Shown piece by piece: positions 1 to 64,000 of a DNA stretch of 64,000 bases; within the stretch, counting starts at the first letter, position 1; each line of letters opens with the position of its first letter. The stretch is from Candidatus Poseidonia sp. (lineage in GTDB: Archaea > Thermoplasmatota > Poseidoniia > Poseidoniales > Poseidoniaceae). Position numbers and translations under genes: made by a program. The stretch spans positions 1-64,000 of the forward strand of contig JADHPT010000006.1 of assembly GCA_016778305.1 (NCBI GenBank), in the 5' to 3' direction. The notes below the pieces were generated by a model. That model had not been told where the DNA came from. It did not search any database and saw only the letters and a list, made by a program, of their open reading frames with translations.

Positions 1-3000
1 TCACCGTACTACTACTCCCACAACACGAACGAGATTGGCGCAGATAACATAACGATCAGCGACAACACCTTCACGAATGGCGGAGAGATTGCAGACATTT
101 GGTTCTACAGCTCTAACGAAGCTCAGGGTGTTGAGATTACCGGCAACGATATTTCAACCAGCGGACATGCCATTGAATTCTTCAGTGGAAATAGCGAAAA
201 CGTACTGATTGAAGGGAACACTATCACTGGAGGCGACGATGCCATCCACTTGGTGAACGTCAACAACTTTACGATTGACAACAACCAGATTGGCGGTATT
301 AGTGACCCAACATCGACTGGTATTTCCATCAGCGGAGGCAGTGGTGACATCACCGATAACACCCTCACGGATGCTGACGGTGGTATCTACCTCGACGGTA
401 TGGAAGCTCCTCCATCACCTACGAACTCGTTGTGTGAGATCGGACGTAGCGATTACGGAAGTTTTGACACATGTTCGTGGACACTCGGCGCTGGCAAGAG
501 TGCCGATGTCTACTTCGGAACAGACAGCTGGGGATACGAAATCAGTTTGGAAATCACCAAGCCTGACGGTACAAAAGACACTTGGGGTACCTACTCCTTT
601 AGCAGCAACACCCAATACAGTCCACTACGGACCTACAGCGATGCGGGCAATTACACCCTCGTCGTCAGGGATTCGTGGGGCGACGGTGGTGCTGACATCG
701 ATGTCCTTGAAGCCACCTCTGGCTCCTCGGGCTATGCTGGACCAGAAATCAGTGGAAATACCATTGGTCTCTCAGCAGGTCGTGTTTCACCGAATGCAGT
801 GGGAATTTCCGCTATTGATTGTGATGGTGTGAGCATTCAATCGAGTGCGAACTCAATCACGCTCGGCGACAACGCGATCGTGATCGAGGACTGTTCATAC
901 AGTGACGTTGGCTCAACCCTTACCGGTTCAAGCACCGCTTCAACAGTTGGTATCTTGACTGACAACAGCAACAATCCTTTGACCCTTAACGGAACTGACA
1001 TCAGCGGCTTTGCTACTGGTGTCGACAAGGAGAACGGAGACCTCGTGCTGATTGGAGATGCAAGCATTGCAGGAACCGATTACGGTGTCTTTGCAGATGA
1101 CGTCAACGTCATCGCAATTGACGCTTCGGTTGACGGTGGAAGCACTGGTACTGGACTGCACGTCATCAACAGTGACGATGTTTGGGTCTACCCGATGGAT
1201 GCATCTGGTTACATCGGAATGTATGTTGAAAACACACCATTCCGCTGGGACGGTGGTGTCTCTGATGCTACCACAGCTCTTGCTGTTAAGGATGCTGAAG
1301 GCAGTGTTGAGAACTTGACCTGGTCTGCTTCAACCGTCCAGATTGACGCTCAAGCGAACTCCCATGTCACTTCGATTGGCAACACCTTGGACCCTTCCAA
1401 GATCAACGTTGCTTCATCTGGCGTGATTGACGAAGCGAACTTGATGTCCATTGAGTCCACTCACTTGGGTGCGGCCACAACCAATGATGTTGCATTGCTC
1501 CTCATGTCAACTGACAAGGAACGTGCCTCCTACGTCTCAACCTCCTTCCAACCTGAAGCAATGTCTGTTGACGGTTCGGACGATGATTGGGTCGGTGGAA
1601 ACACCCTCAACCCATCAGGCTACGCAATGCCCGGTACCATGAGCGGTGACGGAACGGACGACTTCATGGTGACATACGTCGAAGGTGACGCTATGTACTT
1701 CGGTATGACCAACACGGACCTGTCAAACTCTGACGTCCTGATTTACATCAGCACAGACAGCAGTGGATCAGACGTTGGTTACAACGGACTCGGTGGAGCT
1801 CACGACCTGCCATTCAACGCTAATTACGTGTTGTGGGCTGACAGTGAAAGTTCCTTTGACCTCTACAGCTATGGTTTCCTCGGCTGGGGTCCATCCAGTT
1901 TGAGCACAGCCAACGTTGATGTTGACTTCTCGACCTCGCTTGCTGAGATTTCGCTCCCATGGAGCCGAATCGGTGGCATGCCATCCGAGATCGATATCGT
2001 TGCTGTGGTACAAAGCGAATCTTCAGCTGACATCAGCGTGGTTCACCCAACACAAACCCTCGATAGTTCAGCAACGCTCCAGACCTTGTCCAAGTTCATG
2101 ACCGTTGAATTGACGCACGATGATTTGAACGGTGGTTCACTCAACGACGAAGTCTTGGTCTACCAATCCTACAAGGGTAGCACAACGGCCTCCGGTCAGA
2201 AGAACTACGACTTGATGGTCAAGACCGTCGCTGACTGTGCCTACGATTGGGCTACCGTTGAAGACATCTCTATGGCTACCAACGTTGTGTTCAACGACGG
2301 CTATGTCGCAGGAACTGGTGACACATCAGATGTCCGCAGTACCATTGACATCCAGCGTGCTTGCCCAGTGATCGACACTGAAGGTACCGACACCGACGAC
2401 GGATTGGTTGACTTCTCGAAGGATGAGGACTCTGGTTCTTTCACCTTCAGCCTCACCAACCTCGCTGACGACGTCCAAGATGAGGAATCCTCCTTGACTT
2501 GGGATGTCACTGAAGGCACCCTCGTCGCTCACGACAACGTGCTCGTAGATTGGGCTCAGAACGGCCAAGATGTCACCATCACGCCGCTCACTGACCAATT
2601 CGGTTACATGGTCTTCTCTTTCGAAGTGACAGACAGCAACGGATTGGTTGACAGCCACAACATCACGTACACGGTGAACAACATCAACGACAAGCCTGTG
2701 ATTTGCAATGTCGAGCGCTCTGACTGTATGCCGATCTTCTCCGAAGATGACAGCAACTACAACATCTTGCCAGAAGGATTTGGTACACACACCAAGTTCC
2801 TCGGCGATGTGTCGAACGCTACCCGTTCATACATCCGTGACATGGCCAACGAGCAGTCACCCGCACGACAGGTCTACACCTGGAGTGCTGACGCTGTTGA
2901 CCTCGGAACCACCGATGCTTGTTCTGCGTTCAGTGTTGACATCATCAACAACGAGTTGACCATCACTGAAAACACCAACAACGAGTTGGGTGGAAAGTGT

Positions 3001-4893
3001 ACGGTGACCCTCGGTCTTGCTGACGACGGTGCTGAGAACCAAAACAGCGACACGCTCGATGTTGTGTTCTCCGTTGCACCAGTCAACGACGCTCCGGTCA
3101 TCCTTGACTGGAATCGAACGACTGAGACGGTTATGGTTGCTGACAACGGTTCAATCCCTGCCCTCCCATGGTCCATCTCCTTGATGGAAGATGACGAGAA
3201 CACAGCGAATTTGACTTACGACATGTCTGCGATCAAGACGGACATCGACCACGAAATGGACGACCTCGTCTGGACAGTTGAATCCACTGACCAATGTGTC
3301 TACACGAACTACTTCACCACGACCATCGTCGGTGACGACCTCGTGTTCGACCTCATTGAGGATGCAACAACCAACGCTAACGACTGGGAAATTGACTACC
3401 TGAACAACAACGGTATCCACCAAATTGGTCCGTCTGGTTCTGAGTACTGTCAAATCCGTTTGGTCCTGCGTGACACACCAACCGCACCAACTACCCAAGG
3501 CGATTACAATACCTTCGTGCCTAATTACGACCCGAGTGTCATGGCCATTGCTGACTACCAGCAAGGTGTTGCAACCAAGGAGATTGGTGTACGTGTCGAG
3601 AACGTCCGTGAGCAAGTCCCTGACTACGCATTTGATGACCAATCTGGATTCAACTTCAACGGTGTTACCAACGTCATGACCGGTACCTATGTGCCAGTCA
3701 CCGTCGGTATCAGCGGTGGTGGCGATGAAGGCCCATACCGATACGACCACATGCTGGCTATTACCTACCACACGGACGGCCATGATGACATCGAACAGAC
3801 TCGCTACTACGCTGTACCAGATTACGGTGCAACCGTCAAGTACACCGAAGATGTTTACGTCACCAAGGACACAACCCATGTCTGGGTTGAGATGGACGTT
3901 GTGACCTGTTTGGCCAACCCATGTGACATGTCAGTGACAACTGCTGACCGCTTCCAAGCCGACGAACCTGGATCCCACTACGCCATCATCAACAACGTGC
4001 AAAGTGACGACCCATGGTCCAAGCCTGGTCAATACGGTAAGAACGCTACGAAGACCTCCGAACGCCGACCACTGCTCGAAGACAGCAACTGGTGTAACAA
4101 CATGATGACATCCTTGGCTTCCGCTGACGTGTGCAATCACGCCAACCAGCCATCGAGCAATTTCTTGTCAACCGACCAGAACTTGCCTGATGTTGTCGAA
4201 ACAATCGGAGCCAGCTCCGTGCCATCGTTCGCACCAAGCATTGTCGCAGTGGCTCTAACCGGTCTCTTTGTGAGTGCTCTCTCCTTCTCCAGCCGCCGTG
4301 CTGATGATGAAGAAGAAGTTGAGTCCATGAGCGAAGACGACGCTGCAGTCAGCCCAGTGATCGCTACCATCCTTATGGTGGCCATCACAGTCGTGCTGTC
4401 CGGTGTGATCTATGTTTGGGCTTCCAGCCTCGCAGAGACTGACGTGAAGGGCGTGCCCCGTGTGACCTTTGACATTGAAGACATCAACGGATTCGATGCA
4501 GATCAAGGACACTGGCGTATCACGGTTGAACAATCTCAGACTGAACTCGCTACTCAAGCGGTTGAAGTCAAGGTGTTCTACCTCAACGCCACCGGTGCAC
4601 TCAACACCTTTACGGTCGGTCTTGCAGATAGCAACGGCGTGTACGGGTTCAACCCGGCCAACAGCGATGCATTCGTGACCTTCGTGGACTCAGTGAACAA
4701 AGAACAAATCTCGGAGAATGAATCCAGGTCAATCTCGACCTTCAACTCCGGTGACACGATCTTCATTCGCACCCACGCTCCTGACGGCACACCTCTTGTT
4801 GACGCTACCATCACCCTAAGTTACGCTCCTATCAACGGAGACGGCGCTTTGCTCCGAACTTGGGATGACTTGAGCTACGACAGAAAGGCTTGA
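1..4893 (+). CDS. Giant surface protein, 5'-truncated by the window: parallel beta-helix (right-handed) N-terminal part, cadherin-like/Ig-like middle, TM segment, then archaeal type IV pilin N-terminal-like module at the C-terminus
   Basis: Frame is open from base 1 (SPYYYSHNTNEIGADNITISDNTFTNGG...), upstream of the listed ATG at 250. N/G/D-rich 'ITGNxIS..IEGNTITGG' beta-helix-like coils; C-terminal 'DDAAVSPVIATILMVAITVVLSGVIYVWASSLAE' matches the archaeal pilin/archaellin-like N-terminal helix. Confidence 0.85.
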   Translation, partial: SPYYYSHNTNEIGADNITISDNTFTNGGEIADIWFYSSNEAQGVEITGNDISTSGHAIEFFSGNSENVLIEGNTITGGDDAIHLVNVNNFTIDNNQIGGISDPTSTGISISGGSGDITDNTLTDADGGIYLDGMEAPPSPTNSLCEIGRSDYGSFDTCSWTLGAGKSADVYFGTDSWGYEISLEITKPDGTKDTWGTYSFSSNTQYSPLRTYSDAGNYTLVVRDSWGDGGADIDVLEATSGSSGYAGPEISGNTIGLSAGRVSPNAVGISAIDCDGVSIQSSANSITLGDNAIVIEDCSYSDVGSTLTGSSTASTVGILTDNSNNPLTLNGTDISGFATGVDKENGDLVLIGDASIAGTDYGVFADDVNVIAIDASVDGGSTGTGLHVINSDDVWVYPMDASGYIGMYVENTPFRWDGGVSDATTALAVKDAEGSVENLTWSASTVQIDAQANSHVTSIGNTLDPSKINVASSGVIDEANLMSIESTHLGAATTNDVALLLMSTDKERASYVSTSFQPEAMSVDGSDDDWVGGNTLNPSGYAMPGTMSGDGTDDFMVTYVEGDAMYFGMTNTDLSNSDVLIYISTDSSGSDVGYNGLGGAHDLPFNANYVLWADSESSFDLYSYGFLGWGPSSLSTANVDVDFSTSLAEISLPWSRIGGMPSEIDIVAVVQSESSADISVVHPTQTLDSSATLQTLSKFMTVELTHDDLNGGSLNDEVLVYQSYKGSTTASGQKNYDLMVKTVADCAYDWATVEDISMATNVVFNDGYVAGTGDTSDVRSTIDIQRACPVIDTEGTDTDDGLVDFSKDEDSGSFTFSLTNLADDVQDEESSLTWDVTEGTLVAHDNVLVDWAQNGQDVTITPLTDQFGYMVFSFEVTDSNGLVDSHNITYTVNNINDKPVICNVERSDCMPIFSEDDSNYNILPEGFGTHTKFLGDVSNATRSYIRDMANEQSPARQVYTWSADAVDLGTTDACSAFSVDIINNELTITENTNNELGGKCTVTLGLADDGAENQNSDTLDVVFSVAPVNDAPVILDWNRTTETVMVADNGSIPALPWSISLMEDDENTANLTYDMSAIKTDIDHEMDDLVWTVESTDQCVYTNYFTTTIVGDDLVFDLIEDATTNANDWEIDYLNNNGIHQIGPSGSEYCQIRLVLRDTPTAPTTQGDYNTFVPNYDPSVMAIADYQQGVATKEIGVRVENVREQVPDYAFDDQSGFNFNGVTNVMTGTYVPVTVGISGGGDEGPYRYDHMLAITYHTDGHDDIEQTRYYAVPDYGATVKYTEDVYVTKDTTHVWVEMDVVTCLANPCDMSVTTADRFQADEPGSHYAIINNVQSDDPWSKPGQYGKNATKTSERRPLLEDSNWCNNMMTSLASADVCNHANQPSSNFLSTDQNLPDVVETIGASSVPSFAPSIVAVALTGLFVSALSFSSRRADDEEEVESMSEDDAAVSPVIATILMVAITVVLSGVIYVWASSLAETDVKGVPRVTFDIEDINGFDADQGHWRITVEQSQTELATQAVEVKVFYLNATGALNTFTVGLADSNGVYGFNPANSDAFVTFVDSVNKEQISENESRSISTFNSGDTIFIRTHAPDGTPLVDATITLSYAPINGDGALLRTWDDLSYDRKA

Positions 4894-4922
4894 GCCTGAA
4901 GGTCCTACACGAACGCCCGGTT

Positions 4923-4938
4923 GGTGACTCAGGTCACC
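4923..4938. terminator. Perfect inverted repeat GGTGAC-TCAG-GTCACC, possible terminator/processing hairpin after the beta-helix gene
   Basis: 6-bp perfect stem, 4-nt loop, about 30 nt after the stop codon; flanking GAAC/GTTC could extend the stem. Confidence 0.35.
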
Positions 4939-5048
4939 GTTCGGATGTGTTTCCCTCGGAGAGGGAGTCCCTCTGGGCTCCCTCCCCTTGGGGTGTCAAA
5001 TGACGTTCACAACCGAAGCCTTTCAAGGTAGCATATGCTGGAACGACC

Positions 5049-5732
5049 ATGGACTCAGAAACCCACCCGCCAAAGGTTGTGGTCTTCGACTGCGACGGTG
5101 TGCTGGTAGATGCCGTGAGTTCGTGGCGAACGTTGCACGATGCCTTCGGGACGGACAACGGATTGAACCTCAACAGGTTCATTCGTGGCGAGCTCTCGGA
5201 CGTTGAGTTCATGCGATCGGATATTCAATTGTGGAAAGCAGTACGCAATCCCATCCATCAGGATGAGATATTCCGTGCCTATGCTGGTGTCAATTTGATG
5301 CAAGGTGCTCGAGAAGTCGTTCAGCGACTTCATGACGAGGGGATCTATGTCGCCATCGTCAGCGCAGGTGTTGATGTCTTTGTCAGTTCCATCGCAGCCA
5401 TGTTGAATGTTGAGGATTGGATTGCCAACGGTTTTATCTTCGACGAGGAAGGGTTCCTGAGCGATGAAGGTATTTGCCGACTCCACGCAAGCGGTAAAGG
5501 CGATATTATCGATCGTTTGCTCGACATGCAAGGCTTTGAGGCTGCAGAGTGTGTTTCGGTAGGAGACTCTGAAATGGATCTCTCCATGCACGTTCCGGGA
5601 AGTCGCTTCATCGGCTTCAACCCAACTCGAGAATCCTCTCTCGATGCCTTCGCTAAAGCCAACGTCCCCGTTGTTACGGTGAAAGATTTGCGTCAAATAT
5701 TGCCACTTCTGGGTCTTTCTCCAGAGGAATGA
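5049..5732 (+). CDS. HAD-superfamily hydrolase, phosphoserine-phosphatase-like
   Basis: Motif I 'VVFDCDGVLVD', motif II 'IVSAGVDVF', motif IV 'SVGDSEMDLSM'. Confidence 0.8.
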   Translation: MDSETHPPKVVVFDCDGVLVDAVSSWRTLHDAFGTDNGLNLNRFIRGELSDVEFMRSDIQLWKAVRNPIHQDEIFRAYAGVNLMQGAREVVQRLHDEGIYVAIVSAGVDVFVSSIAAMLNVEDWIANGFIFDEEGFLSDEGICRLHASGKGDIIDRLLDMQGFEAAECVSVGDSEMDLSMHVPGSRFIGFNPTRESSLDAFAKANVPVVTVKDLRQILPLLGLSPEE

Positions 5733-5739
5733 GTCAACT

Positions 5740-7341
5740 TCACGCGAAGGGAATCGAAATTGATTTGTGACTTTGCAAGTTGATGATCGTCAGCATACAG
5801 GGCTTTGGCTGGAATCCCAGCATGCGCTGATAGGAAGTTTGGTCCTGCCACGTACTTGAACACACCAAGGTCGTCCCTCTGAAATCGATGCATTCATGGC
5901 CGTGAACGTGACCTGTCACGAAGATGTCAGGGACTTCTCGTATGACCAATCCATCTTCAGGTTCTGGAGAAAGTGGCGTTTTCCCTCCCCATTGGGGGGC
6001 AAGATGGCGACGTCGTAACATTTCTCGCATGGCTTCTACAGGTTCAGCATAGGTAACCGTTCGCAAGCCTCCCACGAAGTCATCAATTGATTTACCATGA
6101 TAGGAAAGCAATCGAACGCCATGAAGTGAGAAATCACAAGGGTTCCCAACAAAGGTCGTCGTGTTGTAATCCCGTTGTATGTCTTTTTCAAAGGTCGGTT
6201 GAGGTTCTGCTGGTCGCACGGCATCGTGGTTACCTGGCAGCATGATACATTCAACCCACTCAGGTAATAATTCCAACAGGCGAGCAAATTCAGTATATTG
6301 TGCAAAGAGGTCTGGAATTGCTAATTCTTTATCTTGACCAGGATAGATTCCTACACCATCTACACAATCTCCGGAGAGGATGAGATATTTGATGGTCTTT
6401 GCAAGCGGGTCGGTGTTAAACCATCGTACCATCTTGTGCCATTGAGCTTCGAGAAATGTCTTGGAACCAACGTGAATATCCGATAAAAAAGCTACACTCA
6501 CACCAACTTCTGAACTCACTTTCTGATGGTTGGTTTCAAGTGGGAAATGCAAGTCATCAACGTAGAAAAGGTCGCCAGTTTGGCTGAATGTACCCGATAC
6601 GCCCAATACATCATCGGGCATCAATCCTGCTTCAATGATGGCTTCATGAGCTCGGTCACGATCATCTCCGCTACGCTTTGTCAATAAACAGGTCATTTCA
6701 CCCGTTTCATCCTCAAGACCCCACATGAGATGACCATTTTTTGTGTATCTCGGTTCATTGACCAAACCGATTGCAACAGCCTTGTTTTCATACCCTTGAT
6801 AGCGAGATGTTTCTGCTACCAAGCGGCCTATTTCTTGATGCTTGCGAGGCAATTTAGAATTTTGAATGATGAGTTTTCGTATGCTTTTCAGGCGGTCATT
6901 GAAACACGCATTGATGTCTGCCATTTTCCCTTCTGTGACGGAATTGCCAGTGATGTCAAAATGCACGGTAATATCACTGGGTGTTTCACTTGCATTCATC
7001 GAAAAATCGGCTTGATTCCAATCAGGTAAGTTATTGCGAAGGTGGATGTCGATTGGCTCGGGTTCATTGATGGGTGCGATCGAACGGGCGAGATCAGTCG
7101 GTGCTTGCGTGACGATGCGCTCCTTTGCGGGCAAGGCTGGTTGAGTCATTTGCCCTGCATGAGCAATCATTTGTTCCAATTGTTCTGCGCTCAACATCCC
7201 CGAGGATATGTTCAATGCAGATGCAGCATCAACGACTTCCAGTGGATTTTCAAGGTCGAGCAATTGTTGGTGAAGGGATTTTGGAGCCAGCAGTCTTTGT
7301 TGGCGTAAACGAGCCGCAATACTTGGCCACGGCTCACCCAT
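5740..7341 (-). CDS. polB: DNA polymerase D (family D, Pol II) small subunit DP1
   Basis: OB-fold plus calcineurin-like phosphoesterase motifs 'VAFLSDIHVGSKTF', 'SGDCVDGVG', 'LPGNHDAVRPAEPQP', 'VTGHVHGH'; 533 aa. Confidence 0.92.
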   Translation of the reverse strand: MGEPWPSIAARLRQQRLLAPKSLHQQLLDLENPLEVVDAASALNISSGMLSAEQLEQMIAHAGQMTQPALPAKERIVTQAPTDLARSIAPINEPEPIDIHLRNNLPDWNQADFSMNASETPSDITVHFDITGNSVTEGKMADINACFNDRLKSIRKLIIQNSKLPRKHQEIGRLVAETSRYQGYENKAVAIGLVNEPRYTKNGHLMWGLEDETGEMTCLLTKRSGDDRDRAHEAIIEAGLMPDDVLGVSGTFSQTGDLFYVDDLHFPLETNHQKVSSEVGVSVAFLSDIHVGSKTFLEAQWHKMVRWFNTDPLAKTIKYLILSGDCVDGVGIYPGQDKELAIPDLFAQYTEFARLLELLPEWVECIMLPGNHDAVRPAEPQPTFEKDIQRDYNTTTFVGNPCDFSLHGVRLLSYHGKSIDDFVGGLRTVTYAEPVEAMREMLRRRHLAPQWGGKTPLSPEPEDGLVIREVPDIFVTGHVHGHECIDFRGTTLVCSSTWQDQTSYQRMLGFQPKPCMLTIINLQSHKSISIPFA

Positions 7342-7406
7342 GAAACGATACAGAACCGACGCTTCAAAAGGTATGTGGACGAATCCCTTGGATCAATAAT
7401 GAGGAA

Positions 7407-8108
7407 TCATTCCTCACTGTCGCTCCACTCCACCTTCAAGCCGATTTCATCCGAGTTATCTTCTTCGTCTTCAGACCAAGCCTCGTCCTGCCAAGGGGCG
7501 TTTTCGCGAGCTTCTTGATCCCGTCGCTCGCGCTCAGCTTCCAGTTGAGCCTTCTTCCGCTGAGCTTCAAGTTCGGCCATTTCAGCCTCAAGGTTTTCTG
7601 CAATTTCTCGGTTCATCGCCGCTTCAAAGCATTCCATGGCAGTACGCAGTGCAAAATGGACAAAGCCATTCTTATTCTCAGCTCTGGTACCGCCAATTTG
7701 GGTTCGTTTTGCTTCAGCCCAAAATTTGGAAGCAATACCAACATAAACGGTACCAACAGGCTTGCTGCTCCCTTCGTTGGTTGGACCTGCAATACCGGTT
7801 ACGGAGATGGCATAATCTGCTTTTGCTCCCTTCAAGGCACCCTGCGCCATTTGGATGGCAACTTTGGCAGAAACGGCTCCTCGAGCGTTCAAGTCCTCCG
7901 GATTGACCCCGAGCTCCTCAATTTTAGCTTCGTTCGCATAGGTGACCCAAGACTGGCGAAACCATGTGCTTGCTCCTGTGATATCGGTCAAGGTACTGGC
8001 GAGTAATCCACCCGTACATGATTCAGCAACGGTCAAGGAAAAGCCTCCCTTCTTCAACTTACGAACAAGACGAGCGGCAGCCGCCTGGATATTGGCATCC
8101 ATTGCCAA
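7407..8108 (-). CDS. CinA C-terminal-domain (nicotinamide-nucleotide amidase, PncC-like) protein with charged C-terminal extension
   Basis: 'LTVAESCTGGLLASTLTDITGASTWFRQSWVTYANEAKIEELGV' and 'AISVTGIAGPTNEGSSKPVGTVYVGI'. Confidence 0.88.
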   Translation of the reverse strand: MAMDANIQAAAARLVRKLKKGGFSLTVAESCTGGLLASTLTDITGASTWFRQSWVTYANEAKIEELGVNPEDLNARGAVSAKVAIQMAQGALKGAKADYAISVTGIAGPTNEGSSKPVGTVYVGIASKFWAEAKRTQIGGTRAENKNGFVHFALRTAMECFEAAMNREIAENLEAEMAELEAQRKKAQLEAERERRDQEARENAPWQDEAWSEDEEDNSDEIGLKVEWSDSEE

Positions 8109-8182
8109 ACCCTCATCGCTACCCGTTTTGAGGTTACCGCATTCGTCGCACTCTTGAAAAAGGGAGTCGGACAGGGCCGCAT

Positions 8183-8255
8183 GGGTCTGTGGTCTAGTGG
8201 CTATGACACCTCCCTTACACGGAGTTGATCGAGGGTTCGAGTCCCTCCAGACCCA
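8183..8255 (+). tRNA. tRNA-Val (anticodon TAC)
   Basis: Acceptor GGGTCTG/CAGACCC, T-arm GAGGG-TTCGAGT-CCCTC, anticodon loop CTTACAC; 73 nt, CCA not encoded. Confidence 0.93.
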
Positions 8256-8573
8256 CTACCACAAATGAGCGTAGACGTCATCGTTTCCCGCAATGACTTT
8301 TGAGATACCAGTCGAACGTTGCAATTGGGAATGTTCTATTCCATCATCCACCATGAGCAAATGAACCGCACGTGCCCACAAGCCATCTTTCACCTCATGG
8401 CCTCTGTGATCCACAGCAACCAGAACATCTTCCAGTTCGCTGAACATGAGTGCTGCGGTTGCACGTGGGAGCTCTTCTGCCATCAGCAGAAGCCACCGCT
8501 TTCCTTGCAGGCTGGCCCGTACATCTTCGCCAAGGTCTGAGAATTCAATCACGTTCATACCATCACACCGCAT
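8256..8573 (-). CDS. Hypothetical protein (105 aa), upstream neighbour pelota
   Basis: Stop codon directly abuts the tRNA-Val 3' end; 5' end overlaps the pelota 3' end. No recognised family. Confidence 0.6.
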   Translation of the reverse strand: MRCDGMNVIEFSDLGEDVRASLQGKRWLLLMAEELPRATAALMFSELEDVLVAVDHRGHEVKDGLWARAVHLLMVDDGIEHSQLQRSTGISKVIAGNDDVYAHLW

Positions 8574-9627
8574 AACGTAGGAGGGCTACTGCTCCACCAA
8601 AACCTACCAATTGCTCACCGGCATCATGGTCTGCAGAACACTGAATGATCTCCCCACCAAATGAGATAATTTGCTCAACGAGGGTATTCCAAGACATTCC
8701 ACCACATGAACTGCTGTCGTCACGAAGCAAGTCAGCAAGAATGAGCAAGCGCTCAACGGCTCCTTCCTGAACAGCCTTCTTGAGGGATTCACTCCCGTAG
8801 GCTACAGCACCGTTGGTTGAGATTCGTACCCAGGCTTCCTCAAGCAAAGTGACCTCCTGAACCATACGATGTTGAGCAAGCAATTCACCAGCAAGGCCGT
8901 CTCGAAGTACTTCATTGGCAGCACCTCGACCTCCCATACTGGTTGCCACCGATAGCATCGCTCGACGGTGACCTGCGCCTCGTAAATCTTCGAGCATCCT
9001 GTCACGGTTTCTTCCCGGACCGCACAAGACCAAGGGCATTGCTTCGTCAAGCTGTTGGGTTAAACCATCCACGATGGTCTGACGAAATTGTGATGCAACG
9101 CGCTCGTGTTGTCTTAGATCGCCGCGCTTCCCACCGCCACGCATGGTCCACGTTGCGCTTTCACGAAGACCTCGTGCGGTGATGAAGTACAGAATCATCT
9201 CGTCGCCTTCAACGACCAATAACGCTACCTGTCCCTGTTTTGATGCAGATTCACTTTCTTTGAGGAGTTGGAAATCCATTTGAGAGAAGCCCTTCGCGTT
9301 TGATAGCACCACCTCATCGCGTAATTCCACCATGTGCGTGTGGTGCATTCCAATGTCGATGGGTGCTTCTTCGATGATACCGTGAACGCGTAGTGTGTCT
9401 GAAAAGGACTGGTGCTCAGAGGTTTGAACCGATAGTTGAATCCACATTTTCTTTCGCTCGGCCTGTTTTGACCGACCCCCCTCTTCTCCCGATGTTGTTT
9501 GGTCACGTCGTTCACCGAGCATGGCGACGGACATTCCGCGTCGTGCCAAGCGAGCAAGCACCCAAAGGTCGTCGAGGGTTTCAACCCGTAGACGCCATTC
9601 GTGGAGGTCGCGTTTTAGAATCTTCAT
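8563..9627 (-). CDS. pelA: mRNA surveillance protein pelota (Dom34-like)
   Basis: 'MKILKRDLHEWRLRVETLDDLWVLARLARRGMSVAMLGERR', 'RVHGIIEEAPIDIGMHHTHMVELRDEVVLSNAKGF'; pelota domain arrangement. Confidence 0.88.
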   Translation of the reverse strand: MKILKRDLHEWRLRVETLDDLWVLARLARRGMSVAMLGERRDQTTSGEEGGRSKQAERKKMWIQLSVQTSEHQSFSDTLRVHGIIEEAPIDIGMHHTHMVELRDEVVLSNAKGFSQMDFQLLKESESASKQGQVALLVVEGDEMILYFITARGLRESATWTMRGGGKRGDLRQHERVASQFRQTIVDGLTQQLDEAMPLVLCGPGRNRDRMLEDLRGAGHRRAMLSVATSMGGRGAANEVLRDGLAGELLAQHRMVQEVTLLEEAWVRISTNGAVAYGSESLKKAVQEGAVERLLILADLLRDDSSSCGGMSWNTLVEQIISFGGEIIQCSADHDAGEQLVGFGGAVALLRYAV

Positions 9628-9631
9628 TCCC

Positions 9632-11347
9632 TCACCCAAAGACGCCCATGAGGTTGCCGTCTTCGTCCATGTCCATGTCGAGGGCAGCAGGTCGCTTTGG
9701 CAAGCCAGGCATGGTCATCATGTTACCAAGAACCGCTACGACAAAGCCTGCACCTGCATTCAGTCGGAATTCCCGAACTGGAATCGTGAAGTCAGTAGGT
9801 GCACCCAACTGACTTGCATCGTGGGAAAAAGAGTATTGGGTTTTGGCCATGCAGATTGGCAGATGTCCGTAGCCCCACGAGCGGATGCGGTCCAGTTCAC
9901 GTTGCGCTTTGGCAGTCATTTCCAAACCGTCTGCCTTGTACAAACGGTGTGCGATGGATTCGGCTTTTGCAAGCAGGTCGGTTTCAGGGGTGAACAAGGG
10001 GACAAAGGGGCGTCCAGCGGCCACATGATCCTGTACGGCGCGTACGACTGCGTGAGCCAGGTCTTCTCCGCCTTCTCCTCCCTTGGCGTGAACTTCTGTA
10101 ATACAGACCGACGACGCACCGCTATTTTGGGCTGCGTTTGAAATGGCTGAAATCTCTGCATCTGTGTCTGAAGTGAATCGATTGATCGACACCACCACGG
10201 GAATACCAAATGCTGCCATGTTGCGAATGTGGCGGTCGAGATTCGATGTGGCACCAACGGTGACTGCCTCGACATTCTCAGCCTCGAGCGTTGCTTTGTC
10301 GGGCCGAATGCCTCCACGATCTCCAAAGGCTCCGCCGTGCAATTTCATGGAGCGAACCGTGACATTCATGACGATGCAATCGGGTCCTTTACCCGAGGTT
10401 GCTGCTTTGATGTGCATGAACTTCTCAGCACCCATGTCAGAGCCAAATCCAGCTTCCGTAACGACAAAATCAGCACTTGCCAACGCCATTCGGTCTGCGA
10501 TGATGCTTGAATTTCCGTGGGCGATGTTGGCGAATGGTCCGCCATGAATGAAGGCAGGATTCCCTTCCAAGGTTTGGGTGAGATTGGGAAGGAATGCCTG
10601 CCGAAGCAACAATGCCATGGCACCAGCCCCTCCAATTTCACTCGCTTTTACAGGATTTCCATCTGTGGATGTGCCTACGACAATTTCGCCCAATCGCGTT
10701 CGTAGATCGCCGTAATCCTTGGCGAGAACAAGGATGGCCATGACTTCGCTGGCAGCGGTGATGTCAAAGCGATCTTCACGAACGTTTCCGTTCGCTGGGC
10801 CTCCCATTCCAATCACGATCTGGCGAAGAGAGCGATCGTTCATGTCCATGACACGTGGCCATGAAATTCGAGTTGGGTCGAGTTTTGCCTCATTTCCGTG
10901 CTTGATGTGATTGTCGATCAGGGCCGATAGGAGATTGTGGGCCGATGTGACGGCGTGCAAGTCACCAGTGAGGTGGAGATTGATGTCTTCCATTGGCAAT
11001 ACTTGGGAACGACCACCGCCAGCGGCTCCTCCTTTGATCCCGAACACGGGTCCCATTGAGGGTTCTCGAATCACACAGGTAGCGGATTGACCAATGTGGC
11101 AAAGCGCTTGGGTGAGTCCAATGGTGGTCACAGTCTTGCCTTCTCCAAAGGGTGTCGGATTCACCGAAGTGACGAGCACGAGGTTACCTTGAGGCTTTGA
11201 AAAGCGTTCTTTGAGGGCTTGCCACGTGATTTTTGCAACACCTTGCCCCATGGGTACAATCTCATGGGCGGAGATGCCTAATTTCCACGCAATGGCTTCA
11301 ATGGGTTCCATTTTGGCCGAGCGAGCAATCTCAAGGTCGGTGGTCAT
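9632..11347 (-). CDS. fhs: Formate--tetrahydrofolate ligase
   Basis: 'VTSVNPTPFGEGKTVTTIGLTQAL', 'REPSMGPVFGIKGGAAGGGRSQVLPMEDINLHLTGDLHAVTSAHNLL'; 571 aa. Confidence 0.96.
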   Translation of the reverse strand: MTTDLEIARSAKMEPIEAIAWKLGISAHEIVPMGQGVAKITWQALKERFSKPQGNLVLVTSVNPTPFGEGKTVTTIGLTQALCHIGQSATCVIREPSMGPVFGIKGGAAGGGRSQVLPMEDINLHLTGDLHAVTSAHNLLSALIDNHIKHGNEAKLDPTRISWPRVMDMNDRSLRQIVIGMGGPANGNVREDRFDITAASEVMAILVLAKDYGDLRTRLGEIVVGTSTDGNPVKASEIGGAGAMALLLRQAFLPNLTQTLEGNPAFIHGGPFANIAHGNSSIIADRMALASADFVVTEAGFGSDMGAEKFMHIKAATSGKGPDCIVMNVTVRSMKLHGGAFGDRGGIRPDKATLEAENVEAVTVGATSNLDRHIRNMAAFGIPVVVSINRFTSDTDAEISAISNAAQNSGASSVCITEVHAKGGEGGEDLAHAVVRAVQDHVAAGRPFVPLFTPETDLLAKAESIAHRLYKADGLEMTAKAQRELDRIRSWGYGHLPICMAKTQYSFSHDASQLGAPTDFTIPVREFRLNAGAGFVVAVLGNMMTMPGLPKRPAALDMDMDEDGNLMGVFG

Positions 11348-11440
11348 GAAGCACTTTGCGTGTCACGGAGTCTTTGAAACCCTCGCTTCATCTCTGTGCC
11401 TGAGGGCTGTTTTCACACCCTGCTACGGCAGCGGAGGTGT

Positions 11441-12841
11441 TCAATCATCTTTCATTGCGCCCAAGTACTCTGGGAGTTCAACACCAGCCATCTTGGCGAC
11501 GTCGTGGACGGGGGGCAAACTCTGCATGAGAGAGGAGACGAAGTTGGAAGTCGAGCCGCCACCTTCGGCGTTGTTTCCTGAATCCCAAACTGTGATCTTG
11601 TCGATCTTCAAGTTCGCAATGGCCTCGGTTTGTCGCGCCACGAGATCTTCGATCTTCTCAACCATCAACAGCGTAGCAGCAGCCTTTGCGTCGCCACCAG
11701 CACTCTTGACCAACTTAGCATATCCTTCGGCTTTGGCTTCAAGGACAGCACGCTGACCTTCTGCTTCTGCCTTGTAGGCAGCGAGAGTAGCATCGGCGTG
11801 ACCTCGTGCAATACGGCGTTGGCGTTCAGCCTCTGCCTCTGCAGCAATTTCGATTTGTTGCTTGGAAATCTCTTCTCGAGCGATCTCTTCAGCACGCAAG
11901 CGCTGGCCCTCAAATTCGTATTGAGCCTTTTCAATTTCGACCTGGGCATTACGCTTGGCAACTTCAGAACGTTTGTGTGCTTCAGCTTCCTTTTCTGCAA
12001 GGTCCGCATTGTAGCTTGCGATTTCAGCACGTGACAAGTTTTCACCTTCAACGGCCTTGGATTCCTGTTGCTGAACGAACACACGTCGGTCAGCTTCAGC
12101 TTCTTTTTGTCCTTTGTCAGATTGAGCCTCGTTTTTGGCGACTTCAATTTGACGGTCACGGTCTGCGACCGCTTGTCCAACAGCACCTTGGCGTGTCGCG
12201 TTAGCGCGGTCGACGTCAGCTGATGCGATGGCTTCTGCAGCGGCCTTGGCACCAATGGACTTGATGTAGTCGGCCTCGTCTGTGATATCGGTGATGTTGA
12301 CGTTGATGAGGAAAAGACCAATCTTATGCAATTCAGCGTCAACATTGTTGACGACTTGGCTCAAAAAGGCCTCACGGTCGTTGTTGATTTCCTCAATGGT
12401 AAGCGAAGCAACCGTCAAACGGAGTTGACCGAAGATGATCTCCTTTGCCATGTCTTCGATCTCGGGTTGTGCCAAGTTCAAGAGGCGGACAGCAGCATTT
12501 TGCATCACGGATGGTTCAGTTGAAACACCGATGGTAAACGTCGATGGGACGTTGATTCGGATGTTTTGAAGTGAGAGCGCATGCTCAAGATTGATGTTGA
12601 TGGTCATCGGTTTGAGGTCGAGAAAGGCGTAGTTTTGTACCAGTGGCCAGACGATTTTTCCACCGCCGTGGTAACATTTTGCAGCCCCAGCGCCTTTGGT
12701 ATTACCGTAAACGACGAGGATTTTGTTTGCTGGTGCGAGTTTGTATCGGCTTGTTGCCACATACACGGTCCCGAGTACGACTGCTACGAACAGTGCGATT
12801 CCAATCAATACGAGCGTTGTTCCTACCTCTGCCATGAACAA
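11441..12841 (-). CDS. SPFH/flotillin-family membrane protein
   Basis: N-terminal TM, SPFH region, long Ala/Glu-rich coiled coil ('EKEAEAHKRSEVAKRNAQVEIEKAQYEFEGQRLRAEEIAREEI'). Confidence 0.92.
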   Translation of the reverse strand: MFMAEVGTTLVLIGIALFVAVVLGTVYVATSRYKLAPANKILVVYGNTKGAGAAKCYHGGGKIVWPLVQNYAFLDLKPMTININLEHALSLQNIRINVPSTFTIGVSTEPSVMQNAAVRLLNLAQPEIEDMAKEIIFGQLRLTVASLTIEEINNDREAFLSQVVNNVDAELHKIGLFLINVNITDITDEADYIKSIGAKAAAEAIASADVDRANATRQGAVGQAVADRDRQIEVAKNEAQSDKGQKEAEADRRVFVQQQESKAVEGENLSRAEIASYNADLAEKEAEAHKRSEVAKRNAQVEIEKAQYEFEGQRLRAEEIAREEISKQQIEIAAEAEAERQRRIARGHADATLAAYKAEAEGQRAVLEAKAEGYAKLVKSAGGDAKAAATLLMVEKIEDLVARQTEAIANLKIDKITVWDSGNNAEGGGSTSNFVSSLMQSLPPVHDVAKMAGVELPEYLGAMKDD

Positions 12842-12885
12842 AGCACATGTGTTCTCCTTTAAGAGAGTTAATACGGCAGTGGTTG

Positions 12886-13518
12886 TTACTCTTCTTGGCG
12901 CACTGCGTCGGAGACGCTGAGGGGGCGAACGATTAACATCTCAGAAATATTTCCCACGACCGTGATAAATTTACCCGTATCAATTCGCATCGTTTCATCT
13001 TCTGCAACGGCATTGCACGTGCGCAGAGCCGATTGGAATTCAACCTGGACCTGTCCTGTTTGGCCAGGTTCGATACGACGGTAAACCGTGCCTTTCGCAC
13101 CGAGTGCTTCGCTGTGTACTACCGTTCCGTCGGTTTCAAGGCTGGCGACGGCTTGGAAAACCTTCCCAACAATCCACATCGATGCGATACCTGCGACACT
13201 TCCCGCAAGGATGGCAACGATGCCGTTTTGGTTGGCTTGTGAGGCAGCAAGTCCAAAGATGCCGAACATCATCATGAAACTTAGAAGTCCCTGAATGGTC
13301 AGCATGTGGAATACGCCTTCAGCATCCATCTCCAAATTAATATCGAGGAAGGGGATGGAGTCCACAATTCCATCTGCGACGCCACCGATCATCACGAGGA
13401 GGAAATAAATGATGAAAAGAACCGTTCCAATCACTGCCATTGCTGCGAAAAAGACGTCGACGCCCGTGATGTCGCCGAGTCCAAAGTACTCCAAAATTGT
13501 GCCAAATCCCAATACCAT
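12886..13518 (-). CDS. NfeD-like membrane protein with OB-type C-terminal domain, flotillin partner
   Basis: TM helices then 'GAKGTVYRRIEPGQTGQVQVEFQ'; start trimmed to MVLGFG at 13518 because the listed ORF overlaps the next gene; adjacent to flotillin. Confidence 0.7.
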   Translation of the reverse strand: MVLGFGTILEYFGLGDITGVDVFFAAMAVIGTVLFIIYFLLVMIGGVADGIVDSIPFLDINLEMDAEGVFHMLTIQGLLSFMMMFGIFGLAASQANQNGIVAILAGSVAGIASMWIVGKVFQAVASLETDGTVVHSEALGAKGTVYRRIEPGQTGQVQVEFQSALRTCNAVAEDETMRIDTGKFITVVGNISEMLIVRPLSVSDAVRQEE

Positions 13519-13519
13519 C

Positions 13520-13804
13520 TTACTTCCCCTTACCACTTGCCCGCTTTCCGTTACCATCAAGGTTCTGCTTCTTTTTGACAGGCCGGATGTAAATGAAGTA
13601 ATAATGGCCGTAGACGACTGGGCCGAGAGATGCTCCGAGCAAAACAGCAACACCCCAGCCTGGGAATTCCAAGGCAACTCCAACCAGTGCGATGAGCAGG
13701 AGAGCGATTAAAATAGATGCTTTCTCGAAGACTATCAAAAAAATATTGTCACGTTCGCCGTTCACGCGCTCCTTGAGGAGAAAAATTTCCATCAAGCCGG
13801 CCAT
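13520..13804 (-). CDS. Small membrane protein (94 aa)
   Basis: Two predicted hydrophobic helices and a Lys-rich tail; tightly packed between neighbours. Confidence 0.65.
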   Translation of the reverse strand: MAGLMEIFLLKERVNGERDNIFLIVFEKASILIALLLIALVGVALEFPGWGVAVLLGASLGPVVYGHYYFIYIRPVKKKQNLDGNGKRASGKGK

Positions 13805-13816
13805 GCCAACACCGGT

Positions 13817-14206
13817 TCAAACAAGGCCGAGAAGGAGTTCAAAGATTACGATGATTAACAAATATGTTCCTGCGATGAAGGCGAGTGGTAGAGGATTTTC
13901 AGCCTCCATTGCTTGCTTGGTGAGGTTTGGTGCACTGCTGATTCCACCAATCGAGGACTCGTATGATTTATCGTTCTTATTTGACTGGTAAATGAGAAAG
14001 GTCACGGTGGCGATAATGACTGCCCATGCCCCTCCGAATGCTTCGCCCAGAGCGTCTTGAAATTCAGCCCACATTTTGAAGGTCATGTATGCGCCCAGTG
14101 CGGTCGTCATCATCCCAACTGCTCTGCCCATACTCCCACCAAGACTTCCTCCCTCTTGAAGGTTAAGCCTCAATTCGTCGCCTTTTTGGGTTGAGCCCTC
14201 TTCCAC
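13817..14206 (-). CDS. Membrane protein (129 aa)
   Basis: Three hydrophobic segments; tandem with the flotillin/NfeD genes. Confidence 0.65.
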   Translation of the reverse strand: MEEGSTQKGDELRLNLQEGGSLGGSMGRAVGMMTTALGAYMTFKMWAEFQDALGEAFGGAWAVIIATVTFLIYQSNKNDKSYESSIGGISSAPNLTKQAMEAENPLPLAFIAGTYLLIIVIFELLLGLV

Positions 14207-14211
14207 GCACT

Positions 14212-15207
14212 ATGGCAGCAATACGCTACGGGATTGCTGGCACCCCCGTTGAACACAGCTTATCGCCGCTGTTGACGGCTTTGGTGGCCGACCATCTCGG
14301 CTTGTATCGCTCAGAAAACATGCTGACAATGGAACTTGTTGATGTTGCATCAATCCATGACGCGCTCGCCTGGGGATATGCGGGGGCGGTTCCTTCTCCG
14401 ATTGATTGGGTCTATACTCAATCTGTTTTTGGAAAATTTCGAACCAAGGCCCTGCTCGAAAAAGCAATCAGAGCTGCTGCCTTGGTTGAAGTGGAAGATC
14501 CGCATCTCACCTTCGATTTCCCTCAGTTGACAAAGCGCTCGTCCCTCCCACTGGACGGCTTACCAACCCGCATGTTCGATGAGGAAATATGGGTGAATCT
14601 GACCGCTCCTTTGAAGCATCAATTGGATTCAAGTGCCGTGATGTGTCTTGACGATTCCATGGCCACAAAAAGCGTCAATGCCCTACGCTGGGACGGGAAA
14701 GGATGGTGGTGCTGTGGTGTTGACGGAGAGGGGGTTCGTTCGGTTCTCCTCCATCACGGCATCGATCCCAAGCGACACGTTTTGGGTCTTGTTGGCGGCG
14801 GTGGGGCTGCACGCTCTACCGCCTCCGCTTGGGCGCGCAGCGGAGGGCGCATCCGCGTACTTCAGAGCAAACGGGCCCTCGAAAACGGACCTTGGGGAGA
14901 TAACATGACCGATGAAACTCCAGATGTTATCGTAGATTTTGACGGAACCTGGAAGGCTGACGACGATATGCTTGTCCTCTCGTCTGCCTATGCGCCAATG
15001 GATGGTGATTATGATGCGCGCATTGAATCTCTTGTGGGTCCCTCGCTCAACGGTAGGTGGATGCTGGTGGCTCAACATTTGGCGTGTTGGTCACAACTTT
15101 GGGCCCCTGAAATGGCTGGACATTTACCCTCACTCCCTCTTTTGTTGACACGACTTGTGGAGGCTGAATTGATGCTTGCAAGTTATGCAGGACAGGGAAG
15201 CCTCTAA
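14212..15207 (+). CDS. aroE: Divergent shikimate dehydrogenase-like protein
   Basis: 'YGIAGTPVEHSLSPLLTALVADHLGL', 'NLTAPLKHQL' (NxTxPxK), 'KSVNALRWDGKGWWCCGVDGEGV', 'VLGLVGGGGAARSTASAWARSG'. Confidence 0.75.
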   Translation: MAAIRYGIAGTPVEHSLSPLLTALVADHLGLYRSENMLTMELVDVASIHDALAWGYAGAVPSPIDWVYTQSVFGKFRTKALLEKAIRAAALVEVEDPHLTFDFPQLTKRSSLPLDGLPTRMFDEEIWVNLTAPLKHQLDSSAVMCLDDSMATKSVNALRWDGKGWWCCGVDGEGVRSVLLHHGIDPKRHVLGLVGGGGAARSTASAWARSGGRIRVLQSKRALENGPWGDNMTDETPDVIVDFDGTWKADDDMLVLSSAYAPMDGDYDARIESLVGPSLNGRWMLVAQHLACWSQLWAPEMAGHLPSLPLLLTRLVEAELMLASYAGQGSL

Positions 15208-15248
15208 GATTCCCGCTTTACAAGCCAACACATGGAGATGATGAGGTC

Positions 15249-17990
15249 GTGACCCAAGCAGAGCGCCTTGTGCTATTCCTGTGCAGCCTTCTCCTGCTCC
15301 CAAATGCGATGGCGCTGATGGATGAAGACCAACATTTCCAACCGAAGCATGAGGGCGTTGATTTCCCCGTGGGTTGGACGGATTTCAACCTCGACGGCCC
15401 CTTTTCACCCCAAGTTCGTATGGTGTATCCCGCCATGGTTGATGGTGAAGACAAAGACATGGCTGGCAACGGTCCGTTTTCTTGGCTTGTCTTCATCGGA
15501 GATTCGGGTGAATCAATCGACGATTACATGTTGCTGACTGAACCCTTTGCACAACGTGGCTTCATCGTTATTGTGGCCACACCGATCAACGACGAAACCG
15601 ATGTTGAGGAGACACTCGAGAGGTTGACAGATATCACCGAGATCATGGTTCAGCAAAATCAAACCAATGTCCATGTTCTCGGGTCAGCGGGCAACATCGA
15701 CCTCGCCCACTGGGGAATAGGAGGACACGGAAAAGGAGCAGCAGCAGCATACGGTGCCTATCCACTGTGGGAATTGAGCCCCCGAAGCGGAGATGTTCAA
15801 CCACCACGTGCACTGTTCGGAGTGGGGCTTGACCTGACCGACTTCCCAGAGAACTTTGATTGGAATCAACTGACCTCCGAAGTAGAATTTCCACGGCCTA
15901 ATACCGGCTTTTTCATTACAGGAACGGTCGATGAAGTTGCACCTTCGCAAGAAATGATGGAGCGAGTCGAGCAAACCGGGGGCATAGCATGGCATTGGAT
16001 GCACCTACTTGGAGCAGATCACTATCAGTTCCAAGATTCAACATCCTTCTTTGAGAGTGACGGCACTCCTACCATGAGTCAGTCAGCACAAATTGAAGTG
16101 AGTTCTGATCATCTCATCGCCTATTTTGATTCAATCCTTCACGGTGAACACGACCGCTTCCGCGATGCTTTCAACCGAGAGCAGGGTCCCCAAACCGTTG
16201 GAGATGGCAGTGCCTACATTGATGAGGACCTCGAGGCAGCAAACTTCTTACTCCTGACCAATTTTACTTCCTCTCACAATCTTTCATCCGCTCTCAACGG
16301 TTCGCAACAATTGGTATTATCGACAAATTGGACGCTCAGAAACGGGGATTCATTCGCAGAATTGAACGCTTCTTGGGATATTGATGTGAACTGTGGCTGG
16401 GACGGTCAGACGTGGCAGGCCAACGGAAGTGTGGATGCAAATGGCACCGCCTCCTGCACCTATCCAATGGCTCCCGTATCCCCTGGATCACACAAAGCAT
16501 GGTTGCGAGTGAGCGTTGAGGGCGCGCCCAGCACCACGGGGGCGGTGGTTGAGCGTACCAATACTCCAATGGAATTGATGTATCCCCAACCTGGAGTTTA
16601 CGTTCCTCAGCACGGTTCTGCCTCGTTGAACATCAGTGAAGTTGCTATTGACCCTGATGGACAACCAGTTCGGGTGGTTTCTGCCGAACTGACGGGTGAT
16701 GATGCCAATCACTTTTCCGTTGAACTTGCAGCAGACGGAACGTCGTTGACCGTAGCCCACGCCTTCGATGAAGAGTGGCAGGGCGAGTGCATGCTCGAGG
16801 TTGAACTTCGCAGCGATGGAGCAGTGTTGGATGAGTTGAACACAAGTCTACGAGTCTATCTAACGCCCGTGGACGACCCTGTTGAACAGAGTGGTACCGT
16901 TCCCATTCAGCAATTGATTGAGGACGGCCAAAGTGTTGCTTATGACCTCGGAGAGGTGGTTTCTGACCCTGAGGGAGAGGAACTCGTCATCCGCATTGAC
17001 GGTATGGCATCGGGAACTCAGGGGCCTGTCCGATATTTCATTGAGGGTGAACTCATCACGCTCACGCCGTTGGAAAACGCCAACGGTGCCATCGTTCTCA
17101 CCGCCATGGTTTCCGATGGCGAGAACCCATCGGTGGAACTTGAGATTCCCGTGGTGGTTGAAGCGAGGGATGACCCTGTTGTGATCAATACCTCTGCATG
17201 GGTCAATCACTCTGTTGAGGAGGACGCAGTGTTCACCTTGTCCCTCAGCCAACTGGCGTACGATGTTGACGGTGATGGTTTGCAGTGGTCACTCGAACAC
17301 AATCATACACAACTGCAAGTAGTCCAAAACAACGAATCCTTCACCCTGACTCCAGCTCCCGATTTCAACGGCCAATTTGAGGGGCTGTGGCTCAATGTTA
17401 CCGACGCAGCGAGCATTCACAGCCACCAGTTCACACTTGCTGTCACGCCGGTGGGAGACATGCCAGTCGCATCGATACAGACCGTCCAGCGTCTTTCAGA
17501 GGGCAATTCAGCTACCATGCAATGGTCCATGCTCGACATTGATGGGAATCTGAACACGACTGGTATCTTGACCATCAATGGCGTGGTAACACCCACCAAC
17601 CATTCTTGTTTGATTGAATCGATCACCACGGCTCAATGCGTGACCATCATTCCACTTCCTGAACCTCAATCTGTCACAATGGACTTCAAACTCAAACTCC
17701 ACGACGATGAACTGAATCGTGATATCGTGGTGAGTTATATCTTTGAGGATACTCAACAAGGTGGCGAGGTGACCGATTCGAATTCACAAGAAGACACCGC
17801 ATCAGGTCTCCTGCCATCGGTTCTCATCGGAGGTGGCCTCCTGGTTCTCTTCATCCTCATCACGCTTCTCTTCAGGCGGCGAGGTGGAGAAGAAAGCGAC
17901 CTACCAAGCATGGAACACGACGTCACGCAGGAGGATGAAGTCAAAACCTCGTCGGGTGGTTTACTCGCTCGTGCTGAGCGTTTAAAGTGA
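15249..17990 (+). CDS. Secreted, membrane-anchored protein: alpha/beta-hydrolase-like N-terminal domain plus cadherin-like repeats and C-terminal TM
   Basis: Signal peptide, 'WLVFIGDSGESIDDYMLLTEPFAQRGFIVIVATPI', 'VLGSAGNIDLAHWGIGGHGKGAAAAYG', repeated Ig/cadherin-like 'EDGQSVAYDLGEVVSDPEGEELVIRIDG', C-terminal 'LLPSVLIGGGLLVLFILITLLFRRRGGEE'. Confidence 0.8.
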   Translation: MTQAERLVLFLCSLLLLPNAMALMDEDQHFQPKHEGVDFPVGWTDFNLDGPFSPQVRMVYPAMVDGEDKDMAGNGPFSWLVFIGDSGESIDDYMLLTEPFAQRGFIVIVATPINDETDVEETLERLTDITEIMVQQNQTNVHVLGSAGNIDLAHWGIGGHGKGAAAAYGAYPLWELSPRSGDVQPPRALFGVGLDLTDFPENFDWNQLTSEVEFPRPNTGFFITGTVDEVAPSQEMMERVEQTGGIAWHWMHLLGADHYQFQDSTSFFESDGTPTMSQSAQIEVSSDHLIAYFDSILHGEHDRFRDAFNREQGPQTVGDGSAYIDEDLEAANFLLLTNFTSSHNLSSALNGSQQLVLSTNWTLRNGDSFAELNASWDIDVNCGWDGQTWQANGSVDANGTASCTYPMAPVSPGSHKAWLRVSVEGAPSTTGAVVERTNTPMELMYPQPGVYVPQHGSASLNISEVAIDPDGQPVRVVSAELTGDDANHFSVELAADGTSLTVAHAFDEEWQGECMLEVELRSDGAVLDELNTSLRVYLTPVDDPVEQSGTVPIQQLIEDGQSVAYDLGEVVSDPEGEELVIRIDGMASGTQGPVRYFIEGELITLTPLENANGAIVLTAMVSDGENPSVELEIPVVVEARDDPVVINTSAWVNHSVEEDAVFTLSLSQLAYDVDGDGLQWSLEHNHTQLQVVQNNESFTLTPAPDFNGQFEGLWLNVTDAASIHSHQFTLAVTPVGDMPVASIQTVQRLSEGNSATMQWSMLDIDGNLNTTGILTINGVVTPTNHSCLIESITTAQCVTIIPLPEPQSVTMDFKLKLHDDELNRDIVVSYIFEDTQQGGEVTDSNSQEDTASGLLPSVLIGGGLLVLFILITLLFRRRGGEESDLPSMEHDVTQEDEVKTSSGGLLARAERLK

Positions 17991-17993
17991 TCC

Positions 17994-19556
17994 TCACAGC
18001 GGAATATTTCCGTGTTTCTTTGGTGGTGACCATTCTCGTTTGGACTTCAATATGTTGAGAGCACGGCACAAACGTAGACGACTTTCTTGAGGTTCGATGA
18101 CGTCATCCAGCCATCCGTTACGAGCAGCGACGTAGGGGTCTCCAAATTTGGCTTTGTATTCACCAACAAGGCGCATACGGACGTTTTCTTTCTCTTCGTC
18201 GGGAACTGCTTGAATTTCTCTTCGATGAATGATGTTGACCGCACCTTCTGCGCCCATCACAGCAAGTTCAGCGGTTGGCCATGCTACGTTGTAATCGCTT
18301 CGCAAATGCTTGCAGGACATAGCCAGATATGCTCCACCGTAGGCTTTTCGTGTAACCAAGGTAAGTTTTGGTACGGTCGCTTCAGCGTAGGCGAAGAGTA
18401 ACTTGGCACCGTGTCGGATGATGCCACCCCATTCTTGAACAACTCCCGGAAGGAAACCAGGGACGTCCTCAAAGGTCACCAAGGGGATATTGAATGCATC
18501 ACAGGTGCGGACAAATCGGGCTGCTTTGATGGATGCATCGATGTCGAGGCATCCTGCGAGAACCTTGGGTTGATTTCCTACAACTCCAATGGTCGCTCCG
18601 GCAAGACGAGCAAAACCGATGATGATGTTGTCTGCATAGGCGGGGAATAATTCCATGAAGGCACCGTCATCGACGACCTCTTCTACAACACCGACCATGT
18701 CATAGGGCTTGTTGGGGTTGTCAGGGACAAGGTCCTGAAGGTGCTCGTTCACGCGAGTAACGGGATCCGCAGTCGGAACCAAAGGTGGGTCTGCCATGTT
18801 GTGGTCTGGCAAATAGGACAGCAGGGTGGCTGCTAATTCACAGGCATCTTCCTCATCCTCTGCAATCAATGATGCAATACCTGACCTCGAAGCGTGAAGG
18901 TTGGCTCCACCCAATCCAGCAGCATCCACTTCGCCGCTGATGAACTCGGGAGTTTCTAGTGGAGACGACAGGAAGAGCTGTCCGTTTTCTTCGCCCAAAA
19001 TGGTGAAGTCAGACAGAGACGCTGCGAGTGCGGAAGCACCTACGACTGGACCAAATACAATGCTGATCATCGGAATTCGGCCACTGCACTGGACGATTCG
19101 ATCGAGCAATTCTCCAGTACCAGCGAGTGCGTTCACACCGTCTTGAGCCCGTTGGCCACCGCCGTCCCACATCGCGATGAGTGGCGCTTTGGCCCGCTCA
19201 GCCATCTCGACGACCTTGGCGATTTTCAGGGCGTGCATTTCACCCATGCTTCCACCATGGACACTGAAGTCTTGAGCAAAACAGTAGACGCGTCGTCCCT
19301 CGATGGTTCCTTGGCCCGTGACGACACCATCGCCGAGCGTTTTGTGGAGGAACATGTCGTGATCGTCTGTTCGATGGGTAACGAATGCGTCCAATTCGAG
19401 GAATGAACCTTCGTCAAGGAGGAGCGAGATTCTGTCACGAGCGGTGCCTCGTCCGCTTGTTCGAATGGCTTCTTGACGCTTGAGCCCACCACCAAGACGG
19501 GCGGCTTCGCGTTTTCCACGAAGTTCTTCAAGACGGTGACCAGCGTTTCCATCCAC
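17994..19556 (-). CDS. Acyl-CoA (propionyl/acetyl-CoA) carboxylase carboxyltransferase subunit
   Basis: Carboxyltransferase motifs 'DFSVHGGSMGEMHALKIAKVVEMA', 'VPKLTLVTRKAYGGAYLAMSCKHLRSD', 'ASIKAARFVRTCDAFNIPLVTFEDVPGFLPG'. Confidence 0.95.
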   Translation of the reverse strand: MDGNAGHRLEELRGKREAARLGGGLKRQEAIRTSGRGTARDRISLLLDEGSFLELDAFVTHRTDDHDMFLHKTLGDGVVTGQGTIEGRRVYCFAQDFSVHGGSMGEMHALKIAKVVEMAERAKAPLIAMWDGGGQRAQDGVNALAGTGELLDRIVQCSGRIPMISIVFGPVVGASALAASLSDFTILGEENGQLFLSSPLETPEFISGEVDAAGLGGANLHASRSGIASLIAEDEEDACELAATLLSYLPDHNMADPPLVPTADPVTRVNEHLQDLVPDNPNKPYDMVGVVEEVVDDGAFMELFPAYADNIIIGFARLAGATIGVVGNQPKVLAGCLDIDASIKAARFVRTCDAFNIPLVTFEDVPGFLPGVVQEWGGIIRHGAKLLFAYAEATVPKLTLVTRKAYGGAYLAMSCKHLRSDYNVAWPTAELAVMGAEGAVNIIHRREIQAVPDEEKENVRMRLVGEYKAKFGDPYVAARNGWLDDVIEPQESRLRLCRALNILKSKREWSPPKKHGNIPL

Positions 19557-19593
19557 GACCTTTCCACTCCTTCACGGTTCTTCATTCAAGCGC

Positions 19594-20976
19594 TTACTCA
19601 TACAGGTTTTCGCGGTGTTCTCCACAGAGATTTTCACGCATGGCGCTGGTGATGTCTTTGTTTTGGGAAAGGCACCAGTGCAGTTTTGCTATCATCGCTT
19701 CTGGTGTTGAACTTACGCCGTGACCCAGCAAGCCCATAGCTTGCTGCTTTCGTCCTTTGGAGTAGACGTTCATATCAATCGGTCCATTGATGCACTGATT
19801 GATGATGAGGACGGGCAGTTCACGATTAATGCAGCGAGTGAGAGAGCGCCAGAGACTGGTGTTTTCTGGTGCATCACCTTGAGGGTCCTCAATGGGCAAG
19901 TGGCCAAGGCCCGTTCCGTGGAAGACGACGCCCTGGACGCCCGTGTTAACGACGGCTTCGACCTGTTCGGCATGCAACCACGGGCCTGCAATGAATTGAG
20001 CAAGACGTTGACCGGGTTCGTAAGTGCTTGACTTGGATGAGATTGGTCGCTCACTGGCATTCTTTCGGGCGGCTTCGTAAGACGGTGTGAGCGTTGCTGA
20101 AAAGGCGGAACCCTCGAGATGGAGTTTGGCCAGGGGTTGAGCGTTGATGGCTCGGAATGCGTCACGACGCGACGAGTGCATCTTGCGAACGGCGAGTCCG
20201 GAATGGACGGCCATGATCCCGTCGCTTTGCGTATCGTGCATGACGACCACAACGCTATCTCCAGCCTCACCGGTTGGTTTCGGTCCGTTGGCAGCCCAGT
20301 ATACGGCGGCAAGGAGATTTTCTGTTGCATCTGATGACCCCCGGTCGCTCGAGCGTTGGGAACCAACGATGGCAATGACGCCAGGTGGACGTTCACCGTT
20401 TCCTGCAAAAGCAAAGTTGAGGGCTGATGAAGTCATGTGCAAGGTATCGGTGCCGTGGGCGATGACAACTCCAACGCATCCATCCTCAAAGGCTTCAGTG
20501 CATGCTTTTGACATGATGTTCCAGTGTTGTGGTCGGATGTCATCGCTGAACATATTGCCAATTTTGACCGAATCAAGTTGAGCGATCGTTGCGAGTTCAG
20601 GTATGGCATTGAGCATTTCTTCAGGTTCAAATTTCGCCTCTACTGCACCCGTTGCATAATCCACCTTTGAGGCGATGGTGCCTCCGGTGTGGATGAGTCG
20701 AACTCTCGGGAGGTCCGATGAGGCATTGACGGCTGGAACTGCAGGCCTTGATGCTGGAGCAGGTTGGCCCAGTCCCTCGATCGATATCAAGTCGGCTTCA
20801 GGATAACTTACGTTGTAGCCGTTGTCCAACTTCAACGTGATGTGTTTTGGGGACGAAGGCGGGAGAACCAAACCTTCGTGCACTACTTCTCCGTTATGTG
20901 TGGACACCGTGGCCGTCACGCGTTGACCTGCCTCGGGTACCTTGTCCATGTCCTTATGGAGGCGAAGACGCTCCAT
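19594..20976 (-). CDS. gatD: Glutamyl-tRNA(Gln) amidotransferase subunit D
   Basis: N-terminal GatD domain then asparaginase fold 'RLIHTGGTIASKVDYATGAVEAKFEPEEML', 'VIAHGTDTLHMTSSAL'. Confidence 0.95.
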   Translation of the reverse strand: MERLRLHKDMDKVPEAGQRVTATVSTHNGEVVHEGLVLPPSSPKHITLKLDNGYNVSYPEADLISIEGLGQPAPASRPAVPAVNASSDLPRVRLIHTGGTIASKVDYATGAVEAKFEPEEMLNAIPELATIAQLDSVKIGNMFSDDIRPQHWNIMSKACTEAFEDGCVGVVIAHGTDTLHMTSSALNFAFAGNGERPPGVIAIVGSQRSSDRGSSDATENLLAAVYWAANGPKPTGEAGDSVVVVMHDTQSDGIMAVHSGLAVRKMHSSRRDAFRAINAQPLAKLHLEGSAFSATLTPSYEAARKNASERPISSKSSTYEPGQRLAQFIAGPWLHAEQVEAVVNTGVQGVVFHGTGLGHLPIEDPQGDAPENTSLWRSLTRCINRELPVLIINQCINGPIDMNVYSKGRKQQAMGLLGHGVSSTPEAMIAKLHWCLSQNKDITSAMRENLCGEHRENLYE

Positions 20977-20988
20977 GAAGGGTTCGCT

Positions 20989-23436
20989 TCACTGAGACAA
21001 GTCTTTGACCTTCTCAACCAAATCCATTCTGCGAAGTCTCCAAACGCCGAAAGGCGTCATTGCTACGGCAATGATTACGACGCCTGACATCAACTGCCAT
21101 GCTACACTTGGAACAATTGTTACCGGTACGAAGAATTGCCAGGATGAGAACGAAGCTGCTAATCCAATCGCTCCACCATAGGCAAACAAAACGCCAACGA
21201 TGCCCCCGATGATTCCAATCAGGAGGCTTTCAAACAGAAGCATCGTTCCGAGGTTGCGTGTGGATGCACCGAGAACGCGTAATGTTGCCAGTTCAAAATC
21301 CCGTTCAGCAACGTTCATGATCATCGTATTGAACATGACAACAACCGTGAATAACAATCCAAGGTACATCATGGTCTGGAAAATCTGGGTCTGCTGGTCG
21401 AGTAAACTGTTGATGCCGTTGAGAAGTGTCTGTCGCTCAACAATGCCCATGGATGCCTCTCCTAAAGCAGAATCAATCTCAACCCCCCGTGGAAGGTCGA
21501 GGTAGACTGAAGTTGCATTGACACCCAAAATGTCGCTCAGATCTTCACGAAGGAAATACATCGTCCTCGCCAATTCTGCCGTCGATGTCGCCACGATCTC
21601 CACCTCGGTCTGAGCGCCATTGAGACTGACTGTTTGGATCTCACCAACACTCCAACCAAGGAAGGTCATGCTTCCTTCATCCATCATGACTTGCGGAACC
21701 GTCATGTCTGCAGCAGGAGCATTGCCCTCCAAAATGGATACAGCACGCATGCCAGTTTCAAATGAGTCGAGGCCTACAAGCGTGAAGGTTCGTTCGATAT
21801 TATCTGCATCATCAACCGAGCCGAGTGGCATTTCAATCAGCATTTCATAATCAGCAGCATTGTCCTCCGCCCACTCCAGAACGGGTTGTTCACCATCTGG
21901 CATAATGTAGACTTGTGCGTCCCAAGTTTGGTCATTCTCAAGACCTCCGACCATCGTATCTTGCAAGCCAACTGACATCATTTGTATCGAGCCGAAAAGC
22001 ATCAAAGAGATACCAACTGCAACAAAGGTCATGGCCAAGCGAACGGGTTTTCGGACGCTCGAACGAATGGAGAGGCCGAGCGTTGTTGGCATCCATGCGG
22101 TCAGTTTTCGCAGCAGGTTTGACCCTACTCGCATCTCGTTTTGACCGCTTAGTACGGCTAAAGGATCAAGACGGCTTGCCTTCCATGCGGGGAAAGCACC
22201 CGAAAAGAACACAACGAGCATGGTTGAGCCGATGACAGTTGCAACAACTGAAGTCGGAACCGAGCGTTCTACAATCGGGACGCCAACCAAATCTTGGTAA
22301 AAGTCCAACATTCCATTCATACCAGTTGGTCCTGCCAATGCACCAAGAGCACAACCAACTCCTCCAATTGCCAATGGGGCGATGAGATAGCCGGTCATGA
22401 GTGATGATCGGTTGACCCCCAATGTCCGTAGGACTGCAATTTCTTTCGCTTGACTTTGAACCAGGCGTTGAAGACTGAGGACAATGGTGATGGCGGCAAT
22501 TGAAGCGATCATGACCGTAAACGGAACGGTCGTTCGCTTGGTCCCTTCCAAATCCTGTCGCATCACTTCGACGGGTTCATTTTGCCCCCGGTCACGAACA
22601 CGGGCGTCCAATATTGCTTCGTCGAGCGCGGTATCGACAAGTGCTTTCACATCATCAATCTCATCACCCTCGTCTTCGCTGGTATCGGGTAGATCAAAGG
22701 ATGGTGTACCCTCGACATCTAACAGAATCATGTTGCTGGTGCCAAGGACTTCACCGGTAAGACGGGCCATGCCAGCATCGGAAAGGTACCCTACGACGTA
22801 TTGACCTGGCTCGGATGGGAATAATTCACCTTCGGGGGCAAAGATGACGTGAAGTGGGTGGTAGCCCGTACCCACGATCGTGAATTCAGCCGTTGCATTT
22901 CCCGCCCCAATACTTACCGTATCGCCGAGCTGTAGGTCAAGGGCTTCAGTAACGTGAGCATCGATGACGATTTCATCGGCAGCAACGGCAGTTCTGCCTT
23001 CAGAATGGCCTTCAGGCATCCAAACGCGATCGGCGTTGGCACCGTCAGCGATTCCGTGCCATAGTGAATTGATGATATGCTGGCCTGTATCGTTGGTGTG
23101 GAACATCGCACCTTGTGTAACGGTTCGACCCTCGCAAGAGTCGAGCGATTGAGAAACAGATGAAGAATTCCACGCGCTTTCCAAGGCAGTACAAAATGAA
23201 TTGACCTCTTCTGGCGTCCAAAGAGCACTGCGGTTGTCGATCCACAGATCTGCTAGATTTGCCCCCTTTTCATCGTCGGCTTGCATGGTATCGTACATAC
23301 CTCCGAGATTGTGAGCATAGCCTCCAAAGGTAATTCCAGCAAAGACGCCGACGAAGACCATCAATACGACAGCGAACAGTCGTAATTTGGTTCGCCATAG
23401 GCTTCGAGCCAAGCGCTTGTTCAAGAGAGCAGACAC
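20989..23436 (-). CDS. ABC transporter permease with two FtsX-like domains
   Basis: 815 aa; duplicated FtsX/MacB-type TM blocks ('VLRTLGVNRSSLMTGYLIAPLAIGG', 'LATLRVLGASTRNLGTMLLFESLLIG'). Confidence 0.9.
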   Translation of the reverse strand: MSALLNKRLARSLWRTKLRLFAVVLMVFVGVFAGITFGGYAHNLGGMYDTMQADDEKGANLADLWIDNRSALWTPEEVNSFCTALESAWNSSSVSQSLDSCEGRTVTQGAMFHTNDTGQHIINSLWHGIADGANADRVWMPEGHSEGRTAVAADEIVIDAHVTEALDLQLGDTVSIGAGNATAEFTIVGTGYHPLHVIFAPEGELFPSEPGQYVVGYLSDAGMARLTGEVLGTSNMILLDVEGTPSFDLPDTSEDEGDEIDDVKALVDTALDEAILDARVRDRGQNEPVEVMRQDLEGTKRTTVPFTVMIASIAAITIVLSLQRLVQSQAKEIAVLRTLGVNRSSLMTGYLIAPLAIGGVGCALGALAGPTGMNGMLDFYQDLVGVPIVERSVPTSVVATVIGSTMLVVFFSGAFPAWKASRLDPLAVLSGQNEMRVGSNLLRKLTAWMPTTLGLSIRSSVRKPVRLAMTFVAVGISLMLFGSIQMMSVGLQDTMVGGLENDQTWDAQVYIMPDGEQPVLEWAEDNAADYEMLIEMPLGSVDDADNIERTFTLVGLDSFETGMRAVSILEGNAPAADMTVPQVMMDEGSMTFLGWSVGEIQTVSLNGAQTEVEIVATSTAELARTMYFLREDLSDILGVNATSVYLDLPRGVEIDSALGEASMGIVERQTLLNGINSLLDQQTQIFQTMMYLGLLFTVVVMFNTMIMNVAERDFELATLRVLGASTRNLGTMLLFESLLIGIIGGIVGVLFAYGGAIGLAASFSSWQFFVPVTIVPSVAWQLMSGVVIIAVAMTPFGVWRLRRMDLVEKVKDLSQ

Positions 23437-23445
23437 GGTAACACC

Positions 23446-24150
23446 TCACTCTGATGAATCGTTGTTCGTTTGTTCGTCTGAGACAATTCTTCCGCTGTCA
23501 ATCCGAATAACTCTGGTCGCATACCTGACCAAGCCTTCGTCGTGTGTGACGAATACTGAAGTAATGTTTTCTTGCTTGCATGCACTCACCAAGGCCTCCA
23601 TAACTTTGTTTGAAGTCTCGGTGTCGAGGTTGCCAGTGAGTTCATCGCCGAGCAACAGTGTTGGGCGCTTTGCAATGCTTCGAGCAATGGCGACTCGCTG
23701 CTGCTGCCCCCCACTGATTTCACCAGGAAAGCGGTCAACTTCAGCTTCAAGTCCGACGAGTTTCAACAATTCCTTGGCTCGTCCAGGGTCTTTTTTTCCG
23801 GCTAACTCCTGAATGAGGAGGATGTTTTCGAGAACCGACAAATCCTGGAGGAGGTTGAAGAATTGAAACACGTATCCAATGTTATCCCGGCGGAACGAGG
23901 TCATCTTTTCCGAGTGGTTTCGAGGAACCTCTTCGCTAAGGAAAGTATAGCTTCCCCCCGTGGGACTGTCCAAGGCGGAGAGGCAATTGAGGAGCGTGGT
24001 TTTTCCAGAACCCGACGGGCCGAGAAGAATCACACGTTCGCCTTCGTGGATTTCAAAACTCACGCCATCAAGCGCTTTGACAACACCAGCGGGAGTTTCG
24101 TAATGCCGTTCTAGGTTTGTCATGTGTAATAATTTGTTCATTTTTTTCAC
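23446..24150 (-). CDS. ABC transporter ATP-binding protein (LolD/MacB-like)
   Basis: Walker A 'LLGPSGSGKTTLL', signature 'ISGGQQQRVAIARSIA', Walker B 'TLLLGDELTGNLD'. Confidence 0.95.
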   Translation of the reverse strand: MKKMNKLLHMTNLERHYETPAGVVKALDGVSFEIHEGERVILLGPSGSGKTTLLNCLSALDSPTGGSYTFLSEEVPRNHSEKMTSFRRDNIGYVFQFFNLLQDLSVLENILLIQELAGKKDPGRAKELLKLVGLEAEVDRFPGEISGGQQQRVAIARSIAKRPTLLLGDELTGNLDTETSNKVMEALVSACKQENITSVFVTHDEGLVRYATRVIRIDSGRIVSDEQTNNDSSE

Positions 24151-24770
24151 CTTCTTGTTTCAAAGAGTTGTTTAAACATCTCAAAGAATTTGTCGACCGC
24201 TTGGTGTTCACTCACACGCCCCTCTTGCGTTTCTTGCATCAACCACATCTCATATTCGGTGTTCATGCGAATGAGTACATTGAGGGGGACATCATTGCGG
24301 ATTGCCCCAATCTTCACCCCGTGTTCGAGAATGCCCATAATGTCCCCATACTCGCTCAGGCCCTCACATTCTGCGTTCAACTTACGGAACATAGGGTGAT
24401 CTGTTCCCAGTGAAACCAATTGACGCATGAGGGACATCAGGACAGGGTGCTGAAAAACGTCATTCCATTGCTTTGATGACACCGCCTTGAATGAATCCCA
24501 ATATGTGAGTTTGTCCTCCGTCAACAGGAAGGAATCCATTCCAAAACCAAAACTCCCTGTTGCAAGTGCTTCATCCAGAAAACACGTAACAAACAGGTCC
24601 TCTTTGTTTTCAAAGTAATAGTACATTGAGCCTTTTGAGATGCCGATTTTTTGAATGATTTTGTTGTACGAAGCGCCATCGAAACCGTGGGTGGAGAATT
24701 CAACTTTAGATACATCCAGAATCCTCGTTTTGAGGGATTTTTCAAGGGATTCAAAGCGTGCGAGAGGCAT
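24147..24770 (-). CDS. TetR/AcrR-family transcriptional regulator
   Basis: N-terminal HTH 'FSTHGFDGASYNKIIQKIGISKGSMYYYFENKEDLF'; ATGA overlap with the ABC ATPase. Confidence 0.93.
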   Translation of the reverse strand: MPLARFESLEKSLKTRILDVSKVEFSTHGFDGASYNKIIQKIGISKGSMYYYFENKEDLFVTCFLDEALATGSFGFGMDSFLLTEDKLTYWDSFKAVSSKQWNDVFQHPVLMSLMRQLVSLGTDHPMFRKLNAECEGLSEYGDIMGILEHGVKIGAIRNDVPLNVLIRMNTEYEMWLMQETQEGRVSEHQAVDKFFEMFKQLFETRR

Positions 24771-24782
24771 TGGACCAGTCGG

Positions 24783-24800
24783 TTAGACCGAGCGGTCTAA
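24783..24800. promoter_or_regulatory. Probable TetR operator: TTAGACCG-AG-CGGTCTAA
   Basis: Perfect 8+8 inverted repeat 13 nt upstream of the TetR start codon. Confidence 0.75.
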
Positions 24801-24875
24801 TTTAATCCTTTTCTCCATCAGTTCTCTTGGTTTCCACCAAACGTTGAGCCATGCAGCACGCCCTGCGAAGAGGTA

Positions 24876-25005
24876 TGGTGCCGGGAGCGGGGCTCGAACC
24901 CGCGACCTTCGGATGTCTCAGACACCACAAGGGGCTTGCACGTCATACGATTGCCTTGGAGGCTGCCCTATGAGTCCGACGCGCTACCAACTACGCCACC
25001 CCGGC
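24876..25005 (-). tRNA. Elongator tRNA-Met (CAT), intron-containing, CCA encoded
   Basis: Acceptor GCCGGGG/TCCCGGC, T-arm GCGGG-TTCGAGC-CCCGC, anticodon CAT at 24970..24972; intron 24915..24968 after A37. Confidence 0.92.
24915..24968 (-). other. 54-nt tRNA intron with canonical bulge-helix-bulge junctions
   Basis: Exon CUCA pairs intron UGAG (4-bp helix); 3-nt bulges UA|G and AC|A; outer helix GGCA/UGUC. Confidence 0.9.
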
Positions 25006-25107
25006 CTAAACGATGGGTGAGCCATGCCCTCTTTGAATAAATCGGAGAAGATGCATCGCTTTATTGAGGAATGAATATGAGAAAAACCAACCGTAGTGTT
25101 CTAACAC

Positions 25108-26046
25108 TTGCTCGTCTGCCCACCCGACATGGTGGACCTCAAAACGGCCATGGCGGCGGCGCAAACCGAACGCAGAAAGCGAGAGGGGCGCGACGGTGGC
25201 GACGAGAAGAAAAAACGTCGTAGTGGGGCAGATTTAGGTATTGAGCCATTTGACCCAGTGAAGTACGTCAACAAAGAACGAGCCGACACTGCTTCAATGT
25301 GGCTTGTCATCGCCTATTCCATCATCGCAACATGTTTGATGCGCTACGTTTTGATGCCTTCAACGACCCTTGACAAAACCGATGTCCTCTATCTTCTCCC
25401 TCTCTCAATGATCATCCTGATTCCTCAGATTCATCGAATGGTCATGCCGGAGCGTTTCAAAGAGCATTATACAAAGGGAACATGGTTCAAGTCGTTCTTC
25501 CTGTACACTTTCACCTTCCTCTCGCTTTCCTTCCTGCTCGTCAATCCACCTTTTGGCGATATCGTTGCTCCTCAACTTTCGAACGATTGGGGTGTCGTTG
25601 TGGAACATGAAGGCAACTTTACATTCGCGGACGGGAGCGGAAAAGATGGCCTCCACAGCTGGACACTCTCCGAAGGCGAGTACGTTGACGGAGGAACATG
25701 GGTCCTATTCGGTCTCGCTGACAACGTTGACAATGAAGGTGCTAATATCACCGTTGTTCATCGATTCCAAAATACCGATACTCCACTGATTGCCGATGAA
25801 TCATTTTGGAGCACTCACGGCGAGGATGTAGGCACCTGGCGCACAGTCGATAACCGTTCAGCTCCTATCTTGCTTCCCCACGGGGACCAAGACCAACCTT
25901 TTGCGATATTTTTGGGTGATAATCTCGCAGTAGGAGATCATGAGATCACCGTCGAGATTTCGGAAGAAGGTGACCCCTGGACCAATACACGGACCTATTC
26001 TTGGACTCTGTCAATCGAGCCCCCCGTCGTGGCCTCAGCTGAGTAA
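25108..26046 (+). CDS. Membrane protein of unknown function with extracytoplasmic beta-rich domain
   Basis: Lys/Arg-rich N-terminus, four hydrophobic segments, C-terminal beta-rich domain. Confidence 0.65.
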   Translation: MLVCPPDMVDLKTAMAAAQTERRKREGRDGGDEKKKRRSGADLGIEPFDPVKYVNKERADTASMWLVIAYSIIATCLMRYVLMPSTTLDKTDVLYLLPLSMIILIPQIHRMVMPERFKEHYTKGTWFKSFFLYTFTFLSLSFLLVNPPFGDIVAPQLSNDWGVVVEHEGNFTFADGSGKDGLHSWTLSEGEYVDGGTWVLFGLADNVDNEGANITVVHRFQNTDTPLIADESFWSTHGEDVGTWRTVDNRSAPILLPHGDQDQPFAIFLGDNLAVGDHEITVEISEEGDPWTNTRTYSWTLSIEPPVVASAE

Positions 26047-26280
26047 ATCTTCGTGCTCAGCGATGATGCTCGACAGGAGCACGTCAATTCGCTGACGGTC
26101 GTAAACATAACTGGCACTCCGAGACATTCTCTGCTGACGTAGTGCCCGGACCAGCGGTGCAAAAACAGTCCAGCAGAGGGCCAATTCCAATCGTGAAGTG
26201 ATGGTGCGCATGTCGTTGGGATTCTCGGTTGACCCCCATAGATGACGGGCACCCTTCGCGAAAAGTGAATGTGATATCAA
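26035..26280 (-). CDS. Small conserved-position hypothetical protein (81 aa)
   Basis: ATGA overlap with the rfcS stop suggests coupling; no recognised domain; 3' end overlaps the convergent gene. Confidence 0.4.
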   Translation of the reverse strand: MISHSLFAKGARHLWGSTENPNDMRTITSRLELALCWTVFAPLVRALRQQRMSRSASYVYDRQRIDVLLSSIIAEHEDLLS

Positions 26281-27233
26281 GAGCGCAAATGCTTGACAAT
26301 TTGTGCGGTGAGTGCGTCCAATTGGATTTGTTCGCCTCCGCCTTCAACAAGTCGGTAATCAATTTCAGCCATCCACTCTGTGAGGGCGAGTTTTGATGCC
26401 TCCTCAAGGAAGTCAGCGCTGTAGAGTTCACGGTGCAATTGGTTCACAAAGTCCGTCCCAGCAAGGCCAAACTGATCGAGGAGTTCACGTAACCTTCGTC
26501 GGGCGACGTGAAATCCATCGCTTCTGCAGGCCATCAAGTATTGGTGGAGGGCTTCAGGAGGTGCGGTTGCAGAGGTCTCATAGACCAGTTCTCGACTTAC
26601 CGTGGTGTTGAGTGCGGCCGCTACCTGAAGCGCTGTGAGTGCTTTACGAAGGTCGCCTTGAGAAATTCGGGTGAGTGCTTCAACGGCACCATCGCCAAGT
26701 TCGAGTTGCTCAAGTCCCGCCACGTGAACGACTTGTGATGAGACATCAGCGTCAGAAAGTGGACGGAACCGAAAGACAGCACATCGTGATTGAATGGGTT
26801 CAATGATTTTTGAGGAATAATTGCACGAGAGGATAAAGCGACAGGTTTCTGCATACTGTTCCATGATGCGACGAAGTGCTCCTTGGGCGTCATTGGTCAA
26901 CGCATCAGCCTCGTCGAGAAAGATGATTTTGAAAGCAGCGCCGCCGTAAGGTTGCGTGCGAGCAAATTGCTTGACTTTGGTGCGAATGCTCTCTAATTTT
27001 CGTTCATCAGACGCATTCATTTCGAGAAGGTTTTGGCGAAATTCTGCTCCAAAAATATCCTTGGTCAAAGCCATTGCAGCCGTCGTTTTCCCTGTTCCTG
27101 GGGGTCCTGCGAAGAGCAGGTGAGGGAAATTTTTGCTCCCAGCATAGGTGCCCAAGCGTTGAACCACGGCCGCCTGGCCGCGAATTTGATTCACCGATTG
27201 TGGTCGGTGTTTTTCAACCCAAAGTTCGCTCAT
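26277..27233 (-). CDS. rfcS: Replication factor C small subunit
   Basis: 'MSELWVEKHRPQSVNQIRGQ', 'FAGPPGTGKTTAA', 'IIFLDEADALTNDAQGALRRIMEQYAETCRFILSCNYSSKIIEPIQSRCAVFRF'. Confidence 0.95.
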   Translation of the reverse strand: MSELWVEKHRPQSVNQIRGQAAVVQRLGTYAGSKNFPHLLFAGPPGTGKTTAAMALTKDIFGAEFRQNLLEMNASDERKLESIRTKVKQFARTQPYGGAAFKIIFLDEADALTNDAQGALRRIMEQYAETCRFILSCNYSSKIIEPIQSRCAVFRFRPLSDADVSSQVVHVAGLEQLELGDGAVEALTRISQGDLRKALTALQVAAALNTTVSRELVYETSATAPPEALHQYLMACRSDGFHVARRRLRELLDQFGLAGTDFVNQLHRELYSADFLEEASKLALTEWMAEIDYRLVEGGGEQIQLDALTAQIVKHLRS

Positions 27234-27369
27234 TCTATCCGTCCACGATGACGAGCCTCCTTCAACATTGGCATGCAAAAAGACGGGGTAGGATGCAAGA
27301 CGAAGGCTCTGATTCAAGATTTCATTCCAACCAAGGGAAAAGTCCCTATAATGGGGAGTTGTGTAAGGC

Positions 27370-30300
27370 ATGAGTCCCATGCGTAGCCTATCTTTCAACC
27401 GTCCACGAGCCACAGCACTTTTGTTGGCCGTGATGTTTATTTTCGCAGACATGGCACTTCCCCAAGCAATGGAGGGGTGGAAGATGCTCGAAGACGAGCA
27501 ATCACCCCAGCGAACTGTCTCTACGCACGCCGTTAACGCCGATTCCTACATTGCAGAAAATAACCCCACATCATCCTACAATACCTCGGCAACGGGCATT
27601 TTGAGTAACGAGATGCTGCTTGAATCGCGATTGTTGCTCCGCTTTCCAATGAATTACACTGCTTTGGATACCATTCACTCGGCTGCAGTGAATCTCCAAT
27701 GCACCACTGAGGATACCGCTTCAACTGAAATGCATGCTTACGTCGCTAGCATGGACAGAATGTGGAATGGATCCCATGTTTCCTGGACCGCTTTTGCGAG
27801 CAATCAACCTTGGATGCTAATGGGTGCAGAATCAAGTTCTGACCGAGGTATTTGGGAGCCACCAGCCTTCTTGGCAAGCAACGGGACCCTCAGCCTCAAC
27901 GTCACCAGTCTTGCACAGCATGCTGCCCGTTCAAATGCGTCTTACCTCTCTATCATCGTTTCATCGTTGGGGGCTACCTATACATGCGACCTTTCGGAAA
28001 CAACGACCAGTGGGAACGCACCGGCCTTGGTATTGGACACGACAACAGGTGCAGCATCTGCGGGTGCAAACGTTGAGGCAGACTTGCCGATCGCAGATGG
28101 CGCTCCTTGGATGGAAAGCGACTTCCTTCTCAAGCCGGTCACAACGCCTCGCCTGACCTACGCCAATAACTCCGGCCAAGATGTAGAAATCCAACTGAGC
28201 AACAGCGAGGATTGGCGCTCTGAAACCGATGAGGAATGGCATTTCTCAACCCTTTGGGATACCTTCGTATCAACGGGTACAACCGGTGCCTTTGACGTGC
28301 CCAGTTCTCTTGCTTTGGTCAACGGAACAACCATGCAAATGAGAATCCGTGCTGTTGACAGTAACGACCAGTGGGGGCCGTGGGATACAACCTCTTTCTT
28401 GCTTCCCACCCTCGATGTCGTCGACAACGGTGACGGTACCGCAACCATGACCTTCGAGCCTGCAGATACCGGACTTGCAGATGATTTCTTCCAGGACAGT
28501 TACGTCAGCGAAACCAGTAAAACAATCACCTACGGGGATGACACAACCCTCGAATCAAGCATGACGTCGAGTAAAGAGCGTCTGATTCACCTGCGTACAT
28601 CACTCAACCAACTTGGTCTACATGACAATCTGACCATCGTCAATGCAGATTTGAAACTGACTCGGTCATCCTACTCTGGAGACCCCGTGATATCCCTTCA
28701 CGGTATGGAAGAATCTGGTTTGTGGGTTGAAGAGGACGTGACGTGGAACCAAATGGCTACCAACGGCATTCAATGGTATGATGGTGGGCGTTCAAACGGA
28801 ACCGCAACTCTTGCCCTCGCCAACGGTAATCAAACCTCAGACTCGTTCACTTTTGACCTCGATCATGCGGTACAAAATTATCTTGACAACGGTGATGACT
28901 CACCCTTGGACATGATGTTAGCCGTTCGTGGTAAGTTTGAATCCTACACCAACGGGGAAGGAATCGTTTTTCACTCTGCTGAAGCCATAGATGCTTCCGA
29001 TGCCCCGTCGTTTAGTATTACATACGAATGGGGAAGCGGTTCTGCGCCCGCTCCAGTTACACTTACGGCGCCCGATGACGCCCTAGCGGTTTGGAATCAG
29101 TCAGGACACAACCTTTCGGGTAATACGCAGCCTTCGTTGAATTGGACCGCGCCAACGACAACCGATGAGATTATTTTTGAATTGGCGACTGACGAGGATT
29201 TCCGTCTGCGCGAACTTAGAGTTGATACTCGGACAGACAACGATTTCTCTCCGAGTGACGGTACATTGGACATGACCGGAGCGCTCACCTTGGACGTCGG
29301 AAACATGTATTTCTGGCGCATGGCAACCGTTGACAGCGACGACCATTACGGCGAATGGATTTCTTCCAGTTTCTTTGTCTCTGCTCTTGAGAGTACGTGG
29401 CTCGGTGGCGACCGCTATGAGTTCCGACTCAAGCACGGCAACGGTTCCGGCGACAATCAATACCCTGAGTGTATGGACACCTATATCGACAGCAGCGCTA
29501 CCAACGACAACTTCAACGGGGATTCGGAAATGACCATCGGTTACAGTACCTACAACGGTGGAACTGAAATCACGGCTTTGCTTGGATGCAACCTCGTTTC
29601 AAACCTCCTTCCAAACGGGTACGCAGTTGAATCAGCTCATCTCAAAATGACCTTGACATCATCGACCTCTGGTAATCCAACCATCGCAGTCTGGGAAAGC
29701 ACGGAACACGACTGGGATGCTGAAGATGCAACGTGGTCCAGTTACGACGGAAGTAACTCGTGGGATACGGCGGGCGCAAAGGGAAGCGAACGTTCTTCTC
29801 TCCTGGACAGTGTTGCCATTGGTTCCTCCTACTTTGAGGGCGATGATGTGGAATGGAACGTGACGTTGGCAGTTCAAAATGCCATGCGTGAAGACCGCCG
29901 AGTCGACTTCATCGCAGGGATGCTCGGCGTTGGCTCGGGTTCAGCTCGGTCGGCCTATTTCAGCACTGCAGAAGATTCAATGAGCAATCGCCCCGAACTT
30001 ACCTTTGTCTACGTGCCCGGTTCGGATGCCATTCCAACCGACCCTGTTCCAACAACGCCACTCAATGGATCATGGAGTATTGGTACCGGCGTGGACATGA
30101 CCCCGATCACCCAACCTGAACTCAACTGGTCGTTCAATTCATCCATGTCCATTGCAGGATTTATTGTACAAACCGATACTCAGTCGGATTTCGGCTCCGT
30201 GAATGCTGAAACCTATGCCTCCTGGAATGATGTTGGCTTTGACGTCACCAATCGAACCTTCACGCCCGCGACCGATCTCGACGAGGGGGCGACCTACTTC

Positions 30301-33300
30301 TGGCGTGTACGAACCGTTTCTTCGACCAATCAAATTGGTAATTGGTCCAACGCCTTCCACTTCCATCTCCCGGATCTCACTACAGTTGTTTACAACGCCA
30401 CCAAAGCCTCTGTTGAACTTCAACACCGTGGGGCTCTGCCTCATCTCAATCTGCCGAACTTTGTTGACACGTACGTTATCGAGAACGGTTCGGGCTCAGA
30501 TGACACCCACGAGAATGCGTCCACGCTTTTGGTAGGTGAAACCGGTAGTGGATACCAATCTGCTGCCCTTCTTCGCATTCCATTGAGTGAAGTGCCTCAA
30601 CCATCGGCAGCACGCGTCACCGATGCAGAACTCAGTCTCTTCTCTGAATACGCCTCGGTTTCAGGCGAACCAGTTGCGGTTCGTCCAGTCTTGCAAAGTT
30701 GGACAACCTCAGCGAATGCCTCCACTTATGACGGCGTCAACAACTGGTCACAAGCAGGCGGCCGCGACATCGGAGTGGACATTGGCGGTTATGTTGACCT
30801 CGTTGAAAGCGTGAATGACGATTGGATGGATTTCGATGTTACAGAAGCCGTACAAGCAGCACTCGCAAACGGAGAAACTCACCTTTCATTGATGATTTAC
30901 ACCTCGAGCAATACCAACGACCTGATCACGTTCACATCGACTGAAGGCAGCTCCAGCGAGCGGCCCTACCTCACACTCACATGGGAGGATGGATCTGTTG
31001 CTACACCCACAGTCGGCGGAGTCAACACCGCTCCGTCTCAAAGCCAATTGGTGTGGGATACGACATCCCACGCTCTCATCGCTGACCGCATGCCGACCTT
31101 CACCTGGTCGTACAGTGGAAGCACGGCAGCCACCGACTGGCGCTTGTTCATCCAAGAAGATGCTTCCGACGACATGGCTGGCCTTTACGTATACGATTCT
31201 CGAGTTAACACAACTTCCTTTGATCTCACCAATCGTACCTTTACTCCAGATTCCGACCTGACCTTCGCACAAGAAATCCGCTGGATGGTACAACCCATCA
31301 ACAACGGAATGCTCGGTCCGCGAAGCAATGCAACGACCTTTTACCTCCCCAATGACCTTGGCGAAGAACTGAACTCTACTCATGCCACCCTGATGATCCA
31401 AGAAGGTGCCTTTGTGCCCTCATTTTCCTATCCGAGTGTCACGGCTGACACCTACCTCGACAGTGGAAACATCTACGCAAACCACGGAAGTTCATCCTCC
31501 CTTTACGTCGGGCGTAGTCAACTCTCATCGACGAATCCAAGTCTTCGAACGAGTTCCCTCATCGATATTGATTTCGCCACCCTGCCGATGCCGGGCACGT
31601 ATGAAGTCGTTAACGCCAGCCTTGAGATGACCGCCGTGAATTCAAACAATGAGGTCTACATGACCGTCTCAAAAATGATTACGTCCTGGAGCGAATCTTC
31701 ATCTTGGGCTTATCCAGCCGGCAATACTTCCACTTGGCAAGGTGTTGGAGCCTATCGTTCCGCTGACTCTGAGATTCCTGAAACATACGGAGTTTGGGTC
31801 AACACCACTGGAACGGTCGCCCTCAATGTCACCTCAATTGTTCAGCATGCTTTGGCAGCGGGACAAACTGGAATCAATGTTATCGTACAACCAGAGGAAA
31901 TCTCAGGTCTGGTAGCAGGGCGCGTTCAATTCGCAAGCAGTGAAGCCAGCAACATCGATACTCGCCCTCGCTTGAATCTGACCTACCGCTTGGTGACGCC
32001 GTGGGCAGTGCCTGGGCCATCGGGGTTGGTTCCTGCAGATGGTGCAACGCTATGGGATACGTCGAAACCGCGTCCATCAGGACAGAATACGACAACCTAT
32101 TCATGGAACTCAACCATCACCAACCAAACTCAACTTATCGGTTGCTTTTCCTCAGATCCTCGCCTCATGTTTGAATGCTATTCTACGAGCGAAATTACTG
32201 ACGGAACACTCGATGACGTCACCTACGACGCTCTCAACAATACCGTCACAGAAAGCAACATGAGCAAAGGAGACTTCTGGACGTATTGGAGAATTCGAGC
32301 CGACCAAGGCGACCGAATTGGAGAATGGTCGTCGGTTCACAAATTCCGAAACCCTTCCGATCAGGGTAGTGACGATGGAAACGGCAATCACACCCTCAAT
32401 ATCTCACGTGGTTCGGTGTTTGAATTGACAGGTACACTGCCACTCATCCCCGACGTTGAAATTGCATCAGGCTCAGTTACGAACAAGGGTTCTGCCACTA
32501 CAATGGTGCTTGGCACTTCCTCAGGCGGTAGTGGTGAAAGCCGAGTTCTCTTGGAGTTTGACCTTTCAGCCATGCCTTGGCCCGCAGCCATGACACCCAC
32601 GCAGATGGTATTGCGAATGTACCAAACAAGCGTCGTTGGAACTTCATCCACGACCTTTGGCGCCTACCCGTGCGGCGGATTCTCAGAGGCAACCGTTGTT
32701 TGGACCAGTGCTCCAACGTGCTCGACGTCAGAGATCACCCGCTCAACGCTTACCTTGTCGACTCCAATTGGATGGGCGGACTGGGATTTGACCAGCCTTG
32801 CTCAGGCCAACATCGCCAACGGAAATACCACCATGACCGTGATGCTACAACAAATCGGCTCAACGGGGTCATCCCATTCCTTCTTCTCATCCGAGAACGG
32901 GAATTCAAGTTACGATCCTCACCTCGTTCTGGATTATGTTGACAACGTGAACGGCATTATTCCACCATCCCAACCATCACTTATCTTCCCCAATGACGGA
33001 GAAGTCCTTTACGATGAAAGCAATGGTATTTTGTCACCAGAAACTCAACCGATGTTGTCGTGGACACCTCTTCCAGGTGCAGACGGTTATATCGTGACCA
33101 TTGCCAACCAAACCGGTGTCTACAAGTACAAGTCATGGGAAGATTCTGAGATTACCAATACGACCTTCCGATTTGATACAAACCTCACTGCGGGATCACT
33201 CTACACCTGGTGGGTTCAAGGTGTGAATCAATCAATTCCCGGGCCTTCTTCCTCACGATGGAGCTTTGCTATCGGTGCACCCAACCATGTCTACAACAAC

Positions 33301-36300
33301 GATTACACGTTCACGTATCTCATGCAAACTGGAAACGAGATTGCTGCATACGGGCACACCAATATCCAAGACACGACCTTGTACAGTGAATACCCTGACC
33401 AGAACTTTGGGGATGATTCCACCATGAGTGCGGGTACCTTCTGTGGAACGCTTTGGGCTGACAATTGTTCGCTTACCGTCGGTTTCAATTCAGGCCAAGT
33501 ACCGTTCCCGGTCTATCAAAAGGTCCATTCGGCTTCCCTCGGGCTCTATGCAGAATCATGGACAACAGCACAAGGTGCTACCTCCATTTCATTCAGTGTC
33601 CATCCGATTTTGGCTGCAGGATGGAGCCAATCAAGTGCTACGTTCAACGGATCCACATCGGGCGCAACTTGGTCTTCGCCAGGAATGCAAGCCGGTGTTG
33701 ATTACGGTGACGCTATTTCCACCACGGTGGTCAATGTTGACACAGAAGGTTGGATATGGTTTGACATCAGCACGCCAGGTCTCACCATTACCAGCCAACA
33801 GGCATGGGTTATCATGGCCGCTCCCAACAGTGGATACGGGCATGCATCGTTTTATTCCGGTGAAGCGACAACAACTGCATATCGACCCCAAGTCCAATTC
33901 AATACCACGAACATTACCACCATGGACATCACTCCCTCTGGAAGCGTCACCACCGATGCAGATACTTCGGTCAACTTCAACGTTGCATCGTACGACCACA
34001 CGGGCATGGTGCAGAGTCCACCTATATCGTGGTCAGCGACAGCAGGAAGCATCGGTAGCAACGGATTGTATACTCCGAGTACGACAGGAACGCATGTCAT
34101 CTCTGCATGCTTTGGGCTCGTTTGTGGTACGCAGAACATCACCGTTACCGCTGGGGCACCAACAGACTTGGTCGTCACCCCTCTTAGCGCCACCATCAGT
34201 GCAGATGAAACGCTCACCATCTCCGCACACATGGTCGATCAACACGGAAATATTGTGGCAGGAGAAGCCCTCACCTACACACCTACCAACGGTTCCATGA
34301 GTTCCGTGATGCCCAATATCTTCCAGCCCTTTGCGGTTGGCACACACGTCGTTCGTGTGCAACACGATGTCGCATCTGGTGAATTTGTTGACGTAAGCAT
34401 CACCGTCGAAGCAGGTGCTCCGTCTTACTTTGAACTCAGTGGATGTGAAGGAACGGTGCCTGCAGGCGTCTGGTGTGGCATCACCGCCGATCTGTACGAT
34501 CAATTTGGCAATCCTCTTGATGTCTCGTCAGCAGGCAATTTGACATGGACAAGCACCAATGGAAATTATTCTGAAATCAATCAGGAGTATTTCCCCGACC
34601 ATATCGGTGTATGGTGGCTCAACCTCACTTCAGTATCTGGTGCTTCGGATGAATTGATGATCACAGTCGGGCACGGTGAAATGGCTTACCTTGATCTCAA
34701 TGTATCGAGCACTTCAATCACGGCGGACGACCGTGTTTGGATCAATACAACTCGTGTAGACGTCCGCGGCAATCGCCTACCAGTCCTCCTTCCATCGGAT
34801 AACTGGACCAAGATTGCAGACGGTCAGTTAACACCCGGTGCGCCTGCAATATGGGATCCGGTTTCCAAGGGTGAAAAGACACTTGAAGCACGCTATGAAA
34901 CAACGCTTGCTCAGGTGACCATCGATGTGAGTAGGGGTGCCATACAGAATCTTCTGCTCGAAGTCGACGACGAAGTTTCAACGTGGGATCATTTCGAGTT
35001 GACTGCGGATAATACCATTGAGGCTGAAATATTCGCCAGAGATGGAAAAGGTAACCAATGGGTCGTACAAGCCAATTGGAGCATTGACCATCCATCCATG
35101 GGAGACTCCTCAGCCTTCCTTGAGACACTGGTTGGTGACGCTACCACCTTCTCTCCTTACTTCGCAAGTGATGACCATTACACGCTTTCTGCCACTTACT
35201 TCGATGGTACACAATCCTTTACAGTATCCATTAACGTGTCCGTTGACCACGGTTTCCTTCACACTGTGGATATCACCGGGACTGCTAATAACCCGGATCA
35301 CAATACCGGAGCAACCTTCGATCTGACTGCGGATTACTCCGTCGACTTCCTGTCAGATTTGTACGATGCAGATAACAATCGAATAGATTCAGGCGAACTG
35401 GTTTGGATTGAAATCAACGAGGCGAACGGAGACGTACGTGACATCACCACCGAACTCCTTCTCAACAACATGCGATGGGACGCTGCCGAAGTCGGAGAAT
35501 GGACCATCGCAGCATACAGCATAAGCGGGACTGGTTTCAACATCTCTGACAGTATTACAATCACCGTTTACAACGGCGTAGCAGTTGTGGTCGATGCAAC
35601 ATTAACCGATGACAATCCTGTTGCCGGGCAACTCGTTGAAATTCAAGTCCGTGGAACAGATAGCGACGGAAATGAATTTGACCAAAATGTCCAATGGACT
35701 GAAGACGGTTCGCCTGTTCCAACACTGAGCGTCGTAGCAACTGAGGCCGGGTCCTACACTTACGAGGCCCAAGTTGCGGGAGTTCACACGTTGCAATACG
35801 CTGCAGGTGGCGCTGTGTCTACGGTTGAAGTGACTGTTGATGCTCAAAGTACAGTGGCTCGCCTTGAAGTGAATTTGACGTCGGACTCCATCGAGCAACT
35901 TGAGAGTCTGGAGGTCACAATCCGTGCCTTTGACGCCTTTGAAAATGAGATTCCAGTCCCTTCCAGCATCAAGGTAGAGGCGACTGGACGTGCGACGACA
36001 ACCATGTTTGCATCGGACCAATGGACGATTACAACACTTGACGATGGCCCTCAAACCATTACGGTCAGCGTCGGCTCAGTACGTGTCAACAGTGAAATAA
36101 CAGTCCTTGGCAATATTGAAGGCTTCTTTGAAGCAGGTGGCACCATCTATTACGTTGGCGCTGGACTTCTTGGTCTTGTAGCAGTTGTCCTCCTCGGACT
36201 CTTGGTAATGTTCTTCCGCTCAAGCGGCGATGAAGGATGGGACGGCGATGATTATGACGATGACGATGATGACGGCCCACGTGGACAGACCTCTGGACCA

Positions 36301-36555
36301 ACAGGACCTGCACCTGGCCCGAGCGGACCGGCACCTGGCCCGAGCGGACCGGCCCCAGGGCCGTCAGGTCCAGCACCTGGTCCAAACGGTCCAGCCCCCG
36401 TTCAGGAAGAAGTCGTTGAAGCAGAGGAGTCCTCGGTTGAAGACGATGAAAGTTACCGTGTTGATGAAGATGGTACTGAGTGGTGGGAAGACGACGAAGG
36501 CACCTGGTGGTTCCGCCTCGAAGGCGAAGAAGACTGGCAAGAATGGACCGATTGA
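27370..36555 (+). CDS. Giant (about 3061 aa) surface protein: seven DNRLRE-like units alternating with FN3-like domains, then Ig/Big-like domains, C-terminal TM and Gly/Pro-repeat acidic tail
   Basis: Repeated 'xDTYI....NxGxxxxLxVG....SALLRI' openings at seven places; Big-like '..VTAGAPTDLVVTPLSATISADETLTISAHMVDQHGN..'; TM 'YYVGAGLLGLVAVVLLGLLVMFF'. Confidence 0.88.
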   Translation: MSPMRSLSFNRPRATALLLAVMFIFADMALPQAMEGWKMLEDEQSPQRTVSTHAVNADSYIAENNPTSSYNTSATGILSNEMLLESRLLLRFPMNYTALDTIHSAAVNLQCTTEDTASTEMHAYVASMDRMWNGSHVSWTAFASNQPWMLMGAESSSDRGIWEPPAFLASNGTLSLNVTSLAQHAARSNASYLSIIVSSLGATYTCDLSETTTSGNAPALVLDTTTGAASAGANVEADLPIADGAPWMESDFLLKPVTTPRLTYANNSGQDVEIQLSNSEDWRSETDEEWHFSTLWDTFVSTGTTGAFDVPSSLALVNGTTMQMRIRAVDSNDQWGPWDTTSFLLPTLDVVDNGDGTATMTFEPADTGLADDFFQDSYVSETSKTITYGDDTTLESSMTSSKERLIHLRTSLNQLGLHDNLTIVNADLKLTRSSYSGDPVISLHGMEESGLWVEEDVTWNQMATNGIQWYDGGRSNGTATLALANGNQTSDSFTFDLDHAVQNYLDNGDDSPLDMMLAVRGKFESYTNGEGIVFHSAEAIDASDAPSFSITYEWGSGSAPAPVTLTAPDDALAVWNQSGHNLSGNTQPSLNWTAPTTTDEIIFELATDEDFRLRELRVDTRTDNDFSPSDGTLDMTGALTLDVGNMYFWRMATVDSDDHYGEWISSSFFVSALESTWLGGDRYEFRLKHGNGSGDNQYPECMDTYIDSSATNDNFNGDSEMTIGYSTYNGGTEITALLGCNLVSNLLPNGYAVESAHLKMTLTSSTSGNPTIAVWESTEHDWDAEDATWSSYDGSNSWDTAGAKGSERSSLLDSVAIGSSYFEGDDVEWNVTLAVQNAMREDRRVDFIAGMLGVGSGSARSAYFSTAEDSMSNRPELTFVYVPGSDAIPTDPVPTTPLNGSWSIGTGVDMTPITQPELNWSFNSSMSIAGFIVQTDTQSDFGSVNAETYASWNDVGFDVTNRTFTPATDLDEGATYFWRVRTVSSTNQIGNWSNAFHFHLPDLTTVVYNATKASVELQHRGALPHLNLPNFVDTYVIENGSGSDDTHENASTLLVGETGSGYQSAALLRIPLSEVPQPSAARVTDAELSLFSEYASVSGEPVAVRPVLQSWTTSANASTYDGVNNWSQAGGRDIGVDIGGYVDLVESVNDDWMDFDVTEAVQAALANGETHLSLMIYTSSNTNDLITFTSTEGSSSERPYLTLTWEDGSVATPTVGGVNTAPSQSQLVWDTTSHALIADRMPTFTWSYSGSTAATDWRLFIQEDASDDMAGLYVYDSRVNTTSFDLTNRTFTPDSDLTFAQEIRWMVQPINNGMLGPRSNATTFYLPNDLGEELNSTHATLMIQEGAFVPSFSYPSVTADTYLDSGNIYANHGSSSSLYVGRSQLSSTNPSLRTSSLIDIDFATLPMPGTYEVVNASLEMTAVNSNNEVYMTVSKMITSWSESSSWAYPAGNTSTWQGVGAYRSADSEIPETYGVWVNTTGTVALNVTSIVQHALAAGQTGINVIVQPEEISGLVAGRVQFASSEASNIDTRPRLNLTYRLVTPWAVPGPSGLVPADGATLWDTSKPRPSGQNTTTYSWNSTITNQTQLIGCFSSDPRLMFECYSTSEITDGTLDDVTYDALNNTVTESNMSKGDFWTYWRIRADQGDRIGEWSSVHKFRNPSDQGSDDGNGNHTLNISRGSVFELTGTLPLIPDVEIASGSVTNKGSATTMVLGTSSGGSGESRVLLEFDLSAMPWPAAMTPTQMVLRMYQTSVVGTSSTTFGAYPCGGFSEATVVWTSAPTCSTSEITRSTLTLSTPIGWADWDLTSLAQANIANGNTTMTVMLQQIGSTGSSHSFFSSENGNSSYDPHLVLDYVDNVNGIIPPSQPSLIFPNDGEVLYDESNGILSPETQPMLSWTPLPGADGYIVTIANQTGVYKYKSWEDSEITNTTFRFDTNLTAGSLYTWWVQGVNQSIPGPSSSRWSFAIGAPNHVYNNDYTFTYLMQTGNEIAAYGHTNIQDTTLYSEYPDQNFGDDSTMSAGTFCGTLWADNCSLTVGFNSGQVPFPVYQKVHSASLGLYAESWTTAQGATSISFSVHPILAAGWSQSSATFNGSTSGATWSSPGMQAGVDYGDAISTTVVNVDTEGWIWFDISTPGLTITSQQAWVIMAAPNSGYGHASFYSGEATTTAYRPQVQFNTTNITTMDITPSGSVTTDADTSVNFNVASYDHTGMVQSPPISWSATAGSIGSNGLYTPSTTGTHVISACFGLVCGTQNITVTAGAPTDLVVTPLSATISADETLTISAHMVDQHGNIVAGEALTYTPTNGSMSSVMPNIFQPFAVGTHVVRVQHDVASGEFVDVSITVEAGAPSYFELSGCEGTVPAGVWCGITADLYDQFGNPLDVSSAGNLTWTSTNGNYSEINQEYFPDHIGVWWLNLTSVSGASDELMITVGHGEMAYLDLNVSSTSITADDRVWINTTRVDVRGNRLPVLLPSDNWTKIADGQLTPGAPAIWDPVSKGEKTLEARYETTLAQVTIDVSRGAIQNLLLEVDDEVSTWDHFELTADNTIEAEIFARDGKGNQWVVQANWSIDHPSMGDSSAFLETLVGDATTFSPYFASDDHYTLSATYFDGTQSFTVSINVSVDHGFLHTVDITGTANNPDHNTGATFDLTADYSVDFLSDLYDADNNRIDSGELVWIEINEANGDVRDITTELLLNNMRWDAAEVGEWTIAAYSISGTGFNISDSITITVYNGVAVVVDATLTDDNPVAGQLVEIQVRGTDSDGNEFDQNVQWTEDGSPVPTLSVVATEAGSYTYEAQVAGVHTLQYAAGGAVSTVEVTVDAQSTVARLEVNLTSDSIEQLESLEVTIRAFDAFENEIPVPSSIKVEATGRATTTMFASDQWTITTLDDGPQTITVSVGSVRVNSEITVLGNIEGFFEAGGTIYYVGAGLLGLVAVVLLGLLVMFFRSSGDEGWDGDDYDDDDDDGPRGQTSGPTGPAPGPSGPAPGPSGPAPGPSGPAPGPNGPAPVQEEVVEAEESSVEDDESYRVDEDGTEWWEDDEGTWWFRLEGEEDWQEWTD
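27520..33900 (+). repeat. Intragenic array of about seven diverged DNRLRE-like/FN3-like protein repeat units
   Basis: Recurrent ADSYIAENNPTSSYN / QDSYVSETSKTITYGD / MDTYIDSSATNDNFNGD / VDTYVIENGSGSDDTHENAS / ADTYLDSGNIYANHG / PDVEIASGSVTNKGS / QDTTLYSEYPDQNFGD motifs. Confidence 0.75.
36304..36400 (+). repeat. Short in-frame tandem repeat encoding (GPAPGPSGPAP)n collagen-like tail
   Basis: Near-identical 21-nt copies (ggcccgagcggaccggcacct...) encoding GPTGPAPGPSGPAPGPSGPAPGPSGPAPGPNGPAP. Confidence 0.85.
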
Positions 36556-39179
36556 TGGGTGATTTCATGCACCGACGCACGACTCTGGCCATTTGTTTGG
36601 TAGTGAGTATGGTCATGGCAGCCTTGCCGATGAGTCCCCAAAACAGTCTCGATGAATTAGGGCAAGCGTCCTTTTCGGGTACTGCTGATCGAGTCGTCAT
36701 CGACACCCCACAACCTTCGATGTCGGCAGATGAAGTGGTTGATTTTGATGCCATCATTTACGATGCTGTCAACAACATCGTTTCGGGAGATGTGTCGTGG
36801 AGTTCATCCAATGGCTCGATCACCTCGGAAGGACTGTTTTTTCCATGGTCATCGGGCTTGATCGAAATCACTGCTGAACATAACGGGCTGAAAGCCACGC
36901 ACAACATTTCAGTCAGTCCCGGCGTTGCCACTGCAATCGAGATTACCAGTCTCAATTTCATGGCACAAGTCAGCGGTCACCTCACCGCCGAACTCTTGGA
37001 CGGACGAGGCAATCGCATGGCAGGGGGTCAGAATCTGGTTTGGGATATTGATGGAGAATACCTTGGACATGGTTCGCCGGTATGGACACCTGATTCAACG
37101 GGAGCATTCAGTGCAAAGGTTCGATACAACCAGTTGCAGGATGACGCTCATCTCACCGTGGCTGCTGGAAGCCCTCACGCCTTTGTTTTCCCTGATATTC
37201 TGCAGGTACGGGCAGGCAGCTTAACACAAATACGACCCACATTGGTTGACGGGAACGGATATGAAATGCCACTCTCAACCATACCATCAATCGCGTGGTA
37301 TGCGGAAAACGGTTCATTCAATGCACAAGGTGAATATTTGGCGACCAATACGGGACGGTGGGTGGTGAGTGCAACTTCTGGCAACGTCACCGGCACGGGT
37401 ACAATTCATGTGATACCGGGTGATGCTGTAGCGTCAGAACTTGTGTTCTTGGATCAACCACTCGTATACATGGCGGGTGAGTCCTACGAACTGGCCTACG
37501 AGCGAAGAGACGAGAGCGGTTACATAGGCTTCGTTTCACCACCGATACAGTCGCTTCATGTCGATTCTGGCGGTTTATCCGTCGATGAAGAATTGAGAGT
37601 GTTTTGGAATCCTTCAACTACGGGATTAGCCACTCTTTCAGGCCAAGATGGAACGGTTATGACGCAAAAAACAGTGACCGTCGTTCACGGACGAGCTATC
37701 GATGTCTTTTTTGAAACCACTCCAAACACACCTTCGGCAGGAGATCAAGTTGTTTTGGTGCTACGAGCCGTTGACGTCAAGGGGAATACTTGGACGGTAA
37801 ACGGAACGGCAAGCATGGAGATTGGAAATGCCGATGAATTTACCCAATCTACTTCGTATTGGATTCTACAAGCTGAAGAAGCTCGTTCATGGCGTTTTGA
37901 AGGCAGCTGGTATGACAATTCTACAGGGGCACAGTTCGTCACCGACAAAACATTTGATGTAGGCGTTGGAAGACTCGCTTTCATCACTTTAGAAGGTGAG
38001 GGGAGTCTCGTTCCCGCAGACGGTGAACTGGACCTCAACCCGCAATTTTTCGATGCATTCGGCAACCAACTCGCACCTGTTTCATTAAATTGGACCTTGG
38101 ATGGCGTTGACATAACCCTTGACATGCTGCTCAATGACGGACAATGGGTGGCTACCACGCTTGGTGGCCATGAACTACGAGTCAATGCTGACGGTGTTTT
38201 TGCAACCGTTCGATTAACTGTTACAGCGGGTACACCCCATGCACTGCTAACTGATTTTGATGACGGCCTGTACGTACGTGCTGGAACACCATCTGACATA
38301 TTTGTTCAGGTTGTTGATGTCCACGGCAATCTTGCGGAAGCCAATCAAGTCACCACATCCATCAACGCTAGTTTTGGTGAACTTGCCGCCTCACCCACTG
38401 GTTTGGGTTATTGGTCCTTCACGGGTAAGCAAGTCGGGGTCTACACGCTTGACTTGCAGGAAGGTGATGCGCAGCACACCATCGAAGTGACGGTGGGTGC
38501 AGGCGACCCCATTCGTATTCAGGCTACACTCAGCCGTGAGAACATCGCAGAAGGGGATGTTGTCCTATTGGGAGCCATTGGTACCGATGCCTTTGGGAAC
38601 TCAATTTCAATCCCTAAAGACAATACGACGGTGACCTGCACCGCTGGAGATTCCTCCTTCGTTACCAATGGAACGTGGGAAATCGATGTCAACGAGGGAG
38701 GAACGGATCGTTCATGCACCATACGGTGGAACGGACTTCTCGCCCAGACCTTCTTTGACGTAGACGAAGTTCTCCTTGGCGGTGCGGTTGGATCAACCAA
38801 TACGGCTATGACCATGGCAGCGATTCTGCTCTTCCTCATTCTCGCTGTTTTGATTGTCCTCAATCGTAAAGCGTCCCAAGCTTCTCAAGAAGAATGGATG
38901 GAAGAGGCCTTTGACGATGATGAGTACGAATATGACGAAGACGAGGGCGAGGTACCCGAAAGTGTAGATTCCGCAGTTGTTGATACCACTCCAGTCGAGG
39001 AGCGACACGGTTTAACTGAAGAATCCATCAAAGAACTCGCCATCCATGCGGGAGAAATCGGAGTGATGCAGGCTACACCGTCAACCACCCAAGGAGAAAC
39101 TGGGTGGTATGTGGACGTCTCAGAGGAATTGCAATATTGGGAAGTAACTCCAGATGGTGAATGGATTCGCCATGAATGA
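36555..39179 (+). CDS. Surface protein (about 874 aa) with Ig/Big-like domains, C-terminal TM and acidic/aromatic tail; paralogous to the C-terminal half of the upstream giant protein
   Basis: ATGA overlap with the giant gene; domains '..GTPHALLTDFDDGLYVRAGTPSDIFVQVVDVHGN..'; TM 'AMTMAAILLFLILAVLIVLNRK'. Confidence 0.85.
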   Translation: MGDFMHRRTTLAICLVVSMVMAALPMSPQNSLDELGQASFSGTADRVVIDTPQPSMSADEVVDFDAIIYDAVNNIVSGDVSWSSSNGSITSEGLFFPWSSGLIEITAEHNGLKATHNISVSPGVATAIEITSLNFMAQVSGHLTAELLDGRGNRMAGGQNLVWDIDGEYLGHGSPVWTPDSTGAFSAKVRYNQLQDDAHLTVAAGSPHAFVFPDILQVRAGSLTQIRPTLVDGNGYEMPLSTIPSIAWYAENGSFNAQGEYLATNTGRWVVSATSGNVTGTGTIHVIPGDAVASELVFLDQPLVYMAGESYELAYERRDESGYIGFVSPPIQSLHVDSGGLSVDEELRVFWNPSTTGLATLSGQDGTVMTQKTVTVVHGRAIDVFFETTPNTPSAGDQVVLVLRAVDVKGNTWTVNGTASMEIGNADEFTQSTSYWILQAEEARSWRFEGSWYDNSTGAQFVTDKTFDVGVGRLAFITLEGEGSLVPADGELDLNPQFFDAFGNQLAPVSLNWTLDGVDITLDMLLNDGQWVATTLGGHELRVNADGVFATVRLTVTAGTPHALLTDFDDGLYVRAGTPSDIFVQVVDVHGNLAEANQVTTSINASFGELAASPTGLGYWSFTGKQVGVYTLDLQEGDAQHTIEVTVGAGDPIRIQATLSRENIAEGDVVLLGAIGTDAFGNSISIPKDNTTVTCTAGDSSFVTNGTWEIDVNEGGTDRSCTIRWNGLLAQTFFDVDEVLLGGAVGSTNTAMTMAAILLFLILAVLIVLNRKASQASQEEWMEEAFDDDEYEYDEDEGEVPESVDSAVVDTTPVEERHGLTEESIKELAIHAGEIGVMQATPSTTQGETGWYVDVSEELQYWEVTPDGEWIRHE

Positions 39180-39240
39180 TCTGTTTTAACCAGCGAATCC
39201 CGAGGTTCATATCTGTTGGCGTGTTCCATTACTCGATAGC

Positions 39241-39660
39241 ATGAGCATCGAAGTGTTGATTGAACGGTTAAACGAAGCACTGGGTTGGGAACTCAGAGCC
39301 ATGAACATGTATGCGCATTACGCTGCGAATATCCAAGGAATTCACCGTTTGCAACTCGATCCGATGTTCAATGAGGAAGCGAGTGAATCACTCGCCCATG
39401 CAGACGTTGTTCGACGTGCCATCGTGAAGTTGGGCGGCGTCCCTGTTACAGAACGTAATTCCCATCCAATCGTCCATACCACGGCTTTTACCACCATGCT
39501 AGAGCGATCTTTGGAAACGGAAACCAAAGCAGCAGAAGTGTATGCTGGGATCATCAAATTATTGGATGAAGTCGGTGACCAAGAATTGTACGATTCGATT
39601 GAGCAAATCTACTTCGCAGAACTCCGCAGCCTCGAAAGCCTGCGCTTGATCCTAGCTTAA
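39241..39660 (+). CDS. Ferritin-like/bacterioferritin-like protein
   Basis: Four-helix di-iron-type Glu/His pattern 'NEALGWELRAMNMYAHYAANIQG...EEASESLAHADVVRRAIVKLGGVP...LETETKAAEVY...'. Confidence 0.8.
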   Translation: MSIEVLIERLNEALGWELRAMNMYAHYAANIQGIHRLQLDPMFNEEASESLAHADVVRRAIVKLGGVPVTERNSHPIVHTTAFTTMLERSLETETKAAEVYAGIIKLLDEVGDQELYDSIEQIYFAELRSLESLRLILA

Positions 39661-39671
39661 GCGGCATCGAA

Positions 39672-41333
39672 TTATTCTTCTTCGTCGCTTTGCATGATGT
39701 TCAAAAACTCGTCAATATCGACAACACCATCGCCATTCTCATCGGCTTTGTGGAAATAGGTTCGGACTTCCATGGGAGTCAATTCAAGGCCAAGGCCCTG
39801 GGTGAGGGCGGACCTGAATTCGCTCAAGGTCAGGTGATTTTTCCGGCCAACATCTGCGGAACGAAACGAGATGTAGAAGCGTTCTGACGCTTCTGGCGTT
39901 GGGTTTCTAAATCGGGCTTTGAACGCAGTGAACGGTGTGACACGGGCCTCCTCGAGGACGTGGCGACGACCGTATGCCAACCACACCACGACGCCGAGGC
40001 CCATGGCACCAGCAGCGCCGATAAGCGCATTCTCTCCGATGAGCCAGAGCAGGATAATACCTGTTGCAGCACCGTAAATTTGAGGCAGTGGATAGAGGGG
40101 AGATTTGTAGGGAGGATTCCAACTGTGATGAGGACCTGCATGGCGCATGACGACCACAGATGCGTTGATGGCCACGAAGACCATGATGTTGAATCCTGAC
40201 GCAAGTTCTGCAATGGCGTGTACGTCGATGGTCAAGATGGCAGTTGCCATCATCACTCCGGTGATGATGATGGGCCAGTGGGGCGTTTCATAGGTGGGAT
40301 TCAAGTCTTCAAGTTTTGATGGGAGAAGGTTATCCCTGGCCATGGCAAATAGGAAGCGGGAGGCGGATAGGACACCAGCAAGAGCCATTGAGGCCATGGT
40401 GACAATGGCTAACAGGGCTGCAATCACTCCAACGGTGCTCCCAGCAACTTCATCAGCGAATACGTAGATTGGATTTTCAATCGCGTGGGTGGGGTCCTTC
40501 ATGTGCCAGCCCGTCGGGAGAACGGACACCATCACGAAGGCAACACCAGCGTAGAGAATGGTAGCTACCAGGAGCGAGGTAAACATGCCGCGTGGGATGT
40601 TCTTCTCCGGATCCATGACCTCTCCACCAATAGCTCCTACCTTGATGGCGCCAGAATAGGCGACAAAGACAAGGGCGGCAGCCGTACCCATTTCTGGACT
40701 CAAGTAGTCAACATTGGTGACAGGTTTGGCCAAATCAGCCTCACCGCTCAACAGGGCCATGATACACAATCCCAGGAGGAAAAGAACGGCGGTACCAACG
40801 ATTGGTGTCTGCACCTTCTTGATTTTCTTGACCCCTGTAATGTTGATGATCACAATGAACGTAAGAAGAACCAGCGCCACTGTAATCGGGTTGACTTCCA
40901 CACCAAGGGCAGCAGTCACCACTTCAAGATAGGCGGCAAATCCTATCAGAGCAAATGCAGATTTGAGCATAAAGGATGCGAACAGTCCCAATCCGCTGAT
41001 GGTTCCCATGAGCGAACCATAAGTCCGTTCCATGTAGATGTAAACGCCACCGGATTGGGGCATTGCACTGGCGAGCTCTGATTTTGAAAAGGCACCCGTT
41101 AGGACCACAGAGGCAGCCAATACGAAGGCAAACCACATGCCGTCACCTGCGACTTCTTGAGCGAAGGCCGGGAGAATGAACAAGCCAGAGCCCAGCATTG
41201 AGGACAAGGAGAGAATCACTAAGGTGGCGAGTCCTATGGTTCGAGAGAGTGTCCCTTTGATCTCTTCAGAAACAGCCCGCACATCGCCCGAGGCTACGCC
41301 TTTCAGTATGTTTTCTACAGTTTCTTTTGCCAT
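39672..41333 (-). CDS. APC-superfamily amino acid permease with C-terminal EF-hand pair
   Basis: 'GLATLVILSLSSMLGSGLFILPAFAQEVAG...' 12-TM APC permease; C-terminus 'ADENGDGVVDIDEFLNIM' is a canonical EF-hand loop. Confidence 0.9.
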   Translation of the reverse strand: MAKETVENILKGVASGDVRAVSEEIKGTLSRTIGLATLVILSLSSMLGSGLFILPAFAQEVAGDGMWFAFVLAASVVLTGAFSKSELASAMPQSGGVYIYMERTYGSLMGTISGLGLFASFMLKSAFALIGFAAYLEVVTAALGVEVNPITVALVLLTFIVIINITGVKKIKKVQTPIVGTAVLFLLGLCIMALLSGEADLAKPVTNVDYLSPEMGTAAALVFVAYSGAIKVGAIGGEVMDPEKNIPRGMFTSLLVATILYAGVAFVMVSVLPTGWHMKDPTHAIENPIYVFADEVAGSTVGVIAALLAIVTMASMALAGVLSASRFLFAMARDNLLPSKLEDLNPTYETPHWPIIITGVMMATAILTIDVHAIAELASGFNIMVFVAINASVVVMRHAGPHHSWNPPYKSPLYPLPQIYGAATGIILLWLIGENALIGAAGAMGLGVVVWLAYGRRHVLEEARVTPFTAFKARFRNPTPEASERFYISFRSADVGRKNHLTLSEFRSALTQGLGLELTPMEVRTYFHKADENGDGVVDIDEFLNIMQSDEEE

Positions 41334-41381
41334 GGTATGTCCCCCGAAATCAGGCAGAAAAGTGGGTCTTAACTCGTGGAT

Positions 41382-41398
41382 AACTTAAGTTTATATTA
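41382..41398 (-). promoter_or_regulatory. Candidate archaeal TATA box (AATATAAA) overlapping a 10-bp palindrome AACTTAAGTT upstream of the permease
   Basis: AT-rich element about 60 nt before the start codon; palindrome at 41382..41391. Confidence 0.4.
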
Positions 41399-41444
41399 GT
41401 TATTTGTATTAAATACCATGTGAATCCCCGGATTCCGGAAAAAT

Positions 41445-42860
41445 TCATTCGCCCAAATGAACGATCACTTTCATTTCAACGGCGATGGGGGTCGGAAGTG
41501 CATCGATGGCGAGAGTCGTACGAGTGGGACCAATCTTACCCAGAGTCTGGGCCCAAACGTCATTGTATCCCTTGAAATCACGCTTCATGTCCACGAGGAA
41601 GGTTGTCACGTCAACGACTTGGTCCATGGAAGCACCGGCCTCCTCGACGATTCGCTTGACGTTGTTGACCACAGCATGTGTTTGTGCTTCGATGTCGTAA
41701 TCCAAGGGTTCACCATTCTCATCGTGAATTGGCCCACCTGGAATGGCATTGGTACCGGGCTGTCGCGGTCCAACGCCAGAAAGGAAGAGCATGTTTCCTA
41801 CCTTGCGTGCATGAGGATATGCCCCGACGGGTTTTGGTGCAGAATCCGTGTTGACTGAACCTTCGGCTTCGGTAGGTTCCCAAAGGTCGGGACCCGAGGG
41901 TGTCTGTTCAATGACAGGGTTTTCTTCAGTTGTATCGCTTTCATCGACCGTGTCAAGGACGCCCCGTTCTCCGTGGAAATACTCAACGTCGTCCTCGTCA
42001 TATTCCTTGTCCCCGGCGCCTGATGGCGTCGGGTCAATGGAAACCACGGCACCACCTGCGCCGTGAATCGGTTCGTAGGCGAGTACCTCGCCAGTGAGAT
42101 CGTTTCTGTTTCCGTTCATCGCTGAAAGCCACCACATGGGTTTGAAGGCAACAACCTTCTGCACGCGTATCTGTCGCTGAATCGTGCGGGAGAGTTGACC
42201 GACATCCTCCAATCTTCCTTGCTTGAGGAATTCAAGGATTTTCAGATTCCATTCGTCATCCTTGAGCGAGTGGATTTTATCATCCTCGGGCTGGATAAAA
42301 TCGGTAAACATTCGATTGGAAAGCGACATTGCTGTCACCGCTACAGCACGCCGACCTTGTGCCTTGATCACGTCGAGGCAGGATTTAGCGAGAACGGTCG
42401 TCTCGCTACGATTTGCGTACATGTTGGACGATACAATCACTGCAGGTATGGCGTTGTCGGGATTGAGCAGGGTGAGCGCAACAACCGAACCCACGTCGAT
42501 TGGGAATCCCTTGTAGTTCACACAACGGCTCTGAAGTCCTCGCTTCCTGTTGGCATCATCCCAAGCATGTGCAAATTCTTGGTCAATGTTGAATGAATAA
42601 TTGATTGACCCCAGGTCGTGGAAGTCATGGTCCACCATCACCCACTCTGGGTTCGGGTCTGATTGGATTTGGTGTCCAATGATTGACGGCCAGGTGGTTG
42701 AATAGATGACCAAAAGATCTGCATCCAATTCCTTGATGCTTTGAGCTGCCGCATCAAACGCATCCCTCAAGCGTTGCCAACCTTCGTTTTGGTCAGGGGC
42801 AAGCACGGTGTGGGGGTGGACAGGAACCACGAATGAACCGACCACGCGCCCTTCGGTCAT
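41445..42860 (-). CDS. Fusion: LigB-type class III extradiol dioxygenase-like domain (apparently lacking active-site residues) + C-terminal RidA/YjgF/UK114 domain
   Basis: 'VGSFVVPVHPHTVLAPDQNEGWQRLRDAF' LigB-like; C-terminus 'VGNMLFLSGVGPRQPG...VVNNVKRIVEEAGASMDQVVDVTTFLVDMKRDFKGYNDVWAQTLG...GPTRTTLAIDALPTPIAVEMKVIVHL' RidA. Start set at MTEGR (ATGA overlap). Confidence 0.82.
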   Translation of the reverse strand: MTEGRVVGSFVVPVHPHTVLAPDQNEGWQRLRDAFDAAAQSIKELDADLLVIYSTTWPSIIGHQIQSDPNPEWVMVDHDFHDLGSINYSFNIDQEFAHAWDDANRKRGLQSRCVNYKGFPIDVGSVVALTLLNPDNAIPAVIVSSNMYANRSETTVLAKSCLDVIKAQGRRAVAVTAMSLSNRMFTDFIQPEDDKIHSLKDDEWNLKILEFLKQGRLEDVGQLSRTIQRQIRVQKVVAFKPMWWLSAMNGNRNDLTGEVLAYEPIHGAGGAVVSIDPTPSGAGDKEYDEDDVEYFHGERGVLDTVDESDTTEENPVIEQTPSGPDLWEPTEAEGSVNTDSAPKPVGAYPHARKVGNMLFLSGVGPRQPGTNAIPGGPIHDENGEPLDYDIEAQTHAVVNNVKRIVEEAGASMDQVVDVTTFLVDMKRDFKGYNDVWAQTLGKIGPTRTTLAIDALPTPIAVEMKVIVHLGE

Positions 42861-43759
42861 GCATCCCCCTCCTCGTGTGCGTGGCAAGGCCATTCAACAA
42901 CTGCATTACCGGTTCCAATGATGGTGCCGTAGCCGTGTAGGATCGCAGGATAGTTAGGGACGTCGAGGGTTGAAAGAAGCCATGAAAGTCCTCCTCCGTC
43001 ACTCTCAGCGATGGCTTGTTCAGTGAATTCTGGCATTTCATCGAGGATTCGCTGGGCTTGTCCGGTTCGCATGTAATCGATGATTCGCATGTCCCAAAGG
43101 TGCATGGCATGGCTGGTAATGTGTTCTTTGCTCATGTCTTCGGGCACTTCGGATTCGGTGGTGAAGTGGCGGTGGGAGAGAGAATTGCTCGCAAGGACCA
43201 CCACTCGCTTGCCGCTTGCTTCAATGGCTCGTCGTGTGACCCGTCCCAATTCGACCATGATTTCTTGCATGACTTCAACGGAGTAATATGCGGTGGAGCG
43301 GTTACTCGAAAGTACCACCATGGGCTTGTCCCACTCAGGATTGAACAAGTGACCGGTCGTGATGGTCCCGTAATCGACGCGGAAATCAGGATTTTCCATC
43401 ATTTTTACCGGCAAACCTGCTGAGGCTGCTTCGTCATGAATTGCTTTAGCGAGTTCCACATCGATGTTCAAGTCGTAGTGATATCGGAATAAGTTTGGAA
43501 AGACTGGATCGACTGAGAGCCCTTCAAAATGAGGAAGGCCAAGAAAGTGGGTTCCAATATAGGTCTGCCAGTGGGGCGAAAGGACGACGATCGCATCGTA
43601 TTCAATGTCGGCGAGTGAGGCTCGCAAACGTTCGTATCCCCACCTGAGTTGCTCCCAACCACCTTCAGCGACAGGTTCGTTTTGAGGGGGGTTTTCAGCG
43701 TACACCAAATGAGGGGGATGTGGGGCGATGCAGCCTGCAACGATTTTTCCCTTCACCAT
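42857..43759 (-). CDS. LigB-type class III extradiol dioxygenase (2-aminophenol 1,6-dioxygenase-like)
   Basis: 'GCIAPHPPHLVYAENPPQNEPVAEGGWEQLRWGYERL', 'DAIVVLSPHW', 'VLASNSLSHRHF', 'AESDGGGLSWLL'. Confidence 0.82.
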   Translation of the reverse strand: MVKGKIVAGCIAPHPPHLVYAENPPQNEPVAEGGWEQLRWGYERLRASLADIEYDAIVVLSPHWQTYIGTHFLGLPHFEGLSVDPVFPNLFRYHYDLNIDVELAKAIHDEAASAGLPVKMMENPDFRVDYGTITTGHLFNPEWDKPMVVLSSNRSTAYYSVEVMQEIMVELGRVTRRAIEASGKRVVVLASNSLSHRHFTTESEVPEDMSKEHITSHAMHLWDMRIIDYMRTGQAQRILDEMPEFTEQAIAESDGGGLSWLLSTLDVPNYPAILHGYGTIIGTGNAVVEWPCHAHEEGDA

Positions 43760-43857
43760 GTTTCCTCCAGCCCGCCGAGGTTTAAGTCATCATCGGACAC
43801 AGCACATCCTCTGTTGACAAGGCTAAGTCTCAAACACCATCAGCCTTTGGAATCACC

Positions 43858-44352
43858 GTGAGCGAAGCGAGCAAGGCAACCCCCGTGGTCGATGAACTCG
43901 TGCACCCCGTCGCACGTTCGGCGACATGGGAGGAGACCTGGATCAATGTCATCACGCCGGCTCTTTTTGGTTTGATCGTCGCAGGGATTTGGCAGTGGAA
44001 AATACAATCCATGCTCCCTTGGGGCCTCCCCAATCCGATACAAGGGGCTCTTCTTGTGATGCTCCTTCTTTCCCCACTGTTTCATTATTTTCTGACCGAC
44101 CAACCGATGAATCGATGGACTGAATACGCTCTCGGCGTTGTAGTTCTGGGTGGATTTTTTGTTGTTGTTTGGCTCATGGGTGTTGGAGGGTTTGTCTGCG
44201 GTGGTTATCTCGCTGCCATTGTTTGGGTAGCGATCAGCACCTCGTGGTGGCGCTTCCATCTCCCACCGTTTCGTTCAGCCTTGTGGCATACCCTGGGAGT
44301 GAACATGGGTGCCTTTGGAGGCGCTTTTCTCGTGTTCGGTTTGGTAGGCTGA
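43858..44352 (+). CDS. Membrane protein of unknown function (GTG start)
   Basis: Four hydrophobic segments; divergent from the dioxygenase gene. Confidence 0.6.
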   Translation: MSEASKATPVVDELVHPVARSATWEETWINVITPALFGLIVAGIWQWKIQSMLPWGLPNPIQGALLVMLLLSPLFHYFLTDQPMNRWTEYALGVVVLGGFFVVVWLMGVGGFVCGGYLAAIVWVAISTSWWRFHLPPFRSALWHTLGVNMGAFGGAFLVFGLVG

Positions 44353-45180
44353 TCACGAGGTGTAGGATTCCTCATCATTCGGGAAATCACCGCTTCGAAC
44401 ATCACCGCAATAGGATTTCAATGCACCGTCAATCTCCTCAGCGAGGTTGAGATAGCGTCGCAAAAAGCGGGGTGAGAAATCCATGGTGATGCCCAACAAA
44501 TCATGCAGCACAAGGACTTGACCGTCAACGTCGGGGCCTGCACCGATTCCAATGGTTGGGATGCTGATAGATTCTGCTACCTTCTTGGCCAATTCGCGGG
44601 GTATTTTCTCGAGGACAATAGCAAAACAGCCTGCGGCTTCGAGCAATTTCGCATCCTCGATCAACTTCTCTGCCTCTGTGTCTTCTTTCGCTCGCACCGA
44701 GTAGGTTCCGAATTTGTAGATGGATTGTGGCGTCAAACCGAGGTGCCCCATGACGGGTATTCCCGCAGTGAGAATACGCTCAACTGATTCCACGATCTCG
44801 CTGCCTCCTTCGAGTTTCACAGCATGGCCACTTGCCTCCTTCATAATTCGAACAGCTGAATCCAGAGCTTGGCGAGAATTCCCCTGGTAGGTTCCAAAGG
44901 GCATGTCTACGACCAACAATGCACGATCAACGGCTCGTTCAACACATTGAGCGTGGTAAATCATGTGGTCCAGTGTCATGGGTACGGTTGTCGCCTGCCC
45001 CGCCATAACATTGGAGGCTGAATCACCGACCAGAATGACATCCACTCCAGCCTGGTCAACCAGACGTGCAAGGGAATAGTCATAGGCGGTAAGCATGGTG
45101 ATTTTTTCACCTGCTCGCTTCATTTCCTGAAGCGTATGGGTAGTGACCTTTCGAGCGTTGCCGTGAACCGACATGGACAT
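44353..45180 (-). CDS. panB: 3-methyl-2-oxobutanoate hydroxymethyltransferase
   Basis: '[55 protein letters not shown]', '[25 protein letters not shown]'. Confidence 0.95.
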
Positions 45181-45217
45181 TCCAAGCGGAGCGGTGTTTT
45201 CAAAGGCTCCCCCGGGT

Positions 45218-45949
45218 TTATTCCCATTCGCGAATGAAGGCAGGAAGGTGTTCGTTGAATTCATTCATCATTTCTTCAACCGTTGACGAAGCCAATAATT
45301 GCTGACGTGCCTCGAGTCCATCGAGACACAGCGCAGCGATATTGTAGATGGATTGGACGGAATCCGTCACGTTTTCTTCACAAATGGTTTCAATCCATTC
45401 GGATAGCATTGTTTCATTGATGCTCATGTTTTCGCCTGCACGAGCCACAACTTTTCTGACGATATCCTTGAGGTATTCTTGTGTCTCCTCATCAAGAACA
45501 CCTTCTTGTTGTAGATAAGTGACTTTACCAGATATGTAGAGTGCCGGATTAGGGTGGTCTTCGGGAACATGTTCCATGAGTGTGTGAACATCGGGAAGCA
45601 TGCCTTCATCACCCACCAATTCTGCCATGCTCGGGTCATTGAAGGGTGGTAAGGCTGGCTCGATGACCTCGTCGACGAAGAAGCGTCTTCCGCCAGTGAT
45701 GGTGATGAAGTGATGGACGCCGCGCGTCTCATGATGAACAATTTCCGCCTCACAGCCATGACGGCGTGGCCCATCCCATCCGTTGGCAGGGGTGAAGGAA
45801 TCGTTGAGGACAAGACCGAACGGGCGTTCATCAAGTATGCAGGTGTCCAGCATTTGGCGGTAGCGGGGTTCAAAGACTCGCAATTCTTGAATTTCGCCAG
45901 GGAAGAGTACCATTGGAAGCACGAAGAGGGGCAAGGCGTCTTCGTCCAT
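45218..45949 (-). CDS. Stand-alone LON substrate-binding (N-terminal, PUA-like) domain protein
   Basis: '[43 protein letters not shown]'; no AAA or protease domain. Confidence 0.82.
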
Positions 45950-45987
45950 GGTGCTAACACGTACCTGCGGCTTTTGAATATGTGTTC

Positions 45988-47463
45988 TCAGGGCTGACGA
46001 ATACAGATGTTGGTTAATTCTGAAAAGAAGTCCATAGACCATGTTCCCCCTTCACGTCCAACGCCAGATTGTTTGACACCTCCGAAGGGTGTGCGGAGGT
46101 CTCGATTGAGCCAAGTATTCACCCATACGATGCCGCTTTCGATATTCTTCGCAAATGCATGACCTCGTTCAATATCCGCGGTCCAAACAGATCCCGCTAA
46201 TCCATAATCAGTAGCGTTGGCCATGGCAATCGCCTCCTCATCTGTCGCAAAGGAATGAACCGTGACAACGGGGCCAAATATTTCCTCAGTAGCAGTACGT
46301 GATGAGGTTGAGAGGTTGGCAAAGACCGTTGGACGCAAAAATGCGCCCTCTTCGGGCATGTTGGCAACCGGTGCGTGACTGCTCGTGCCACCGGTGAGGA
46401 TGTCTCCGCCTTCTTCGAGGCCTAAGTTGATGTACGCCTCTACCTTCTTGCGATGATCCATGGAGATCACTGAACCCATTTGCGTTGCTTCATCCATGGG
46501 GTCGCCCACATTCAACGCGCTCACCTTTGCGGTAAATGAATGGATAAACTCGTCATAGATGCCTTCGTGAACCAAGACACGTGAACCACATAAACAGACT
46601 TGACCTGAATTGGTAAACGATGCTCGAACGATGTCGTCCATGATGGTTTCAAGGGGCGCATCATCGAGCAGAATGGTGGCGTTTTTCCCGCCAAGTTCCA
46701 AGGACAATTTTTTGAACATAGGGGCGGCTGTAGCGGCAACGATTTTTCCCGTGGACGTGCCTCCAGTAAACGATATTCCACCGATGGACGGGTGTTCAAC
46801 AATCGCTTGACCTACTTCGGGTCCGTAGCCATTGACGAGGTTGAAGACACCTTTTGGCAATCCGAGTTCATCAAGCGTTTCCGCAAGGAGGTGTGCGGTG
46901 AGAGGTGTTAACTCTGAAGGTTTTGCAACGATGGTATTGCCCATCAACAAGGCCGGGGCGACCTTCCATGTCAGGAGATACAAGGGGAGATTCCACGGTG
47001 TGATGAGGCCAACACATCCCACTGGTTTGCGATGCACGTGATTGACGGCGCCGTTTGCCGAAAAGGTCGGGACTTCATCATCACCGCCCATGGTTGCGAA
47101 GAATCGGAAATTACTGACGGAGCGATTTGCATCCACGCGTCGGGCAAGGGAGATGGGCTTTCCAGTGTCCAGTGATTCCAAGTGGGCGATCGCTTCTGAT
47201 TTTGCTTCGAGAGCATCGGCGATGGAATGCAGCCACTTCACCCGTTGTTCAAGAGTGGTAGCACTCCATGCCTTCGACGCTTTGAGGGCTGCTTGGGTTG
47301 CTGCTTCGACATCATCTCCGTTTGAACGGGCCACCTGAGCAATTATTTCCCCCGTTGCGGGGTTGATGGTCGCGAGGGTTCTTCCTGATTGTGATGCAAC
47401 GAATTGGCCGTCAATGTAATTGAGAATTGGATTCAATCCTGCACCTCCACTTCGAAGTGCCAT
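45988..47463 (-). CDS. Aldehyde dehydrogenase, (amino/hydroxy)muconic-semialdehyde dehydrogenase-like
   Basis: 'ITPWNLPLYLLTWKVAPALLMGNTIVAKPSELTP', 'LELGGKNATILLDDA', 'NSGQVCLCGSRVLV', 'EEIFGPVVTVH'. Confidence 0.93.
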   Translation of the reverse strand: MALRSGGAGLNPILNYIDGQFVASQSGRTLATINPATGEIIAQVARSNGDDVEAATQAALKASKAWSATTLEQRVKWLHSIADALEAKSEAIAHLESLDTGKPISLARRVDANRSVSNFRFFATMGGDDEVPTFSANGAVNHVHRKPVGCVGLITPWNLPLYLLTWKVAPALLMGNTIVAKPSELTPLTAHLLAETLDELGLPKGVFNLVNGYGPEVGQAIVEHPSIGGISFTGGTSTGKIVAATAAPMFKKLSLELGGKNATILLDDAPLETIMDDIVRASFTNSGQVCLCGSRVLVHEGIYDEFIHSFTAKVSALNVGDPMDEATQMGSVISMDHRKKVEAYINLGLEEGGDILTGGTSSHAPVANMPEEGAFLRPTVFANLSTSSRTATEEIFGPVVTVHSFATDEEAIAMANATDYGLAGSVWTADIERGHAFAKNIESGIVWVNTWLNRDLRTPFGGVKQSGVGREGGTWSMDFFSELTNICIRQP

Positions 47464-48560
47464 CGGTCTTGATCAGGGTCCCATTCGTCCCAAGTAGGGA
47501 CGGTTTCCAAAATTTCAATGTAGCGTTCTGGGACGATGCCAGGGACAATGAATGCCTTTTGACGATGCAGCGGATATGGATTTCTTAATTTGATTCCCAA
47601 GACGCCCAAGAGGGCGCGTGCCACGTACCAAGTGGCTTGTGAATTCCATCCGTGTGCAATTTTGACAACGATGCCCAAACCCTTGGGATAGTCTGGGTGT
47701 TCAATCGCCATCCCCAACAGGCCGTCTGCGCCTTCCTTGGCGATGACTCTACCTTCGCCTGCTTTGAGAATTGTTGAATCCAGACGATTGAATCCACCGA
47801 CGAGATCAGGATGTCGAACCATTGCCTCCCAAATCCAATCGTCGTCTTTGTCACGAACCAATCCGGCGTAAATTTGAGCGAGTTCAGACACGGTATTGGA
47901 GACCGTTGGCAAACCGCACCCGTCCTTGGCCACACGAAGCGGCGTCCAATCGTTGCCCAAGTAGGTCCTCAATTGTTCCATGTAAGCGTGAAAAACCTCG
48001 TGGTTTGGAAGGGTGTAGCCCGCACGCGTCCAGCCTTTCCTGCGACAACCTCGCAAAATGGCAGCGTGTTCTCCAGAGCAGGTGTGATACCAACGACGAG
48101 GTCGTCGGACTTGCCGTCCAAATTGAATCAAGGGCACGTCAAGTGGTGTGAGCATCAACGGCCATTCTGCCTCTGCGAGCAAGGATTGCGCAGCAGCCAC
48201 GTGTTCTGTATCTCCGTTGTGGGATGCGACGGCGATGGACTTTTGTTCCCATGAACAATCTTCCAACTCTTCGGTAAATGCCTTGAGCATGAAGGGTTTC
48301 ATCATCGAGCGGCCATAACAGAGGACGTTGCCCCCAAATGAATGGATGACTTCATCCCCGTGTGCCCAGGCAACAGCCCCGTGGATGGTGGTCTCAGATA
48401 CACCGTTTCGGCGGTAATCGACCAGGGGTTCCCAATCGACTTCACGGCCGGTTGGAATTCCCTCCACCCGTTCACCGAGCGGTGATGTGGGATACATGGC
48501 AGAGCCGGGCTTTCCGGGTTCTACTGCAGAAAATGTATCGTGGTTAACGCCCATGCTCAT
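47433..48560 (-). CDS. L-asparaginase II-family protein
   Basis: 'CYGRSMMKPFMLKAF', 'SIAVASHNGDTEHVAAAQSLL', 'HTCSGEHAAILRGCRRKGW', 'KDGCGLPTVSNTVSELAQIYA'. Confidence 0.82.
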   Translation of the reverse strand: MSMGVNHDTFSAVEPGKPGSAMYPTSPLGERVEGIPTGREVDWEPLVDYRRNGVSETTIHGAVAWAHGDEVIHSFGGNVLCYGRSMMKPFMLKAFTEELEDCSWEQKSIAVASHNGDTEHVAAAQSLLAEAEWPLMLTPLDVPLIQFGRQVRRPRRWYHTCSGEHAAILRGCRRKGWTRAGYTLPNHEVFHAYMEQLRTYLGNDWTPLRVAKDGCGLPTVSNTVSELAQIYAGLVRDKDDDWIWEAMVRHPDLVGGFNRLDSTILKAGEGRVIAKEGADGLLGMAIEHPDYPKGLGIVVKIAHGWNSQATWYVARALLGVLGIKLRNPYPLHRQKAFIVPGIVPERYIEILETVPTWDEWDPDQDRWHFEVEVQD

Positions 48561-49813
48561 ACCTCCTTAAGCAATTTTTCAACCTGCGGTACAACCTCTT
48601 CCATGTAAGCGGTCATGTTACGACAAACTCTGGCAGAATCGTGGTTGAAGAAATCAAACCAGGCCATGATGCGGTCGTTGGGGTGAAACCGTTCAACCAT
48701 TTGTTGAGCTACTTCTTCGACATTTCCAATCAATGCATTGTTGGCAGCCTTGGTGACTTTGTCCGGGTCAATGGTTCCTTCGAGTGCGTTCCAATATGCA
48801 CCCAGAGCGATGTCAGCTTCTCGATGTGCCGCTGCTGATTGTTCTTCAGCGCTCAATCCATCTTCTGCATTGAGGAAGACAAAACTCGTTCTGGGCATGT
48901 CGCCTCTGACCCACGACCCACCGCTTGGATGAAAGACTTCAGCCATCCGTTCGTGGGTTGCATCGATCACTTCTGGTGATGTGATTGAGAGATTGAATAC
49001 CTTGACGGGTAAAATGGAATTGACAAAGGTTTGAGCCCTCGGGTCGTGGGTACCCGCAACGAGTTGCAGCAACTCTTTGCGGAATTCAGTTGGAATGATT
49101 TTCAAATCTTCAAAGACATAGCGATGAGGAATGGTGATTGAATCGGGGCGTTCACGAAGTGCCTCAAATTCGATTGCTGCCTCTTGAACAGCGGCCCAGT
49201 CTTCATCGCTTCTGAAAGATTCTCGTGTGAGGACAGTATCTCTGATCTGTGTTGAGTTGATGGTGTCGCCACGTAGCAAGCGGAGAAATATTTCGGCGGC
49301 TTCCATGAATATTTGACCACGAAGAGCAGGCCATGCTGCTTCCTCGATAGCGTTGCGCGGAACAATCCCGTAGGGACGAGCCATGAATTCAAAGCGACCC
49401 GCTGAAAAACCAACGTGCAGACGTCGCTTTTCAGAAGGATCAAGTCCGTGAAGCGTCAACAGGTTGGCCATTCGTTCGGCCTGAGCGATGGGACCTCCCG
49501 AGGCGAGAATGGATACGACGGCACTCCCTATTTCGATGGAATTTGTGCGCCGAAAAGACTCGAGGGCCAATTGAGGGAAGTCTGTGCACAATCCGACTTC
49601 ACCCTGCCAATGAGGTACTACTGGTCTTGAATTCGATTTTTGAGTTTCAGTTGAAAGGTGGGCTTGTGCAATCCATCCCACACCGAATCCAAGTTTGTCA
49701 GCACAGGCCAATTGTTCAAAGTAATTGTTGAGCATGACCGATTCGCTTGGAATGTGCCCATCACCATCAGGTGTCTGGGAAATGGAAAAGAAAATGTCAT
49801 GCTCCATTTTCAC
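48557..49813 (-). CDS. Luciferase-like (LLM-class) flavin-dependent monooxygenase
   Basis: Bacterial-luciferase-like N-terminus 'YFEQLACADKLGFGVGWIAQAHLS', 'IEIGSAVVSILASGGPIAQAERMANLL', 'LHVGFSAGRFEFMARPYGI'. Confidence 0.82.
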   Translation of the reverse strand: MKMEHDIFFSISQTPDGDGHIPSESVMLNNYFEQLACADKLGFGVGWIAQAHLSTETQKSNSRPVVPHWQGEVGLCTDFPQLALESFRRTNSIEIGSAVVSILASGGPIAQAERMANLLTLHGLDPSEKRRLHVGFSAGRFEFMARPYGIVPRNAIEEAAWPALRGQIFMEAAEIFLRLLRGDTINSTQIRDTVLTRESFRSDEDWAAVQEAAIEFEALRERPDSITIPHRYVFEDLKIIPTEFRKELLQLVAGTHDPRAQTFVNSILPVKVFNLSITSPEVIDATHERMAEVFHPSGGSWVRGDMPRTSFVFLNAEDGLSAEEQSAAAHREADIALGAYWNALEGTIDPDKVTKAANNALIGNVEEVAQQMVERFHPNDRIMAWFDFFNHDSARVCRNMTAYMEEVVPQVEKLLKEV

Positions 49814-49860
49814 TCACTGCTCCTGTCCATGACGCCTTGGCACATAATCCGTATGGCGTG

Positions 49861-50709
49861 TCAGTTCGTCTCCTTATTACCCTTAGGGGCGTTATTGAGG
49901 GTCGTTAAGTCGTGAATTCGTTGGCGGACTTGAGCAGGGGCTGGGACATTCGCAGCGATGAATGCATGCAGGCTGTCTGAGAGAACCAACATAGCCGATT
50001 CATAGTCTTCCTGAATCTCAGCGATGTCTGCCAGTCCCCATCGGGCCACGAGTTGCCCCGTGATGCTTTCAAGCCCGTTGGCTCGGTCCAGTGAATCGTT
50101 GTACAGGTCTTGGGCTGTATTGAATTCACCAAGAGTGGCTTGGCAGTGAGCAAGTTCAGCAACAGCTTCCATTTGACCAACTTCATCACGGAGTCGCGTC
50201 AGAAGTTCAAGTCGCTCGGTTCCAATGGCAATCGCAGTATCGTAGTCATGTTGGCGCTTTGCCACGGTCATCAAGAGGGCTAATCCGTAGGTGGTACCCT
50301 CCATGTCGTTGCGAGACTCTCGCAGACGTAGGGCACGTTGAGCAGAAGTCCTCGCTTCATCCAAATTATCCTCAGCAAGTTGAACCAGCGCGATGTAGTG
50401 GTGAACGGCAGCAGCCAATCCAGCCCCGTCTTCCATATCCTCTGCCTCTTCTGCGAGTTGAAGGAAACTCTTCACGGAGGCGGTAATCAATTTCAGACTT
50501 TCAAAGCGAGCCCATCCACGTTCACTGTCGTTTTGGGCAACGGTCATGGCGTGATTTAGAAGTCGTTCAACGAGGGCTTCATCGTCCAATTCGTTGGCCA
50601 AGGGGATGAGGCGTAGAGCGAGCGATGTGTTGATGTGATCCATCGAACTTCCATCGGTGAGCATGGAAAGCACTTGGCGTGCGCGCTCGGGAGTAACATC
50701 GCTCTGCAT
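49861..50709 (-). CDS. TPR-repeat protein
   Basis: Repeated helical A/L pattern 'AVHHYIALVQLAEDNLDEARTSAQRALRLRESRNDMEG', 'AELAHCQATLGEFNTAQDLYNDSLDRA'. Confidence 0.75.
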   Translation of the reverse strand: MQSDVTPERARQVLSMLTDGSSMDHINTSLALRLIPLANELDDEALVERLLNHAMTVAQNDSERGWARFESLKLITASVKSFLQLAEEAEDMEDGAGLAAAVHHYIALVQLAEDNLDEARTSAQRALRLRESRNDMEGTTYGLALLMTVAKRQHDYDTAIAIGTERLELLTRLRDEVGQMEAVAELAHCQATLGEFNTAQDLYNDSLDRANGLESITGQLVARWGLADIAEIQEDYESAMLVLSDSLHAFIAANVPAPAQVRQRIHDLTTLNNAPKGNKETN

Positions 50710-50718
50710 TGTATCACC

Positions 50719-51534
50719 TCAAATCGAACGGAGACGACCACCGTCAACAGCGAGGCTGACGCCACGGATACCTCCCGATGCTGGGAGGCAAAGGTAGGTG
50801 ACAGCACTGGCGGTTTCCAACGGATCGATCAGGCGACCGATGGGAACCTGGCCCAACCAACCCTCTCGAACTGCAGCAGCAGATTTCCCTGTCCGTTCCT
50901 GAATGGATGCAGACAGGTTACCGAGGCGTTCGGTATTGGTGAAGCCGGGAAGAACGTTGTTGATGGTGATGCAGGGCGCCAATTCGTTGGAGAGCGATTT
51001 CGCCCACGATGCCATGGCACCTCGAAGGGTGTTGGAAAGGCCAATGTTTGGGATCGGTTCTTTGACAGACGTTGAGATGATTTGAATAATCCTGCCAAAT
51101 CCTTCGCCCTCCATACCGGGCACAGCGGCCTTCACGAGGGTGTGGGCAGCATGCAAGTGGCGCTTGAAGGGCGCCTCAAAGTCTTCAACCATGTTCTCCA
51201 TCAAAGGTCCACCGGGAGGGCCCCCTGCGTTGTTGATGAGCACGTGAACCGGCCCGAGTGTTTCCACAGCTGATGCAAAGGCTGATTCCAAGCCGTCGGT
51301 CTCTTCGAGATCGAGCATCAAGGCTTGATGCCTCCCGGAACCCAATTCTCCTAATTCATCGCACAAGGCTGTCAAAACAGCGCCATTTCGTGAGCACACC
51401 GTAATGTCGGCTCCCGCTTTGGCCAGCATTTTTGCTATTGCTTCACCAATACCTTTGCTCGCGCCGCACACAAATGCGTGCTTGCCTTTCAGAGCAGTCG
51501 GTACAAATGGGTAGTCGCTACCGAGCAGGTCCAT
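50719..51534 (-). CDS. Short-chain dehydrogenase/reductase
   Basis: 'ALKGKHAFVCGASKGIGEAIAKMLAKAGADITVCSRN', 'VLINNAGGPPGGPL'. Confidence 0.92.
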   Translation of the reverse strand: MDLLGSDYPFVPTALKGKHAFVCGASKGIGEAIAKMLAKAGADITVCSRNGAVLTALCDELGELGSGRHQALMLDLEETDGLESAFASAVETLGPVHVLINNAGGPPGGPLMENMVEDFEAPFKRHLHAAHTLVKAAVPGMEGEGFGRIIQIISTSVKEPIPNIGLSNTLRGAMASWAKSLSNELAPCITINNVLPGFTNTERLGNLSASIQERTGKSAAAVREGWLGQVPIGRLIDPLETASAVTYLCLPASGGIRGVSLAVDGGRLRSI

Positions 51535-51613
51535 GCTCTGCGGAGGTGGCCACAGGTCATAGGCGTTGGGTTCTCACTCCAAGAGGTTGGCTTTGCGTCT
51601 CGTGGATTTTTCT

Positions 51614-52405
51614 TCATAACCAATCGAGGATGGCGTTCAGTTGAACCAACCAATCATCGGAGGCGACATCGATGATGTCGTAGTGATTTCCTGGAAGCCA
51701 AACTTTCTGAACATCACAGCCTTTTGCTTTCATGACACGTGCATATGTCTCAGATTGCTCAATGGGAACGTCATCGTCAGCCTCGCCGTGGAATAACAAG
51801 ACCGAGGTTGCAGGTGGGTGGTTGACTGGATTCAGTTGCTCCCAAATCGTCGATGCTTCCTCGGGGGAGGCTCCTATCCAACATCGGACAGCATCTCCGT
51901 CGTCGGATAACCGTGCGCGGTCCGCCCCGATGAGGTCGGTAAGCGGGGCTTGAGCAATTGATAGCCATGGTTTTCGCTCTGCTTTGGCACTCATTAGCAA
52001 GGCCAATTGTCCACCAGCAGAATGGCCCATGACCATGGAGCGAGTGATGTCGATGCCAGGTAAGAGGGCGAGTTGACCCCAGGCTCTCATGACGTCAGAG
52101 AGTGTGTCCATCCAAACGCCCTCGTTGCCTCTTGACCAACGCTTGAATTCAATATTCCAGGCCGCAACTCCTGCTTCGGCAAGGTCTTGGGCGATGGGCT
52201 GCATCAAATCAAGACCGTATTCCTCTTTCCAAAAGCCACCGTGAATGAGCATGATGCAAGGTATGCCCTGGTCCTTTTGAAAGGCTGAAGGATCGTCTGG
52301 CATGTACAGGTCAGCGAATTGCCATGGCTGTGCACCCCATTGCATCCGATCAACGGCCATGTTCAGTTCATGCAGCGTTGGCCTATCACGCTTGTGATAT
52401 TTCAT
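51614..52405 (-). CDS. Alpha/beta hydrolase, kynurenine-formamidase-like
   Basis: 'IMLIHGGFWKEEYGLDLMQPIAQDLAEAGVAAWNIEFKR', 'GHSAGGQLALLM', C-terminal 'GNHYDIID'. Confidence 0.8.
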   Translation of the reverse strand: MKYHKRDRPTLHELNMAVDRMQWGAQPWQFADLYMPDDPSAFQKDQGIPCIMLIHGGFWKEEYGLDLMQPIAQDLAEAGVAAWNIEFKRWSRGNEGVWMDTLSDVMRAWGQLALLPGIDITRSMVMGHSAGGQLALLMSAKAERKPWLSIAQAPLTDLIGADRARLSDDGDAVRCWIGASPEEASTIWEQLNPVNHPPATSVLLFHGEADDDVPIEQSETYARVMKAKGCDVQKVWLPGNHYDIIDVASDDWLVQLNAILDWL

Positions 52406-52516
52406 GCAGGCGAAGGGCTTTCAAACGATATTCCGTAGCCGGAACGTGCCAGACTTCAGCGACGTCAGGGTTTCTGATGGCAAAAGTCATGCTGAATGCT
52501 CAAGGTTGGATTCTTG

Positions 52517-53203
52517 ATGAAGGACAAACAACAAGCCATCATCGCCCTGATTCTGGTAGGCCTTGCTCCTACCGCCTCTATCCTCGCCTCATTTGGTTCA
52601 GGCAATGGATTGGCCGGTCAAATCGCCTGGTTTGGGAGTAAAGTGTGGATGTTAGGTCTGCCAATGCTGTGGCACCTTTCCATCGATAAGAAAGCCTTGT
52701 CCTGGTCCAAGCCAACTCAAGGTGGAATTGCGATGGCAACCGGCATGGGGCTTGTGTTTTCCGTTGTGATGGTTCTTGCATGGTTCTTGGTTGGAGAATC
52801 ACGGGTCGACAAGGATGAATTCCGTACTACACTCGAACCCTTCGGGCTCACTGTGGCCAGCACGTACATCGCAGCAGCCGTCTTCTGGACGCTTGGAAAT
52901 TCTGTTCTTGAGGAATATGTTTTTCGATGGTTCTTAGTTGAAAAAGGCGAAGTTCTCTTCGGCCCTGGTTGGACAACAATTTTACTTTCAGCAGCCATCT
53001 TTGTCCTTCATCACTTCTTTGCGCTTTGGTTCTTGGGATTCTCGCTTTCAGCGAATCTTCTTGCATGTGCAGGCCTCTTCATTGGCGGGGCTGCCTTCAG
53101 TTGGCTTTACGTACGCTACCGTAGCATCTGGATTCCGTACATCACGCACGCTCTGTGTGATATCGTGGTATTCGGCGTGGGCTATATGCTCCTCTTCAAC
53201 TGA
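52517..53203 (+). CDS. CPBP-family intramembrane metalloprotease (Rce1-like)
   Basis: 'LEEYVFRWFLVEKG' (EExxxR), 'FVLHHFFALWFLG', 'THALCDIVVF'. Confidence 0.85.
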   Translation: MKDKQQAIIALILVGLAPTASILASFGSGNGLAGQIAWFGSKVWMLGLPMLWHLSIDKKALSWSKPTQGGIAMATGMGLVFSVVMVLAWFLVGESRVDKDEFRTTLEPFGLTVASTYIAAAVFWTLGNSVLEEYVFRWFLVEKGEVLFGPGWTTILLSAAIFVLHHFFALWFLGFSLSANLLACAGLFIGGAAFSWLYVRYRSIWIPYITHALCDIVVFGVGYMLLFN

Positions 53204-53235
53204 GCGGACCCATTCCACGCTGCTAGGATGTTTGT

Positions 53236-54642
53236 TCAGGGGCTCACGCGACGTCGGTCCCGTGGGAAGAGAACCGTTTCTCGAACGTTCTTTGCTCCCG
53301 TAAGTTTCATCAAAATACGTTCAACGCCAAGTCCCCATCCAGCGTGTGGAGGGACGCCATGGCGGAATCCTGCAACATAGAATTCGAATTCTTCAGGGTC
53401 CAATTCCATGTCCTTGAGATTTTCAACGAGGACGTCCATTCTATGTTCACGTTGTCCACCTGATGTCAGTTCATCCCTTCCGAAATTCAGGTCAAATCCG
53501 CGACTAAGTTGCTTTCCAGTTGACCCTCGTTCGCCCTCGACATGATGGATGTAGAAGGGTTTGAGGTCCATTGGCCAGCGAGGAAGGAAGTAGAATTGCG
53601 GCAAGTCTTCAGCGAGCAGGTCTGAATTTTCTGCGTCGATATCGTCGCCCCATTCGATGCTGCCACCTTTTGCTTTGATGGTTGCAATGGCATCGCAATA
53701 CGAGAGTCTTGGGAATGGGAGTTCAGGAACAATGACCTCAATGGGCTCTTCTTCCTGAGTGGCTCGGTAGGCGTTGATCGTATCGATGTGGGCCATGCAA
53801 GCATCGTCTTGTGAAACCGACTTCCAAATGTGATGAATCATCCTTTCGAGAACGCCCATGACGTCATCATCGTTCGCCCATGAACACTCGATGTCAAAGG
53901 ATATGAATTCGTTGAGGTGACGGTATGTATCGTGCTTTTCTGCTCGGAATGCAGGCCCTACTTCGAAGACTCGTTCCAATCCACCTGACATGCAGAGTTG
54001 CTTGTACAATTGTGGGGATTGATTGAGGAATGCAGGGGTTTCAAAGTACATCATTGGGAAGAGGTCCGTGCCTCCTTCGGTTGCCGTTGCAACAATCTTT
54101 GGAGTGTGGGTTTCAAAGAATCCTTCTGCGATCAACGCTTCTCTTCCGTACTGCAGAACCTTGCCTCGGAGGCGGAACATGGCGTTCACCTGGGCTCTTC
54201 GAAGGTCGAGGAATCGGTTGTCCAATCGGGTGTCAAGTGCGACATGAACGGTATCGGTAACGCCGAGGGGAAGCGGTGCTTCTGCACGTGCTATGACGGT
54301 CACGGAAGTGGCTACGACTTCGTAAGCGGGAGGTGGGGTTGGCTCTCCTTCTTTGGTCTTGGGAGGTCGCTTTTGAGATACAGTACCGGTGAACTGCAAG
54401 GTTGATTCTCGTGTCATACGCTGAACCATATCAAGTGCTTCATCCCCAACGTTGTCGCCTTTCAGAAAGACTTGTGTTGTCCCCGTTCCGTCCCGAAGGT
54501 CAACAAAGCAGATGGCTCCTTTTCCACGGTTTGCTTCCATGAAGCCAGCGATGGTGACTTCTTGGTCGATTAAATCGGCACCTAAGCGTTGGATTTCGCC
54601 CATGGTGTGCGTCCTGTAGGCGGTAGGGTGCCAAGTGGTCAT
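53236..54642 (-). CDS. aspS: Aspartyl-tRNA synthetase, archaeal type (possibly nondiscriminating)
   Basis: '[38 protein letters not shown]', '[29 protein letters not shown]', C-terminal '[31 protein letters not shown]'. Confidence 0.9.
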
Positions 54643-54805
54643 GGCCGTGGGGTCACGGTGGAGAACATGAAGGATTCGCTGCCTTCTGCTCCTCCTTGTG
54701 ACGTGAATGCTCACTTGGCTCGCCCGATGCTGATGGGTCGTGGATGATTCCATCTTGTGGCCAATTGTCCCGAAATCTCTTGAACGGTGTCCTGTTGGTT
54801 AGTCC

Positions 54806-57800
54806 ATGACGAGGCAATCTGTTCGGGCCCTAACCTGTGTCGCCCTCCTGCTCTTGATGAGTGCCTCACCGCTCCTGTCAACGGCTTCTGCTCATTCCTC
54901 CATCCTTTTGAGTGTCGATACCAATCATGTTGTGATGTCGCCAGGTGAATCGGCCAATATCACGCTGTCGATCAGGAACAATGCCTCGAGCATAGAATCC
55001 TACGACATCACGTTTGACGATAGCAACCTCTCCGAGTATTGGGAGGTCATTACAACCGATACGGTGGTCAACAATGTCTTTCCAACATGGTCAAAGAACA
55101 CCACGATCATCGTCCGTTTGAGTGAAGGCGCTACCGTCAGCGACAGTGGAGAATTCACGCTGACAGCAACCGAGCCAGATGCAGATGTATCGACCTCTCT
55201 TTCGGTCTATGTGACGGTAGCCCCAGCCTACCACCCCTCGCTCGAGGCGACAGGCAACGGTTTGACACGATTGCTCGCTGGAGCGAGTACCAATCTCACC
55301 TTCGATGCTTCGAACCTTGGAACCGTCACGGATACCTTCCTGCTCGATGTTGAAGTTCAACCCGACCTTGCGTCGTGGTGGGCGAACCATACGAACGGGA
55401 CCTCGGGAAATACTACCGGTGGTAATTCATCAGATAACGGGACAGGCGACAATACGTCATCCAACGTGACGGCTTCAAATTTGAGCTTGCTCATGTACGG
55501 TAATAGTTACACGGGGGCGAACGGACTTGCTTCTCTGGTCGACGGTATTCTCGATCAGTCAGGTTACAACGGTGCGGTGGATGCAAATGTTGGTGGAGGC
55601 ATGAAACTTCCACAACACTGGCAGAATCTTGCCACGCCAAGCAACCAATGGAATACCAGTCTTCGCTCGAACCAGTGGGATTATGTCATTCTTCAAGACC
55701 AAAGTCAGGTGCCGTCCTTCCCGACTACGGAACCGACGTGGCAAGACAGCAAGAATGCTTCAGTAAATCTCAGTGCTGAGATTGAAGCAGAAGGCAGCGA
55801 AACCTTCCTCTTCATGACATGGGGTTATCGTGATGGAGATTCTCTCAACAGTTTCAACAACAATTACACCGCTATGCAATCTCGCCTCACCGAGGGCTAT
55901 ACACGCTATGCAGAAAACATCTCAACAGCCGGTCACAATGTTTGGATGGCCCCGGTCGGACTCGCGTACAAGAATGTCCATGACGCTGTTGTCGCTGATG
56001 GTGACGATCCTACGCTCTCGGGGAATCTCTTCTACGATCTCTACACCTCAGACGGAAGCCACCCCTCTCTTACCGGTTCCTATCTCAGTGCCTGCGTCAT
56101 CTTCTCAAGCATGACCGGCGACCTCTGTTCTGCTAGCAACGATTCGGTAGCTATCAACGCCACAATCAAGTTGGAACTGCAACAAGTAGCCGACGATACG
56201 GTCTTCAACCAAACAACTGGGATGTCCTATTACCCTTGGGAAATCACAGGAACATCAGCCTTCGGCATGGGGTCCAGTATTCCAAACGGCTGGTACCTTC
56301 AATGGGACGATGATGAATTGAGCCAGATACCAGCAGGTGGCAGTGAAACAGCAACCCTTTCAGTAACAATTCCCGCTGACGCAGAGCCTGATTTCTACGG
56401 TTACCGATTGACGATGGGGTCAACCAACGGCAACATCACCACCTCCACCATCGTCGTGATTGAGGTCGTAGCGGAACCAGCACTTTCCTTGGCCTTCCTA
56501 CGACAGACCGACGATTTCCTTCCCGCCGGCAGTACGGTAAGCGCCGTGCAGGTTACCAATACTGGGAATACGAAGCTGGATGTGAGTTGGGACCTTACCA
56601 CCTCTCCCACAACAGGTTCCGCGTGCACGCCTTCGCTTGTGAGTGCAGAAACCCAGAATCTCCTGCCTGATGCTGTCACGAACCTTTCCTTCATGCTCGA
56701 TGTTCATGAATCGGCAGATAGTTCGGATCAATGCTCGTTGACGCTCACGGCAACACTTCACGATAACGGTGTAAGCACCATGCTTGAAGAATTGAATTTC
56801 ATTGTTGAAATCGATGAGGCGGTCAATTTCTCACTCGCAGGGCCTATCAACACGGTTGATATCGTACCTTCTGAGGGGAAAAATTACGAGATTCGTTTGT
56901 CCAACCACGGAAGTGATCAGGCTCTCTTTTTCCTCGATGTCAATGAAAGCCTTGGTCTCGACACCGTTCTCGTCACAGCGTCCGGCGTGAGTATTGGGCC
57001 AGGCGATGTCGGTACGTGGACGGTTCATACTAAAGGGGACGCTTCGCTTTCAGGACTTCGGATGCAAACCTTCTCGGTGACTTATGCTGGCCATACCGAG
57101 GTGTTGGATGTAGAAGTCAATCTGCTTGAGGTTGCCTCATTCTCTATCAGCGCTGGTTCCGAAGACCGTCTCCTCATTCAACCCGGTCAGAATGAAACGA
57201 TGCAAGTCAATCTCACCAATACGGGGACAACCAATCTATCACTCTCGCTTTCGCTGTTGAATCTCCCAGCAGACGTGTCGGTTACAATGACAGAAACAGC
57301 CATTCTTCTCGGCCATGGTGAATCTCAAGAAGTAAACATCACCTTTGTCGCTCAGACGGGCGCGCTGGCCGCAACAACTGAAATCGAACTTCGCGTCGCT
57401 GAATCCGGGAGTTCGCAGTCGCTGCTCATTGACCTGATCGTCGTGGACAGGGAAGATGTCTTGGTGACCAGCCTACAGGGGCACCTCTTCGCTCATCCGC
57501 TCTCATCAGAAACCATGAGCGTGGAAGTCATCAATTTGGGAACCGCCACGGAGATATTTGTTGTCGATTGGTCCACCACCTCGAGTTCATCTTGGTTTGA
57601 ATTCACACGTACACGCTCATCCCTCACACTTGCTCCAGGTGCTTCAGAAACGGTTGAACTGAGCGTTGTCGAGACAGCTCCCGGTGCACCCCCCGAGGGC
57701 CTCGTTTACACGTTTTCTGTGACCTCAAGCACCAACCCGAGCAACACTGATTCACTCGACGTCACGGTGCAACCTGCTGCTGCTGGTGCCAACATCACGG

Positions 57801-58795
57801 CACTGGTCGAGAATGCGGAAGCACGCCCCGGAGAAACCATTTACGGGACGGTGACCGTGACCAATACAGGCAATGTTGAGGATACACTTTCCATCTCGAC
57901 GCTAGGTGTCGATTGTGGTCTTGATACCAACGTTACCTTGGGTGCAGGCCTCTCATCGTCCGCTTTGGGATGGTCATGCATTCTTCCCAGCGATGCTCTA
58001 GCAGGTCAACAAGCCATCACCTTCCGAGCTGTGAGCAGCATGCGAAGCAATGTCGCCGATGAATATTCAATCCTCTATTCGGTGGAGCCCGATTGGCCAG
58101 CCAATACCCTGGTCGCCCTGAGTTTTGATGAGGCGAAAGTGAGTCTTGGAGTTGACAGTTCAACCACAACGGTTGTGACATTGCAAAATCTCGGCAATAC
58201 AGAGGTCACTGGGACGCTGGATGTCGTCGGCGAAGACATGGGTTTAATCTTGCTTGAATGGATGCGTCTGACAGACCAGGAAGCGACCAATGATTACACA
58301 TTGACGGCTGGTTCAAGCATTGATTTCAAACTCACAATCATCTCGAATACCGCGCGAACGGGCAGTGCAGACATCACAGTTCGAGCGACATCATCCGCTG
58401 CAGGCGTGATCACCAGTGACGAATCCGTAGCCCTCCAAATCGAGATTGAGGGTCCCGCGCTTCCGCCGAATGGATTGGCGTTGCCTCTAGGTCTTTCAGT
58501 GAGTCAACCCGTCACCCTCGGCGTCATGGGTGTTGGTTGGTTGGCCGCCTTGGTGCTGCTCCAACTCCGCCGCCGTTCATCGCCTCACGGAGACGATGAA
58601 GATTCTACTGATGACTCTGAAGAAGTTGAGGATGTGGAAGAAGAACAACTCGGTTACAATGAATGCCGCCTCGATGGCGACAACAAGGTCAACTGTCCAA
58701 CCTGCGATGCTCGTCTCGGCGTTCCTCGGGGAAGCGCCCCTCCGTTCCGATTCACGTGCCCAAAGTGCGAGAACAAGATTCGTGTTGTCGAGTGA
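54806..58795 (+). CDS. Secreted membrane-anchored protein (1329 aa): CARDB/NEW3-like repeats, inserted SGNH-hydrolase-like domain, C-terminal TM and cytoplasmic zinc ribbon
   Basis: 'LLMYGNSYTGANGL' and 'TSDGSHPSLTGSYL' SGNH-like blocks; repeated '..NTGTTNLSLSLSLLNLP..' domains; TM 'VMGVGWLAALVLLQLRRR'; 'NCPTCDARLG...FTCPKCENKIRVVE'. Confidence 0.85.
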   Translation: MTRQSVRALTCVALLLLMSASPLLSTASAHSSILLSVDTNHVVMSPGESANITLSIRNNASSIESYDITFDDSNLSEYWEVITTDTVVNNVFPTWSKNTTIIVRLSEGATVSDSGEFTLTATEPDADVSTSLSVYVTVAPAYHPSLEATGNGLTRLLAGASTNLTFDASNLGTVTDTFLLDVEVQPDLASWWANHTNGTSGNTTGGNSSDNGTGDNTSSNVTASNLSLLMYGNSYTGANGLASLVDGILDQSGYNGAVDANVGGGMKLPQHWQNLATPSNQWNTSLRSNQWDYVILQDQSQVPSFPTTEPTWQDSKNASVNLSAEIEAEGSETFLFMTWGYRDGDSLNSFNNNYTAMQSRLTEGYTRYAENISTAGHNVWMAPVGLAYKNVHDAVVADGDDPTLSGNLFYDLYTSDGSHPSLTGSYLSACVIFSSMTGDLCSASNDSVAINATIKLELQQVADDTVFNQTTGMSYYPWEITGTSAFGMGSSIPNGWYLQWDDDELSQIPAGGSETATLSVTIPADAEPDFYGYRLTMGSTNGNITTSTIVVIEVVAEPALSLAFLRQTDDFLPAGSTVSAVQVTNTGNTKLDVSWDLTTSPTTGSACTPSLVSAETQNLLPDAVTNLSFMLDVHESADSSDQCSLTLTATLHDNGVSTMLEELNFIVEIDEAVNFSLAGPINTVDIVPSEGKNYEIRLSNHGSDQALFFLDVNESLGLDTVLVTASGVSIGPGDVGTWTVHTKGDASLSGLRMQTFSVTYAGHTEVLDVEVNLLEVASFSISAGSEDRLLIQPGQNETMQVNLTNTGTTNLSLSLSLLNLPADVSVTMTETAILLGHGESQEVNITFVAQTGALAATTEIELRVAESGSSQSLLIDLIVVDREDVLVTSLQGHLFAHPLSSETMSVEVINLGTATEIFVVDWSTTSSSSWFEFTRTRSSLTLAPGASETVELSVVETAPGAPPEGLVYTFSVTSSTNPSNTDSLDVTVQPAAAGANITALVENAEARPGETIYGTVTVTNTGNVEDTLSISTLGVDCGLDTNVTLGAGLSSSALGWSCILPSDALAGQQAITFRAVSSMRSNVADEYSILYSVEPDWPANTLVALSFDEAKVSLGVDSSTTTVVTLQNLGNTEVTGTLDVVGEDMGLILLEWMRLTDQEATNDYTLTAGSSIDFKLTIISNTARTGSADITVRATSSAAGVITSDESVALQIEIEGPALPPNGLALPLGLSVSQPVTLGVMGVGWLAALVLLQLRRRSSPHGDDEDSTDDSEEVEDVEEEQLGYNECRLDGDNKVNCPTCDARLGVPRGSAPPFRFTCPKCENKIRVVE

Positions 58796-59581
58796 TCACA
58801 GTTTTTGGGCCACGAGCAAAAATGCAGTATGGCCAAACGGTCCGTTGACAGGACGCATTCCACCACGAGATGCTCTGCCCCATTCTCGTTCCATCAACTC
58901 TCCAGCCCATTCCACATGGAGTCCCGCCGTCTCACATGCTTCCCAGGCTGCCTCGAGTTGGGAAGTGACAGGGCAATAGCAGGCCAATCTGCCGCCTTTC
59001 GACAGGCATTCAACAACCGCTGAGATGGCGGGCGGGTGGTCGGGAAGATCAAGAATGATGGCGTCATACGTCGGGTGGAGGGCTTTGACTGCCTCAACGG
59101 ATTGCTCAATGGTACCTTCGACATGGTGATGTTTCGGGAATTCTTGCCAGAGGCTCTTGGCACGCCGTAGATTTTCAAGCCCGACTTCTGCGTGTTCTCG
59201 CCGAGGTTCAACAGTCGTGTGGATTCCACTGCCTCCCAGAGCCCGTGCGATGTGAAGTGAGAGGCCAGCACTTCCAATGCCAGCTTCCAACACGGCATCG
59301 CCCGAGCCTATGCCCAAGCGTGCGATGAAAAATCCAGCATCTTTTGCGCTGATGGTCTGTGCCCGACGAAGCATGCCCTTGCTGAGTTCAGGGAGTCGTG
59401 CAGGTAAACGACGCAACTCTTTTTGGCCGATTGTAACAGTTTCTCCAACAGCCACCTCACCGAGTGCCTTTTCCGGATCAAAGACACCCAATCCTTTGAT
59501 TTTCGTTGAACCACTCGTCATTTCGACGACGTGAACCTTTCCGTTTTCTTCCATGAGAACGGCCCACTGTTCACTGCTCAT
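58796..59581 (-). CDS. trmI: tRNA (adenine-N1)-methyltransferase, TrmI-like
   Basis: 'RAQTISAKDAGFFIARLGIGSGDAVLEAGIGSAGLSLHIARALGGSGIHTTVEPRREHAEVGLENL'. Confidence 0.9.
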   Translation of the reverse strand: MSSEQWAVLMEENGKVHVVEMTSGSTKIKGLGVFDPEKALGEVAVGETVTIGQKELRRLPARLPELSKGMLRRAQTISAKDAGFFIARLGIGSGDAVLEAGIGSAGLSLHIARALGGSGIHTTVEPRREHAEVGLENLRRAKSLWQEFPKHHHVEGTIEQSVEAVKALHPTYDAIILDLPDHPPAISAVVECLSKGGRLACYCPVTSQLEAAWEACETAGLHVEWAGELMEREWGRASRGGMRPVNGPFGHTAFLLVAQKL

Positions 59582-59712
59582 GGCTCAATGGGGGCATCGT
59601 TTTGTCATAAGGATATCTTGAAAACACCTCGCGGAGGTTCAAAAAATAACTTTAAGAGGCCCTCAGCCCACAAAGCGGGTAGTTGATATACTGCCCCCAT
59701 ACTGCATAATTC

Positions 59713-62700
59713 ATGAACCATGCCACGCGTAGTATTGCATTTGCTATTGTTGCGATTTTCTTGGGCAGCCTTGCCACCGGAATGATGACCAATCTTTACC
59801 AGGATCCTGTTGAAATTCTTGAAGAAGAACCCGTCGTAGCGACTGCTTCCCAAGCCACGAGCCCGGGACATATGGTCTTCGGACAATACCTTTCCTCGGA
59901 CAACTGCAGTCACTGCTCCAAGGTTGGGGGTGGCTCAGATGCCCACCACTCCATCAAGCAAAATCATCCTGATGAATATGTCTATGTCACGTACATGTCT
60001 CAATCCTACGGCGACACCGATACCGCACGCGCTGGAAATGTGGCGCCCTACAACTGGGCTTGGTCCGGAAGCGGCGCTCCTGACGCCTACTTTGGCGATC
60101 GAACCGACAAGAATCAAGGTGGAGCTAACGCCCAATACACGACCTACGATGCCCTTTACTCGAGCGGAGGAGGCATGCACAGTACCGTCAACGATTACGG
60201 TATGTCTGCTGCAATCTCTCAAAACGGTGGAAATTACGATATTTCAATCTCTTACAAATACACCGGATCTGGCTCAGCAGCCAGCAATATGAAACTCTAT
60301 GCAGCCCTTGTTGACAAGGACTGTACTGGTTATTCCTACTCCTCTGGTATCCCTCACGGTTACAACTGCTGGATGGCTTGGCTCACCGCCGGGGACACCT
60401 ACAAATCAAAGAGCGCTGGCACAGGATCCGCCTTCCACAGCGTCAGTGTAACCGCAACAGATCAAACTGAGACATGGACTTCTGTTCCGACATCGGTGGT
60501 TCCAGGCGGACTGAGCAAGGCCATCGTCATCGGTGTCCTTATGGCCGGAAACCAAGTTTCCGTCGGCGGATCTTCACCTCACGTTTACCACGCTATTGAC
60601 TCCACAATGGGCCCCAAAATGGACATTGGTGTAACCGATGTGAAAGTCTCGAACCCAGCGGGCACATCGTCGTACATGATTGGCGATACGCTCACCCTCG
60701 AAGCTGACGTGAAGAACCTTGGTGACCTGGACTATACCGACGGTGGATCTCTTGAATTCTATTACAAGAACGGCGTTACGATCACCCCCATCGACACCGT
60801 GACTGTCCCAACACTCAACGTGGCAAGTGGATCTTCTTACCTCACAGCAAGCACGGTTTTTGACACCTCGAACCTTCCAACCAACGCTTGGTCAACCACC
60901 TTCGGTGCTCGCCTTACTGGAATCACTGGGGACATGGCAAGTTCCAACAATGACAAAAACATAGAGGTCGACCACGACCGCCCTCCATTGGCGAAGACGC
61001 CCCAGGTGATGGGTTCTGATGTTGTTCAACGCGGAGAATACCTCTCTGTTCTATCAAAGGGCGACGCTGACGATAACGTCGATAGCATTGATACAATGAC
61101 CTTTGATGTTGAAATCTCACCTGCCGGTCAAAATGCATGGGACGGCAGTGTTGTGACTGGTGGCGATAACATCGTCTATCGTGACTCTGCTCAAGAAGGA
61201 CGAGAATACATCGTTACACCGTCGATGGATATGTCTGCGGGAAGTTACGATATACGTTCTCGAACCGTTGACAGTCGAAACCAAGTGAGCAACTGGGCTG
61301 TTGCTCAAGACGGATTTGAATTGGCGAACGGCCGACCAACCATCACTGCGAGCCCAATTCCTACTGTGATGTGCGATACAACCACCAAGTTGAGCATGGT
61401 TGGTCACATCGCTGATCCTGAAACTCCTCTCAACGATCTCGTCGTCACATCAGACAGTGCCAACTTCATTGCATGGCATGCTGACAGTGAAGAAATTGAA
61501 GTTCTCTTCCCTTACGACAACGGTTGCCCTACTGGACAGAAGGGCATTGAAGTCAAGGTGGATGACGGTGGGGACTACACCGACACTGGCGAGTTACCTT
61601 ACGGGACGCTCCTCTTCAACATCATCGAAAATGGCCAGCCACGATGGCAAGGCTTGCCGATTCAAATGATTGATGAAGGTGGCAGCGGCCTGCTTTCCCT
61701 CGCTACCTATCTCAGCGATACCGATGACACCGGTGCTGTTGTTGACGCATCCAGCCTCTCGGTTCAAGTGATGAGCAACAGCAATCCTGACATTGTGACT
61801 GTTGAATTGAAGAACTCAATGCTCTCCTTTGAGGCTGTTGACGATGACGTCAACGGAGAAACAACGGTGACCCTTCGTGCCAGCGATGGTGAACAATCCT
61901 CCGACCAAACCGTCACCATCCGTATTAATCCAATCAACGATGCACCACGCATTGACATGACGGACATTGAAGATATTTCTCTCAAGCGCAACAAGCAAAT
62001 GGTCGTCAACCTCAAGGCCCGTATGGTCGACGTTGACAACCCAATCGAGCAGGCTTTCATCACCGTCACTCCTTCGGAACCTGGAGCAGCACGCTACAAC
62101 ATCCTTGACGGTAACATGATTCTGCTCTTTGAGGAAACAGGTCTACAAACAGTGACCATCTCAGCAACCGACGGATTTGCAACCAACTCTTATGTCATGA
62201 CCGTTGATGTTTACGACGCCCTACCGTTCTACCTGTCTCCTGACAACGACGGTAGCGGACACATGTACGTTCACGTGAAGGATACCTACATCGGGCAAAC
62301 CCCAACTGCTACGTTGATGCTCACAGATGATGCACCCGTGATGACGAGCATGGATCTCACCATCAACCTCTGCAGTGCACTTACAGGGGTTTGCTACTTC
62401 GTCGAGGAACAATCTCTCAATGTCGCTAAGTCAAATGTCGGTTGGACGCTCACGCTCGACATGCGAGAATCTGGTTCTCAATACCAGGACTATTATGATT
62501 TCAAAATGGCAGCAGCCGTTGATGAAAACGGTGACGACTACAAAACACTCGGCGATGGTCTGAAGTTCACCATCACCGAAGACATGCCAAAACCTGTTGA
62601 CATGGAAGATGAAATGCTCACCTCGTACGTGGAAGGTCTTCTCGCTGATATCGCTGCATTGGAAGCGACCATCGCTGCAACAGAAGGCGATACGACTGCG

Positions 62701-63183
62701 CTCGACGAGGAATTGGCTTCTCTCAACACGAATCTCGGCGATGCTTGTGATGACCCTCGTGCTGACTGCCCTGAAGAACAAGTAAGCAGCAGCACTCAGA
62801 CCGAAAGTTCAGGTCTCGACACGAATATCATCCTCATCATTGTGGGTGTCCTCATCATTGCAGCCTTGCTTGGTGTCATGTTCATGCGAGGTAGTCGAGG
62901 CGGCGACCTAGAGGAAGTGAAGTGGGATCAAGCCACGCTACCTGTTCACGACACCGTTGCCAATTCCATGTATGGAGGAGCACAAGAAATCTTCCAACAA
63001 CCAGTGGCAGCAGTTGCGCCAACCGCTGCAGTTCCACCAATCACTGCAGTCGCACCGCCTCCGCTTGCCCCTGCAGTTCATGCCGGACCGCCCCTCCCAC
63101 CGGGTGGGCTTCCAGCTGGATGGAGCATGGAGCAGTGGGTGTATTACGGACAGCAATACCTTGACCAACTGAACCAACAATAA
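59713..63183 (+). CDS. Secreted membrane-anchored protein (1156 aa): N-terminal thioredoxin-like/Omp28-like CxxC domain, cadherin-like repeats, TM, Pro-rich tail with 'GLPAGWSMEQWVYYGQQYLDQ' motif
   Basis: 'GHMVFGQYLSSDNCSHCSKVGGGSDAHHSI'; TM 'NIILIIVGVLIIAALLGVMFMRGSR'. Confidence 0.85.
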   Translation: MNHATRSIAFAIVAIFLGSLATGMMTNLYQDPVEILEEEPVVATASQATSPGHMVFGQYLSSDNCSHCSKVGGGSDAHHSIKQNHPDEYVYVTYMSQSYGDTDTARAGNVAPYNWAWSGSGAPDAYFGDRTDKNQGGANAQYTTYDALYSSGGGMHSTVNDYGMSAAISQNGGNYDISISYKYTGSGSAASNMKLYAALVDKDCTGYSYSSGIPHGYNCWMAWLTAGDTYKSKSAGTGSAFHSVSVTATDQTETWTSVPTSVVPGGLSKAIVIGVLMAGNQVSVGGSSPHVYHAIDSTMGPKMDIGVTDVKVSNPAGTSSYMIGDTLTLEADVKNLGDLDYTDGGSLEFYYKNGVTITPIDTVTVPTLNVASGSSYLTASTVFDTSNLPTNAWSTTFGARLTGITGDMASSNNDKNIEVDHDRPPLAKTPQVMGSDVVQRGEYLSVLSKGDADDNVDSIDTMTFDVEISPAGQNAWDGSVVTGGDNIVYRDSAQEGREYIVTPSMDMSAGSYDIRSRTVDSRNQVSNWAVAQDGFELANGRPTITASPIPTVMCDTTTKLSMVGHIADPETPLNDLVVTSDSANFIAWHADSEEIEVLFPYDNGCPTGQKGIEVKVDDGGDYTDTGELPYGTLLFNIIENGQPRWQGLPIQMIDEGGSGLLSLATYLSDTDDTGAVVDASSLSVQVMSNSNPDIVTVELKNSMLSFEAVDDDVNGETTVTLRASDGEQSSDQTVTIRINPINDAPRIDMTDIEDISLKRNKQMVVNLKARMVDVDNPIEQAFITVTPSEPGAARYNILDGNMILLFEETGLQTVTISATDGFATNSYVMTVDVYDALPFYLSPDNDGSGHMYVHVKDTYIGQTPTATLMLTDDAPVMTSMDLTINLCSALTGVCYFVEEQSLNVAKSNVGWTLTLDMRESGSQYQDYYDFKMAAAVDENGDDYKTLGDGLKFTITEDMPKPVDMEDEMLTSYVEGLLADIAALEATIAATEGDTTALDEELASLNTNLGDACDDPRADCPEEQVSSSTQTESSGLDTNIILIIVGVLIIAALLGVMFMRGSRGGDLEEVKWDQATLPVHDTVANSMYGGAQEIFQQPVAAVAPTAAVPPITAVAPPPLAPAVHAGPPLPPGGLPAGWSMEQWVYYGQQYLDQLNQQ

Positions 63184-63256
63184 GGCAGCATTTATGATAC
63201 CTCGATGTGGTGGTGCGAAAGCATACCCCTAAAGAGGAGCGTGGAGAGGAGTGATT

Positions 63257-64000
63257 GTGACGGATGAAGCCCCAGATGCAGAAGAGCCTCCAGTTGGCTC
63301 TGAATCTCCAATCCAAGAGGACGGAGACCTCACCGAGGTAACCGTATGGGCACCCGAACCGCTCGGAGCAGATGACGTTCTTTCATCCTCCATCGAGGAA
63401 TGGATGGCGGGCGTTGAGTTCGAATCAACTGCAGACGTACCCATTCCAGACCGTTTGGTCGACCAAGTTATCGGCCAAGAAGCGGGTTCAGTTGTCATCA
63501 AGAAAGCTGCGGAACAACGCCGTCACATGCTGATGATCGGTGACCCGGGTACGGGGAAGTCGATGCTCGCTCGCTCGATGACGGATCTGCTTCCTAAGGA
63601 TGCACTCGAGGATGTCTTGGTCTATCCAAACGAGGATGACGAAAACATTCCACGAGTTCGAACCGTTCCAGCCGGCCGTGCCGACCGCATCGTCAAAGTG
63701 CAAAAAGAGGCAATTCGCCAGCAACGTGAGAAGTCACAACGCATGCTCTTCATCGCCTTTGCAGCCATCGGATTCCTCCTGCTCATCGCAGCACTCCAAT
63801 CAGGAGACCTCCTCACCTTGCTCTTTGGTGGTTTCCTTCTCGTCTTCGGATATATGTTCATTCGCAGTCGCTTGGGCGCCGTTGATGATAGCCGTGTTCC
63901 GAAGGTTTTGGTCAAGCATGAACTCAACACACTGCCTCCCTTCATCGACGCAACGGCTACGCTCTCTGGTTCATTATTGGGTGACGTTCGTCACGATCCA
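63257..64000 (+). CDS. Archaeal LonB-type membrane-bound ATP-dependent protease (3'-truncated by window end, GTG start)
   Basis: Open to the window end: 'VTDEAPDAEEPPVG...IPDRLVDQVIGQEAGSVVIKKAAEQRRHMLMIGDPGTGKSMLARSMTDLLP' then two TM helices 'MLFIAFAAIGFLLLIAALQSGDLLTLLFGGFLLVFGYMFI' inserted in the AAA domain. Confidence 0.93.
   Translation, partial: MTDEAPDAEEPPVGSESPIQEDGDLTEVTVWAPEPLGADDVLSSSIEEWMAGVEFESTADVPIPDRLVDQVIGQEAGSVVIKKAAEQRRHMLMIGDPGTGKSMLARSMTDLLPKDALEDVLVYPNEDDENIPRVRTVPAGRADRIVKVQKEAIRQQREKSQRMLFIAFAAIGFLLLIAALQSGDLLTLLFGGFLLVFGYMFIRSRLGAVDDSRVPKVLVKHELNTLPPFIDATATLSGSLLGDVRHDP

Follow-up and report, generated by a model that had tools for sequence, protein, structure and literature searches.

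We studied a stretch of 64,000 nucleotides from Candidatus Poseidonia sp. (contig JADHPT010000006.1, positions 1 to 64,000; the whole stretch is called the window below), in which a gene on the negative strand, at 39672..41333, encodes a 553-residue protein that joins an APC permease to a C-terminal pair of EF-hands. Judged by the ORF call, Pfam, AlphaFold2 and Foldseek, the product is an APC-superfamily amino-acid permease, with amino-acid transport as its predicted function. On balance, we favour the interpretation that the tail is a cytosolic Ca2+-responsive accessory domain, which would bind calcium and thereby tune transport.

The transporter core was matched by PF13520 (AA_permease_2) at residues 33-432 (40038..41237, negative strand) with 129.1 bits against a cut-off of 27, and a search of the window's whole genome with this family returned this gene as the only one. 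The best NCBIfam match was TIGR00909 (2A0306 amino acid transporter subfamily), whose score of 193 bits lies under the curated cut-off of 556.8, and membership of that subfamily was rejected. The AlphaFold2 model, built on an alignment of 55 relatives (mean pLDDT 81.7), consisted of an APC core, a short linker helix at 467-476 and four EF helices; the core adopted the APC/LeuT fold with 12 transmembrane (TM) helices, and Foldseek matched it to ApcT, AdiC, LAT1 and CAT structures. The top fold match, 6f34_A (GkApcT), had 24% identity and, by target length, a TM-score of 0.83; BasC came next, together with LAT-type and CAT transporters. GkApcT (PDB 5oqt/6f34), a bacterial CAT homologue, was also the top sequence match (E 1.7e-33) and shares the fold over residues 28-459, but the matched chains, 461-471 residues long, end at the core and lack an EF-hand tail. 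A scan for promoters and terminators gave signals no better than chance.

The last ~70 residues form the EF-hand pair, matched by PF13499 (EF-hand_7) at 486-548 (E 2.4e-13, 50.7 bits against a cut-off of 30) and delimited with the help of the model to residues 480-549 (39687..39896, negative strand). In the model this segment is a helix-loop-helix repeated twice, as in EF-hand pairs, with helices at 480-492, 503-513, 520-530 and 540-549 and a short strand in each loop; a PDB sequence search with the tail returned the calmodulin/troponin C family (E 1e-8 and weaker). The preliminary description had proposed an EF-hand fused to an APC permease in an archaeon, with a canonical 12-residue loop preceded by a degenerate first EF-hand. 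Both peptides that it quoted were present in the C-terminus of the ORF, Pfam matched both domains, and the two loops proved to be of the kinds described; its further suggestion of a calcium-gated or calcium-stabilised transporter stands as a candidate reading. Loop 2, DENGDGVVDIDE (residues 531-542; 39708..39743, negative strand), is of the canonical Ca2+ type, with conserved Ca2+-site residues, and is a putative Ca2+-binding site; DENGDGVVDIDEF was the sole match to PROSITE PS00018 in the translated ORFs of the window (36,957 aa in all). Loop 1, DVGRKNHLTLSE (residues 494-505; 39819..39854, negative strand), follows the family motif DxGxKNHLTxxE and is degenerate throughout the family: DVGRKNHLTLSEF has G at position 3 and K at position 5, and is not a canonical Ca2+ loop. 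Between TM12 and the EF pair, the model and the conservation pattern placed a linker helix, TPFTAFKARFRN (residues 466-477; 39903..39938, negative strand), whose pLDDT by block (57-69) was comparatively low. Its hydrophobic moment was no higher than that of shuffled sequence (6043 of 10000 shuffles), so that an amphipathic 'locking pin' was discarded as more than an analogy.

For the comparison of C-termini we used 89 full or near-full relatives, hand-picked rather than random, of which 57 carried the tail and the other 32 stopped at about residue 458-482. In the 57 tails the ligand positions of loop 2 were strongly retained (D1 in 57, D/N3 in 55, D/N/S5 in 55, G6 in 57, D9 in 49 and E12 in 53), with 53 matching PS00018 strictly and 4 missing the pattern; the peculiar loop 1 was conserved as well (D1 in 52, K5 in 36, H7 in 48, T or N at position 9 in 55 and E12 in 52). 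The linker residues T466 and P467 were found in 54 and in all 57 of these homologues, respectively, and F490, F527 and H528 were among the conserved tail residues outside the loops. Close pairs with unsaturated synonymous change gave a dN/dS of about 0-0.2 for the tail, which is under purifying selection, looser than that on the core. The architecture survey that the preliminary description had suggested, carried out on Thermoplasmatota and Planctomycetota samples, bore it out on a wider scale: the tail was found order-wide in Poseidoniales, in both families, at 42-95% identity. Ca. Poseidoniales were formerly known as Marine Group II. Among the matches listed, the closest copies, both from Ca. 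Poseidoniales, were 95% identical (L120) and 90% identical (L121, Poseidonia sp.). The fusion occurred twice in G060, a single-contig genome of 2.1 Mb, and also in the record AG-422-I20 (L188), whose name looks like that of a single-cell genome.

The 12 TM helices put both ends of the protein on one side of the membrane, and the predicted inside loops held 16 K/R against 2 in the outside loops, which places both ends inside. The positive-inside rule, together with the topology and homology of APC transporters, thus predicts a cytoplasmic tail.

The nearest outgroups were planctomycete permeases with Usp and PTS_EIIA_2 domains (best about 40-43% identity; core identity of the copies compared, 34-43%), followed by Thermoplasmatota permeases that carry a PTS_EIIA_2 domain or Usp domains in the same C-terminal position, as sampled in 12 planctomycete and 20 Thermoplasmatota loci. 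Such APC permeases, known from archaea and bacteria, likewise have a cytoplasmic domain after TM12; they differ from the window protein in the domain itself and would be expected to respond to another signal, and Pfam found neither Usp nor PTS_EIIA_2 after TM12 in the window protein. AA_permease-Usp fusions in archaea are described in passages of PMC12159084. Since the closest relatives outside the order carry PTS_EIIA_2-like and/or Usp domains in this position, the EF-hand pair has the look of a cytoplasmic regulatory module that took the place of another.

In trees of the 'quick' type without bootstrap, some of whose outgroup branches were long, tail presence required seven changes on the core-only tree, the Poseidoniales permeases formed one clade (SH-aLRT 100) when outgroups were included, and EF against all other tails required eight changes on the outgroup-rooted tree. 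Eight changes fit one gain on the Poseidoniales stem followed by seven losses, and repeated gain is disfavoured because the odd loop 1 motif is common to the tails; an ancient, order-wide tail with a single origin and at least seven later losses is thus consistent with the trees. The losses, at least seven, were clean, right after TM12, and left the transporter core intact, as would be expected of an accessory regulator; the repeated loss also implies that the domain is dispensable. The tail-less copies do not form a separate paralogue family, as they were scattered among tail-bearing copies in at least seven places of the tree. Core positions that changed along with tail loss were the cytoplasmic N335, R333 and E342, in 3-5 of 7 loss clades; with so few sites no docking surface is evident, and this candidate was dropped as too weak. 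A planctomycete-labelled bin (L174/L226) held an EF version that was 47% identical to the window protein and branched inside Poseidoniaceae, apparently as the result of archaea-to-bacteria transfer, a mis-binned contig being less likely. The L174 copy (4950-6716, positive strand), on a contig binned as Planctomycetaceae, adjoins genes for threonine dehydrogenase (tdh)-like, kbl-like and 3-keto-disaccharide hydrolase proteins.

Upstream of the permease gene, Pfam identified a LigB-like domain fused to Rid (PF01042; 41445..42893, negative strand) and a LigB-family extradiol-dioxygenase-like protein (42857..43759, negative strand). Among 80 related loci these neighbours accompanied the permease in 70 (LigB-Rid) and 67 (LigB); in several Thalassarchaeaceae the LigB-Rid (YjgF) match was shorter, as if the LigB part stood alone. 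Further along were an asparaginase-II-like protein and an aldehyde dehydrogenase whose best model, 2-hydroxymuconic semialdehyde dehydrogenase, scored below its cut-off; in some Thalassarchaeaceae the genes for these two proteins lay immediately upstream. In 2-aminophenol-type meta-cleavage pathways, a dehydrogenase of this kind occurs alongside paired LigB proteins and a Rid-family deaminase. Because the neighbours recall such a pathway, the substrate may plausibly be an aromatic amino acid or amine. The tail-less permeases L124, L154, L156 and L173 retained the same neighbours, which indicates that presence of the tail is not tied to the pathway. Elsewhere in the window, at 24879-25005 (negative strand), a tRNA gene call of 127 bases is longer than usual and probably contains an intron.

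If the tail is a Ca2+-responsive regulator, its loop 2 EF-hand would bind Ca2+ and that of loop 1 would serve as a non-binding structural partner. A rise in cytosolic Ca2+ would change the shape of the pair and shift the T-P linker helix after TM12, which in turn would speed or slow the inward-facing gate. We suggest, with moderate confidence and as part of this explanation, that the permease would be a proton- or ion-coupled amino-acid importer; as sensor-like domains occur at the same place on related importers, calcium may set the rate of amino-acid uptake. This working mode is likened to that of the EF-hand domain of the mitochondrial ATP-Mg/Pi carriers, which, in the passages of PMC7611774 that deal with it, captures an amphipathic helix in the presence of Ca2+ and frees it onto the carrier in its absence; one isoform lacks the EF-hand domain (same source). 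The SLC25 carriers (ATP-Mg/Pi, AGC1/2), so far as the source text goes, resemble the window permease as solute carriers with a covalent EF-hand regulatory domain, but they differ in their unrelated fold, in the N-terminal position and 4 or 8 EF-hands of the domain, and in belonging to a eukaryotic organelle. The parallel with the ATP-Mg/Pi carriers holds in principle for the layout of the Poseidoniales permease (carrier, T-P helix, EF pair, tail-less versions); Pfam found no SLC25 mitochondrial-carrier domain in the permease and its fold is APC, so that the analogy is one of mechanism alone. We found no earlier account of EF-hands at the end of an APC permease in the open-access literature searched, within the text that its sources offered. 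A review of transporter tails (passages of PMC6597760) observes that the termini of prokaryotic transporters, those of the APC superfamily among them, are as a rule shorter or nearly absent; passages of PMC7016017 describe fusions of EF-hands with several domains of bacterial membrane proteins and enzymes. For Poseidoniales subgroups, the archaeal survey PMC9258230 notes calcium-binding families in protein modules 135 and 45; these belong to the same archaeal order, and the passages on them describe neither a permease fusion nor a transporter context.

The retention of ligands in loop 2 together with the constant degeneracy of loop 1, and the other regulatory-type domains at the C-terminal place in relatives, would count for a Ca2+-responsive regulatory tail; against it speak the 4 of 57 tails that depart from PS00018, the low model confidence and ordinary hydrophobic moment of the linker, the small number of core positions that change with tail loss, and the repeated loss itself. 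The pair might instead be permanently metal-loaded and serve the stability or dimerisation of the permease, an explanation we take seriously while considering it unlikely: assembly-type EF domains also have one of two loops degenerate, the EF domain of the aspartate/glutamate carrier is a dimer interface according to passages of PMC7611774, and loss of the tail is tolerated, yet the nearest relatives have regulatory-type domains at this position, and a structural-only pair could do without Ca2+ ligands this strict if Mg2+ were enough. Rather improbable is a tail that acts, with Ca2+ or without it, as a docking platform for a partner such as another EF-hand protein or the LigB/Rid enzymes, and so channels substrate. 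The four tail-less permeases with unchanged neighbours show that linkage needs no tail, although the conserved LigB and LigB-Rid neighbourhood, together with F490, F527 and H528, would suit such a role.

Seawater contains ~10 mM Ca2+, and a tail exposed to it could be a loaded structural element. The preliminary description had allowed for an extracellular, purely structural tail; this placement is contradicted by the 12-TM model, the positive-inside counts and the cytoplasmic ends of APC homologues, and we regard it as very improbable. We give hardly any credence to the idea that the EF-like motif is spurious or the gene chimeric. The window's assembly is a 33-contig draft, in which an artefact could arise, but the fusion is kept in both families with a low dN/dS, its presence in the single-contig G060 and in AG-422-I20 argues against an assembly chimera, and a PS00018 match arose by chance in 9 of 20,000 shuffled tail sequences.

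Several other proteins of the same genome (G000) carry EF-hands. A NuoL-like complex I subunit (Proton_antipo_M; L207:985-3552, negative strand, C17) has an EF-hand pair inserted at ~residues 435-540, in a loop after 'GAVIHEVHH' that is ~ten residues long in 6hum_F; its fold prediction (pLDDT 55.7) was too poor for use. The EF segment was present in every genus-mate included in the class survey and in four genomes from a single genus of the order's other family, and many other Poseidoniales had NuoL-type matches without it. A 661-aa multi-pass membrane protein of unassigned family (L206:539-2521, negative strand, C1) ends in an EF-hand pair; frames of 653-661 aa with a related EF segment, resembling the NuoL insert, recur across Poseidoniaceae. 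In a ZnuA-like metal-binding protein (L008, C19), EF-hand motifs and His/Asp-rich repeats precede the domain, and a 604-aa protein (L002:199-2010, negative strand, C22) has, besides a weak double zinc-ribbon match, hydrophobic segments and two EF-hand pairs of canonical type, with similar frames recurring in genus-mates. EF-hand_7 matches were found in 59 of 59 relatives. The EF-hand pairs in several proteins of one genome raise the likelihood of a Ca2+ role that extends across the genome. That Poseidoniales have a cytosolic Ca2+ network, with EF modules grafted independently onto the permease, NuoL and another multi-pass protein, is a tentative and rather doubtful extension; if true, Ca2+ would coordinate import and proton pumping, and archaea would possess a calcium second-messenger system.

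For eukaryotic mitochondrial carriers, passages of PMC7611774 document the control of a secondary transporter by a covalently attached EF-hand domain. Poseidoniales, a marine order described as globally abundant in passages of PMC6461757, is uncultured, and it keeps an EF domain on what is the sole AA_permease_2 transporter of the window's genome. Together with the sister proteins bearing Usp/PTS_EIIA_2 and the natural tail-less orthologues, this permease offers a ready comparative system that bears on cytosolic Ca2+ signalling in archaea and on the exchange of regulatory modules among transporters.
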